Part shown: piece after piece, positions 1-64,000 of the stretch
Position numbering within the stretch: position 1 is the first letter of the stretch
Layout of the letters: the number at the start of each line of letters is the position of its first letter
Source of the DNA: Jaapia argillacea MUCL 33604
Lineage: Eukaryota > Basidiomycota > Agaricomycetes > Jaapiales > Jaapiaceae
NCBI GenBank assembly: GCA_000697665.1
Contig: KL197727.1
Span: forward strand, 186,001 to 250,000
Direction: 5' to 3'
DNA: 64,000 nt
Made by a program: the position numbers and the translations under genes
The notes under the pieces: model-generated
Databases searched by the model: none
The model's input: only the letters and a program-made list of their open reading frames with translations
What the model was told of the DNA's origin: nothing

Positions 1-1473
1 GGATGCGGCGAAGAAACATTTGGAGGGGTTGGTTGCGCAGTATGGGGAACAGAGTCTTGTTAGTCTTGTCAACCACAAAGGACACGAGAGGCCCGTCAAG
101 GAGGCGTACGAAAAGACTGTCGCTGAGGTACGTTCATCCTTGTGTAATCTATTTGGTATGTTGTTAAATATTGTTTTGGCGGGGTTTTGCAGCTCAGCCT
201 CCCGGATGTGAAGTATAACTACTTTGATTTCCATACCGAGTGCAAGCATATGAGGTGGGAAAGGATTAGCGTGCTCATTGAGAAACTTGAGAAGGACTTG
301 GTCAAGCAAGGGTACGCTTCCCTCCCTCTTCTCCCCATCACCCTACTCAAACTTTATGTTTGTCACAAAGGTATTTCTACCTCGACCCAACAACCTCCCC
401 CACTCCCCTCCTTTTCCAAAAAGGGACGGTTCGAACGAATTGCATGGATAACCTCGATAGGACGAACGTCGCTCAAGCTGCTTTTGCCAAATGGACGTTG
501 AATAGGCAATTGAGGGACGTCGGAGTCTTCAAAGGTGGAGAGGGGATTGAGATGTATGAGGAACTTGAGAGGGATTTCAGGGAGAGTGCGTATTTTGCCC
601 CTCTTCTTCCGTGGGATGTGGACGCTGATGAGTTGTTCGTCTGGTGCGGAATAGTGTGGTCCGACCATGCGGATTTGATATCTAATGCGTATGCTGGCTC
701 GGGAGCGTTGAAGGTGGATTATACTAGGACTGGTAAGAGGACGAAGACGGGTGCGATGGAGGATGGATATAAGGGTGCTTTGAGGTATATGAAGAATAAT
801 TTCTTTGATGGGCCTAGACAGGTACGTCCTTGATTCTCGGCGGTCTTGCGGGAGAGATGGTTTGTTGATTGGGATGTTTGTAGGATGGGTTCGACTTGGT
901 TACTGGTGTTTGGGTCCCCAGGAGAGGTCCGAGTTTTTCAGGATTCTTGCTTGCGGATGATAGGCCTTTGGTCGTCCGTGCTGTGAGTGCTTTGTTCCAT
1001 TGTTAGGAAAGAGGATGTTGATGTGTTCTTGCTGTAGATGCCCTACGTCCTTTTCTTCTCAATCTTCATGATCTGCGCCGGTCTAACTCTCCCCCGTACA
1101 TCCGGTTCGTCTTCTCTCTACCTCTGTCCTACCCCCTCCATCCTAACGACCCATTTGATCCACAATAGAATACTCTCTCTTCTATTATTTCACCCTCTGG
1201 CTAACCCTCCTCTCCCTCTCCCTCATCTTCATCTTCATACACGGAATCGACTACGTCTCGTGGCCTCGTCTCATACCTCCCACTGAGATTATACATTACG
1301 AAGGACCTGGGTTTAGGTCAGCTCACAATGGCAAAGGAATGGGATGGGAGTTTGGGAAGGTGAGAGCGGGGAGGAAGGGGATGTTGAGTGAGAAGGGTGG
1401 GGGAGGTGTTGGGAGGAAGAGGGCTTCAAGTCGATTGGAGGAGATTGAGATGGGGAAGAAGAGGGATGATTGA
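1..1473 (+). CDS. SAC1: Sac1-type phosphoinositide phosphatase, 3' part
   Basis: The gene enters from the left edge, so its start and most of its N-terminal Sac domain are missing. At about 435-475 the spliced frame reads RTNCMDNLDRTNV, the CX5R catalytic loop of Sac-family phosphatases. It is followed by the conserved WCGIVWSDHADLIS-type segment and by a stretch equivalent to the Sac1 C-terminal region. Two hydrophobic segments near 1040-1250 form the membrane hairpin expected of ER/Golgi Sac1, and the tail is basic and ends at the stop at 1471-1473. Family knowledge: Sac1 dephosphorylates PI4P at ER contact sites. Introns lie near 129-192, 310-370, 822-885, 983-1037 and 1106-1168. No break is visible in the part seen. 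The assignment to Sac1 rather than another Sac protein rests on the terminal membrane hairpin. Confidence 0.9.
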
Positions 1474-1907
1474 GTTCGGTGGGGTTGGGGGTGGTGGACA
1501 TAGAGGTGATTGGGTGATGTTCATAATAATGTGCCGTACGCTTTTCATGAATTCATACGTTGACTGATTTTGGGAGCGTCGCTTCTGTTCGCGTCATATT
1601 CTGTGGCTTGGCCTTGTGTACTATATATTTCTCAAGGCCTCATGTTGGATGTGATAGTATATGTCCCACTCTTCGGGTTTGCGCAAACCTGGGCCTCACT
1701 TTTTTTTGGTCGGAAGTGGACAGGCGCGTCGCGTCGCGTAGCGCCCAGTTGTCGGGACAATGTCGTCACGAGCAGAACTCGGTAGCGGCCGAGCTTTTAT
1801 ACTCCGACAATTTTTTGATTTCGTTCAAGTGGCGTACATACTTCGAATCCCACCACAGCAGCGTCCTCTGCCTTCCTGCTTGGCCTCTTCCATCTTGATT
1901 TATCGCC
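1474..1907. other. Intergenic, Sac1 end to NAP gene start
   Basis: This 434-bp stretch must hold the Sac1 terminator and the promoter of the downstream NAP-family gene. No further gene is supported. Short open frames here look random. Confidence 0.5.
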
Positions 1908-2976
1908 ATGTCAAAGCAAGGAAAGAAGCGCGCATCCCCCGGCGCCGATTTTGAGAAAAACCCGCTTGGTGACGTTGAGCTAAGCGACGAGGACGCTAGG
2001 CAGTTGGAGGTTGTCTCAAAAGACATTTCTCGCGCCGAGCTCATCCTTGGTATGTTAGATACCTTCCTGAACTGGGGTTGCTTGAATGTAGTGTGCTGAT
2101 TGTTTCTTGCGTGTGTAGAGCGTAATGCCCAGAAGCATTTGCTGCCCGTTTATGAGAAGCGCCGGACTGTGACGAAGGCTATCCCGAAGTTCTGGCCTGT
2201 TGCGCTCCTGAACCACCCTACGATTGCCATGTCCGCGCAACATAACACCGATCAGATTGCCCTCAGTTATTTGGAAGATGTTTGGATTACGAGGGAGGCT
2301 GCTGAGCCCAGATGTTTTAGCATTCAATTTGTATGTCACTTCTTGACATTTGCCTGGCGTGCCAAGGTGGCTAAGGCGTTAAATCCTTGTAGACATTCAA
2401 GGAGAACCCGTACTTTACAGACTCTGTGTTGGTCAAGGACTATCAATATGTCCCCTCACCCGCCTCTGCGAGTGACGCCCCGGACGCGGATGGTATTACC
2501 CCCTCAATGCTGGACTTTTCTTGGGAACGGGACGTTTCTCCCAAGGTTTGTCCTTGGCATTTTGCTTGTACGGCGAGGAGACTGACGAAACCCTAGGCAA
2601 TCAAGATCAAGTGGAAGGATGACGCTCACAACCTCACCAAGTTATATCCCCGCCAACAGGATGACGAAGATGATGATATGCCAGCTGAACCTGGTAGTAT
2701 CTTCAATTTCTTCGAGACAGCCGAAGACCCCTTTGATGTATGGTTTTGCCTCATATCTTTCCGGCCCAGCTTCTCTGATCTCTTGGCGCTTGTGTTGTGT
2801 GTTTACAACAGCTCGGCGTCCTTATTGCCAACGATATTTTCCCGGAAGCAATCGACTACTTCCTTGGACATGGGACCGGGGCTGAAGATGACTCTGACGA
2901 CGAAGATGATGATGATTCGGAAGAGGATGAGATTGACCTGGAGAAACCCAGGCCCAAAAAACATAGGCACGCGTAA
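1908..2976 (+). CDS. NAP/SET-family histone chaperone
   Basis: The spliced product starts MSKQGKKRASPGADFEKN. It shows an N-terminal helix region followed by the NAP core: FWPVALLNHP, then a long acidic helix-sheet segment, the strand motif KENPYFTDSVLVKDY, and the late motif SIFNFFETAEDPFD. The C-terminus is a strongly acidic Asp/Glu run followed by a basic KPRPKKHRHA end, which is typical of SET/NAP1 proteins. Known role: binding H2A-H2B or H3-H4 and moving histones in and out of the nucleus. Introns lie near 2050-2118, 2332-2392, 2545-2596 and 2739-2811, all GT-AG with conserved protein on both sides. The single short N-terminal helix and the modest length fit SET/Vps75 better than full-size NAP1, but this is inference. 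Confidence 0.88.
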
Positions 2977-3365
2977 ATTGTTCGACGTGCTCCATTCGTC
3001 GGTCGGTTTGCCTGTCAAAAATGTACATAGAGGATACCTCTTGCGCGTTTTTATGATCTTCGTTCATTCATTACGACAATATATTGGCTCTTGCTTAGAC
3101 GTAGTCCATGTTCCATTGTTCAGGTCTCCCTGCATTTCTCCAGAGTAACGTCAAGGTACTGTTCGGCACGTCAATCGGCATTAAGCAGCACGAGGGCGCA
3201 GGCCGACATTTTATTTGCCTTTTCTGGAACGACGCTTGGCCATCGGTTGCGGTCGCCAAGTTCGTCGGAACAGGTTCCTTTCAAACCATAAAGCCTCAAA
3301 ACTTTCGTTTTTTTCTCCCCTCTTTGTGACCACCCACTCTTTTACTGGTCCAACACTCGCTAAGT
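2977..3365. other. Intergenic, promoter region of chitin deacetylase
   Basis: This is 389 bp between two genes on the same strand. A pyrimidine-rich stretch (TTTTTCTCCCCTCTTT-like, about 3308-3325) lies roughly 40 bases before the start codon at 3366, as is common upstream of fungal start sites. Nothing else was recognised. Confidence 0.4.
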
Positions 3366-5138
3366 ATGAAGCTCACTGCGTCGTTAGTTACAGCTGCTGC
3401 TTTGCCCATCTTCGTGTCCGCACATGCTGCACACAACCACCAGGCCCGTGACGCGCCCCATCGCGTTCGTCAGGTCTCTGCTGCTGGATCTTCATCAGCC
3501 AGTGCCAGTGGCACTCCCGCAGCTGCTTCCGGAGCCTCTGTGGCCTCGGGATCGTCAGTAGCAACCACAGCAACTCCTTTGGCGACTGCGTCGTATTCCC
3601 TCATGTCGACCAACCCGACAGCTATACCATTAAGTCAAATCATTTCGGGAGCCCCAGCTCAGCCCACCCATCCCCTTGATACCACTTATGCTGCTGGAAG
3701 CATTCCCTCCGCCGTTACAGGCGGGCCTGCTCTCCCTAATCGTTAGTCCTTTTATTTTTACACCTTTTTATCAGCGCGTCGGGCATGGGAATTTCCCATC
3801 CTGATCGTGGTGACAATTGCGTTATCGCGGTTGGCGCTGGCCGCTGTGAGAATTCTCTAGAATCTGATATGATATGATTTGCTTCAGCTTCGGCCCTTGT
3901 GATCTCGTCATATCCCGCGCTGGACAAGCAGCCCGCGACCGACTCTCCTCAAGTCCTTCAATGGATCCAGGATGTTCAAAAATCTGGAGTCGCCATCCCT
4001 AATATCGCCCCTACCGTCGCTGGTGGTTGCGCTGCCAATGCCGCCGCCGTAGCCGACACCAGTCGCTGCTGGTGGACGTGTGGTGGTTGCACGCGTAACA
4101 CCGATATCACCACTTGTCCCGACCCTCTGACATGGGGTCTCACATACGACGATGGTCCTTCGTTGTACACCCCTGACCTCATCGACTACCTCGATAGTGT
4201 GAACATCAAGTCGACCTTCTTTGTCGTTGGATCGCGCGCGTTGTCCTATCCCGCCACTCTTCAGGCGGAGTATATGGGTGGCCATCAAATTGCTGTGCAT
4301 ACGTGGAGCCACCCCTCTTTGACAACGTTGACGAATGAGCAAATCATTGCTGAGTTGGGTTGGTCGAAGAAGATTATCAAGGATGTTCTCGGTGTTACTC
4401 CCAACATGATGAGGCCTCCCTATGGAGATATCGAGTTCGTCTTCACGGTTTACTCTCTTTTCACCTCATCTGACGAACTGCTCTCAGTGATCGTGTCCGA
4501 GCCATCTCGATTGCCATGGGTTTGACGCCTGTCATGTGGACCCGAATTGCTCCGTATGCTACCTTTGATACCAACGGTGAATACTCTGTTTCTTTCCCTG
4601 CCACTGGAATCTCACAGTTTTTGCAGATTTCAACATTGCAGGTGGCTTGGTCAGCCCTTCCCAGGTCCTCGCCAACTGGGAGGCTATCTTGGGCAATGCT
4701 ACTACCATGAACCACGGCTTCATTGTCCTCGAGCATGATCTGTTCCAGCAATCCGTTGACATCGCCACCGGTTATATCCTTCCCGACGCGCAGGCCCATA
4801 AATTCAAGATTGAGCCCGTCATCAGCTGCTTGAACTTGCCCATGTCCGATGCCTACGTTGAGACCAACAACAACAAGACCAACCCTCCCCTCATCTCAGG
4901 TACACATTTTTATCCTGTTTCATACCAGACATGTCTAATTTTTCTTCCAGGATCTGGTGCCGTTACCCTGTCGTCTGGTGCTCCTGGCTCTGCACAGGCT
5001 ACAGGTGGGGCTGGAAATAACAATGCCAATGGCACCTCACATAGCTCTGCCGTCGGTCTCGTCGCCGGTTCCAGCGGGTTTTTCCCTGTCGTAACCGCCA
5101 TCATCGGTCTTATGGGCCTTGGTGCATTCCTTGTCTAG
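3366..5138 (+). CDS. Chitin deacetylase, carbohydrate esterase family 4, GPI-anchored
   Basis: The protein begins with a secretion signal (MKLTASLVTAAALPIFVSAH), followed by a Ser/Ala/Thr-rich mucin-like stretch and then the NodB/CE4 domain. The metal-binding and catalytic motifs are complete: TYDDGPS (motif 1), HTWSHPSL (motif 2, the His pair) and RPPYGD (motif 3). A cysteine-rich insert (CWWTCGGCTRNTDITTC) precedes motif 1, as in other basidiomycete cell-wall enzymes. The C-terminus is Ser/Gly/Asn-rich and ends in a hydrophobic segment (VTAIIGLMGLGAFLV), the usual signal for a GPI anchor. Family role: removing acetyl groups from chitin to make chitosan in the wall. Introns lie near 3742-3889, 4430-4488, 4577-4626 and 4900-4951. 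The start is the only ATG that gives the signal peptide. Confidence 0.95.
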
Positions 5139-6098
5139 GCAAAACTTCCGTCGATAGTCCGCACAGCCACGAAAGTACCATAATGAAGGATCCGCAATAT
5201 CTCTAGCAACTTTTGGGCATTCCGTTATATCCTACCCCATCCATCCTTATTTGCATTTTGTTCAGAAATATATACCAAGTCTTGTCAATCCTGCACCTCT
5301 GTTAGCACCGACCTGGACTACTCGTAGAACTTTTAACGATTGTATCGCGATGTTCCACTGGATCATGTACCGTCCTTCGTGTACATGTGTTCAAATGATA
5401 GTACTGATTTGGTGAGTTAACCACGAACAGAGGCTATCGAGGGAAATCAACTGAATTGATGATGATCGTCGAGACCAGTCTATATGTACTGGCAGGCATA
5501 GCTACATGGAATGAAGACAGTATGCTTACAACGTGATGTAATGGGGAGGACAGAGAAGGGTTAAACCAAGCGACGCCATTGCCCAAGGAAGGAGAAAAGA
5601 AAGGAGGACAAGTTGAGAAAGGGACTCGTACACACTCGAGCAGGATATTGAATAAATATTGATTGTCGAGAAGATGGATGGGATGGACCATGGATGGGAG
5701 CATGTAAGAGTCTAAAATGAATTGATAAAGTAAAGATGGAGAGAAAAAGAGATTGAGCAATGTGCACTGTGGAGGCACGAGCTCTCTAGAGCGGATAGGG
5801 TACTGGAATAAAACCTTGCCATCTCGGTCGTAGAGTAAATCCCAGGTCTATTGAGTGGGAAGGGGTGGGTGGTGATGATGGTGTACAGTGGTGGTCATGT
5901 GTCGTGATCATGGTGGCGAGATCTGATGGTAGGAGCCGAACGGAGATCATGGAAGAAGGGGATGCATCGTATGGGGGGGTGATAATGTCGAATGATGGCG
6001 TGATGGCAAGAAGGCGAAGATCGAAACCTCTCGGCGTTAAACTTCCAAGTTGAGCTTCAGCGCGCTTCGTGGCGTTGACGCGAAAATGGGGTCAACAA
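5139..6098. other. Intergenic between convergent genes
   Basis: This 960-bp stretch separates the 3' ends of the chitin deacetylase and the SRPK-like kinase. It is unusually long for two 3' flanks. Purine-rich and GATGG/GGTGG-rich runs occur at about 5860-6010. Open frames here have no recognisable protein character. Confidence 0.4.
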
Positions 6099-8549
<2,451 letters not shown>

Positions 8550-9549
8550 GTAAAGATGGCAGGACGATGGGAGAGGCTGGAAGGAGGAGGAGCGAAGGAG
8601 GGTGGGGACGTAAAGAGTGAACGGACGAGACCTTGGGCTGGCTCGGAAGTATCGCCCAATTTCGCCATGCTCGCGGGGAGCCTTGCGTGTCACACCTGTG
8701 ACTGAGACGTTATTAGGCTAGCGACGGACTGTGATTGGAAGATAAGCATCTCTTATCACATGTGGCCTGTCTGTTTTCGCGATATCGTTCAAGCGCCCGT
8801 CCTCGTCGTCCACGCCAGTCTCCACGACCTGCGCCACTCCATAATCCGTTTATTCCTTTCATATTCCCCGTGAAATTCAGCCTGTTCTCTCGGTCGCTCT
8901 TGCGTTTTTTGTGAACTTTGTTGGAAGTTTAAGACGCCACACCATTTGGGTATCCGGACCTTGCAAGGTTTAGTGCAGTCGTTATCGCGAGCGGAGCAGG
9001 ATCTTCGGATGTATCTTGGTGTTGGATATTTCAGCAAGTCAGATGGTGAGGTGGAATCATGCTCCATCTAGACTCCATCTTGAACTCCATCTGCCAAGGG
9101 AGGCTACCCATCCCATGTTCGTGTGCCACTGTGTGCGAGGGAGACCAAAGACGATGAGAACGATGGATCAGATATATATATTGCCAGGTCGAGGCGGGGT
9201 CGGACCGAGATGTTTCTTTTCTCGGTAACCCCGGTGGTCGTATTTTTGTTCGTGTGCTCGGGACACGGCAACTTTTTACTCGATGGGCTTAGAGATGAGT
9301 TGTATACGACGAGTGCGGTGATTGTTCAGACGAAATCGATGGGTTCCGTGAACGGTGACGTTGTTGCATGGAAGGAACGCCAAGAAGTCAAGAACGTGGT
9401 CGGTGGCAGAAGCCAAAAAGCTGATCTCAGATCCTCATTCACCGCCACCGTCGCAGCGAAGCCCACCCCTGTCCCAAAACGACATGACCAAGTAATTGCT
9501 CCGTTGTGGCACCGGCTTTTGCATCCTCCCGTTCTCTTTCTCCTCTACA
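8550..9549. other. Divergent promoter region between two kinase genes
   Basis: This stretch of about 1 kb separates the starts of the SRPK-like (minus) and FRAY-like (plus) kinases and must hold both promoters. A TATA-like run (ATATATATAT) lies near 9172-9181 and a second short purine/pyrimidine alternation near 9230. An imperfect ACTCCATCT repeat occurs at about 9060-9091. No gene is supported, although several open frames cross it. Confidence 0.4.
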
Positions 9550-12289
<2,740 letters not shown>

Positions 12290-12741
12290 CATCACCTCTG
12301 CCGTTATCTTGGTTCTGTATCCCATGATACCCATCATTTACTGTCACTCTTCTTTATCCTCCATTGCCTACCACCCTTGCATCACTACCCCTTCATATTT
12401 TTGCGCGCGTATTCTGATCGATTATCGTGTTTTTCTCTTCACACTTGTAGTTGTAATGCTTTCGTCCTCTCGACGTTTTCCGATGTAGCCCTTTCCTTCC
12501 ATAGCACATACGCCCCTTGGTAGCATACACTCGAACACTATGTTACCCTTACGACACTTACTGTATGCCGCGCATATAGTCCTGTATATCTGCTCTAATA
12601 GATGTTCATACCTACTTTGCCTGATGGTATTCGAGAAGGAAACGATTCATAGGATCCCGTCCACAAGGTAATTAGCGGGTCGAGGGTAACAGGCTTGGCG
12701 ACATTTCGCAATGAACCACTTTATCTAGACAAGTAAAGTAT
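12290..12741. other. Intergenic between convergent genes
   Basis: This is 452 bp between the 3' ends of the FRAY-like kinase and the Rieske gene, with T-rich and TGTATATCTG-type stretches as expected of 3' processing regions. No gene is seen. Confidence 0.5.
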
Positions 12742-13772
12742 TTATCCGATGATGAGTTTCCCCTCCGCATCATTGAACTCGTATTCAGGAACTTCGAGGT
12801 TGAGCTATCAAAAAAGAGTTTAACATGAACCCATTCCAGGTAAAAAGGTAGAGAAGCTTACAGGAGCGGGGCCTTTGCGGGTGCGACCGGCTGCAGAATA
12901 GAACATGGTCAGTGATAGGAAAGCAAGCGAGGAGAACACGACGGACAGATATCGTAGTGAGAGCCATGGCATGGGCAGAACCAGCCTCCATAATCACCAG
13001 CCTCACCAATGGGCACACAACCCAAATGCGTGCACACTCCAAGCATCACAAGCCACTCCGGCCTCTTTGCCCTAGCCTCATCCGACTCGGGATCCCTAAA
13101 AGACTTCCAGTTGGCGGACCTCGCCTCCGAAATCTCATCCTGAGTCCTATGACGAATGAAAACGGGCTTTCCACGCCATTTGATGATGACGTTCTTGCCC
13201 TCTGGGATGGCGCCCAATTCGACTTCAACTTTGGCCAAAGCCAACACATCGGCGGAGGCGGCCATGGTGCCCAAAAAGTCGGCGACGGTGGACTTGGCGA
13301 CGGAGGCGGTGAGAACGCCCATGGAGCCGATCATGAAGTAGGAGAGGGCACGGTTGGTAGAATCCGACTGGGCTTGGTAGGGAGCGTCAGGGACCTGTGG
13401 CGCGTCCTTGTTAGTCGCAGAGGTGTGGAATAACCGCGGGGTGGTGAAAGTGCTTGTCGGCGCTGTTAATACCGATTTTGTTCAGTACAAAAACTGGGTA
13501 ACGTGATCCGCGAAGTTGCGACGAGAATAGGACTCACAGGTGGTGATGGTCTTGGAAACTAAGCCAGAAGACGAGCTTCGTGCAACACCTCCAGCCCATT
13601 TGGGAGGGACATCTGAGCGAGGACCAGCAGCACCGTGTCCGTGACCATGACCGTCGGTGGGTGCGCGTGCTGCGAGGTTGAGGAGCGGGGCGCAGGGGAC
13701 ACCGGAGGAGAGAGTGCGAACGGTGCAAGGGAGGGTTACGGCCTTTTTTACGGCTGTCTGAAAGCCTGCCAT
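12742..13772 (-). CDS. RIP1: Rieske iron-sulfur subunit of cytochrome bc1 complex (complex III)
   Basis: This is the 2Fe-2S subunit that passes electrons from ubiquinol to cytochrome c1 in the inner mitochondrial membrane. The start MAGFQTAVKKAVTLPCTVRT is a basic, amphipathic mitochondrial presequence. A membrane-anchor segment (ALSYFMIGSMGVLTASVAKS) follows, then an Ala-rich hinge and the Rieske domain. The cluster motifs CTHLGC and CPCHGSHYDISG are complete, and the terminal strand reads LEVPEYEFNDAEGKLIIG. Introns split the domain just after HYDI (near 12903-12955) and lie near 12803-12860, 13395-13412 and 13473-13540, with less certainty for the two upstream junctions. Its start codon faces that of the ASCH-like gene with 233 bp between them. 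Confidence 0.95.
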
Positions 13773-14005
13773 GATGAGGGGGAGGAGGAGAATGCTGTTC
13801 TAAATAGCGAATGTTGGCGGAAGATTTCGGACTCTCCTTCCGCATATAGCTCCCCCTAACAACTCACGTGCTTTTACGCGAGACGCGATCCAGCGCGTTC
13901 GATTCCAAGCTGTCTCCACATCTCCCTCGAGCTCTATTTTGTCAGTCCGACGTGTCTAACCTGATATTTCAAAACTGAACGCAAATATTAGGTCTTCCGC
14001 TCATC

Positions 14006-14582
14006 ATGCCTGCCACTCGAACATCCAAGTCATCCACACAACTTACACTAACTGGGGAACCAGTTAAACAACCTGCAGTCTCCAAGTCAAAGTCAAAATC
14101 TAAAACAAAGCAAGAACGAGTCGAAACGGACGTCATCATCAGTATCAAACCAGAGTTCGCTCACCTCATCTCCACAAGAGAGAAGAACCACGAGTACCGA
14201 AAATACAAACTGAAAGACTCAGTCGAGCGGATGTGGTTCTACGAAACCGCACCCACCTCTGCAATTAGGTTCGTATATCCACTTCACTTGCCGGCCCGGC
14301 CTCTAAGGAAGCTGCAATCATAGATATGTCGCGTCGATTGGTCACGCCAAAGTCCCTGGCGAAGTCAAGGATTCATCGGGTGTCGGAAACGACGATTTCG
14401 ATGCAGGAAAGAAACTCAGCAAATACGGTTATCCCGTTTCAGGCCTTTGCCGCCTCAAAACGCACATAACAAGCACGCAGATGAAACAAAGTTACGGGAT
14501 GAGTCCTCCCCAGGCTTTCATCTACGCGACGCCAAAACTCCTCGAGGACCACCCCCTCACAGATCAGGAAACAGTATTTTGA
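14006..14582 (+). CDS. ASCH/PUA-like small protein
   Basis: The product has about 175 residues. A Lys/Ser-rich, probably disordered N-terminus is followed by VIISIKPEFAHLISTREKNH, then EYRKYKL. This matches the start of ASCH domains (PUA-like fold), where an SIKP strand and a helix lead to a conserved E-x-R/K. After one intron (about 14268-14322) the frame continues RYVASIGHAKVPGEVKD and SGLCRLKTHITSTQMKQSYG, with a closing PPQAFIYATPKLL strand. ASCH-fold proteins bind RNA or modified nucleotides; the activity of fungal stand-alone versions is not known to me. The start is the first ATG of the frame and follows TTCCGCTCATC. The basic N-terminus could serve nuclear or nucleolar targeting, which is inference. 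The family call rests on motif resemblance by eye. Confidence 0.7.
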
Positions 14583-14933
14583 CTTGCCAAGCATGTCGGA
14601 ATTACTGCCATACAGCGTATGTTACATACCTTCAGATTGTATCCTTCGTTCTCAATCTCATTTGTGCTTCAGACGATGGTTCATATCCACGTCCGGTTCA
14701 TTGGTTCTGTACAACACTAGGCGATATACTATACAAATTTATGTATTAGAGACCATTCATAATGGCGTGCCAGACGCTTGTATCAAAGAGAAAAACTCTT
14801 GAAGCGTTAATGAAAAAAAAAGAGGATGTAAGACTATGCAAGTCGGCGGAAACGGTACGTGGAAACACAAAAACTGGAGTCCCAAACAAAATGGTATACT
14901 AGAATGATGTTCAAAACATGGATGAATCAACAA
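14583..14933. other. Intergenic between convergent genes
   Basis: This is 351 bp between the ASCH-like gene and the synthetase-like gene. It contains an A-rich run (about 14811-14823) and no recognisable gene. Confidence 0.5.
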
Positions 14934-16310
14934 TCACAACCCTGCACGACAATCAGACGTCTGAAATAGCGTGTGCATATAATAGATGGAGTAGGGCCTG
15001 AAGAGCCTGAAAGGTTCATCGACCCAACGCTGAACCTCGTCGTAGATAACCCTCAGCTCTTTCCCCTGCTCCTTCATCTTGGCGAACGACAACAAATAAT
15101 CCATACCAAGCTCTTCCAAATACCCGTATGCTCCATCTTTGACGTACAAGCTCTTTGATAGTTTCGCACCTGACCAGTCAGTGATAAGGGGAGAATATAC
15201 AACGACATACGGCTCGTCGAGATGTCTGTGGAGTAGTTGTTCTTGGTAAAGGCCTGCGTAGTCAGAGCCGGTGACGCGGATGTAGTGGGCGTCGGGATCA
15301 GCGAGACATGCGCGGGCGCGAATGAGGTTACGAAGTGGGGTATTGTATTCGAGGGTGACGCATGATCGAGGGTCGTTGACATCGATGGTCACGGTGTGGG
15401 GACCATGGTGTGGGCATTGGAAGGTGATAACATTCCCCTCATAGCTGTTGCGCTTCCCATGTTTATCTGCCAACCCACATCCTTCAACAGGACATGCTCG
15501 GCGAAGCGCCAGAACACGTGTTCGAGGTACAAGCATGGGTGCTAGAACTTCGTGTTGTCGAACAATGTCGTCGATGATGATGGGCATTTGGGGACGGGTA
15601 TTGAAAGAATCTTGGCGACGAATGGTATATGGGATGCCGGACCAACGCTTGAACTGGTCGAGGACAAACATGTAGTCATCCATGTATGCGGCCATTTCGT
15701 TGGTGCTGCGTTGGCTCCTTTGATACGTGATGCCGTTATGAACCTCTTGGACAGAGGGGGCGGTATCGACGATATCAAGAAGGACGCGGATGTCCAACTC
15801 GGGTCTGGACTTAATGATGGCACGAGCGAGGCCGAAGGCCAACGCGAATGTTACTAACGTACCGACATGGGGGGAGTTGTTTGGTTGTGCCCCAATGTTA
15901 ATGATGAGTTCTTTCGGAGTACGGATCGGAACGTCACGAAGGACCGTATCTAGGAACGCCGGCGATGTCTCGAAAGCGTAAGAGCCACCTCCAAGGGGAT
16001 CGTGAACGACTCCATCGTGATGAGCGATTTCGTATTGGACTGCGGCGGCCCTCGAAGGTCGTGAAGCGAAAGCTTCAAGAACTTTCGAAGACCGCATGAT
16101 GCGGAAGAGAGCTCGAGAAGGTGAGCAGAGACGGAGGTAGTGTGAAAGGAACTTCCAAGATGAAGTGATCGTGGCCACCTCTCGAGCGGTGGGGTTGTTG
16201 GTCGCGAGTTCGTCGGCTTGCGATTCTCGAGCATCAATATGATCAAGGATTACTCGATCACTGGTCTGTCCACCGTCGCCTCCTGGTTTGAACAGAGATT
16301 GGATGAACAT
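14934..16310 (-). CDS. Stand-alone class I aminoacyl-tRNA-synthetase-like protein
   Basis: This intronless frame of 458 codons is unusual in an intron-rich neighbourhood. At about residues 143-160 it reads GAQPNNSPHVGTLVTFALA, a HIGH-type nucleotide-binding motif (HVGT). At about residue 395 it reads WSGAKLSKSLYV, a KMSKS-type loop. Between them is a likely zinc knuckle with Cys pairs CPVEGC and, about 20 residues later, CPHHG. The order HIGH, zinc knuckle, LEYNTPLRNLIRAR, KLSKS resembles the catalytic part of archaeal-type class I lysyl-tRNA synthetase or a related class I enzyme, but the protein ends about 60 residues after KLSKS and so lacks an anticodon-binding domain. An internal Met at about residue 71 (MRSSKVLEAF) is an alternative start. 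It is unlikely to be an ordinary synthetase. Aminoacylation or adenylation of another substrate is possible but unproven. The catalytic motifs look intact. Confidence 0.65.
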   Translation of the reverse strand: MFIQSLFKPGGDGGQTSDRVILDHIDARESQADELATNNPTAREVATITSSWKFLSHYLRLCSPSRALFRIMRSSKVLEAFASRPSRAAAVQYEIAHHDGVVHDPLGGGSYAFETSPAFLDTVLRDVPIRTPKELIINIGAQPNNSPHVGTLVTFALAFGLARAIIKSRPELDIRVLLDIVDTAPSVQEVHNGITYQRSQRSTNEMAAYMDDYMFVLDQFKRWSGIPYTIRRQDSFNTRPQMPIIIDDIVRQHEVLAPMLVPRTRVLALRRACPVEGCGLADKHGKRNSYEGNVITFQCPHHGPHTVTIDVNDPRSCVTLEYNTPLRNLIRARACLADPDAHYIRVTGSDYAGLYQEQLLHRHLDEPYVVVYSPLITDWSGAKLSKSLYVKDGAYGYLEELGMDYLLSFAKMKEQGKELRVIYDEVQRWVDEPFRLFRPYSIYYMHTLFQTSDCRAGL

Positions 16311-16439
16311 CGTGAGATGAGATGCTAGTGAATGGTGTATGGGCGAAAAATTGGTGAAAAGCTAGGTCTGCTTCGGCACAGTTCGCACCTCTTTGTAGCC
16401 TCACGTACGAATGGAGAGAGAGGAATGGAAGCGAAACCC

Positions 16440-16890
16440 GCAGCAGAGAAGATACGCGCCATCCAATCGAATCTCCCTCGTTCAGACCCTCCGAACACTT
16501 CCAATGTCTCAGCCGGGAGGTATTCGGACAGGTTACCCAATGCAGAGTCGGACACGCGTTCATTGGCGAGTACTATGCCCAGTTCAGTATTCCCGAACCA
16601 GTTGATCGCCGTTGTGGTGCAGACTACCAAACGCGTGAGCACATCCCCACGGAGTGTCCGCGATACGAAACTCACCGACATTATCTTCGCGAGGTATCAT
16701 CCCAAATTTCACTCCCCGTAATCCTTGGGACGCGAAAAGGTATCAATGCGCTCAGTTCCTTCATCATGGAGTCCGGGGCATTTACGAAGACCGGCGAGCC
16801 CGGAAGCGAACATCGTACACTTCCCTGCTTCGACGAGGAACCAGACGTCGAGCTGTCAGACGAAGAATCAGACGACGAAGGAGGTAAGTA
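16440..16890 (+). mobile_element. 5'-truncated LINE (non-LTR retrotransposon) tail fragment
   Basis: In one frame, from about 16465, the sequence reads SPSFRPSEHFQCLSREVFGQ, then VTQCRVGHAFIGEYY, then a Cys/His array RRCGADYQTREHIPTECPRY, and ends near SGAFTKTG with an acidic tail stopping at about 16885-16887. This array and the EYYAQF/QTREHI/SGAFTKTG words are the C-terminal zinc-finger-like end of the reverse transcriptase/RNase H polyprotein of LINE-type elements common in agaricomycete genomes. No reverse transcriptase or RNase H core is present, so the copy is 5'-truncated, as is usual for LINEs. The preserved frame of about 140 codons is intact. It sits 130-580 bp upstream of the start of the synthetase-like gene and points away from it. 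No poly(A) tail or target duplication was recognised. Confidence 0.7.
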
Positions 16891-17157
16891 GATAGCTTGT
16901 ACTAAGTGGGATATAAATTTAGATTTCATCATCATCGTATAACCTCACGTGCACAGTCTGTAGAGTCACGCACGTCACGGTTTTGGTGTCGAGGAGTGTC
17001 GAGGAGCAAGTGTATCACAAAGTACCTCCCCAAGACCAACTACCGAAGCCTCCCCTGATTCCGGACGTCTAGTGAAGTCATTCTAAGTAACTTGCAAAGG
17101 AAATATGTAGCTACAACATGCGAGAGTACAATAATAACAAGATAATTACTCAATACT

Positions 17158-20100
17158 CTACAATTCTCCCCATCTCCATGTTCGAACTTCAATTCTCCAG
17201 CCCCTCATCATGCCATCGCCGTCAACTTTGCTTCCCAAGACCGTGATCCCACCGTCTTCGAAGATCAGCTGGTCCTCCCGCAGATCTCGCTGGAGCACCT
17301 CTACAGAGCACTTCGACGGAGGACGCACAGCATCCAGTGGCAGCAGTGAAGACTTGAGGTGGAGTGGCTCTAAAGTCGTCTCGGAGATGCCATTGACACG
17401 AACTGGGGAGGACACCTTTGCTTCTGTAGCAGCGTCTGGCGAGGTGGGAGCGCCTGTGCACGTAGTTGGGGAAGGCTGCTCCAAGGCGGGCCATGGAGCC
17501 TCTACTGTCTTCTTCGTAGGACAAGGGGAATGCTTCTCTGCTTCATCATTTGTTTCGTCGTCGTCGTGCGCGACCCGAAGAGCCACGGAATATCGTCTCC
17601 CTCGAACCGAAGTCCCTCCATCGTCGATGTTCTCTTTCTCCTGCAACCCGCTCTCAACTGGACCACCTCCACACGGGTATATGCAGAAACTTTCTCTCGA
17701 AGTTTCCACAACCACACTTCTCCTCGGTGTCTCGTCAGAATTTGTCTCGGCAACCCCTTCATCAACGTCATCAACGTCCATATCTTCATCGTCCAGTCGT
17801 CTTCTCTTTGGACACCTCGTATAAGGAAACAGGGCAGATCTAAGCGACGCCGGGTCATACTTGAATCTAAGTAAAGGAGTCAACTCATATTCGTACTCTA
17901 TGATACGAAGTGTAATATACATACCCAGCTTGATTACCACCGAAGCCAGTCGAGAACACGATGGTCCCTCCGGAACTTTCGCGATTCTGTCTGTCCTGCA
18001 GTGTAACCACTGGGTGCTGTGTCACGCTATCGACTCGTCTTCGCTTTACTCGAGGAGGGTCACAATCGTCTGATGAAACAGAAGTGTTGAACGAGAAAGG
18101 TGAGGGAGCGAGGACGGCTCGGCGGTGTTCGGCATACTCTCTCAAACGCTGCGTCCTGTTGGGACGGGTTCTGCCGTGTGCCGTGCCCTTCTGAACGGTC
18201 AGGTTTCAATCGACCATCGTCACCACACGATGAACAGAAAGACGAAAAGAAGACTTACCGGAACGAATTCAGCATGCAGAATCTCAATTCCCGCACCGTC
18301 ATGCCCGTTGCCCCAACCGGCACTCAACAAGCCTCTCCCATCATCCTCGCCGCTTTCCTCCTCTTCCTCCTCTTCGTCGAGCCTTCTCACCGTGCTCCGA
18401 ACGTTCCTGCTAGGAACACCAGTTCCCCCCCTCTCGCCAATATACTCGGCACCATAACCGCCAATAAATTTGCCAGGCATTCCACCCCCACCGGGGCTGA
18501 CAACAGTCTTCAGAACCCTAACCACAACCCTCAAATCCAAACCCTCCCTCAATGCCCTTCTCGCCCCTGACCAAGTGAGGAAGCCAGCATGGAGGGCACA
18601 CAGGAACACGTCCGAGTCATCTGTGTATATCCGGGGCGCGTATGCACCAGCATACACTGGACCCGCGAGACCTCCACCCCAGATTCTCTTGCGACCGTTG
18701 CCTTTCAGGCCCAAACCAGTTGCTCCATCCGAGTCGGGCAAGAAACCACTCGGGATAAGTAGCTCCGCCCGCAGATCTTTCAACTTTCCCTTGTCCTTCT
18801 CCGATTCCACGACGCGAGAGGTTGCCGAACCTTCAGAGGCTTCTCGGAAAGGGAATGGCGTCCGGGGGTAGACATACACCCCCAAGTTCACGACCTCTCC
18901 AAACCGCTCCCGAGAAGGCCCTGGCTTGTGTGGTGGGTGGCCCATGCCAATACCGAACGGAACAGTACTTGTTGTCAACGGTGGCGGAACCGACGGTAGG
19001 TGTGAACTAGGAGGCGCCGGAAGGGGTGGTGGCGTGTGTCGATGTAGCTGCGGAGCAAACGAGAAGGGCAAAGGCGCAGTAGACTGACTTTGTGGTGGGG
19101 CGGAGTGGTGAGGTTGAGGTGGCGGGAATGGTTGCGGAGGGAATGTCCGCGAATGAGGGGGTGGCGGTGGAGGGATTGGTTCGGGAACAGATAAATCAAG
19201 AATATGACTCTGCACTCCCGGCGGTCTCGGAAGTGAATGATGGTTGTGATGCTGGTGTGGATGTAAGTGAGGATGGGGAGGTGGATGAGAATGTGGGTGA
19301 TGGTGAATATGGGGACGTCCGTGCGCAGCTTGGGATGGTGCACTGGTGCTTGTGCTCGATTCCGAAGCCGAGATATATCGATCCTGTATTGATAAATTTT
19401 CGATCGATTAGAGATTGAAAAATGGGTATATTTTATAAAAAGAAATTGGAACTCACCAGTTGCTGTGGCGGCCCCGGAAAATCACCGGATGGCGGCTTGG
19501 ACAAGCCCGAGTTGTGTGGACTCGAATTCGAGTGGGGATGGTGGTGATGGATGTGATGGTGATGGTGGTGAGGATGGTGGGGATGATGTAGCAAACGATC
19601 TCTCTCTCGATCTCTCGCTGCTGCGCGCTCAATCATAATATCCTTTTCTCGAGCCTCCCTCTCCCTCTCCCGCTCTCGCTCTAGCCCCCGTTTCATCCTA
19701 TCCCCACCGGAGCTGTGCCGTTCGGGACTTGATGTCACGCTTTGATGGTGGCGAAGGAGAACTTCATCTCGCAGGTCCCGGTCTTTTCTCTCAACCTCTC
19801 TCCGCTCCCGTTCCCTCTCATTAGCAAGCGCCGCCTCCGAGAATCGTCCTCTTTCCCGTTCTCTTTCGGTTTCTCTTCGTCTTTCGATAGCTTGCGTGCG
19901 AAGAGGAATATCCTCGAGGAGAGGTGGCGGTAAGCCATGACCGGGAGTGCCTTCCATGTGAGGAGTTATTGTGCGAGTATGGACGCTGTGGATACCCTTC
20001 GTCACAGATGATGTCACAGTCACGCCTTGCACGTGGGATGGTGGCTGGGGTCCATGCCTTGAGGGAAGTTGGGGTCGCTGCAGGCTACCCATCGCGGGAG

Positions 20101-20866
20101 ACGACACAGGACCGGGAGGACCGGTGTACATGGGTGATGGCTCAGACAGCACTGTCGAAACTGATACGGGAGCAGGGAGTGAATGAGTTCCAGGAAATCC
20201 TGAAGCCGAAGAATGCTGTGCCTGCGGTGGGGGTGTCCGTGGGCGGGATCGAGAGAGCGTAGGGGTTGGAAATAATTGGAGAGTTGTCGGAGCAGGGGGA
20301 GGAGCACCGGATCGAGACATGCGGCTTTCACGCTCGTGATGGTGGGAAATATGAGAGGGATAGTCAGGCGGCGGTGGGCCTGGCGCGCCATGGGGGTACA
20401 AAGCTGAAGGAGGACCGAGGGCGTGCTGAGAATGTTGAGGAGGGGTAGGCCTCAGCGGAAGAGGGACCGAGGAAGCCGATCGCGAGTCAAGAGTACCATA
20501 TGCCTCATGGCCACGGGAAGGCTGCTGCTGAGCATGAGGTGGTAACTTTTGAGGCTGGGTCAAGAGCTCGGGATTCAATGGTCGCGGACCTCCCCTCTCT
20601 CCGGTGCGATGCGCAGGATCATAAGAGTCGTTCAAAAAGGGTGATGGTGGGAGTAGATGTGAATGAGATTGGGCGTATTCGTTGGGATAAGGCAGGTGAG
20701 ACGAGGGTCTATGGAAAGGAGGGTGGGGTTGCGGTCGTTCACGGTCTAGAGGCTGGTGTTGCTGTTGCTGCTGCTGCTGTCTCGGCTGTATATTCTGGGG
20801 GGGCAGCTGCTGTGGTCGTCGTCTGTCGTCTGAGGGGGAGTCCTGGAGGAGGGCGGCAACGTTCAT
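17158..20866 (-). CDS. RXT3: Rxt3-domain protein, subunit of the Rpd3L histone deacetylase complex
   Basis: The product is about 1,160 residues. The N-terminal half (MNVAALLQDSPSDDRRR on) is low complexity: Gln and Pro runs, dense RE/ER dipeptides and His tracts near 19530-19580. The C-terminal half holds the Rxt3 domain: LGVYVYPRTPFPF, LLIPSGFL, IYTDDSDVFLCALHAGFL, LDLRVVVRVLKTV and HDGAGIEILHAEFVP. After that come basic RVKRRRVDS and FKYDPASLRSALFPYTRC. Known role: Rxt3 belongs to the large Rpd3 complex that deacetylates histones at promoters. Introns lie near 17872-17924, 18134-18260 and 19384-19457. The start is taken as MNVAALL at 20866; the frame stays open upstream to 21262, but that part lacks protein character and is probably leader. 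The exon junction giving FVP/RLREYAEH keeps frame only with the acceptor near 18157. Confidence 0.85.
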
Positions 20867-21455
20867 GGCTTGTGTTTGGGTGACGAAGGGCAGGAAAGAA
20901 GAGATGCGAAGGCAAACAACAATCCGCCCGACAAATTGGAAATGGCGCCGATCACTTTGGATCGAGATTCGTGCTTCTTTATCGCTGCGATTTACGACAT
21001 TCCCCCGTGGCACTGAAAATCTTCGCCAACCTTTTCTTGTTCCCGATCCCACACGCGACCACTGCTCTGCGCACGGACCACCGGAATAGGCGCAGGCAAC
21101 GTTGAGCTCGACATCAAGCTCCATCCAGCCAGTTTTACGCCCCGAGCCCATCCTCGGAATGACCCAGAGCCCAAATTTCCATCGCTTGATAGTCGATCTT
21201 CGCGAGATCTCAATGACAGGCACAGGTTCGACTTCTGACAGCCCATGAATTCGATCACACATTCAATTCTAATACCCCCACAGCGAGAATTCAACACCTC
21301 GCAAAACACGCCTCTGCAAGCATGGGCAACAAGAAAGGCTGACCGTACAATCGATAGCATTGATGTGATATAAAGGCGTCTATATTACCCCGAAAATAAG
21401 ATATTCAGCTCCGAGAACCCCAACCTCATGGCATCTATGAAAGCCTCGCGCCAAT
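20867..21455. other. Intergenic, upstream of Rxt3 gene
   Basis: This 589-bp stretch lies between the Rxt3 start and the end of the phosphodiesterase gene on the same strand. A frame open in phase with Rxt3 crosses 20867-21262 but is probably 5' leader. Nothing else was recognised. Confidence 0.4.
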
Positions 21456-23177
21456 CTATAATTGAGAATGTTGCTCTAAACAAGAAAGGACCCGGTTTTT
21501 CGCGTGTTTCGGTGCAACGGGCAGATTTTGTTGTCGGGCCCATCGCCTTACAACATCAGGATCTATTTGGATTGTGGTCAGCTTGGAACAAGGACGAGAA
21601 CAAGGCAAAGGACCCACAGTCAGTGATAACCCCATCTGCCTTCCAGTTCACCAGTTGTTCGATGATGTTCAATCGATTGACCTTTAGGCGACCGCGATAA
21701 TTAGTCAGGTGCTTTCGGAGGAACGGAGCGACGATACCCACAGTCCAAGGCTTCACCTTCATGCCGAATCGATGTGCCTCTTCAAACATATCCCTCGAGG
21801 AGAAAAACTGATATCCGTCCATCCGAGGGTCCGCCACAGGTGTTTCAAAAGAAGATGCTGATGGCGAAAGGATGTTGGCGTGTATCGAGTGTGCGGCTTG
21901 GGCGACCTGCATGCCAATCGTGGGTCCCGGGAACGAGTCAAGTCGTAGACCTGCTAGCCAAGGCGACGTGCTGTTGTCTGGCATGATCGCGGTCTCGCTG
22001 CCATAGGATTAGCATGGGCTCCTAGGTCAAACAGGTGAGGGACTCACTCATCGATCAACGCAGATGTGATGACTTTGGGGTCCAGTGCCTTCATTGAGCA
22101 TTAATTAAGCTCGTGCGAATTCAAGCACGTTATTCCTGACCTTCATCGCAACAAGTGTTCTCCAGTCAAAGCTTTGGAACTAATATACCAAACGTCTGTC
22201 AAGCCACGTCAAGCAAGACACCAGTCAAGTTCAACTCACAGTGATTGATCGATAATATGGGCTCGCAGCGAATAACGCATGCTGTTTCTTCACAAAGTCA
22301 TCGGCACTGGCCGTCCGGTTCGGATGTCTCGCATCAATTTTCGATTCAATGTTCCAAAGGACTTGATGTGAAGGGTCGGCACACTCTACAAAGTCGAAAA
22401 CCTCTTGGAGGGTAGATATCCGCGTGCCTGGATACGTGAGTTGCAGGGCTACATGGTGGCAGGTGTAAACTGATACGTCAACAGAGGTAATGGTGAGCAC
22501 ACTCACGATAGCCATCCTGCCTCCGCGATCCACAGTCCAGGGTCTTCAGTTGGGCTAGAGTCAGATTTGCAACATATTTCCCCACGTAAGGGAACTCTGG
22601 GTCACCGGAAAACTTAGCGCGAGTCAGGGAATCGTATACAATGGTGTTAACGGAATTCCGGAGACATACAGCGGGTCGTGTGTCTTGACATTTTGCGGGG
22701 GTGATGTTCTCATCATGCCAAACAACGACTACCCCATCCTGCGTCGCGTGAATACCGGCGAATAAGGCAACAAGGTTCCGAGGAAGGACTCAAAACTCAC
22801 TTTGGTTATACCGTTATCGAGCTCTAGAGTAGTAGCACCATTGATCAATCCCCTGTACACGTAAAATTGTTGTCTATCACATGGAGACAACACGTAGTTG
22901 AGGGAGATATATACCAAGCGAAGGCTGGCAGGGTGTTCTCAATAGTGTTTCCCCTACCCCCACGATGCGCCTTGGAATCGAAACCAACAAAGTCACTTTC
23001 ATCCTCCGGAAAACTGGGTGGGGCGGCAAGACGCACCTGAATATCGAAATGTCTCGAATAACCCGACTTGGAACCTCCAACAGCGTCAAGAATTTCCTGG
23101 GATTGAGTAGGAGAAGCGAGCAGGAGGCGAGTTTGAGCAACCAAGAAAGCAAGAGCAGGGAACGGGCTAGGGATCAT
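21456..23177 (-). CDS. Secreted glycerophosphodiester phosphodiesterase
   Basis: The start MIPSPFPALAFLVAQTRLLL is a hydrophobic secretion signal. The GDPD catalytic motifs follow in spliced exons: AHRGGRGNTIENTLPAF (the HRG...ENT motif), then LELDNGITKDGVVVVWHDEN (metal ligand E-x-D and the general acid His), NIESKID in the middle and KPWTV near the end. The enzyme splits glycerophosphodiesters into glycerol-3-phosphate and an alcohol. The last junction is easy to miss: reading straight on gives a stop at 21556, but splicing from GTGGGT near 21619 to ATAG near 21568 yields ITDYPDVVRRWARQQNL, the usual family ending, with the stop at 21456-21458. About six introns in all; those at 22000-22230 and 22540-22730 include short exons placed with less certainty. 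Confidence 0.85.
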
Positions 23178-24837
23178 GGTGACCTGGCGGATGAGGTTGG
23201 TTCAAGCGTTTCCCCACACACACACTTTGTCGGTGGCTGGCCAGGAACATCTCGGATCTGAGCGCTGCACTTTTGGCTTTGTGATACTCGCGAACGTTTG
23301 CTGGTGGATATTCTTGGAGCTTGAATGGCTCTTTTGGCCATTTGTTGGGATTTTTGGTTAGCTGGGGGTGACGCACGGGTGAGACGAACGTTCTTACTTG
23401 CTCGTTTCGATCGCGACTGTTACACTCACCGTCACAGCCGTCTCCCGCAGATTTTACTTCCGCCTTGCCATTCAAAAATTCTCTACCGTCCCAGGAGGCT
23501 CCAAGATATCTCGTTTCATCGCGCCAGGCATTTCCAGGACAGTTTCAACGTCCCATCCCCCTCCTCCGCGTCATCCAACGCTCATACTTTTCGGTTCAAT
23601 CTTCCGTCCAATTGCGGCTACGAACGTGCAACCAAGATGTTTCCGAACTCATCCATGGCTAGTTCCACGGGTATGGTGCGCCTTTGAGAACGATGGCACC
23701 ATTGGGCGCCCGAGTCTGCCTTAGACTTTAGAGATGGGAACATCCGGGTCGCCAGACGTCACTAGGGCTGATAAGCATTTGGGAAGGTCGGAATTGAGGA
23801 CCGATTTGCTATCTAGGATCCAGGTGCTCGGTACTCCAGGTTTGGAACAGTTATATTTGTGGGCCTCGTGAGGCGTGCTCTCAACGCGACGCGACTGTGA
23901 ACTCTATATATTGGTGTGGAGCGCGTCGACCATTTCGGGCGGTTCGAGTATGTCGTTCTGTTTTGTCAATTCTCTGTCCCTTCAAAGTACTCGGCACAAA
24001 GTCATCCTAGGACCAACCTAGGACCTTGTCTTGGGCCGACTCATGAACTCGCTGGTGCAGCTTTCGGTTTCTGATCTGCGAGATTGCAGGTGGAGCCTCC
24101 CATGCAACCTGCAAACGCCCAAGTGTGGCGTATAGCACCTCATCGACATTCCTGCTGACCAGGTACTCAGCCAGTCGGCGTAATGCTCACCGTACTCTCC
24201 GGCCCTTTTTCCTCCATTGTTCAACTGACTTGGGGACGATATGATCCCGCAACGTGTTGTTGAAAGCGCACCTTGGTGAGTGCTAATTCCGTGGCTTCGA
24301 TCTCACTATCCTCACATATCTGATTCTCGGAAACAGGAGATAGGGTCACGTATCTTCTTTCCGACTTCATCGCTGATTAGGTGGAGCGAGAATGGGCATG
24401 TGCAGGTTACGATCAAGTTGACGACAAGGAGTCAAGACCTAGAACCGTTGTGGGATATTTGACCTGTACAAGGGTTGTGCGCACGGGCTTCACGGGGTTA
24501 TTCAAGGGTTATTTGACGCTTACTGTACGGGGCCTGCGCGAGGCCATCCATTCAATTGTTTTACATTGGGAACCCTGATCCTTGCTATGTATTCGGGCGC
24601 TTGAGGTGTACAACGTGAATCACCAGCAGTGCCTTTATAATAAGACCGCGCCTGCATGCAGGATCCATCAAATTAGTTCCCATCGCAGTCCTGATGCAAC
24701 TGTCGATCAGGCTGTGCCATGGGCGCTTACACCCTACTTCTCTCCGAATCTTTGATGGATGAGATTGTGCATTATGATGATCGACGCTTGCGAGAGAGTA
24801 CAAAAGAGAGACCTGGAGATTAGTCCCAACATCTTCG
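23178..24837. other. Long divergent intergenic region
   Basis: At 1,660 bp this is the longest gap in the window, between the divergent starts of the phosphodiesterase and the first calpain. It must contain both promoters. A TATA-like CTATATATT lies near 23902-23912. Open frames on both strands (for example about 23398-23724 plus and 24018-24224 minus) show no family resemblance. I cannot say whether an unrecognised small or non-coding gene is present. Confidence 0.35.
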
Positions 24838-27800
24838 ATGCCGTCTCTCAGCTCCATTTCCTCTCGAATCAAGGCGGTGAAAGAAGGGGAGGTCGTGTCC
24901 TCATTTACCGCTCAGGTCAAGACCGTTAAGGAGCAAGCGAAGGCTACCTTCAAGGGACCTGTCAAATTTGAACAACGCAAGGACAAAGCTGTAAGTTTCA
25001 GTGATTTATAGTTTGAGGTAATTGTACTCATACTTGGTCTCTAGGGACTCCTTGTCACGGAGGAGTTGGAGAAAGCGGTCGAACGGTGCCAAAAGAAAGT
25101 TGAAGCCATTGCCAAAGAGTGTCGGTGAGTCAACGCCCAATTCTGTGACCTGAGTTGAACGCTGATCTATATTGTCTTGATGAATTCAGCCGCAGAAATC
25201 GACGATTCAGGGACATCGAGTTTGATCTTGATAATGACGAGCGACGCTGTATCCATGGCCTCGGGAGCGACGATCTCTCGGTACAGGATGCTCGTCGTGT
25301 TCCCCAAATCTTCGACAAGCCCGAGTTCTTCATTGATGACCCAAGTAGCAATGACATTGCTCAGAGCAATATCTTGGGAGACTGCTGGTTTGTCAGCGCA
25401 TTGGCGATTGTCAGCACGGTTCCCGGTCTCATCGAAAAAGTCTGCGTAGCGGTGAGTTCTGTTTCACACTCATCAACTTTTCGTCGGCCTTGCCCTGTAA
25501 TTTTGACCATCTTCTCAGCGAGACGAAAAGGTTGGGGTCTACGGCTTCATTTTCTTCCGAGATGCTGGATGGCAAGAAGTCATTATAGACGAGTGGGAAC
25601 CCCCCTTTTACTGTTGTTTCTGTCCCACTGAAATCAATATTTGCAGCCTCCTTTGCTCCTCGATCCCATTATGGGAAGATATCACTACCGAGGTGATCCT
25701 TTTATCTTATTTTATCAAACATGAGAGCGGCGACTCATTACATATAACCACAGGCACAAGGTTTATACAAAGGTGACAAGGATTCTTATGATTCTACTGC
25801 GCGGAAAGGATCCAAGTCCCTCGCGTTCGCAAAGTCAGGAACGGAGAATGAGACATGGGTGTAGGCGTTTCCGTTCATCGTTTATGAGGATTAATCTCAA
25901 CTCCTCGCAGACCGTTGATTGAAAAGGCTTATGCGAAACTCTACGGAGATTATGCTGCTCTCGAAGGTGGACTGTCCGGTGAAGCCATTGAGGATCTCAC
26001 AGGGTAAGCGCTGTGCAGATGTTGGTCTTACGTGCCTGACGCCCTACACATCTAGCGGAGTCTCCACTTTAATCCCAGTTATCGATATCCTGGACGAAGA
26101 CAAGTTCTGGAATGACGAACTCCTTCGCGCCAATGAAGATCGCCTGCTTGGGTGTGGTATCACTGGAACCGGAATGGTCAGCGGTAAGTGTTTTTCGCAT
26201 TGTATTGCTTGCTATGTGCTTACATCGGTCGGATAGGCTTGTACAAATGTATCGTATCGCTCACTTACGCGTCTGAGCTCACATTTTGACCATCCTGCTA
26301 TTCCAGCCCATGCCTACTCAATCATCAAGGCTGTGGAAGTCAAAGGTCGCTGCATTCCTCGTCCGTGCTTATGGTTTTGTTGACCGATTTATCTAGGAAA
26401 GCGTTTTGTGAAAATCAGGAATCCTTGGGGTCACTCTGAATGGACCGGCAAGTGGAGCGATGGGGCGAAGGAGTGGACCACTGAATGGCTTCAGGCCCTT
26501 CCTGAGCTTGGCCATTCCTTTGGAGACGATGGGGCATTCTTAATGGAATGTGTGTATTTTTCTCATCCCGAGTATCGAAGTACTCAACAGTTACTGTTTG
26601 AAAGACAAGGACTTCCTGTCGACCTGGTCAAGCGTCTCCAGAACCATGATATTCGATTCTTCCTGGATGTTGAGCTCTCAGTGGTTAGATGTTGTCAGTC
26701 GGCCATTCCCATGTATGTTTGCTGTCATTTCTGTGATTTGGAGTGTGTAATTGAACCTTCACCACCTTCAAGGCGCCTGGACTTTCGGCGACGTTTCATG
26801 TGAGCGTTTCTCTTTCCTCATCCTCTATGCAGAAATCTCACATGCTTATCTTATGGAAGTCACCATCTCGGTCCCTCAATCCACCCCAGCTGTCATCGTT
26901 TTATCCCGCCTCAATGATCGCCACTTCCGAGAGCTCACGGGGGCCTACAATTGGTCTGTTGACTTCTTGTTGTTCAAGAAAGGCGAGGACGAACCCATCG
27001 GGGCGTCCTCTCATGACTACTTCATGGCCCGAGCCGTTACCCTCGAAATTGATCTCGAGGCTGGGGACTATGTTGTCCATGTAAGCGACTTCACTCACTT
27101 GTCGAAATTCTTGGTGATACTATTTCTAACGTGTTAACCAGGTTCGTTTGGATCGCTTCCCCAACGGTCGCTCCCCAGATGATCCCACTGAGGGAAAGGA
27201 AACCTGGGACGCTCGCAAACTCTCCCGCAAATTCACCGGGATGTATACAAGTGGCAGTGTGGCAGCTAGTAAGTTCCGGTCGTTCATATGATATCGAATT
27301 TGAGCTCACGAAGGCACCTCCAGATTTTGATCCTACGTGAGCCGAACCTACGAGCAAGGCTAATGACTCGAGCTGAAAATTTTCTCCTAGGCAATACGGA
27401 GACCTTCTTCCCCTACAGTCCAGTCCCTTCACCGGAAAAGATATTTCAGAAATCGAAGTGATCAGAGCGGCTGCGACAGCAAAATCCCCCCCTGTGGTGG
27501 TGATCACAGAGACAACCCCTGCTCCCTCTGCACCTGTGGAACCTGCAGAAGTCCAAGTGACCCAGGTCATCGAGGCACCACCGTCGACAAGTGCTGCTCC
27601 TAGTGAGCATGGCGGCGACGACGACAAAGAGAAGGAAGAGGCAGGTGGGGAAGCGGCAGACGAAAGTGCCCCTGCCACCGGACCTTCGCCTGCTGTCCAT
27701 GAAGGTTATTCTTGCGATGGATGCGGCGTGAGTCTTGATTCACCACCCACCTCCTACGAGCTAAAATATGTGCCTTTAGTCAAACCCCATTGTTGGACCT

Positions 27801-28204
27801 CGCTTCCGTTGCTTGGAGTACGTCCCCTAGTCGGAGGTGATGATATTTAATTGACAGATGTCGTTTCTAGCTCCAGCTGCAGCCAAGGCTACGACCTCTG
27901 TCAATCATGCATGGATGAAAACAAGCATGATCCAGACCATCGCTTCATATGCTTCAATTCGCCCGAGGAAAGTGATAAGTTCGGCGTTGATGAGAAGGTG
28001 GGTACTTGTTTGAGCGACAAGGGGAACGTGACTGAACCCTACTGACTGTTTGCTTAGATTGAAGCCAACCAAGATCACGTCACCCTTGGACTTCGTGTTT
28101 ACACGAAGCGTGAAGCTCCGGCGATCGTGAAGGGCCAATTGCGACATGGTAATATCCTACGTTGGTCGAAGGCGAAGAAAGAAGCGAACACCGATGAGGC
28201 TTAG
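24838..28204 (+). CDS. Calpain-like cysteine protease with C-terminal ZZ zinc finger (copy 1)
   Basis: The spliced start MPSLSSISSRIKAVKEGEVV leads to a conserved [15 protein letters not shown] helix and then the calpain core CysPc. The catalytic triad is complete: Cys in [12 protein letters not shown], His in AHAYSI and Asn in [12 protein letters not shown]. Two beta-sandwich (calpain C2-like) segments follow, the second with HFRELTGAYNWSVDFLLFKK. A Pro/Glu/Ala-rich linker precedes a ZZ zinc finger with CDGCG, PIVGPRFRC, and CSQGYDLCQSC with HDPDHRF. A conserved tail, [13 protein letters not shown], ends the protein. There are about 14 short introns. Calcium-dependent or PalB-like regulatory proteolysis is the family role; the ZZ finger, which binds proteins, is not part of classical animal calpains. 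Copy 2 lies at 32709-36064 on the other strand. Confidence 0.9.
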
Positions 28205-28526
28205 ATGGTCTTACTCCCCTGAGCCATAACCTCGCATACTGACCAGTCACCATTCTCCCACATACATTGATTGATTATGGACTTTGGTGTTGTACATTAC
28301 CTGTTGAGTATCTCAAAGTATTCCCCAACTTATGCTTTCTGGGGGTGATGAACCCATATTAATGTGAGCCTTGAGTTGCGACGAACTTGCCAAATTCACC
28401 AACGCGACTGCGACGATAAGTTAAGCGACATGTCAGTCCACAGTTGTACCAATTACAATGTAAGCCGTAGCCGTACGAAGGTAATGTACTTGGATCTAGC
28501 ATTATCCTACAATTAAATTATCGGTG
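28205..28526. other. Intergenic between convergent genes
   Basis: This is 322 bp of AT-rich 3' flank between calpain copy 1 and the unidentified gene. No feature was recognised. Confidence 0.5.
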
Positions 28527-29397
28527 TCATCGCTTACAATCCACAACATTTCGGAGAGCATCTCCGAACAGCAGCCTCTCGTACACCAGATGGAAAGTCA
28601 TGGTTCCGAAGGGCACATCTAAAGTCTTCTGGAGGGGGTCGGAAAACTGGCTACTAAGGCTGAACATCAACTCTTCGTCATCTCCTTGTGGAATTGCCTT
28701 TCGAGATAGTGCGAAGCGGAAGCAACCTGCAAGGTTCGGTGTCAGCTTCCATGCACTGTCGATGTAGGTCGTGATGGTGTCGCGGTCGCCGTCATCTTTT
28801 GAGACGATCTTTCCAAAGTCTGTGACCGTAAAAAGATTCCAGAGTACTGTTCCGACGACAGGGAATGCGTCGGGTAGAGTCTTGTAGTCGAGTAATCGAG
28901 GAGGTGGGAATTCACCCAGTGCGTCGCCATGCTTTTCCAACGCAACTTGGTGCAAAACTCCTGTCAGAGCCATTCGATGAACTAGTAAGCCTCTATCACT
29001 GACTTGCGAAGGAAACATACTCGCCCTGGTCTAATTTGGTATCATACAAGAATCGATTGGCGAGATGTCGCTCCATAGTGAAAATCCAACCTGACCAGAA
29101 TCCCCGGAAGAGCGCCATCACGATCTTCTCATCATCTTCTCGGCCCCCCTTCTCTTCCCTGTGATTGAGACTCTCTTTCAGCTGGGATGCGCGAATTTTG
29201 ATCGATAAACCTTCGCTGACAGACTGGTTGTGATTTGGGTTGATGACTCGTTGGTAGACGGGAGATTCCAGGAACACTTTGGGTGCTGAGCGATGGAATG
29301 AGAGGCCGTCATATTTGGTTTGGTACCAATAGTAGCCTGCCAGGCCGGCGAAGGGAGAGGATATCACGAGAGTGGTGGTGAGTCGCGCGCTCAGCAT
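28527..29397 (-). CDS. Unidentified fungal protein with N-terminal membrane segment
   Basis: I do not recognise this family. The product is about 270 residues and starts MLSARLTTTLVISSPFAGLA, a likely single membrane span or mitochondrial anchor, followed by GYYWYQTKYDG. The rest is soluble, with a mixed helical part (IVMALFRGFWSGWIFTMERH) and a conserved-looking C-terminal half containing LPDAFPVVGTVLWNLFTV. One intron fits: the donor GTCAGT near 29012 joins the acceptor near 28970, which keeps frame as SFARVLHQVALEK. The more obvious GTATGT donor a little upstream would break the frame. The intron is only about 43 bases. The start codon faces the NADH dehydrogenase gene 609 bp away. A mitochondrial location is plausible from the N-terminus but is only inference. 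Confidence 0.7.
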
Positions 29398-30006
29398 CTG
29401 ATTTCCTGGAGGGTGCTGGATGGGGGAGTGAACTCACTCGTCGCCCTTCGCTATTTTTGTCATATCCGTGGCCTTGGCCTGGGGCTCTGCTGTGCTGCGT
29501 AACTTTGGCGGTTTCAGGACAGTTTCTTGCCCAATGACTGTTCACCAATTCCTGGGCCGGATTGGCCCGTATCGGAAAGGACCGTTGAGAGCGGTATAAA
29601 GGTCACCTGGCTGACATCTCAGTCAAAATCCCATAAGGGATAAGTAGACGATGTCTTTTTCCATCGATTGCGGTTGCAGAGGGCTGCAGGTGAATGTTGG
29701 GTGAAAGTAACCTGTGATAAGAGGGGCAGGTGAAGGAACGCCATTGCGATGATCCTTCCCAATAAGGCAGTTCGCCTGCCAAACTTGGCCATAAGCGAAG
29801 CCGGCGGGGAATCACAGAGTTGCACAATCCGATACGAAAATATCACTGCAATGTCAGTAATTACTTCATTGTCTTCGCCGTCTCTTCTATCCGAGCTATC
29901 CCGAGCGGGTCGGTCAGACTTTCGGCCGCTGCAGATAAGGGGGACCGAACATGACGACATGCATAAAAAGCACAGTCTCTGTTGGGGAACTTGAAACATT
30001 TCCAAC
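29398..30006. other. Divergent promoter region, unidentified gene and NDE gene
   Basis: This is 609 bp between two divergent start codons. No further gene is supported. It is GC-rich near 29890-29950. Confidence 0.4.
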
Positions 30007-32502
30007 ATGTTGCGCGCAGCATGTCGATCCGCCTCTCATCCAACCCGCAATTTCACTATCGTGCTTGTTCGCGATGGAGCGCGACGAGGTTTCGCCTCGT
30101 CAAGTTCCACCTCCAGGAAGGAGCGCCTGGTTATTCTCGGGTCTGGCTGGGGTGGGTATGAAGTGCTGAGAGGCATCGACAAGAAGAAATGGGGTACGTC
30201 GAGACTGTGTGTCACATCGTTCACTACTGAACATCCAAGAATTTGGAATTGCAGACGTGACAATCCTTTCTCCAAGTAACTACTTTAACTTCACACCGCT
30301 GCTCGCAAGCTGCGCTGTCGGAACACTAGAATATCGTTGCACTATCGAACCAGTACGCATATATGCTTCCCTCAACTTGAGGATGTTGTTCATATTGCCA
30401 TAAGGTCCGACGGTATACTCCCCAAGTCGTACGTCGATCCCCCGACGAGCCAGTTCTGATCGCTTATGCACATCTGCTCTACTAGACAGCTTACCAAGCG
30501 TGGTGCGACGGCATTGGTGAGTTAGACACGGTGTTTCTCCTTACCTCTCCTTCGCCTCAACTCATGGCGCGCCCCAGACTTCAAGAACAAAACCTTGCAA
30601 TGTGTCTGCATCATCGTTCCTCATTAATATCGTTTCTCACAAAGTCTATCACAGATGCCAGCTACACGGCCCTTATCCGAGTTTTCACCAGCGCCCGCAA
30701 CAGACCATGCGACAACCAGATACCTGGGCAAGCCTTTTACCCTCAGCTACGACAAACTCGTCATCGCTGTTGGTGCTTATTCCCAAAGTAAGCATTTGGT
30801 CACAGTATATGCGGTGTTCTGACCACTTTCTATGCTTCTTAGCTTTCGGGATACCTGGTGTCAAAGAACATGGTTATTTCCTCAAAGACGTTAAGGATGC
30901 CAGACGGATTCGGAGTCGAATATTGGAATGTAGGTCTAGAAAGAACACCCTGCGGTTTAATGCCTTTTCTAACATTCATCATAAGGCTTCGAGCAAGCAA
31001 ACCAGTTGACCTGCACAGACGAAGAGCGCAAGAAGCTCCTCCATTTTTGCGTAGTTGGTAATCACTATTTTCATTCAACTCCTTACATCGATCTCACTTT
31101 CCACGCGCCTCTCTGCCCGTCGTTGATAGGTGCTGGACCGACCGGGGTTGAGTTCTCGGCTGAGCTCCACGACCTGATATCCTCCGACATCAAGCAACAC
31201 TATCCGTCCCTCGCGCCTCTAGCCCAAATCTCCCTCTATGACGTGGCTCCAGGGATCCTGCCGATGTTTCAGCAAAACCTTATGCAGTGTGTACTGCGAG
31301 CTAGTAATTGAATTTTCATGAACGATCCCATTTCCAGGTACGCGGAGACAACTTTCAAGAGAGAGGGAATCCAAATTTTCACAAGTCATCATGTGGAGAA
31401 GGTGGAGCATGTGGGTTTTCTCATATTCTTCTTTTTGCTCGGTTTTGACCGACACCTGTTTAGGGAAAGCTCTTCGTGAAGCAACAAGGCGAAGGTATGT
31501 CCTGTCCATGTTACCTCGCACTCCGCAGACAAATGACTCTGATTTTCAAGTGCCATTCGGGTTGCTAGTCTGGAGTACGGGTCTTGCTCCTAACCCTCTC
31601 CTCGAAGCTCTGACCGGTGTTGAGAAGCACGAAAAATCCCCCAGGTACGAGACATCTTCTCTGTATCTTATTTATGACCCCCAATCTGACGTATCTACCC
31701 ACCTTCCACCTGAAGTCTCATCACGGACGATCAATGTAATCTCCTAATGACTCGCCCTGACGGTGCAGGGTCTACTGCAAACCCTGACGTTTGGGCCATC
31801 GGTGATGCTGCTACTATCAAAGATATGAACCTTCCTGCAACTGCACAAGGTTCGGGTTTAATCTCCCTTCTCATCCGACTTTGGTTCCACTTTGACGGTG
31901 TTGACCTGCGTTCTTGACTGTAGTTGCTAATCAGAAAGGGGCGTATCTTGTCAAGAAGTTGAACAAAATGGCTCGAGGCAAGCCCTCGCAGGAACCATTT
32001 CAATTCAAAAACATGGGCAGCTTGGCATACATTGGGAATTGGTTAGTGTGGTGACCCCCCTCTCGGATTCCTCGCCCATCGAATGAGCTTTCTTGTCATA
32101 TGAGTAACTGTTGATTGGATCCATGAACCACAGGAAGGCGCTCTACGATAGATCCAAGGCGGCCTCTGGACCCAAACCTACAGAAGCGGGAACCTTGGCC
32201 TGGTTGTTGTGGAGGTCTGCTTATTTCACCATGACACTCAGTGTTCGGAACAAGTGAGCGAGGCAACTTTGTCAGTTTGAAGACAGTTACTCACTAGCTT
32301 CCTTCCAGGGTGTTGATACCTACCTATTGGTACGTATCGGATAGTCCATTTTCGTGGTATCCGCCCTTACGCACTGGTCATTTGATGTTTTCCATCCGCC
32401 AGGTTCCTCAACTGTGAGTCCTGGCTCATCGCTATTGTCATTGATCCCACCTCATAATGTGATACTTCAGGGATTTTCGGGCGAGACTTGTCGAGATTCT
32501 AA
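30007..32502 (+). CDS. Rotenone-insensitive type II NADH dehydrogenase (NDE/NDI family)
   Basis: The spliced product is about 570 residues and starts with a basic, Ser/Arg-rich presequence ([20 protein letters not shown]). The FAD-binding motif [11 protein letters not shown] comes first and the NADH-binding motif [14 protein letters not shown] about 200 residues later, the family's two-Rossmann arrangement. Other matches are [42 protein letters not shown] and the C-terminal [14 protein letters not shown] with FGRDLSRF. It oxidises NADH and reduces ubiquinone without pumping protons. No EF-hand was seen. There are at least ten introns, several with very short exons between 30380 and 30560 that I could not settle fully. 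Whether it faces the matrix or the intermembrane space cannot be told from this. Confidence 0.88.
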
Positions 32503-32708
32503 GTGACAGCGTTTCGGGTGAAGTCCAAACTCTGACGGTACCATCGGGGTACATGTTCTTATTACCCCTGTTCCAAGTATTTTAACATCACTGCTGATTG
32601 AAGATCTGAGGCTACGAGTATTAGTACACATTATAGTATGGGGAAAGTAATACACAGTTCTGGTCCTTCACGAGCAAAATGAAGCAGGTACACTTGTCAG
32701 TGATATCC

Positions 32709-35700
32709 CTACTTGGTTTCAGGTGGCTTTACATCTCCAGTCTTGCTTTCTTGTTTCGACCAATGTAAGATATTGCCATGCCGCAATTGACCCTTGACCA
32801 TCGCTGGAGACTGGCGCATAGTATAAACACGGAGACCGAGTGTAATATGGTTCTCCCGAGCCGTAATCTGGTACCTGTCAGCATACGGGTAACGAAATAG
32901 CTCCCAAATTGCTGACCTTGTCGTCAACGCCAAACTTATCAGGGACGGGAGTTCGTTCCACTTGATCCAGGGGGACGGCGATGCAGAGGAAAGGATGACC
33001 TGAGGGATGTTTGCCCGCATCCATACATTTCTGACAGAGATCAAAATCGTTGCAACTGGGACTGATGCCAGGGTAGTCAGATTGCTAATAAGGACCACAA
33101 GTTGAAGGCTTACTCCAAGCATCGATAGCGAGGTCCCACGATAGGGAACATCTTTCCAAAGAAGAATTTGAGCTTGCAAACATTTCCAGGAGGTGAAAGA
33201 CTTACACCACATCCATCGCACGAAACGCCATGGTGAATGACAGGAGCTGGTTCCGTAGAGGGGGCTGGTTTGATGTTGTCCCCGTCTTGGATGTCTTTCG
33301 ATTTCCCATCGTCAGCGGTAGCTGGAGGGACTTTGACATCAGCCTTCGTTTCTTCCAGACTTGGTGCATTCTCCTGTGGCTTGGGTGCAATGGCATTGTC
33401 TGGAACAGGGTCCAGAGAGACCTTGGAAGCTGCAGCTACGGCTGCCGAGCTAACTTCAATCTCTGAAATATCTTGGCCGGCAAACGGGCTAGATTGTATA
33501 GGCAAGAAATCGGCGTAGGGACTTGGAGAGAAGGAAAATGGCGTCAGTCTTGGTCAACGGGTGATTAAACCTTGTAAACTCACGAGGGATCAAAGTCTAG
33601 GATCCTACGGGTCAATTGTGATCGTGGCACAAAGGGTTAAACTTACTGGTTGCAATGCTAGCGCTAGTGACCATTCCAGCAAACTTTCGGGCCAACTTCC
33701 GAGGATCCCAGTCATCCTTGCGATCAACGGGACTTGAAGGTGACCTACCATGGACAAGCCACCTATCCAAGCGAACCTTTTCACTCCTCAATGATAGTCA
33801 CATGGTCAAGTATGAGTTGACTTACGTGCACGACGTACTCTCCAGCGTCTAGGTCAAGTTCCAAGCTTACCGACCTATCCATAAAGTAATCATGTACCGA
33901 AGACCCGATGGGCTCGGTATCCCCTTTGCGGAATAACACGAAATCAAGGGCCCAGTCGTAACACCCACTCAATTCCTCAAAGTGACGGTCGTTCAACCGA
34001 GAGAGAACGATGACAGCCGGGGTTGGTTGCGGGACGGAAATCGTGACTAATTTGCATGTTAGCGTTCACAGATCAACATTGGCGACAACGACAAGAGGCT
34101 CACATGAAACATCGCCGAAACCCCATGCACCTGATGACAAACCATCAGAGGGTGATCATGCACAAGAAGAGGGAGACTAACATGGGAATGACCGACTGGT
34201 CACATCCAACCACTGCGAACTCATCATCCATGACGAATTGAAGATGATCGTTCTCGAGACGTTGGTCCACGTCGACAAAAAATCCTTGTCTTACCAGGAT
34301 AACTCTTCAATCGACTTACTGAGAAGGTATATGTTGTCGGTCATGCTTACACTCCATTAAGAAAACACCATCATTACCAAATGAATGACCAAGTTCGGGA
34401 AGGGCCTGTAGCCATTCATTCGTCCATTCTTTAGATCCATCACTCCACCTTCCTGTCCATTCTGAATGACCCCATGGATTTCGAATTTTCACAAATCGTT
34501 TTCCTATGACTGCGCGTTATTATTTGTGACTTGCCCTCAGGGATGTTGCTCACCTTTCACTTCCATTGCTTGAATAATGGAGTAGGCGTGTGCTACAAAT
34601 ATTCCGTGAATATATCATCCCTCAGGAGTCAATTGACTTACTTGTGAATATACCTATAGATGGAGCCGTTCAACAAGCGAGTTAAATACCCTTCAGGAAT
34701 CAAAACTGACCATTGACTTGTTCCTCCGGGCCCATGATACCACAGCCAAGGAGCCGATCCTGGTTCGCACGAAGTAATTCCTTGTTCCAGAACTCGTCCT
34801 CGTCGAGTATATCGATAAGTGGCATCAAAGTCGTAACACCACTATGCCCAAATCCATCAGAATCAAGGAGGAGGAATCAGAACGGAAAGTGACCAACCCT
34901 GTAAGGTCTTCAATAGCATCCCCCGGAATCCCTCCTTCAAGTGCAGCATAATCTCCATAAAGTTTAGCATAAGCTTTCTCGATTAAAGGGCTAGTCACAA
35001 AGTTAGTACTGATCTCTGGTATATGGAGTGGGCAAACACCTACACCCATGTCTCGTTCTCCTTGCCAGATTTCGCAAAGGCGAGCGACTTGGATCCCTTA
35101 CGTGCAGTGCTGTTGTATGCGTCTTTATCCTTCTTGTACAGGCTTTGTTCCTACGAATGGAATGCATGGGTTAATGTTTCGAGTTTGAAAGAAACGTACT
35201 GACCCTAGGGTTAAGACTTTCCCATAATGGGACTGATGAACAAAGGAGACTATAAACCGATGTCAGTGTTTGAACAGAACTTTGGAGAAGACGACGACGA
35301 ACTCATCGATGATAACCTCTTGCCACCCAGCATCCCTAAAAAATATAAACCCATACACTCCTACTTTCTCATCTCGCTATTCCCGCCCACCAAAACCAAG
35401 CCTCAATTCACCCCAATAAAAACGAATGAAAAACTCAGGTCAACTCACCGCAACGCAAATCTTCTCAATCAAATGTGGCACGGTACTAGCAACGACCAAA
35501 GCACTAACAAACCAACAATCTCCCAAAATCCCACTTTGTGCAATATCGTTGGAACCTGGAGTGTCTTTGAAGAATTCGGGGTTGTCGAATATTTGAGAGA
35601 CGCGGCGGACGTCTTCTGTTGTGAAATGGTGGTCGCTGCTGAGACCGTAAAGACAGCGAGTTTGGTCGTTGTCGAGATCGAACTCGATATCCCTTGAAGG

Positions 35701-36064
35701 AGGAAGGATCAGAGGTGGGAATGGAGCGAGTTTGGTGAGGGTGGAGTACCTGAACCGGCTATTCCTTCGGCTATACGACCCAGGAAATATTGTCAGGGTA
35801 CTAATGTGAGAGGCGGATGTTTAGATTGCTCACCGACATTCTTTAGCGATCCCTTCGACTCGTTTCTTGCACCTTTCGATAGCCTTGTCCAATTCCTCCG
35901 TCACAAGTAATCCCTATATCCTACAAGGTTAATCCGAACTAAAGCGACAGAGATATAAAACGCACAGCTTGATCTTTGCGTTGGTCAAAGTTCAAAGGAA
36001 CTAGTAGGGAAGATTGTCTGCTCATCACTGGCGAAGTGATTGATTTCAAGACGTTCACAGACAT
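32709..36064 (-). CDS. Calpain-like cysteine protease with C-terminal ZZ zinc finger (copy 2)
   Basis: This gene is paralogous to 24838-28204 and converges on it. The start [19 protein letters not shown] differs from copy 1, but [18 protein letters not shown] follows in the same place. The catalytic triad is complete ([30 protein letters not shown]). The block [19 protein letters not shown] is identical in both proteins, although the DNA differs at many synonymous positions. The second beta-sandwich ([20 protein letters not shown]), the ZZ finger ([13 protein letters not shown]) and the [13 protein letters not shown] tail are all present. There are about 14 introns in matching positions. The acidic linker before the ZZ finger has diverged most. 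No break was found, so both copies look functional. Which one, if either, has the PalB/Rim13 role in pH signalling cannot be decided here. Confidence 0.9.
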
Positions 36065-37126
36065 GGTGGTAAGTAGATAGGGAAAGGTATTTGGAAAAGT
36101 ACGAGTCCCCAGGTTCTAACCCTCTTCTCGGCTCTTGGCACAGCGTCAATGCTTAGGCATGTGGCTCAAAGATACCGTAGATGGATAGAGTTGAATTGAG
36201 TCAAGGTCAAGCTGGGCTTCTTGGACGCGTTCGAGAGTTGGATTGGAGCGAAGCCAAAACACTGCATTGGCTCATGGCCGTCATGGACGAAGGTTGTCGG
36301 CTGCCCATGATCAGGTCGATTCACCGAACTTGTCAGGTTGTTGCAGTGTGACATATGCGATCATACATCGCATGAGACAGCGGCACGCTTCGGACTTGTA
36401 CACGCCTCGCGAGAACCATAGGGGGAAAGAGCAGATTCATGAGATGTGATTACCAGAACCTTTCCCCGGTCCGAAGATTGGATGACTTCCCGTGCCAGTG
36501 GCGATTATTGCCTGTCGAGTGTTTCGAGAGCCCAGTTTGAACCGAGCTCCTCGAAGGTTTCGGTAGGCTTCGGTTCGTAGTGTGTCGGGGACCTTGCGGG
36601 GGACTCGAGGAAACTTTGAAGTTCTCGAGCTGGTCAAAGGATTGTACCCCGAGTCGAGGCGAGTGGATACGGGTGAGAGGCGGGGTAGAATAGACCGAGT
36701 GTGGAAACGGGAAGCTCGGAGTTGAAATGGACAGGAATAGCTGGACCTACAACCCGAGGATAATCTGGAGGCAGCCCAGCCACACGCATCCGCTACCAAA
36801 TCTACACGGACAAAAGTGCAGCCCCAACGCAAATACAGACGCAAAGATGAGCGAATGCAATCGTCAGCGTATCCCTGGACGAGATCGTGCAGCGGACAAC
36901 GAGGCAAAGACGGCCAAGCGCGATAAGCCCAATTCAGTCTGGGGTAAGGACCCCGTCCACAAAAGGGAACTTCGTTTCTAAATCCAGAATAAGCGTGGAG
37001 TGTCCGGGGTCTGATAGGCGGATAGGCGCCTGACGTCAGATCCCCAACGAAAAACAAACTTGGAGTTTTCAACAGTCGGAAGGAGTGCCCCCCAGGTGTC
37101 GCCATCGTGGTTTGTGCTTGTCCATC
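36065..37126. other. Divergent intergenic region with an orphan open frame
   Basis: This 1,062-bp region separates calpain copy 2 from the Nudix gene. On the minus strand an ATG-started frame of 222 codons (36437-37105) crosses most of it. Its protein is rich in Arg, Ser, Gly and Pro with no recognisable domain, and its ATG lies only 21 bp from the Nudix start codon. I consider it more likely chance than gene. Confidence 0.35.
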
Positions 37127-38889
37127 ATGTCAGACGGTGAGTAGCCCTGAACCTGGCCTGGCCATGTACTGATGAACCGCAGATTCGTTAGTCGTTCCGT
37201 TGCTAAGTCGGGCGTTGCACAGAATCAGAGCAACTCCCCCTCGAATCATCGCATCCCCCCCAACCCAACCCCGGCGCGCAGCAGTCGCTCTCATTATCCG
37301 CATCTCGTCCCCCTCCGCTCCCTTATCCCCGCCATCCCCGCCGACGACACAACCCACTCCGCAAGCAACCCCGCAGCCCCCTCCCTCCCTCACAGATTTC
37401 TTTGAACAAGAATGGGTTAAATCACCCACTGCCAAGCCAGAAATCTTGTTTTTGAGGAGGGATCGACCAGACTTGGATGACGGTGCCAGGAATGCCAATA
37501 CCGGTGAGGCCCACGTTGCCTTTCCCGGTGGGAGGATGGAAGAAGGTGATGAGGGTGGATTGTACACCGGTAAGCCCTTCCTTACCCGCAGCGCATTCAA
37601 CTTTACACTGACATGTGCTGTTTGCTAGCTATGAGACAAACATGGGAGGAAATAGGCTTGGACCTCGCTGAAAAACACTACACTTGCATTGGTCAACTTG
37701 ACGACCGCGAAATCACTACTTCACTGGGCAAGAGACTCTTGATGATTCTATCTCCTTTCGGTATGCCACCTATCCGTGCATCCCCCCCTTTACTCCACGC
37801 TAATCCCGTTTTTTCGCAACCCCAGTCTTCCTCCAGCTAACTCAATCAGCGCCACCGCCCGACCCAGCTCCGAGCACCTCCCTCCATTGGATCCCCCTCG
37901 CCTCTCTCCTACCCCCATCCGCTTTGTCTCCCGCTCCCGCCCCCGCCCCTTCCCGTCGACTACGAGACAGAGACAACACCAAACCAAAATGGTCAACAGT
38001 AACGGTAGACGCTTCTTCCCGATTAGCTCCTCGCCACTCGACTGTATTACGAGTCTTGGTGAGGTTATTGGTGGGGAGTATGAAGTTCCCTGCTATCATC
38101 CTTGATACGGGATTAGGAGAAGCCATTTCACCTCCACAGATAGTTGACGAGAAGAAATCAGTTAATGGAGTAAATGGAACTATCGGAGCCAAGAAGTTGG
38201 AGAATGGAGATGCGCATACAATTGATGAAAAGACCGCGAGGAAGATTGAGAGGAACAGGGCTCAGAAGGAACAACAATTGAAGTTGTGGGGATTGTCGTT
38301 GGGTATGACATTGGATTTACTGGCTTATATGGCTACTCCGCCCGACGCTTCGCGCGGAAGCAAGGGTGCTTTGGCTCTGACCAGCGGTATGTTTCCTCTC
38401 CATCCTTGCTCTCTGTTACCATCATCACACTAATCTCGTCACTTAGGAGCAAACCCTCACTCCCGTTCTTCAATAACAGCCGACCTTAACGGCGGCTGGC
38501 TCCTCCCCCTCCCGTTCTACGCAGACGAAGTCGCTGGCGTCGAGGTCGGAGTTCTCGCGCCTAGTTTGACCAGTGTCGTGCCCAGATTCGGCTATCCCGA
38601 TGTTAATTTCTGGATCTGGGTGTTTGGGAAGAGGTATAGGGAGGTTATTAGGGGTTGGGAGGCTAGTGTTAGGGCTGGTGGGACTAATGATCGTCGGTGA
38701 GTTTTTTTGCCTTTGATGTGAAGCTGGTTATTGATGGTGTGTTGGCTTTGTAGGATAAACTGGACTGGGAGCGCGCTGTCGACGTTTTATGCGGCGATTA
38801 GGAAGGCCTTGGTCGTTGTGATTGTTGTTAGGGCTATTGGGTTGATTCTGGGGTTGGTGGGGCTGGGGTGGTGGGTGTTTTGGAGGTGA
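37127..38889 (+). CDS. Nudix hydrolase, CoA-diphosphatase-like, with C-terminal membrane anchor
   Basis: The best start is ATG at 37127 in a 10-nt coding exon, giving MSDDSLVVPLLSRALHRI after a 46-base intron (37137-37182). The Nudix domain has ILFLRRDRPDLDD, then AFPGGRMEEGDEGGLYTAMR and QTWEEIGLDL. The spacing matches NUDT7-type CoA diphosphatases (GG...TALREA.EE.GL), but the Glu of the RE pair is Gln here. The C-terminal part continues as a domain with YADEVAGVEVGVLAPSLTSV, FWIWVFGKRYREVIRGWE and a final membrane segment (ALVVVIVVRAIGLILGLVGL) followed by a short tail. Introns also lie near 37571-37627, 37761-37826, 38385-38443 and 38699-38753. The reaction, splitting a nucleoside diphosphate linked to another group, is family knowledge. 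Substrate and membrane are unknown. Confidence 0.8.
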
Positions 38890-39431
38890 GGGTCTCGCTG
38901 ATATGCATTGGGACGTGGATGAGGTACTAGTGTTTGGTGAACTCTGGAAGGTTGGGATGGGAGGTTTTTGGTCGGGTCTCGGTGGAACATGTGTCAAAAT
39001 GCATACACGCACTCCTTTCTTAGCTTTTCTCGGCGTGTAACCCCTTCATTATTTATCTGTACATTTCTGTTTGTGGGTTCTTCTCGAGGTGTTTATACGG
39101 TATATAGAATGTGCACGGATGACCTTCATGATTCGATACAAGGGCTACCCAGCCGTTTCCACTCGAAGCTTGAAGCTCGAAGACTGGAAGAGAAAGGTTG
39201 AATGATGTTGTGCACCGTCGCTAGAAACTGCATTGCCGGACATAGGCTATACGCTTCCCTACCTTAGTTCCGTCGAAATAAAATAGTCTCTTTGATGGAA
39301 TTGTCCATTGTGATTCTAATCGTACTTGCTACTTCGTTCTCGTACACGATTCATGATTCTTCGATTCCCTTGTAGCCTCACCGTCTTCGCGGACCCTGAG
39401 CGAAACGTGCGGGCACACCCCACCCTGTCAC
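38890..39431. other. Intergenic between convergent genes
   Basis: This is 542 bp between the Nudix and NPL4 3' ends. A TTATTTATCTGTACATTTC-like AT-rich stretch near 39050 fits a 3' processing region. No gene was recognised. Confidence 0.45.
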
Positions 39432-41758
39432 CTACAACGGCAACCCACAGACGTCGCAGTCAGATCCCCCTCCCGTGTTCTCGAATGTACAATGTGGGCA
39501 TATTCTGATTCCGCCAGCCCCACCACTACCACTACCACCAGACCCTCCAGCCTGGTCGAATAGTTCGGGTGGGATGTCTTTGTCCATAGAGTGGGACGAG
39601 GTTGGTGCAGGTTGATTGGGGCGAGAAGCTACGGAGGGTCAGAGTGAGGATGTGGGGAACAGGACGGGAGAGACAGTAAGAACGTACGAGCGGTTTCTCG
39701 TGTAAAAGTCATTAGAGTCTGCCAACTATCCGTTTGAAGAAGAGGGTCGAGAAGTTTGATATCTGAGAGGTCTAGTGAGGACATTGTACCTATCAAGACT
39801 TTGATATCTGCCTATGGTCGCAAAACGCGATATCACAACGAGATCTATACGGTGGGCATTGAAAGGAGACGAACCTCAGAAAACAGCTGCGACTGGGCCA
39901 AAAACGCAATGAGGTGCCAATCGCTCAGCCATTTCGCCAACTCCACACGACGCGCAAGGTCCCCTCCACCTCCATGTGTAGTTGGTTCGATATCTGGTGC
40001 ACGAAGGTTGGAAAGTGTGCGCATGACGCTTTCGATACTCTGGTTTTCCATGCCTGGTCTGTTCTCGATTTGGAACTTGGATGATTGGAAGACTGGAGAC
40101 GGATTTTGTGGGAAGCCGTGTGATACCTACGATTGTATGGGAAGGATAAGGTTATGGTCAAATTCAATGAAAGATGAGGCGACGCACGTTAACCAAGAGG
40201 TACTCGACGGGGAAACAGGGTTTCGCGCTCTTCTTCACCTCGATACCGTATTCATTCTTGTATCGGAAAAAGACATCGGGGACGTATCTCGCAGCATCAG
40301 TACTCCTGTCTTCCTTCTTGACGAGAACGATACCAGGCTCGACGCTTGCTTCAACCATGTCGGCGTCTACCATAGCCACAGCCTGTTCGGAGACCTGGTA
40401 GGCTGAGATGTCAACAGCACCATCTTCCGTTCCAGTGAGGACAGCTGTGACCAAACGGGACGAGAACGATCCAGAGCTACATGATCGGGACGGTGTCGGG
40501 TTGGCTTGCTGTAACTTCGCAGCAAATATGGCTTCCAGTGACGAAAGGAAGAAAGACCCGGGATGTCGCTTGTAAACGTTCTTCGTACGATCTTCAGGCG
40601 TAGGATCTAAATCCGTGAAGATATACCCGACGATAGTCAAAGGAGTGGCGGCCGACTTTGCCAAATCCCTGATGTGTGGTTCATCCTCCCAAGGTAAACC
40701 CAGAGTCAACCCATCAAGTTCACCTTCCTGCGGCGGTTCGTGGATGGCTTCTACAACAGCTTTAATACCCATTGGGACTCCATCATACGGCTCATAGTGA
40801 CCGATCAACCAGCCAAATCGCTGAAGACCCGTCGCACGCCAGGCTTGGAGGAATCGCTCAATGATATCCGTGGAGGCGATTTCGAGATGGTCGACCATGC
40901 GGAAGGGTTGGGATTGTAGGGTTATGGCAGATGGTTGACACGCTGTACAGATCCCTGCAGGCCAAGGAGGGTGACCCCCACTCGGACAAGGTACTTTGAC
41001 CTTGTAAGCGAGGGGGCTTAGAGGAGGTAGGGATGCTGCTGCTGTGGACGATGTCTTGGGGGTGAGTTTTCGGATGTAGGCATGATATGAGATATGCTTG
41101 ATGTTATGCTCTTGGTGATAGGCAGTGTCATAGGGCTCGAGAGGCATGCAGTGATCACACATGGCGTTGGAGCCATGTTTGCAGAAATGGGAATCGCGTC
41201 CGCGAGGAATCATTCCCGTTTGTGAGCGCCAGTATCGATCTACAGCGTCTTCTTCGACGCTCTCCCATGGTCGCTTGGCAGTATCGAGGCCGCTAGGAAC
41301 CTGATGAGGTGTACCGTTCGAGGCGGCGGTCGTCCCTTGAGGGACTGATGAACCTGCCACTGGCCGGGATTCATATGCTACAAAGAGCAGGTCACCATGA
41401 CTGTGGTGATAAATTAGCACCTGCTTTGATCAAAGACAGACAGACAACTCACTTGAAACCGAGGTTCTTTAAGTTCCTTCCCTTCAACGTAGACACTTTA
41501 ATCTCATTCCCTCGAGGCTGATTGGAGATGGTAAGGCTTGATGGATCTGGGTCCGATGCGGTCTCAAGAATCTACGATCGTCGACTAAGAACATATCAAG
41601 CTTGCGATTGGCACCGACGTACCTTGGCAGCCAATTCTGAGATGTCTGCGGTTGGTTGGAGTTCAAACCGAAAGTTGCCATCCTTGGATCGGATACGAAT
41701 CAACTACGAAGATTACGCTCAGCATCACTTCAATTCTGAGCAGGTAAAACTATACCAT
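39432..41758 (-). CDS. NPL4: NPL4, cofactor of Cdc48/p97 in ubiquitin-dependent extraction
   Basis: The spliced N-terminus reads MLIRIRSKDGNFRFELQPTA, closely like yeast Npl4 (MLIRFRSKNG), and forms the ubiquitin-like UBXL domain. The zinc-binding segment has HFCKHGSNAMCDHCMPLEPY and CPSGGHPPWPAGICTACQPS. The catalytically dead MPN domain follows (RFGWLIGHYEPYDGVPMGIK). The C-terminus ends in a Zn finger, ICPHCTFENTGGGSDCDVCG, an NZF of the sort that binds ubiquitin. NPL4 works with Ufd1 and Cdc48 in ER-associated degradation and protein unfolding. The ATG is separated from the rest: exon 1 codes only Met (41756-41758) and a 52-base intron (41704-41755) follows. Further introns lie near 41587-41635, 41403-41453, 40131-40190, 39805-39835 and 39634-39690, the last two with less exact edges. 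Confidence 0.92.
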
Positions 41759-42020
41759 CTTGAGAGTCGGAGATGGTGGTAGGAGAAAGAACAAGCTTTA
41801 TGCGCTTTCACTGCTCTCCAATTACTTACGCGTCGAGGACGCGTCACGTCCTGACAAACCTATAACAAACTGATCTCATCATTTCAACAGTGAACATCGT
41901 TACATTCCAGCAAATACAATCTGAGTTTACTTGGACAAGGAGGTCCAGCGTGGCAGACCTTTGGGCAGGCATTAACCAGATAATAACGATACAACGTCTA
42001 GAACAGCAAAGAAACATTCC

Positions 42021-43582
42021 TCACAAACCGAGCTCTCGAATAGAAACGATCGCATCCCGTGCTGATTCGCCGAGCTCTTTGAAGTGAATATCAAGAAGCC
42101 CAACGACTTTCTCGGAGGAAAATACATATGGTGGCCGACCCATCCGATTTCCCGGCTTTCCTCGAGGTACCCCAGACAGGGGGCGAGAGCCGGACTTCAA
42201 GGCATCGTCTGAGGGAATAGCGATGAGTGTATGTAGGCAAAGTTGCGTGGATCGGAAAGCGTACATAATTCTTGCCATGAATGGACGCCTACAAAACATG
42301 GAAGTTGGAAGGATCCGACAAAAGGTAATACCTGGCTCACCTGCAGACACTATGAATCTATTATTACCGGCACACTGCTTTTCGAGCAAGCGAACATGAA
42401 TCTCAGCGACATCCCGAACATCAGTCCAGTTGACACCAGGATCTGTGGGACCCCGCTCGTGAAGAACGGAGTCATAAAGTAACTGGTTGGAGTAGTTGAG
42501 CTGTTCAAATGATTCGACCTGAGTAGGACATGTTAGAACGCTTCTGCAGCTAAACGAGGAGATGTGATGACCTGATGGATCACTGGCTGGTGAGAAGGAC
42601 CAAATTCAGATCATAATCCTAACAAGAGATGACCATCACCCACTCCATAAACCTGGGCAACTTTCTCATAAGCTTCAGAACCAAACGTCGGAGACGCACT
42701 CACGATTGTTGGCAAGATGGCGATGAGATCCCATGCAATGGAATCTTGGTGCTTAGATACGAACTCCCAAGCGGCTTTCTCGGCCAATGTTTTTGAGGCT
42801 CTGTATTTATGGAGGGCATCCGCTTTCATTCCTTTGGCTTGGATTTCTCTTACAGAAAAACAATTCCATTCGGCCTGATAGGGCGCAGAGATTTGAATCA
42901 CCGTGAAACTGCCGCAATGATAGGGTAAAAATAGGACTTACTTCGGTATACCGATGTCCGGCTTCTCTAGGCTCCATCACTGCAGCTGCAGAAGAGGTGA
43001 TGACTACTCGTCCCACAGAGTGCCTAACGCAAATTTGAGCATATATCGCGGGTATGCGAGGCCCACAACACACCCATGATTCAGAACGCTGGTGAGTAGC
43101 ACGATGGTGCCTCGAACGGCCACACTAATAAAGTCTGCTCGTACTCTCAGTTCGTGATCCGTTCCTTCGCATCGACAGGTGCTTGCCATCGGGATTCCCT
43201 GCAAGGGGATAGGCGTGATGCTCTACAGCATCAATTCCGTCCAGAACATGGTCGAAAGCACCTTCCTGGAATATCGGTCAGATGAATGGATGCGTGAAGA
43301 GTGACGATGGCGTGTACCTGTGTGCAGTTCTCGACTATAACATACTCAAACTCCTCATCGTACACCTCAAACAACCGCTCCAGATATTGACCCTTTTCTT
43401 GAGTTCGTACGGTGGCCCGTACTCGGTAGCCTCGCTCCAAAAGAGTACGCACAACCCAGGACCCGATGAACCCACTGGCACCTATGAAGTGGATGAGCAC
43501 GCCGGAGTCTTTGTGTGAGCAAAGCTGACAACTGATTGTCACCTGTAACAAGCACTTTTGCAGGGACGTGAATGGGAGGCAT
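42021..43582 (-). CDS. NAD(P)-dependent extended-SDR reductase (dihydroflavonol-4-reductase/Gre2-like), frame disturbed
   Basis: Exon 1 starts MPPIHVPAKVLVTG and splices to ASGFIGSWVVRTLLERGYRV, giving the nucleotide-binding G-x-x-G-x-x-G. Later exons give GRVVITSSAAAVMEP, the catalytic Tyr and Lys in YRASK, DLIAILPTIVSASPTFGSE, VNWTDVRDVAEIHVRLLE and a normal end (SIRELGL). It is an aldehyde or ketone reductase family; the substrate is unknown. Between 43170 and 43260 the frame does not join: exon GAFDHVLDGIDAVEHHA runs on in a frame that soon stops, while the next conserved piece (ADFISVAVRGTIVLLTSVL) is in another frame, and no intron of normal size bridges them. A single-base insertion near 43200 would explain this. 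The gene may therefore be recently broken, or the base may be a sequencing error. Confidence 0.7.
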
Positions 43583-44177
43583 GAGAAGATGAGGATGTCA
43601 TCTTCTCGCCCAAACCCCGGTGAAGATATGAGGGCCGGCAAGTTTCCGCTGCATGGAGTGTCTCATGACTATGGTAGCAGCCGCCAAAAGCGGATGAGCG
43701 CATGACCGTCCCTACCCGAAGGCGTCACGTGACTCTGAACATGAAGTCCCAGTGAAGGGGTCGGGGAACGCTAGGACAATGTTCGGCGGCGGATGGATAA
43801 GTTTTTATCGGGTAGAGGTGAGCGATTTAGCTCACAAGCCATTCTAGACAAGACGACGCTCTCTGTCCCCGCTTCTTCCCTATGGGTGAACAACTGACGG
43901 AACAAGCCCGCTGTGAGGAATGATCGGAAGAGGGGGGTGCGTATGGATGGATGGAACCAACCACTCCTAGATCCAGAGGAGAGTAGATTGATGGTGGAGT
44001 TCGACGTTGCCCGGATTCATGGTGGATTATCAAAGCGGGAGGAGTCGGACGGGGTTGCAACGATTCAATAATGAAATACCTCAGTGGGTGCCGTCAGCAG
44101 CAGTATCACACTCAAAAGGCGGTAGCAGCGAAAGGCCGGTTCCGAACCAGTTATTCAGTCAAGAAACCGTGTCTTGT
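43583..44177. other. Divergent intergenic region
   Basis: This stretch lies between the reductase start and the small gene. The upstream ATG at 44019 is in frame with that gene, so part of this region could be coding. No other feature was recognised. Confidence 0.4.
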
Positions 44178-44552
44178 ATGACTGCCCGCGGAAAAGACCA
44201 ACTTGAATCAAGAGGTGGTAAAGGGGAGAGCCGCCTGCCTCAAATTGGAGGTCGGTTCACCGAAGGTATGTCGATCCCCCAAGTCAAAGAACAGTTTTCA
44301 AGAGAAGACTGTGAAGATGTGTGGTCTGAGCCCAAGCATAAATCCGGGGAAATCTTGCCTATACAATTTAAGTAAGCGGTGGTTTGTCGAGACCACCATC
44401 AAATATCTCAACTGACTCAGACAGATCATGTCAAACACAGGCACTATGGCGGAACTTCAGCAATGAACGAAGCACAGCTGGCAGAAAGAAATGAACAAGA
44501 GCAGGAAACGCGATTGGCACCACGTGCATTCTGGACGCGCGATCACGACTAA
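44178..44552 (+). CDS. Small hypothetical protein upstream of bZIP gene
   Basis: A frame with ATG at 44178 (or at 44019, in frame) reads MTARGKDQLESRGGKGESRL through VWSEPKHKSGEILPIQF. The donor GTAAGC at about 44370 joins an acceptor CACAG near 44440 with frame kept, giving KHYGGTSAMNEAQLAERNEQ and an end at RAFWTRDHD. The product is about 100 residues (or about 155 from the upstream ATG), polar, highly charged, with no membrane span. I do not recognise it. Support is the good splice signals, the consistent coding flavour across the intron and the space it fills between two genes. It could instead be the leader of the bZIP gene, whose start codon is only 155 bp further on. Confidence 0.4.
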
Positions 44553-44588
44553 GTGCTAACTGTGGCGTTACCGCTCGCAATCCGAGAT

Positions 44589-44732
44589 ATGAATTGCGAA
44601 ATGCTGCCATTGGACCTGCCCCTGAGATACGAAGGTTCCTATACCTCGGTACAATTCAACGGTGGTTGGTCACGAATAGCAAAGAATCGACGAGCGCTTC
44701 TTGGTCATGGCTGCACAAGGAAACGGTTCTGA
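44589..44732 (+). promoter_or_regulatory. Overlapping upstream open reading frame on bZIP leader
   Basis: An ATG at 44589 opens a 47-codon frame that runs across the bZIP start (44707) in another phase and stops at 44730-44732. If the bZIP transcript starts upstream of it, ribosomes using this ATG could not reach the main start. Fungal Gcn4/Cpc1-type bZIP messages are known to be controlled by upstream frames. The transcript start is not known here. Confidence 0.4.
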
Positions 44733-45738
44733 TTTGGGTGACCTCACCCCATATCCGCAGGATCAATCACAGTCAGTCTTTTGGCAAGACTTGTTCGCTG
44801 CGATGGAGGATGAATCAAGACCACCAGGCGGTACGCGAGGACCGGGTGGACGTCGAAGTGAGAGAAATAGGAGGGAGTCCCTTCCTGCCCAGGCGGCTTC
44901 AGCATCCCATTCAGCGATAAATGCGGTATGAACTCAATTAAAAATACAAATAAACCGACACTCACCACCTCCCTAGTCACCATCGCTCCAAGATCTAAGT
45001 GGATTATTTGGGCAACCACCGACCAACCCGCCGCTTGATTCAGCAGAATTGTTTGCCCGCGCCCTGCAGGTTCTTGGTGCATCCCAACCTCCAATACCTA
45101 ACGCCCCACTTCACCCCAACTTCGGAGAGACCTCTCAAGCACCGCCTAACGCTTTCTTATTTCCATGGCTCCAGCAACCCCCGCAGGCGACCACGAGCCA
45201 GAGCCATGCCTTGCCATTCCCATATGGCACGAACCAAGGGTTTCCCGCAACTAGTTCGTCGGGGAGTGCACCTACAACGCCTCCGCTCGAAGGCCCTTCC
45301 ACTGCACGTGGCGTCACTGCAGAACCAGAACTGACCGAAGCGGATTCGGCGGCAGTAACGGAGGACAAGCGGCGAAGAAACACGGCGGCTTCCGGTGAGT
45401 TCTATAGTAACTGACCAGGATTGAAGTTGAATCCAGCTCGGCCAGCACGATTCCGAATCAAGAAGAAACAGAAGGTCCTAAATCTCGAGAGAACAGTCTC
45501 GGATTTGACAGGTCGGGCTGAGGATCTGGAACGAGAGGCAACAGAGTTGAGAAGAGAAAATGGTTGGCTGAAGGAGATCATCATGTTGAAAAGCAGAAGT
45601 GTAGCAGGAGGATCCGTCCCAGAGCCAGAATCGCATGCTACTGAAAGTTTAGAGTCACTTGAAATAGATGGAACTGGGGAGAGTTCAACTGGCGCAAATT
45701 CTGAGGGGAGAAGGGGACGGGGAAAGAAGAAGGCTTAG
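44707..45738 (+). CDS. bZIP transcription factor
   Basis: The first ATG, at 44707, gives MAAQGNGSDLGDLTPYPQD. The N-terminal two thirds is Pro/Ser/Gln-rich and acidic, as in activation domains. The bZIP region spans the last intron: basic part EDKRRRNTAASARFRIKKKQ, then the zipper with leucines at seven-residue spacing (VLNLERTVSDLTGRAEDL through ELRRENGWLKEIIMLK). The NTAASARFR basic core is that of fungal Met4/Cys-3/Zip1-like and related factors, so sulfur metabolism is one candidate role, but the sequence does not decide it. The tail is acidic, then basic (GRRGRGKKKA). Introns lie at about 44926-44978 and 45395-45448; the latter cuts the basic region at AAS/ARFR. A small frame overlaps its start (44589-44732). 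Confidence 0.88.
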
Positions 45739-45777
45739 GCGACAAGTGGAGCTACACAGTTATCTAGAATGTACTGA

Positions 45778-45828
45778 ATTCCGAATTACTGCTCATTCCG
45801 AATTGCTGCTCATTCCGAATTGCTGCTC
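45778..45828. repeat. 17-bp tandem repeat, three copies
   Basis: Unit ATTCCGAATTGCTGCTC is repeated three times head to tail (45778-45794, 45795-45811, 45812-45828). The first copy differs by one base (A for G). It lies in the 196-bp spacer between the bZIP stop and the COX19 start. Confidence 0.9.
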
Positions 45829-45934
45829 AGGGGGACATGGTACCATCCGCCACAACGGGACCGGTGGACCACAATGATTGGTTCGCCGTATTCATGGGTG
45901 AGTCCAAGACTAGGCGATTCCCACGCACCAGAAT

Positions 45935-46344
45935 ATGTCTTTCGGTCGACCACCATCCATATCGACTGGCTTCCAGGTAACTCCTCCTGACCGCGGGTCG
46001 TTTCCCCTTGACCATTATGGTCTGTACCACGACGGCCAGGTCTCGGATCTCATTAACGCATACTGTGATTAGGGGAGTGCAAAAATCAGATGATGCTGTA
46101 CATGAACTGTTTGCGCAAAAACTCGAATAGTTCCTCACCGTGCCGACAACTAAGCAAGGAATACCTTGAATGTCGGATGCAACGGTGCGTCTTCCATACT
46201 TTTGTAATCTCAGGTGTACTCATGTTCACCAGTGGCTTGATGGACCGGGATGAATGGCACAATCTTGGCCTGGGCAACTTACAAGGAGACACGAAGCGGG
46301 TTCAGAGTGCAGACCCGAAGAAGGGTACAACAGCCGGAACGTAG
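45935..46344 (+). CDS. COX19: COX19, copper-binding assembly factor for cytochrome c oxidase
   Basis: Three exons encode about 102 residues starting MSFGRPPSISTGFQVTPPDR. The twin CX9C motif is complete: CKNQMMLYMNC and CRQLSKEYLEC, followed by the typical RMQRGLMDRDEWHNLG. Cox19 is imported into the intermembrane space through Mia40, which oxidises these cysteines, and helps deliver copper to cytochrome c oxidase. Introns run from about 46020 to 46073 (after HY) and from about 46184 to 46231 (inside the Arg codon of MQR). The Lys/Thr-rich tail (about 25 residues) looks non-conserved. The start is the only ATG preceding the conserved FGRPP opening. Confidence 0.95.
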
Positions 46345-46577
46345 CCCAGTCGCTTGAAATTCTTGCCTATACCCCTCCATCTTATAGTTGGTGTTGATGG
46401 GACTGAAACTTGTGTTAAGCGTGACGAGACGGATCCCGCATATTTGAGAGTGATGACGACAGTGCAATGTCGATGTGGAGAACTAAGATAGAGGGGACCT
46501 ATGTACACCCAAGACCATCGCTAAATGTCAACTGACGGATTCTTGAGGGATTGGTGGTCCCATTCGACCAAGGATTT

Positions 46578-47181
46578 TCAAGGTTGTTGCGCTTCGCGAT
46601 TCTTCTCTGCTTGCCATCGAGCTCTTAGCAACGCGGCGCCATCCGCTCTTGAACGCATGACAGGCGACAGGAGGTGCATTCGCGCTGCCTCGACGTGCGG
46701 AGGTAACATAGTATCTGTTCGGATAACCTGTGGATTGCGCCGTCAAATATGTCGAGCGGTGAGAGTAAAAGCAACTCACCGAGCCAATGGCCAAGAAGAA
46801 TGAAAAGGTAGCAGCACTGGACAACATATATTGCGAAAGTGTCGGTAAGAACCCTCGTGGTCCCGCACCTCCTCTACAACCACAGTTCAGCCGACCGTCA
46901 GAGATTTGGAATGATTGCTCCTCACCGTAGGATACTATATGAACCGAATATGAAACCGATGGTAAGACCAACACCAGCACCCATCATAGCACCCATCCTA
47001 CATTCGTGTGCGGATTTCAGCGTTGCCGTCACGCTATCCCTACTTCCGATATTCCAAGCGGACGTACCTCACTGCGCGATCGGGACTGTAGTGTCAGAGA
47101 AAGCCTTGCTGTAGTTAAAACAGACTTACGTTTTTGCCATACTGTGGGCTGGCCGTGTTGAGCTGGGGGTGGCGGCGGCAT
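46578..47181 (-). CDS. MGR2: MGR2/ROMO1 subunit of the TIM23 import complex
   Basis: The spliced product begins MPPPPPAQHGQPTVWQKLRM and continues GAMMGAGVGLTIGFIFGSYS, GGAGPRGFLPTLSQYMLSSA and ATFSFFLAIGSVIRTD. It is a two-span inner-membrane protein with Gly-zipper helices, as in yeast Mgr2 and human ROMO1, which gate lateral release of preproteins from TIM23. A roughly 40-residue C-terminal extension (MLPPHVEAARMHLL on, stop 46578-46580) is longer than usual. Exon 2 is a 4-nt microexon (47068-47071, TGAG) between introns 47072-47129 and 46998-47067. Joining C+TGAG+GATG makes Leu-Arg-Met in the conserved place, whereas skipping it shifts the frame. Further introns lie near 46872-46925 and 46706-46757. 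Its ATG lies 65 bp from that of PEX10. Confidence 0.88.
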
Positions 47182-47246
47182 CGTGTGAGGAGGTGGTGAA
47201 GAGCAAAATTGGACTTCCGAATTTGAAGCCAGCAACTTGACGGAAG
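47182..47246. promoter_or_regulatory. Bidirectional promoter, MGR2 and PEX10
   Basis: Only 65 bp separate the start codons of MGR2 (minus) and PEX10 (plus). This segment must hold both 5' leaders, or the leaders must overlap. No TATA box is visible. Confidence 0.6.
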
Positions 47247-48481
47247 ATGTCACTGGCCCTTCCCTCCTTCCCTCAGGCTCAGCAAGCACAAATCAGTCCG
47301 TTCATTCTCACTTTCGATTTGGCTATAATTCTAATGATCTCTAATATCAGTCCGTGCAAATCAGAGAGATTTGTTTCATGTCGCTTCTCTGAGAGAGCAG
47401 ACCGAGAGCATACTACGCTCCTGGCTAGGTATGTCAGTGCCTCCTTCTGGGTTTCTGTTCCTGACCTGTGTTAGGGACGAGATGGTTGACGAGATGGGAC
47501 AAAGAAATTGAAGTCTTGGTGAAACTAGCTTACAATGGGTTGACAACAGGCCTCGGTGTGTGACTTCACCTTCCATGTCGGATTCGATATTCACCCTTCG
47601 TAACAGCGACACAGACGTTGGGAGAGGAGTACACCGACATATGGCAGCACTCTGCTCGTGTCCGAAAATTTCCTCCGCTTTATATGAGAGCAGCACTCAT
47701 TCTTCTCTCAACGATGCCTGGCTATTTCCTCTCAAGATGGCACTCCGCAAACCCTTCACCTTCCTCCCGACTGACCACCTTGTTACATGCAGTACCTACT
47801 GCTCTGGAAGTAATATCTGAAATTAACCTTGCAATCTTCTACCTGCGAGGGACATACTACGATTTGTCAAAGAGACTGCTCGGCATTCGTCACGTAGGCT
47901 CCTTCCTCCTGCTGAAGGACCCGAGTCTAACATCTTTCTGGTACATCAGATATCATCGATCCCAGAGGACCCTCACACTCGTCCACCGTCGTACGCATTG
48001 TTGGGCGTATTACTCGGTGTCCGGCTCATTCACCGGCTCGTTACTTTTCTTCGCGAGAGGTCCGCCAAATCACGTGCGGCATCATCGGCCTCGGGGAAAA
48101 CAAGACAATCTCTCGATGCTGTCAAGGAGACATTCCTTGACGATCGACCAGTATCATCATTACTAGGCCCTGTCGATCCTGAAGGGAAACCTGCGATTCC
48201 AGCTGAAGAGGATGAGAGGACATATCTCGATGTTACTGCAATCCCATCTACTTTGCGAGCCAGTCGGAGTTGTACCTTATGTCTAGAGGAACGGACCGCG
48301 AGTTGCGCTACAGATTGTGGGCACCTATTCTGCTGGGATTGCATTTATGGATGGGGGCGCGAAAAGGTTTGCATTTTTATTATTATCACTGAATCGAGCT
48401 CACTGTTGCGTTTAGGCAGAGTGCCCGTTATGTCGGCAAGCCTTGAGTCTCTCTAGATTGTTACCGATATACAACTTGTAG
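47247..48481 (+). CDS. PEX10: PEX10, peroxisomal RING-finger E3 ubiquitin ligase
   Basis: The spliced start [20 protein letters not shown] is followed by [33 protein letters not shown] and [20 protein letters not shown], the conserved N-terminal half of Pex10 with hydrophobic, membrane-embedded helices. The C-terminus carries the RING finger [20 protein letters not shown] then [20 protein letters not shown], with all zinc ligands present. With Pex2 and Pex12 it ubiquitinates the Pex5 receptor for recycling in matrix protein import. Introns lie near 47304-47352, 47425-47475, 47552-47607, 47912-47958 and 48367-48418; each junction was checked for frame and conserved protein. The protein ends [12 protein letters not shown] at 48479-48481. 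The length of about 320 residues is normal. Confidence 0.95.
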
Positions 48482-48614
48482 TCGGTGATCCTGCCATCAT
48501 CCCTCTCGTATTCAACGGTGGAAAGGGAAGAGATCGGTGAGAGCGACAGAGGGACAGTATGTACATCAAACGCCAATGTGTCTTGGAGATTTTACAAGGA
48601 TCAAGGCGAGCTGA

Positions 48615-49244
48615 TCATAAGACCTGCTGTATCAGCGTGATGTTATCACCTTTCAGGAGGATACGTCCTGGTGGGTCATAAGTAAGGATCGAATGGAACC
48701 ATCGAGGAACAAACGCACCTAGTTCCCTTCTTGGCTTCGCATCCTTGACGTACACCTCCGCTGCCTCGTCAATAACAACATTCATAAACTCATCGAAGCC
48801 CTGAAACATAGGAATGGAGTGATATGAGTACGAAGTCGTCACTTCAGAAGCAGAGGCAATAGAGGGAGGGTCGGTGTGACGGAGATATCGCAAAATCGTG
48901 TCTCCAGTAAATGGCAGGCAGAGTCACGACAACGACAGCATAGCCTTCAACGAGGGAGACACGAGTTCAACGTCTTGATGTCACAGTTCGGTTGGGAACA
49001 CGCACAATTATTCGCCCTTCGATCCTCATTTCGATATTGTCGTACAGCCAGATCACAACTTTGGTTCGCTGAAGAGACATTATGTTAGCCAACAGCGCCC
49101 AGGGATACTCGTGTGGTACAAACCTGCTGGAGATTCTTGAAGATAACATTCTTGAAACCAACGTTAATTACTTCAACTTCTGCACAAAAAGAGCAAGAAA
49201 CTTACGATGGGCTGAACCATCACACGTTGTTGACGACCGGACAT
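48615..49244 (-). CDS. SNRPE: Sm-E, core protein of spliceosomal snRNPs
   Basis: Five exons give 87 residues: [62 protein letters not shown] and, at the end, [16 protein letters not shown]. The Sm1 and Sm2 motifs are complete ([10 protein letters not shown] and RILLKGDNI). Sm-E is one of seven proteins that form the ring on U1, U2, U4 and U5 snRNAs. The acceptor of the first intron is the AG after TTTCA (about 49174), not the earlier CAG, which would run into a stop. The product is almost entirely domain, slightly shorter than the human protein (92). Its start codon faces that of the dynein gene 197 bp away. Confidence 0.93.
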
Positions 49245-49441
49245 GATGGGCAAAAAATATAGAACAGAACGATCGTGCTGTGTTCGACGGTCGTCGGTTT
49301 TGCTGCTGAGCAGGTATTTGAGCGAAAGTGAGTGAAGGACACGCTGCAACGCCACGAGTCGGCCAACGCCGAGATGGCCAAAACTGGTGTCCCCTCGAAA
49401 CGCGTCGCCTCTCACTTTCTCGTGAACGCGCAGCTGGGACG

Positions 49442-52400
49442 ATGGAGGTGAGTTTGGTCAAATTTCAATCCTGCATCTGATTTATGACCGAGGATAACAG
49501 GTTCTGGCATCCTCCAACTCATCCACCGCTGCGGCGGTAACCTTCATTACCTTCGTTCAAGACCTGAAACGAAAGACCAAGACATGGGGACCTATGATAG
49601 AACTCTGCTCGGGCGGAGAAAAGACCTTAGAACGCTTTCGCTTCCAGTTCCCCGAGGACTGGCTCTACAGCGATCAACTTACTGGGGAATGGAGTGCGTT
49701 CAATGAGATCCTCAAGAGAAAGAACGACTCAATTCAGGAGCAACTCTGTGCGTATCACCACTTGTCACCACGCGTCCCTTACTTATGCTCTCGATGCCAT
49801 GTAGCTGGCCTTCAACTCAAGATCACGGCCGAGGACAAGATCGTGGAGAATAAGATCCATGATATCATCCTCGAGTGGGAGCAAACTCGCCCTATCCAGG
49901 GTAGCATGAGGGCGGACACGGCGTTGAACACTATCAATATCTTCGAGGGAAAGCTGAATCGTGTGCAAGAAGAGTACGACCTCGTCTGCAAGGCGAAGGA
50001 GGCTCTCGATTTAGAGCTCAGCCGACATACCCGGCTTGACCCTGTGTTCGAGGAACTTCGAGATTTGAAGGCGGTATGGACAGCACTCTCTGGTATCTGG
50101 AGTCAGATAGGAGAGCTGAGGGAGTTGTCGTGGGCGACAGTGCAACCGAGGAAGTTGCGACAGCAGATTGATGGGCTGCTTTCTTCGACGAAGGAGATGC
50201 CGACGCGGATGCGCCAGTATGCTGCCTTTGAATACGTTCAAGATGTGCTACGTGGCCTACTGAAGTCCAATACGATCATCTCCGAACTCAAGTCCGAGGC
50301 TCTGAAGGATAGACATTGGAAGCAGCTTTTCAAGGCACTAAGGATGCCATCGACCCCGAACCTGACATTGTATGCAATGACCGTCACCCTCGAATTGTTT
50401 CTGTCTGACGAGTCTCCAGGCTTACCCTAGGCAATGTTTATGATATGGATTTGAAGAGGAACGAATCGCTCATCAAGGAAGTTATCATTCAAGCCCAAGG
50501 AGAGGTTCGTTCACTCCGATTCACTCGCTGTAATTCCCGATGCTTAACTTTGTGGGCAGATGGCTCTCGAGGAGTATATCAAACAGGTGAAGGAGATCTG
50601 GACGAACTACACCTTGGACCTCGTCAACTACCAGAACAAGTGTCGTCTCATCAGGTGCGCCAAAGGCTTTGCTGTCAACCAGTTCCCGTGGACTCAACTC
50701 TGGCTCCAGAGGGTGGGATGACCTGTTCAACAAATGCAGTGAGAATCTGAACTCGTTAACCGCCATGAAGTTATCTCCATATTACAAAGGTGCGACTTCA
50801 TTTTCATCATGGACATTTCTGTGCTCTAATCTTACCGCCTCATTGCTCAGTTTTCGAGGAAGAGGTGCTTCGCTTGGTCAACTCTTCCTTTCATTTTCTG
50901 AAACCATCTTTAGGCGAGCTCCTGGGAAGAGAAACTTAACCGTATCCACGTTCTATTTGGTATGTGGCTCTCCTCTTTGCACCGGGATACGATCTTTGAT
51001 ATGGTTTGTCAGATGTCTGGATTGACGTTCAGCGTCAGTGGGTCTATTTGGAAGGTATCTTCTCGGGGAGTGCAGATATCAAGCATCTCCTTCCTGTCGA
51101 GAGTGCTCGCTTCCAGAATATCAACACCGAATTTCTGGCGGTGATGAAGAAAGTCTACAAGTCGCCCTTCGTTGTCGATGTCATGAATATCCCGGCAATC
51201 CAGAAGAGTTTGGAACGATTGGCCGATCTCCTCAACAAGATCCAGAAGGCTCTTGGAGAGTACCTCGAGAGGGAACGTTCCTCCTTCCCCCGTTTCTACT
51301 TCGTTGGTGACGAGGATTTGTTGGAGATCATCGGTAATAGCAAGGATATCCTCCGTATCATGAAGCATCTCAAGAAGATGTTTGCGGGCATCTCCACTAT
51401 CAAACTCGACGATGACTTGACGGAGATACAGGGTATGGCGTCTCGAGAGGGGGAGGAGATTGCGTTTAGGACACCCATCTTATTGAAGGATTTCCCGAAG
51501 ATCAACGACTGGTTGGCCAAGATCGAACTCGAAATGCGGTTATCGCTGGCTCAACTTCTGTCCGACGCTGTTGCGGAGCTACAGCTGTTCTATGGGAACG
51601 GGACTCAATTGGTGATGGAAACGTTCAAGGATTGGATGGAGAAGTACCCCGCGCAGCTTGTCACCCTCGCCATACAGGTCGCCTGGACGACATCTGTGGA
51701 CACCGCATTAGAGACCTCCGGCTCCCTCGACGCGCCTTTGACCACAGTACTCCAAGCACTGGAACTCCTTGCTGACGTCGTATTGACCGAGCTCACGCCT
51801 GTCACCCGCCGAAAATGCGAACATCTCATCACCGAACTTGTCCATCAGCGTGATGTCATCCGGACCCTTGTCCAGCAACGGATTACCGACAAACGCTCCT
51901 TCTCGTGGCTTTATCAAATGCGCTTCTACCTCGATCGCAGCATTGACAATCCCCTGGAACGCCTCTCCATCCGGGTCGCTGACGCTTCTTTCCCGTATGG
52001 ATGGGAGTACCTTGGAGTCCCTGATCGCCTTGTCCAGACCCCCTTGACGGACCGCACCTATCTTACATTGACGCAGGCATTGGACAATCAACTCGGTGGT
52101 GCTCCCTTTGGCCCCGCCGGAACTGGTCAGTGATCATCCCCAGTTACCTAGCTTCCACTGACTTCCGATGTGCAACAGGGAAAACGGAATCCGTGAAAGC
52201 CCTTGGGGTCCAGCTCGGTCGATTCGTCCTGGTCTTTTGCTGTGACGAGGCCTTTGATTTCCAGGCTATGGGTCGCATTTTCGTTGGATTATGCCAAGTC
52301 GGGGCTTGGGGGTGTTTTGATGAGTTCAATCGGCTGGAGGAGCGTATCCTCAGTGCTGTCTCGCAGCAAGTGCAGACTATCCAACAAGGTCTTGTAGCCC

Positions 52401-55400
52401 TTGCTAAGAATCCAAATGCCGAGATCGAACTCGTTGGCAAGAGTCTCAAGATGAATAAGAACATTGGTATGCTATACATTGGGAACCGTGTTCTACCATC
52501 TGATTCTCTTGGTTCTCAGGGATTTTCATTACCACCAACCCTAACTATGCTGGACGTTCGACTCTTCCCCCTAATTTGACCAAGTTATTCAGACCGTGCG
52601 TGACTGCTTCCCTCTTGGACTCACTGCTGGGTCTGAAATATTAGTATTCAGGATGGCCATGACTCGCCCAGATCGAGAATTGATCGCTCAGGTCATGTTA
52701 TTCTCCCAAGGTTTCCGAACTGCAGAGTCTCTGGCCTCCAAGATTGTGCCATTCTTCAATCTCTGTGACGAACAACTGTCCCCCCAACCCCATTACGACT
52801 TTGGTCTCCGGGCGTTAAAAGCCGTTCTAGCCAGTGCCGGTATTCTCAAGCGAGAACGCTTGCAGAGTGTTAGGGATGCGGAAGGAGATTCGGACAGTTC
52901 ACTCGGGCTGTCTGATGCCATCTCCGAGCAGGTTATCCTGATCCAAAGTGTCACGGAAACCATCGTTCCAAAGCTTGTCGCGGAGGACGTTCCTCTGTTG
53001 ACCAGGTCGGTGTTGCGTTCATCAAATTTCACTCTGGTGTTAACCTTTTCTTCTTCACCTAGCCTCCTCGCCGACGTCTTCCCCGGAGTTGACTATGAGC
53101 CAGTGAATTTGGATGCTCTTCAAGAGCAAATTCTGAAGGTCTGCGCGGAACGTAGATTGGTCCCCGGGGAACGATGGATATCCAAAATCCTTCAACTGTA
53201 CCAGATTCAGAAAATCCAACATGGCCTTATGATGGTCGGACCCTCCGGGACCGGAAAGTCGAACGCCTGGCAGGTGTTGTTGAAGGCTCTGGAGCAGCTT
53301 GATGGGATTGAAGGTGTCTCATATGTGATTGATCCCAAGGCTATGGACAAGGATGCGTTGTATGGCACGCTCGATCAGACCACACGAGAGTGGAATGACG
53401 GCCTATTCACCCACAATCTGCGAAAGATTGTGGATGATGTTCGTGGAGAAAGTGGAAAGCGTCACTGGATCATATTCGATGGCGATGTTGATCCTGAATG
53501 GGTGGAAAACTTGAACAGGTACTTCATCATGTCTTTCTTCCCGGGGAGTCTTTCCTGACATACATACAGCGTCCTGGACGATAATAAGTTGCTCACATTA
53601 CCAAACGGAGAGCGTCTCAACCTACCACCCAACGTTCGCATCATGTTTGAGGTCGAACACCTCAGATATGCGACGCTTGCGACCGTCAGTCGGTGCGGAA
53701 TGATCTGGTTTAGTGAAGATGTTGTGGAACCAGCCATGGTGTACCGCAACTATCTCGACACCTTGTCGATGGTCCCTCTCGATGCTGACGATGAAGATGC
53801 TGGCGACCTGCTCGCAAGACGTGTGGACACTATCCCTACCGAAGCCGCTTCATCAGTTCATCTAGTAACTCAAAAGCAAGTGGCTAGCATCCTTGAGCCG
53901 TACTTTGCGGAAGGAGATCTCGTCGGTGCTGCCTTGGACTTCGCAGCGTCGATGGAGCACATCATGGATTTCACTGTCACTCGCGCTCTCCATACGTTGT
54001 TCTCACTCATCAACAAGACCGTTCGCAACATCATCGAATATAATATCCAGCACTCCGATTTCCCGCTACCACCCGAGCGAGTCGAGCAGTACGTCACGAA
54101 GCGCCTACTCGTCAATATCATTTGGGCATTCTCAGGTGATGCGAAGCTTGAACTGCGAGCCGAAATGGGTGAATTCCTGCGCAAGCAGACTGGTATCGAC
54201 TTACCGCCGTTCGCTGCTGGCAATTCGTTGTTAGATTACGACGTTCAGGTTGCCAATGGTGAATGGTTGGCTTGGCAATCCAAAGTTCCTGTTATCGACA
54301 TCGAGTCGCATGCCGTCACAGCCTCCGACGTCGTTGTCCCCACAGTGGACACCATTCGTCATGAAGAGGTCCTCTATTCGTGGTTATCGGAACACAAGCC
54401 ACTCCTCCTATGCGGCCCTCCAGGTTCAGGAAAGACCATGACACTCTTCAGTGCACTCCGAAAATTGCCCGACATGGAAGTCGTTGGGCTCAATTTCTCC
54501 AGCGCGACAACGCCTGAATTGATTTTGAAGACTTTCGAGCAATATTGTGAATATCGAAAAACACCGAACGGCGTGGTTCTTGCTCCAATCCAGATCGGTC
54601 GCTGGCTTGTAGTGTTCTGCGATGAAATCAACTTACCAGCAACAGACAAGTACGGGACGCAAAGAGTTATTTCCTTCCTCCGGCAGCTCGTGGAGTGTAA
54701 TGGGTATTGGCGAACGACTGATATGTCGTGGGTGAAGCTGGAGCGCATTCAGTTCGTAGGAGCATGCAACCCGCCCACAGACCCTGGGCGTGTGCCACTC
54801 AGTCACAGGTTCCTTCGACACGCGCCCCTTGTCATGGTCGATTATCCAGGCGAGCTTTCTCTCAAACAAATCTACGGAACCTACACTCGCGCTGTCCTGA
54901 AGGTGGTACCGAACTTGCGCGCTTACGCCGAGCCCTTGACCGACGCTATGGTCATGTTTTATCTTGCGTCTCAAAAACGGTTTACAACGGACGTTCAAGC
55001 TCATTACGTTTACAGTCCTCGTGAACTCACCCGTTGGGTTCGTGGCATTTATGAAGCGATCCGTCCTCTGGAAATCCTCTCAGTCGAAGGACTCGTCCGA
55101 GTCTGGGCACACGAGGCACTCCGTTTGTTCCAGGACCGTCTCGTGACTGAAGACGAAAAGCAGTGGACCGACGAAAACATCGATTCTGTCGCGATGGAGC
55201 ACTTCCCAACGATTGGTCGCGATGAAGCTCTGGCTCGTCCAATACTTTTCTCAAACTGGACCTCCAAGAACTACATCCCGGTTGATCGTGAAGTCCTCCG
55301 AGAATACACTAAGGCCCGTTTGCGTGTCTTCTATGAGGAAGAACTAGACGTCCCCCTCGTTCTCTTCAACGATGTTCTCGATCACGTCCTCCGAATTGAT

Positions 55401-58400
55401 CGCGTTTTCCGCCAGATTCAGGGACATCTTCTTCTCATTGGTGTCAGCGGCAGCGGCAAGGTAATTGATTCTTCCCAACCTCGATATGTTAGCTTCTGAT
55501 CGTCATCGCGTTCTTCCTCAGACCACCCTGTCTCGTTTCGTGGCTTGGATGAACGGTCTCAGTATCTTCCAGATAAAAGTTTCCAACAAGTATACTGGCG
55601 AAGACTTCGACGAAGATCTACGCACAGTCCTCCGCCGCTCGGGTTGCAAGGGCGAAAAGATCTGCTTCATCATGGACGAATCGAACGTGTTGGATTCTGG
55701 CTTCTTGGAGCGTATGAACACCCTCCTGGCTAACGCGGAGGTTCCTGGTCTTTTCGAAGGTGACGAACACGCAGCGCTCATGACTGCTTGCAAAGAAGGG
55801 TCTCAGCGTGATGGATTAATGCTTGATTCTCATGAGGAGCTTTACAAATGGTTTACGGGCCAGGTGGCAAAGAATCTCCACGTCGTTTTCACCATGAATC
55901 CTCCAGAGAACGGGTTGGCGTCCCGGGCTGCGACATCTCCCGCACTGTTTAACCGTTGCGTCCTGGATTGGTTTGGTGATTGGTCCGATCAGGCGTTCTA
56001 CCAAGTCGGTATGGAGTTCACCCACACCCTGGATCTTGACTTGCCGTCATACAATCCTCCTGTCCATTTCCCCATTGCATATCGTGAACTATCGATGCCG
56101 CCGAACCACCGCACTGCCGTTGTCAACGCTCTTGTGTTTGTTCACATGTCGATGTATCAAGTCAATCAACGTCTCAGTCGCCGACAAGGCCGTTACAATT
56201 ATGTGACTCCCCGTCATTATTTGGATTTGTGAGATATCCTTTCTCCCTCCTCATGCTATATGAAGCTTAATAACTGCCTCGCCCACAGCATCAATCACTA
56301 TGTACGGCTATTCAACGAGAAGCGTAACGAACTGGAGGAACAACAACGCCACCTCCACGTAGGCCTCGACAAGCTCCGCGACACAGTGACACAAGTAGAA
56401 GAGTTGCGAAAGAGTCTAGCTATAAAGCGTTCGCAGCTGGAGGCCAAGAATGCTGAGGCTAACGAGAAGCTAAAACGCATGGTATCCGATCAGCAGGAGG
56501 CGGAGCAAAAGAAGGCGGCATCGATTGAGATTCAGGCCGCGCTTGTGGAGCAGGAGAAGCACATCGAGCAGCGAAGGGCTGTGGTTATGGCAGATCTCGC
56601 AGACGCAGAGCCTGCCGTCCTGGATGCGCAAGCCGCCGTCAGCAACATCAAGAGGCAACATCTTCAAGAAGTCAGGACGATGGCGAATCCACCTGAGGCT
56701 GTCAAACTCGCCATGGAATCGGTATGCACCGTCCTCGGCCACAAAATCGACAGTTGGCGCACTGTTCAAGGCATAATTCGACGGGATGATTTCATCCAGA
56801 GGATTGTCAATTTCGATACCACCAACCAAATGACAAAGCACATCCGAGAGTTGATGAGAAGAGATTTCCTCAGCCGTCCTTCTTTCAACTTCGAGACCGT
56901 CAACCGCGCCAGCAAAGCTTGTGGCCCACTGGTCAAATGGGTTATCGCTCAAGTCCGATTCTCAGAAATCCTCGACAAGGTCGAACCGCTTCGTAACGAG
57001 GTTCAGTCATTGGAAGACCAGGCTGAGAAAGCCAAAGAGCAGGCGAAATTGATCATCCAGATGATCGCGGAGCTGGAGACCAAAATCCAGCAATACAAGG
57101 AGGAATACGCCCTCCTTATCAGTGAAACGCAGGCCATCAAGTCCGAAATGGAACGGGTTCAAAGCAAGGTCGACCGAAGTATGAAGCTGCTCGATAGTTT
57201 GTCATCAGAGAGGGCCCGTTGGGAATCTGGAAGCCGCACTTTCGACGTGGAGATGAGCACAATTGTGGGTGACGTGCTCCTGTCCGCTGCCTTCCTCGCA
57301 TATGGAGGGTTTTTCGATCAACACTATCGAGAGGTTATGTGGCAGGAGTGGTCCAGCCACTTAGGCGAAGCAAGCGTTAAATTCAAGCAGGAGCTCTCCT
57401 TCCCGGAATACCTTTCCACTGCTGATGATCGGCTCAGCTGGCAATCTAAATCGCTACCCTCCGACAACCTATGCACAGAGAACGCTATCATGCTCAAGCG
57501 ATACAACCGATATCCCTTGGTTATTGATCCCACGGGCCAAGCAACTACATTCTTGCTGAACGAATACAGAGATCGCAAAATCACGGTCACAAGTTTCCTC
57601 GATGAGGCCTTCCTCAAAGTCCTTGAGAGTGCGTTGCGATTTGGAAATCCTCTTCTCATCCAGGACGTCGAGCATCTCGATCCCATTCTCAATGCCGTCC
57701 TCAACAAAGAAATCCGTCGCACCGGTGGGCGTGTTTTGATCCGTCTTGGCAATCAAGACATCGACTTCTCACCCTCTTTCACGATGTTCCTAACAACCCG
57801 GGATCCGTCTGTGGAGTTTTCTCCCGACATATGCAGTCGCGTCACGTTCGTCAACTTCACGATGACTCGAAGCAGTCTGCAGAGTCAGTCGCTGGACCAG
57901 GTTCTCAAGGTCGAACGGCCTGATACGGAGAGGCGACGGACGGATCTCATGAAAGTACAGGGGGAATTCCGGCTCCGTTTGCGTACCCTCGAAAAGCTCT
58001 TGTTGCAAGCGCTGAACGAGTCGACGGGGAGTATCCTTGATGACGACAAAGTTATCGACACGCTGGAAACACTGAAGCGAGAAGCCGCAGAGATTACAAA
58101 TAAAGTGGAAGAGACCGATATTGTTATGAAAGAGGTGGAGCAAGTAACAGCTGAATATCTCCCCTTGGCCCAAGCTTGCAGCTCGGTGTTCTTCATCTTG
58201 GAGCAGATGAACCTTGTCAACCACTTCTATCAATTCTCGCTTCGCTTCTTCCTCGACATATTCGACTACGTTCTCCACCAGAATCCCAACTTGAAGAATG
58301 TCGTGGACCACGGCCGGCGTCGGGACATTCTCCTCCATGATCTCTTCCTTGTTGTCTACAAGCGCACGTCGAGAGCACTGTTACATCGCGATCACCTTAT

Positions 58401-60912
58401 GCTTGCGGTACTCTTATCCCAGGTCAAACTACGGGGAATCGAAGAAATTGGCGATGAACTCGAGTTTCTGCTGGAGAGTGGAGAAGGCACTTCTGTCGGA
58501 GCTCCCCCGCTGGAGTCTAACTCCTCAATGTTTTCAGTCGATCAACTACACTCTCTGGACAGTTTCTCCAAGCACGGGATATTCAAACCCGTCAAACCCC
58601 ACATTGTAGAGCATGAGACAAATTGGCAAATTTTCCTCGAGTCCAACACTCCAGAGACATGCGTGCCGGCCCCATGGGAACCATCTACACGTAGGCGTCA
58701 TACTTTCCCCTCATTTGCATGATTCTAACTATCCTGTAGCCGCTGTCGAGGCCATTCGTGCAATCCTGCTCATCAAATGTTTCCGACCCGATCGCCTTTC
58801 GCAAGCGACAGCGAACTTCGTCCGAGTCGTATTCGAGACTGACTTATCGGTCGAGTCGAGTTATAATCTCGGGACAATGGTATCTGACGAGGTACTTCCC
58901 ACTACACCTCTCGCCCTCGTCTCCGTGGTTGGGTATGATGCCAGTTATCGAGTGGATAGCCTTGTTCAGAATACAGGCGCGCGATGCGGGTCAGTGGCGA
59001 TGGGTTCACAGGAAGGCTTTACCTTGGCCGACCAAGCAATCGCCATGGCGGCACGGCAGGGTTCCTGGGTTCTCCTCAAGAACGTTCATCTGGCCCCGTC
59101 TTGGCTTGGGCAACTGGAAAAGAAGCTCCAGACCCTCAACCCTCACCGCAACTTCCGACTCTTCCTCACGATGGAGGCGAATCCTTCCATCCCTGTTAAC
59201 ATTCTTCGTCAGTCTCGAATCATCATGAATGAACCTCCCCCTGGAATCAAAGCCAATCTTCTCGATTCTTTGCGGAGCATCTCCATTCCTCGTCTCAGCC
59301 AGGGTCCAGCGGAGAAGGTCCGTTTGTATTTCTTGTTAGCCTGGTTCCATGCAGTTGTCCAAGAACGATTGCGATACGTCCCCCTCGGGTGGAGCAAGAC
59401 TTACGACTTCAACGATTCCGACATGTCGTCTGCCTTTGGCACCATCGACACATGGCTCAACGCAGTTGCGCGTGGACGGACAAACATTGATCCCGCTGCT
59501 ATCCCATGGGATGCGCTGAGGACCTTGGTGAAGCAATCCGTATATGGTGGGAGGGTCGATAGTGACTTCGACCAGCGGATTCTCGATGCTTTCGTTGATG
59601 GATTATTCACCGCATCAGCCTACAATGTTGACTTCAACCTTGTTCCGAGCACAAACGGGGAGCAAACTCTGACTACACCTGAGGGCACAAAACTTGACCA
59701 TTTCCTATCATGGGTCCAAGGCTTGCCGGATCGAGAGCCACCTTCCTGGCTTAGCCTCCCCCCTACCGCAGAACGGCTTATCGCCATTGCTCAAGGCCAG
59801 TATCTCCTTACCTTCAGTCAGTCTCACAAATAAACAGTTTACATTTGTTCTCCAGGCAAGGAACTTCTCGGCAAGTTACGGAAGATGCGGATGCTTGCGG
59901 ACGACGAAGATGATGTTGTCGCTGTGGGGGGGCCGTCCAAGGGCGTGCCCAATCAACAACCTGCTTGGATGCGTAACCTTCACGATCGCTGCAATGAATG
60001 GCTTTCACAGTTGCCAGCAGTATGTGTCTTTCTCAATCATTGCACTTACTCGCTCACACCGCTATTATCCCAGGCCTTCAACACCCTTTCCAAACCGTCG
60101 AATGATAATCAAGACCCCCTATACCGTCTATTTTTCCGAGAGGGTGCTGTTGGCCACCAACTGCTTGTTCAAGTGCGCAAGGACCTTAGCGACGTTGCCA
60201 AAGTTTGCCAGGGAGCTCTCAAGCAGACGAATCACCTCCGTACCCTCATGAGTTCACTAACGAAAGGTCCGTAATGCTAATGGCTCCTGCGTATCTAATT
60301 TTTCACAATTAACACCGTTCAGGTACTATTCCGCCCCATTGGAGACGCTACAACGTCCACAAAGCGATGTCTGTCGCAGAGTGGATCCCAAATCTCAGTC
60401 GCCGATTGGCTCAACTCGACACAGTGGCTGGTTTGGATAGTTTGAACGACATCGAAGTATGGTTGGGCGGCCTCTTCTTCCCCGAAGCATATATCACAGC
60501 CACTAGACAAGCTGTCGCTCATCGAAAGAAGTGGAGTCTGGAAACTCTGCATCTTCGGTTGGATATTGAGAAGATGAACGACCCGGCGGCATTCATTGTG
60601 GACGGTAAGTCAGCTCAGATCTCAACATTAGGTATAGCGACTGATAATCTACTAGGCCTTGTACTTGAAGGAGCTGCCTGGTCGTCGGACAAGCTGGTCC
60701 TCAACGACGGCGAATCTGTCCGGCTGAATCCCTCCCAGATCCGTTGGGTTCAGTCAGAAGATTATGACACCTCGCAGGGGACAATCGTGAACTTGCCAGT
60801 CTATTTGAACAACGACAGGAGCGATGTTCTATTCACGGTAGACCTTCCTTTTGATCGTAGCGCCGGTGCATTGGTTGCTATGCGCGCAGTTTGTCTCACC
60901 GCGAGCGGCTAG
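49442..60912 (+). CDS. Cytoplasmic dynein heavy chain, linker-motor half of a two-gene chain
   Basis: Exon 1 encodes only Met-Glu (49442-49447); after an intron the protein runs [20 protein letters not shown] to [20 protein letters not shown], a place that in full-length cytoplasmic dynein lies about 1,100 residues in. The linker follows, then six AAA modules: AAA1 Walker A GPAGTGKTES (split by intron 52126-52178), AAA2 GPSGTGKS (about 53237), AAA3 GPPGSGKT (about 54411), AAA4 GVSGSGK-T (split near 55460), and AAA5-6 without P-loops. The stalk coiled coils flank the microtubule-binding tip at about 56290-57230. The C-terminal domain ends [19 protein letters not shown] estimate 3,500 residues against about 4,600 for a whole chain. 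The missing cargo-binding tail is not upstream: SNRPE starts only 197 bp away. Agaricomycetes are reported to encode dynein heavy chain in two genes, and this fits the motor half. All visible catalytic motifs are intact. Confidence 0.93.
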
Positions 60913-61081
60913 ACACGGACATCTTTGGACTAGAGAGATACCAGTATTCATACCCATACCTAGATTCATATTTACTACAGGGATATTTGTTTTGTAATAA
61001 CTGACGACTCCAAATAATGATCACGAATTTGACGTTGGCATTGGCGTTGGGGAAGCACATCGACATTCGACGGAGAGTGAT

Positions 61082-62262
61082 TCAATTGTCGACACAGCTG
61101 CCTCCGACTACCTCTAACACCTTCCAATCTACCTCGACACCTTCCTTTCGGAAAATAGTCCGGGCGTCCTCCGCGATCGCTTCAAACCCACCAGTCGCTA
61201 AAGCTAATATCGTCGGGCCAGCCCCTGACAGGCAAATTCCCAACAGTCCTGGATGGCTTTCTGGTGTAATATTTGAAGTGACCTCAGGTAAGCCAGGTAT
61301 CTAGACGGAATCACGATTGGGATCATCTTTATGGATAGAAAAGCAAAGGAATGCAGGTACCAATGCTTTCCGATATGGCTGATGAATCCGATCTTTCATT
61401 GCTTCGTAAATCAGCTCGGGGTCGGGAGGGTGTTGAGCTAAAGCCGTCGTTAACACAGCTAGGCGTTGAAGGTTAAAGACCTAAAGATTACGACCGTCAA
61501 GCTTGACCATGGTCGTGTAGACGAAGGACGAACCAAATCTTTGCGAGAATACACGAGGGGTAGAACTTCTCTAGCTTTTGCTGTACTTAATTCAAACCTC
61601 GGGATAATGGCGACTGCTCTGATAGTCTCAGACCACCCAAACCGAACGTAATGTCCGATTCCAAATGGTGGAACTGGGGGATGCATACCCCACTCCTCAC
61701 TGGCATCTGCTGGATATTCTGGGAGGACTTCTGAGAGAGGTACACTAGCCGCCTCTGTTGCCGCATGGTCCAACTCCCTCAGGTATGACCCCACAAACCC
61801 GCCGATAAGGGCAGCAGTGACGTTATCCGGATGCCGTTCGACCATCAGGGCAAAATCGAGTTGTCGAGATATGCTAAGACTGAGACGTCCAAGCTGGTCC
61901 CCGAGTAAGACACCCGCGATGACGGCGGCTCCTGAAGAACCTAACCCTCGACCAAAGGGGATTTCGTTGATGACATGGATGGAGAGGTTTGAAGGGAAGT
62001 GAGGCATGTCATGACACCGAAGTAAGTATAGTGCCACTCGGGTCGTAAGGTTCTTGTAGGCGTCGAGGGGGACTTCGTCTGATCCTTCCCCTTCGTATGT
62101 TAACAGCGGGGGACGAGGGGGACAAGAAGGTGTCGGGCTGGTTATCGTCACTTTGAGGGTTAACCAAAGGGACAGGGAGAGGCCGACGACGTCGAAGCCA
62201 GGTCCGATGTTTGCTGAGGTAGCTGGGACTCGGATTGAGAATGTACGGGGTTCGGAGGCCAT
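61082..62262 (-). CDS. THR1: Homoserine kinase
   Basis: The product starts MASEPRTFSIRVPATSANIG PGF-like, the GHMP kinase N-terminus (PATSANIGPGFDVVGLSL). The ATP loop is PFGRGLGSSGAAVIAGVLLG. Motif 3 near the end reads CLSGAGPTILALA. Homoserine kinase makes O-phosphohomoserine in threonine synthesis. Introns lie near 61492-61545 and 61309-61368; the protein ends EVVGGSCVDN at the stop 61082-61084. Length is about 355 residues, normal for Thr1. It converges on the dynein gene with 169 bp between stops. No unusual residue was noted. Confidence 0.93.
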
Positions 62263-62805
62263 GGGGGACCAATTGTACTGCCTGTGCTCGACCCTTCACA
62301 GTGGACACATCCAAGACGATCGAACATCAGATGTGTCGTGGTGAAGGAAGGAGCTGACTGCACAATACTGACTCGGGCTATTCACTTGAGAGGGTTGTCC
62401 GGTTTCGTAGAGTATGATCTGGTAGAAAGAGTCTGAAGCTGACCTTGCAGACGCAGATCGAGTCACCCATGGTTAAAATCTCCCCTTTCCTTTTGGGGCG
62501 TAAATTGAATCCATCCGACTTGCACCCGACGGACAGAGTCCTCAAGCAGCGACTGTTTTCAATCCTTTTCAACCTCCAGAGCCTGCATTTGTGATTGGAG
62601 GACGGAGGACGATGAAAAGAGCGTTGGTATTACCGATACAGTAAGTAGAAATGGTAGTAAGATACAAGCAGTACAACAAGGTACAACGCCATCAAGGCAA
62701 CAAGTGGCACGTGAATGAGAAATCGCAGTAAATAAGTTATGATAAACTTGATAATCGTAGTGTTAACACCCAAGCATCGTTTCGAGTACCAGACCCCCGG
62801 ACGGC
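62263..62805. other. Intergenic, upstream of THR1
   Basis: This 543-bp stretch lies between the homoserine kinase start and the 3' end of the last gene, which is on the same strand. TACAAG-type direct repeats near 62665-62690 are short. No gene was recognised. Confidence 0.45.
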
Positions 62806-64000
62806 TCAGTTGTTCCCGTTATTGTTGTTGCCAACAGTGAACTGCAAAGAAATGAGGATTAGATCCCAACAAAGAGCATTAAATGCCAACACTCACATAA
62901 ATCATGTCATCCAAGGCGCCGTGCTGAGCGATGGCGACGAGGACAGGTTGGTGGTTAGCAGCGGAGTTGATCGACGCCATCCTATACACACCCGCATCCA
63001 ACCCACCCGTAACATTCGCCGTCAAAATCCCATTCTGCGCCTGGGCATTCAACCCCTTGAAGAACACAAACTTTGCCGGATTCGTGGGCTTGGTCTGAGT
63101 CAAGCTGTCCAATTGTTCAATCACAACATGTGAATGACCCTCCACATCCCCATTGCCGTTGGTAAACTGAGGCGCGGCAAAATAATTCTGGTCTGCGTTG
63201 ACGAAATTGCCCGTCGCGAGATTACTGATGGCCATCTGGATCGTGAAGGACTGGTTAACGCCGAGGTTATCCATATTTTTGGGAAAGACGAATTTGGATG
63301 AGGGCATGTTGTTGACAGAGGCGATGACACCCATCGGAGCAGGATTGCAAGAGCCGCCTTTTACTTGTTGACCATTGGTGATGGGGAGGTTGGGGACGGT
63401 GAGGCAGAAATTAATGAAGTTGTTGGATGAGGTCTTGGAAGCGACTTGGCCGGCTTCTGGCTGGGATTGACCGTCATTCTCGAAGCCTTTGGCGATGACA
63501 TTAGGGTCGAGTGTCAAGGATGACTGGGGATCGCCGTCGGTGCCATTGACGTTCCCTTGGGAGGTAGCGGTGGACGTCGCCGTAGCCTGCGGATGAGACG
63601 ATGAGCCGGATAGTCAATATTTGACTGACAGGATGTGGACTTACTGCAGAAGTAGATGTGGTCACGGTTGCCGTTGCAGAAGTGGCAACGGTACTTGAGG
63701 ATGCGACGACGGATGTCGAGTTACCGCTGGTGGCCCCGGTGGCAGCAATCCGAGCATCGACATCAGCTTGAGTGTCGCAAGTAATACTAGTCCCAACGGA
63801 GTTCACGAGGGGTAATGCAGCACATCTAACGCAAAACGATCAGTCCCAACTGCGCTAAGTAGTGAAAAGTTAATGATTCATACATAGTACCGCTCGCACA
63901 TGGCTGGGAGGTGAACTGTCCGTTCACACATTGGGCAAATCCGCCGTTGATACAACCCTCGTCACCGGATTGACAGGGATCTCCGACCTTTAAGGTCTTG
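62806..64000 (-). CDS. Secreted cysteine-rich fungal protein, 3' part
   Basis: The gene runs off the right edge, so its start and signal peptide are missing. The first readable exon gives KTLKVGDPCQSG, then a Cys-rich motif (GCINGGFAQCVNGQFT, PCASGTMCAALPLVN, then SITCDTQADVDARI), then a Ser/Thr/Ala-rich linker. The main domain follows: GFENDGQSQPEAGQVASKTS, NNFINFCLTVPNLPITNG, GSCNPAPMGVIASVNNMPSS and SHVVIEQLDSLTQTKPTNP, ending DDMIYFTVGNNNNGNN after an intron at about 62837-62896. I know this combination as a conserved family of secreted proteins in wood- and soil-living basidiomycetes, without a settled function. The stop is at 62806-62808. Without the last splice the frame would stop at 62879. 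Confidence 0.75.

Follow-up and report, generated by a model that had tools for sequence, protein, structure and literature searches.

Dynein heavy chains encoded by two genes are known from several basidiomycete lineages. Brunsch et al. 2015 (PMC4540427) described a two-gene dynein in Schizophyllum commune, other Agaricomycetes and Dacrymycetes, and reported three independent splits of the heavy chain within Basidiomycota. In Table 3 of that paper, the split point is shown by closely similar peptides from ten agaricomycetes; the peptides in an eleventh row, Coprinopsis, are unrelated. As an example, one agaricomycete joint printed in the table shows Dhc1 as SIEGLVGAPRRF, and the Ganoderma Dhc1 end reads RNDLEHQSIEGLVGAPRRF, while Ustilago maydis, uncut at the agaricomycete site, reads SIEG-SSTAQAV (PMC4540427). 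Among the open-licence papers listed by literature searches, no title or abstract was recognised as a later study of the agaricomycete split. The split is touched on in a kinesin review of 2022 (PMC8950801), and the heavy chain is named once in PMC8230515. The original prediction for the present locus had stated that the S. commune heavy chain is encoded by two genes and that two-gene dynein is established in Agaricomycetes, and both statements agree with the published report (PMC4540427).

The window analysed here, a stretch of 64,000 nucleotides from Jaapia argillacea MUCL 33604, contains a gene on the plus strand at positions 49442..60912 (contig C19:235442-246912 of 751439, with the contig ends not reached). 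We consider it very probable that this gene is dhc2 of the known agaricomycete split dynein, i.e., that a single heavy chain is made as two polypeptides, with the window's gene encoding the C-terminal part (distal tail, linker and motor) of a dynein-1 heavy chain. As the original prediction had claimed, the gene starts with a genuine ATG exon followed by an intron. The ATG at 49442 opens a first coding exon of two codons, ATGGAG (M-E; 49442..49447), and the phase-0 intron of 53 bp (49448..49500, GTGAGT...TAACAG), recognised in the DNA sequence only, has its donor GAG/GTGAGT at 49448 and an acceptor, TAACAG, that ends at 49500. Conserved dynein protein was found from 49501 onwards, where exon 2 (49501..49747, 82 aa, plus strand) begins; this exon had a single match in the genome. 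The position of SNRPE, 197 bp upstream on the other strand, was likewise as predicted. This divergent neighbour (LSM-domain snRNP protein E, 48615..49244, minus strand; LSM domain from Pfam, introns read by eye) has its start codon at 49244, and the gap between the two start codons (49245..49441) is presumably a shared promoter region. Two upstream ATGs (49246 and 49374) in the gap are both out of frame, no upstream ATG in the dhc2 frame was found within the 197 bp, and TGA codons at 49307 and 49319 are in frame with dhc2.

The dhc2 model was obtained by automatic splice prediction and corrected by hand, using open frames and the features of other dyneins. The curated form comprised 21 exons and 20 introns, encoding 3458 aa up to the stop at 60912. 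Predicted introns at 50074, 54752, 57807 and 58478 were dropped because they would remove sequence that we take to be conserved in other dyneins. The intron at 59796-59855 is uncertain, as the model uses GC-AG and an alternative 39-bp GT-AG intron would give 3465 aa; this choice leaves the split-dynein argument unaffected. Five of the 21 exons were covered by the Pfam scan, in which the six AAA modules were not each seen separately. The scan returned DHC_N2, AAA_6, AAA_7, the start of AAA_8, the MT stalk, AAA_9 and Dynein_heavy D6, all on the plus strand. Within 49807..52124, a stretch with introns inside, of which two exons were scanned (49807-50367 and 51015-52124), lay the matches to DHC_N2, which covers the linker region, and the beginning of AAA_6 (AAA1). 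Dynein_AAA_lid, AAA_7, DYN_lid and the start of AAA_8 (AAA4) followed at 53571..55460, the microtubule-binding stalk (MT) and AAA_9 at 56290..58689, and the D6 P-loop (Dynein_heavy) with AAA_lid_11 at 58742..59794. We take AAA_7 to be AAA3 and AAA_9 to be AAA5. Four Walker A motifs were present at residues 746, 1049, 1424 and 1766 of the model, one of them reading GVSGSGKT. The N-terminal 265 aa of Dhc2 matched human dynein far beyond chance in a PDB sequence search (E = 2.9e-83); this best match was cytoplasmic dynein 1 heavy chain 1, and the first axonemal dynein followed at 1.7e-10. With DHC_N2/linker, four Walker A motifs, the MT stalk and D6, the predicted product has the features of a cytoplasmic dynein-1 heavy chain. 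The gene had been predicted to hold only linker and motor. Both are present, but Dhc2 residue 166 aligned with residue 5 of 8dyu, a solved construct of 3328 aa, which assigns the first ~160 residues of the modelled protein to the distal tail, so that the gene is not limited to linker and motor.

The missing tail was sought in the host genome (43.7 Mb in 95 contigs). The three stretches that matched DHC_N1 all belonged to one gene, dhc1, located on the minus strand of a different contig (C41:55152-50892; 50892-55152 of 288818, contig ends not reached), in agreement with the prediction that the tail is not contiguous with the motor gene. The model of dhc1 has 12 exons (11 introns) and ~1205 aa. 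The end of the gene is better established than its start codon: two starts were modelled (1226 and 1203 aa), the second, better-scoring one was kept, and the curated form has 1205 aa. The protein ends LEHHSIEGLVGSSRRY-stop, also given as ARNDLEHHSIEGLVGSSRRY-stop, and the last exon had a single match in the genome. The separate tail gene expected by the original prediction, at about 1,100 residues, was therefore found, at ~1205 aa, and it ends where dhc2 begins. A DHC_N2 search of the genome gave two matches, both inside the window's dhc2, and no second or uncut dynein heavy chain was found in six-frame genome searches scoring the best candidates only. Within the reach of these searches, the genome appears to have one dynein heavy chain, in two genes. 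Location on different contigs of a 95-contig assembly would also suit an assembly or annotation artefact, in which a single gene was broken by wrong joining of a contig or by failure to recognise an upstream exon. However, both genes lie away from contig ends, at the joint dhc1 has a stop and dhc2 a start of its own, the 197 bp up to SNRPE are too little for 1160 residues, and the cut matches the published one in ten other species (PMC4540427). We give this explanation practically no chance, and it was rejected on the grounds that the tail gene is present and that neither gene lies at a contig end.

The joint between the halves was located by PDB sequence searches. The Dhc1 end aligned to residues 1005-1160 of human DYNC1H1 and Dhc2 residues 7-264 to residues 1159-1421, the latter alignment starting within exon 2, so that the modelled halves meet at human residue 1160 and no residue is lost between them. 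The cut falls at SIEG / SSTAAAV, with terminal peptides that resemble those in the published table. Judged by these peptides, the Jaapia split differs by a few residues from the rows of Table 3 and is plainly the same split (PMC4540427). The agaricomycete split and its exact cut had already been published in 2015, and the present result is a confirmation rather than a surprise (PMC4540427). The coordinates predicted for the start of the motor half were confirmed, but the split point itself is not new, the same cut being printed for ten agaricomycetes (PMC4540427, Table 3).

Past the aligned part, Dhc1 carries eight residues, LVGSSRRY, and Dhc2 has six residues ahead of its aligned part, or eight ahead of SSTA (MEVLASSN). 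Read by eye, the joint sequence, with S, G, T and N between two helix-like stretches, suggested a loop. The terminal peptides were tallied over 11 rows, i.e., ten of the 11 published split-site rows (PMC4540427, Table 3) and this genome. The Coprinopsis row was left out, as both of its peptides are unrelated and it is probably mis-annotated, and five rows of species uncut at the agaricomycete site did not enter the count. After SIEG, the residues L, G, R and R stood at fixed places in all 11 rows and the last residue was F (10 rows) or Y (one row), giving an eight-residue Dhc1 end of the pattern L-x-G-x-x-R-R-F/Y. The Dhc1 end peptide was absent from all five Table 3 rows uncut at the site, and these fungal dyneins lack the Dhc2 head as well (PMC4540427). 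Dhc2 starts with ME in nine of the 11 rows and has ME at position 3 in one more; S. commune shows neither. The conservation of new residues at the new Dhc1 terminus suggests a function. In the published table, the Dhc2 starts of F. mediterranea and C. cinerea read MEVR (PMC4540427), which, going by the peptides rather than DNA, would fit ATGGAG followed by read-through of a GTGAG-type intron. The terminal peptides may have arisen when both ends of an ancestral intron, or of flanking sequence, came to be read through at the break.

The same sequences bear on trans-splicing, by which the dhc1 and dhc2 RNAs would be joined to give one uncut chain. The tiny first dhc2 exon precedes an intron whose acceptor could in principle take another donor, and a phase-0 GT (CTA/GTGGGA) was read by eye near the dhc1 end. 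However, the GT dinucleotides that follow SIEG up to the dhc1 stop (GTCTAG, GTGGGA, GTTCTC and GTAGAT) looked poor as donors by eye, and the best-looking donor near the dhc1 end, GAG/GTACGC, comes after the stop codon. Moreover, in all 11 rows the conservation of Dhc1 past SIEG extends right to the stop, as it should at a genuine C-terminus, and a trans-spliced protein would carry extra residues absent in dyneins uncut at the site. From the poor-looking donors and the conserved Dhc1 end, we judged trans-splicing to be extremely unlikely.

In the preferred explanation, a single heavy chain made as two non-covalently joined polypeptides, Dhc1 (~1205 aa, C41) would contribute the part of the tail that corresponds to the human chain as far as residue 1160, and Dhc2 (~3458 aa) everything that follows, from the remaining tail and linker to the AAA ring with its stalk, both halves presumably being translated separately in Jaapia. 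The break would fall where a short loop links two helices of the tail, leaving both halves with intact helices. Packing of helix against helix, as in the folding of the uncut chain, would then hold the halves together and transmit force across the joint, which may be stabilised by the short peptides newly present at the cut. The loop position is suggested by the reading by eye and by a low-confidence model: a single-sequence AlphaFold model of dhc2 exon 2 placed residues 1-6 outside any helix and began a helix at residue 7, with a low mean pLDDT of 56. In human dynein, the intermediate chain is reported to bind helical bundles 4-5 and the light intermediate chain bundles 6-7 of nine (PMC5473941); a review places the latter at bundle 6 (PMC10886578). 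The literature consulted gave no residue numbers for the bundle boundaries of human dynein; by our rough estimate, residue 1160 lies near bundles 7-8, and the light intermediate chain could therefore be close to the joint. A dynactin-family domain (PF12455) was present in the Jaapia genome, together with one weak light-intermediate-chain match (E = 1.7e-4), so partners of the dynein complex seem to exist.

The S. commune data bear on whether the two polypeptides always act together. Deletion of dhc1 or dhc2 was reported to cause common defects in growth, cell length and nuclear position, and the two proteins potentially co-localise (PMC4540427). The dhc2 deletion strain cannot accept nuclei, whereas the dhc1 deletion strain mates normally (PMC4540427), a difference that is incompletely explained by a pure view of two halves of one chain. 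The differing mating behaviour of the deletion strains would suit moonlighting, suggested by Brunsch et al. (PMC4540427), in which some Dhc1 or Dhc2 works alone and the split persists for that reason. Against this, neither half was seen to carry an extra domain beyond a few cut-site residues, with five of the 21 dhc2 exons Pfam-scanned, and a single dhc1 deletion strain was obtained in the S. commune work (PMC4540427). We regard moonlighting as an improbable reason for the split. Within the two-polypeptide chain, the new Dhc1 end and the Dhc2 head (M-E-...-S-N) might act as a dedicated molecular clasp, binding each other or neighbouring helices, and purifying selection might keep them for the sake of a force-bearing joint; we put this forward tentatively and consider it rather doubtful. 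If true, it would make specific the unknown interaction at the break that Brunsch et al. name in one sentence (PMC4540427). Because the force of the motor has to reach the cargo through the dynein heavy chain, a natural cut in the load path offers a ready-made test of the strength of helical packing.

The genomic position of the two genes was also compared. A locus with peptidase M3 next to homeodomains, presumed on its gene content to be matA, was found at C2:1171440-1176735 on a contig of 2.54 Mb. We take peptidase M3 to be the MIP-like neighbour, and presumably MIP is associated with matA. Provided that the assembly is correct, dhc2 and the presumed matA are separated by at least 1.41 Mb even if C2 and C19 adjoin, and the distance between dhc1 and dhc2 (C41 versus C19) is at least 0.29 Mb, so that these two genes may be loosely linked over more than 0.29 Mb. 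Other homeodomain matches were found elsewhere in the genome, with none on C19 or C41. The published linkage of dhc2 to matA and the shared scaffold of dhc1 and dhc2, described as conserved (PMC4540427), were thus not seen in this genome. Such linkage is a map feature reported for the species studied and not what defines the split, and close linkage to matA is suggested to be no general property of split dynein. Other split or uncut basidiomycete loci were absent among the viral contigs; among genome contigs, one dynein fragment (27% identity) came from a MAG that bears the label Verrucomicrobiaceae; it is probably a contaminant and gave no basidiomycete comparison.

Compared with the known systems, the Jaapia locus is closest to that of S. 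commune and other Agaricomycetes, which have the same two genes and the same cut, SIEG-LVG..RRF-stop (PMC4540427). The published proteins are of 1180 and 3450 aa, compared with about 1205 and 3458 aa here, and the published genes have 9 and 16 introns versus 11 and 20 in the present models (PMC4540427). The dyn1/dyn2 pair of U. maydis is likewise a two-gene heavy chain, with both products reported in one complex; its cut, however, lies inside the fourth AAA module, within the motor as the original prediction had stated, and is described as an independent event (PMC4540427). In Jaapia, AAA_6, AAA_7, the start of AAA_8, the stalk, AAA_9, D6 and the four Walker A motifs are all in one gene, unlike the Ustilago arrangement with its cut in AAA4. 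Wallemia also has a two-gene heavy chain, but it is cut after residue 1979, between AAA1 and AAA2 (PMC4540427). Human DYNC1H1 is alignable on both sides of the Jaapia cut, yet it is one chain; the present genome adds one more case of the split and places the cut on the human chain at residue 1160.

The dhc2 gene, which encodes the distal tail, linker and motor part of the split dynein-1 heavy chain, occupies 49442-60912 on the plus strand. An ATG in the context ATGGCC was noticed by eye upstream of its start, at 49374; this ATG is out of frame with dhc2, and its reading frame spans the dhc2 start (region 49374-49447). If transcribed, the upstream ATG could reduce dhc2 translation. Within the gene, positions 59796-59855 are probably a GC-AG intron (AAG/GCCAGT...CTCCAG); the alternative at this place is a GT-AG intron of 39 bp, which would be unusually short.

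Downstream of dhc2, a GHMP kinase domain gene on the minus strand (61459-62295) was read by eye as a putative homoserine kinase gene. Upstream of SNRPE, the divergent neighbour of dhc2, an open frame with a RING-finger-like pattern of 24 residues (47827-48456) may, on visual inspection of its sequence, encode a peroxin-10-like protein. In the search of contigs from other genomes, contig L010, assigned to a Verrucomicrobiaceae MAG, proved to encode part of a dynein heavy chain at 5001-5396, matching at 27% identity; this fragment probably represents eukaryotic contamination of that MAG.

The presumed matA locus, recognised as a peptidase M3 gene next to homeodomain genes, was located in the host genome assembly at 1171440-1176735 of contig C2, dhc2 on contig C19 and the tail gene dhc1 on contig C41. 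Several further peptidase M3 matches, additional to the homeodomain-adjacent one, were present on contigs C3 (889270-901644) and C22 (123377-316458). Linkage to matA is stated for all dhc2 homologs in the agaricomycete dhc1/dhc2 study (Brunsch et al. 2015, PMC4540427). In contrast to these published matA-linked genes, dhc2 of J. argillacea lies on a separate contig from the presumed matA, at least 1.41 Mb away, provided that the assembly is correct.
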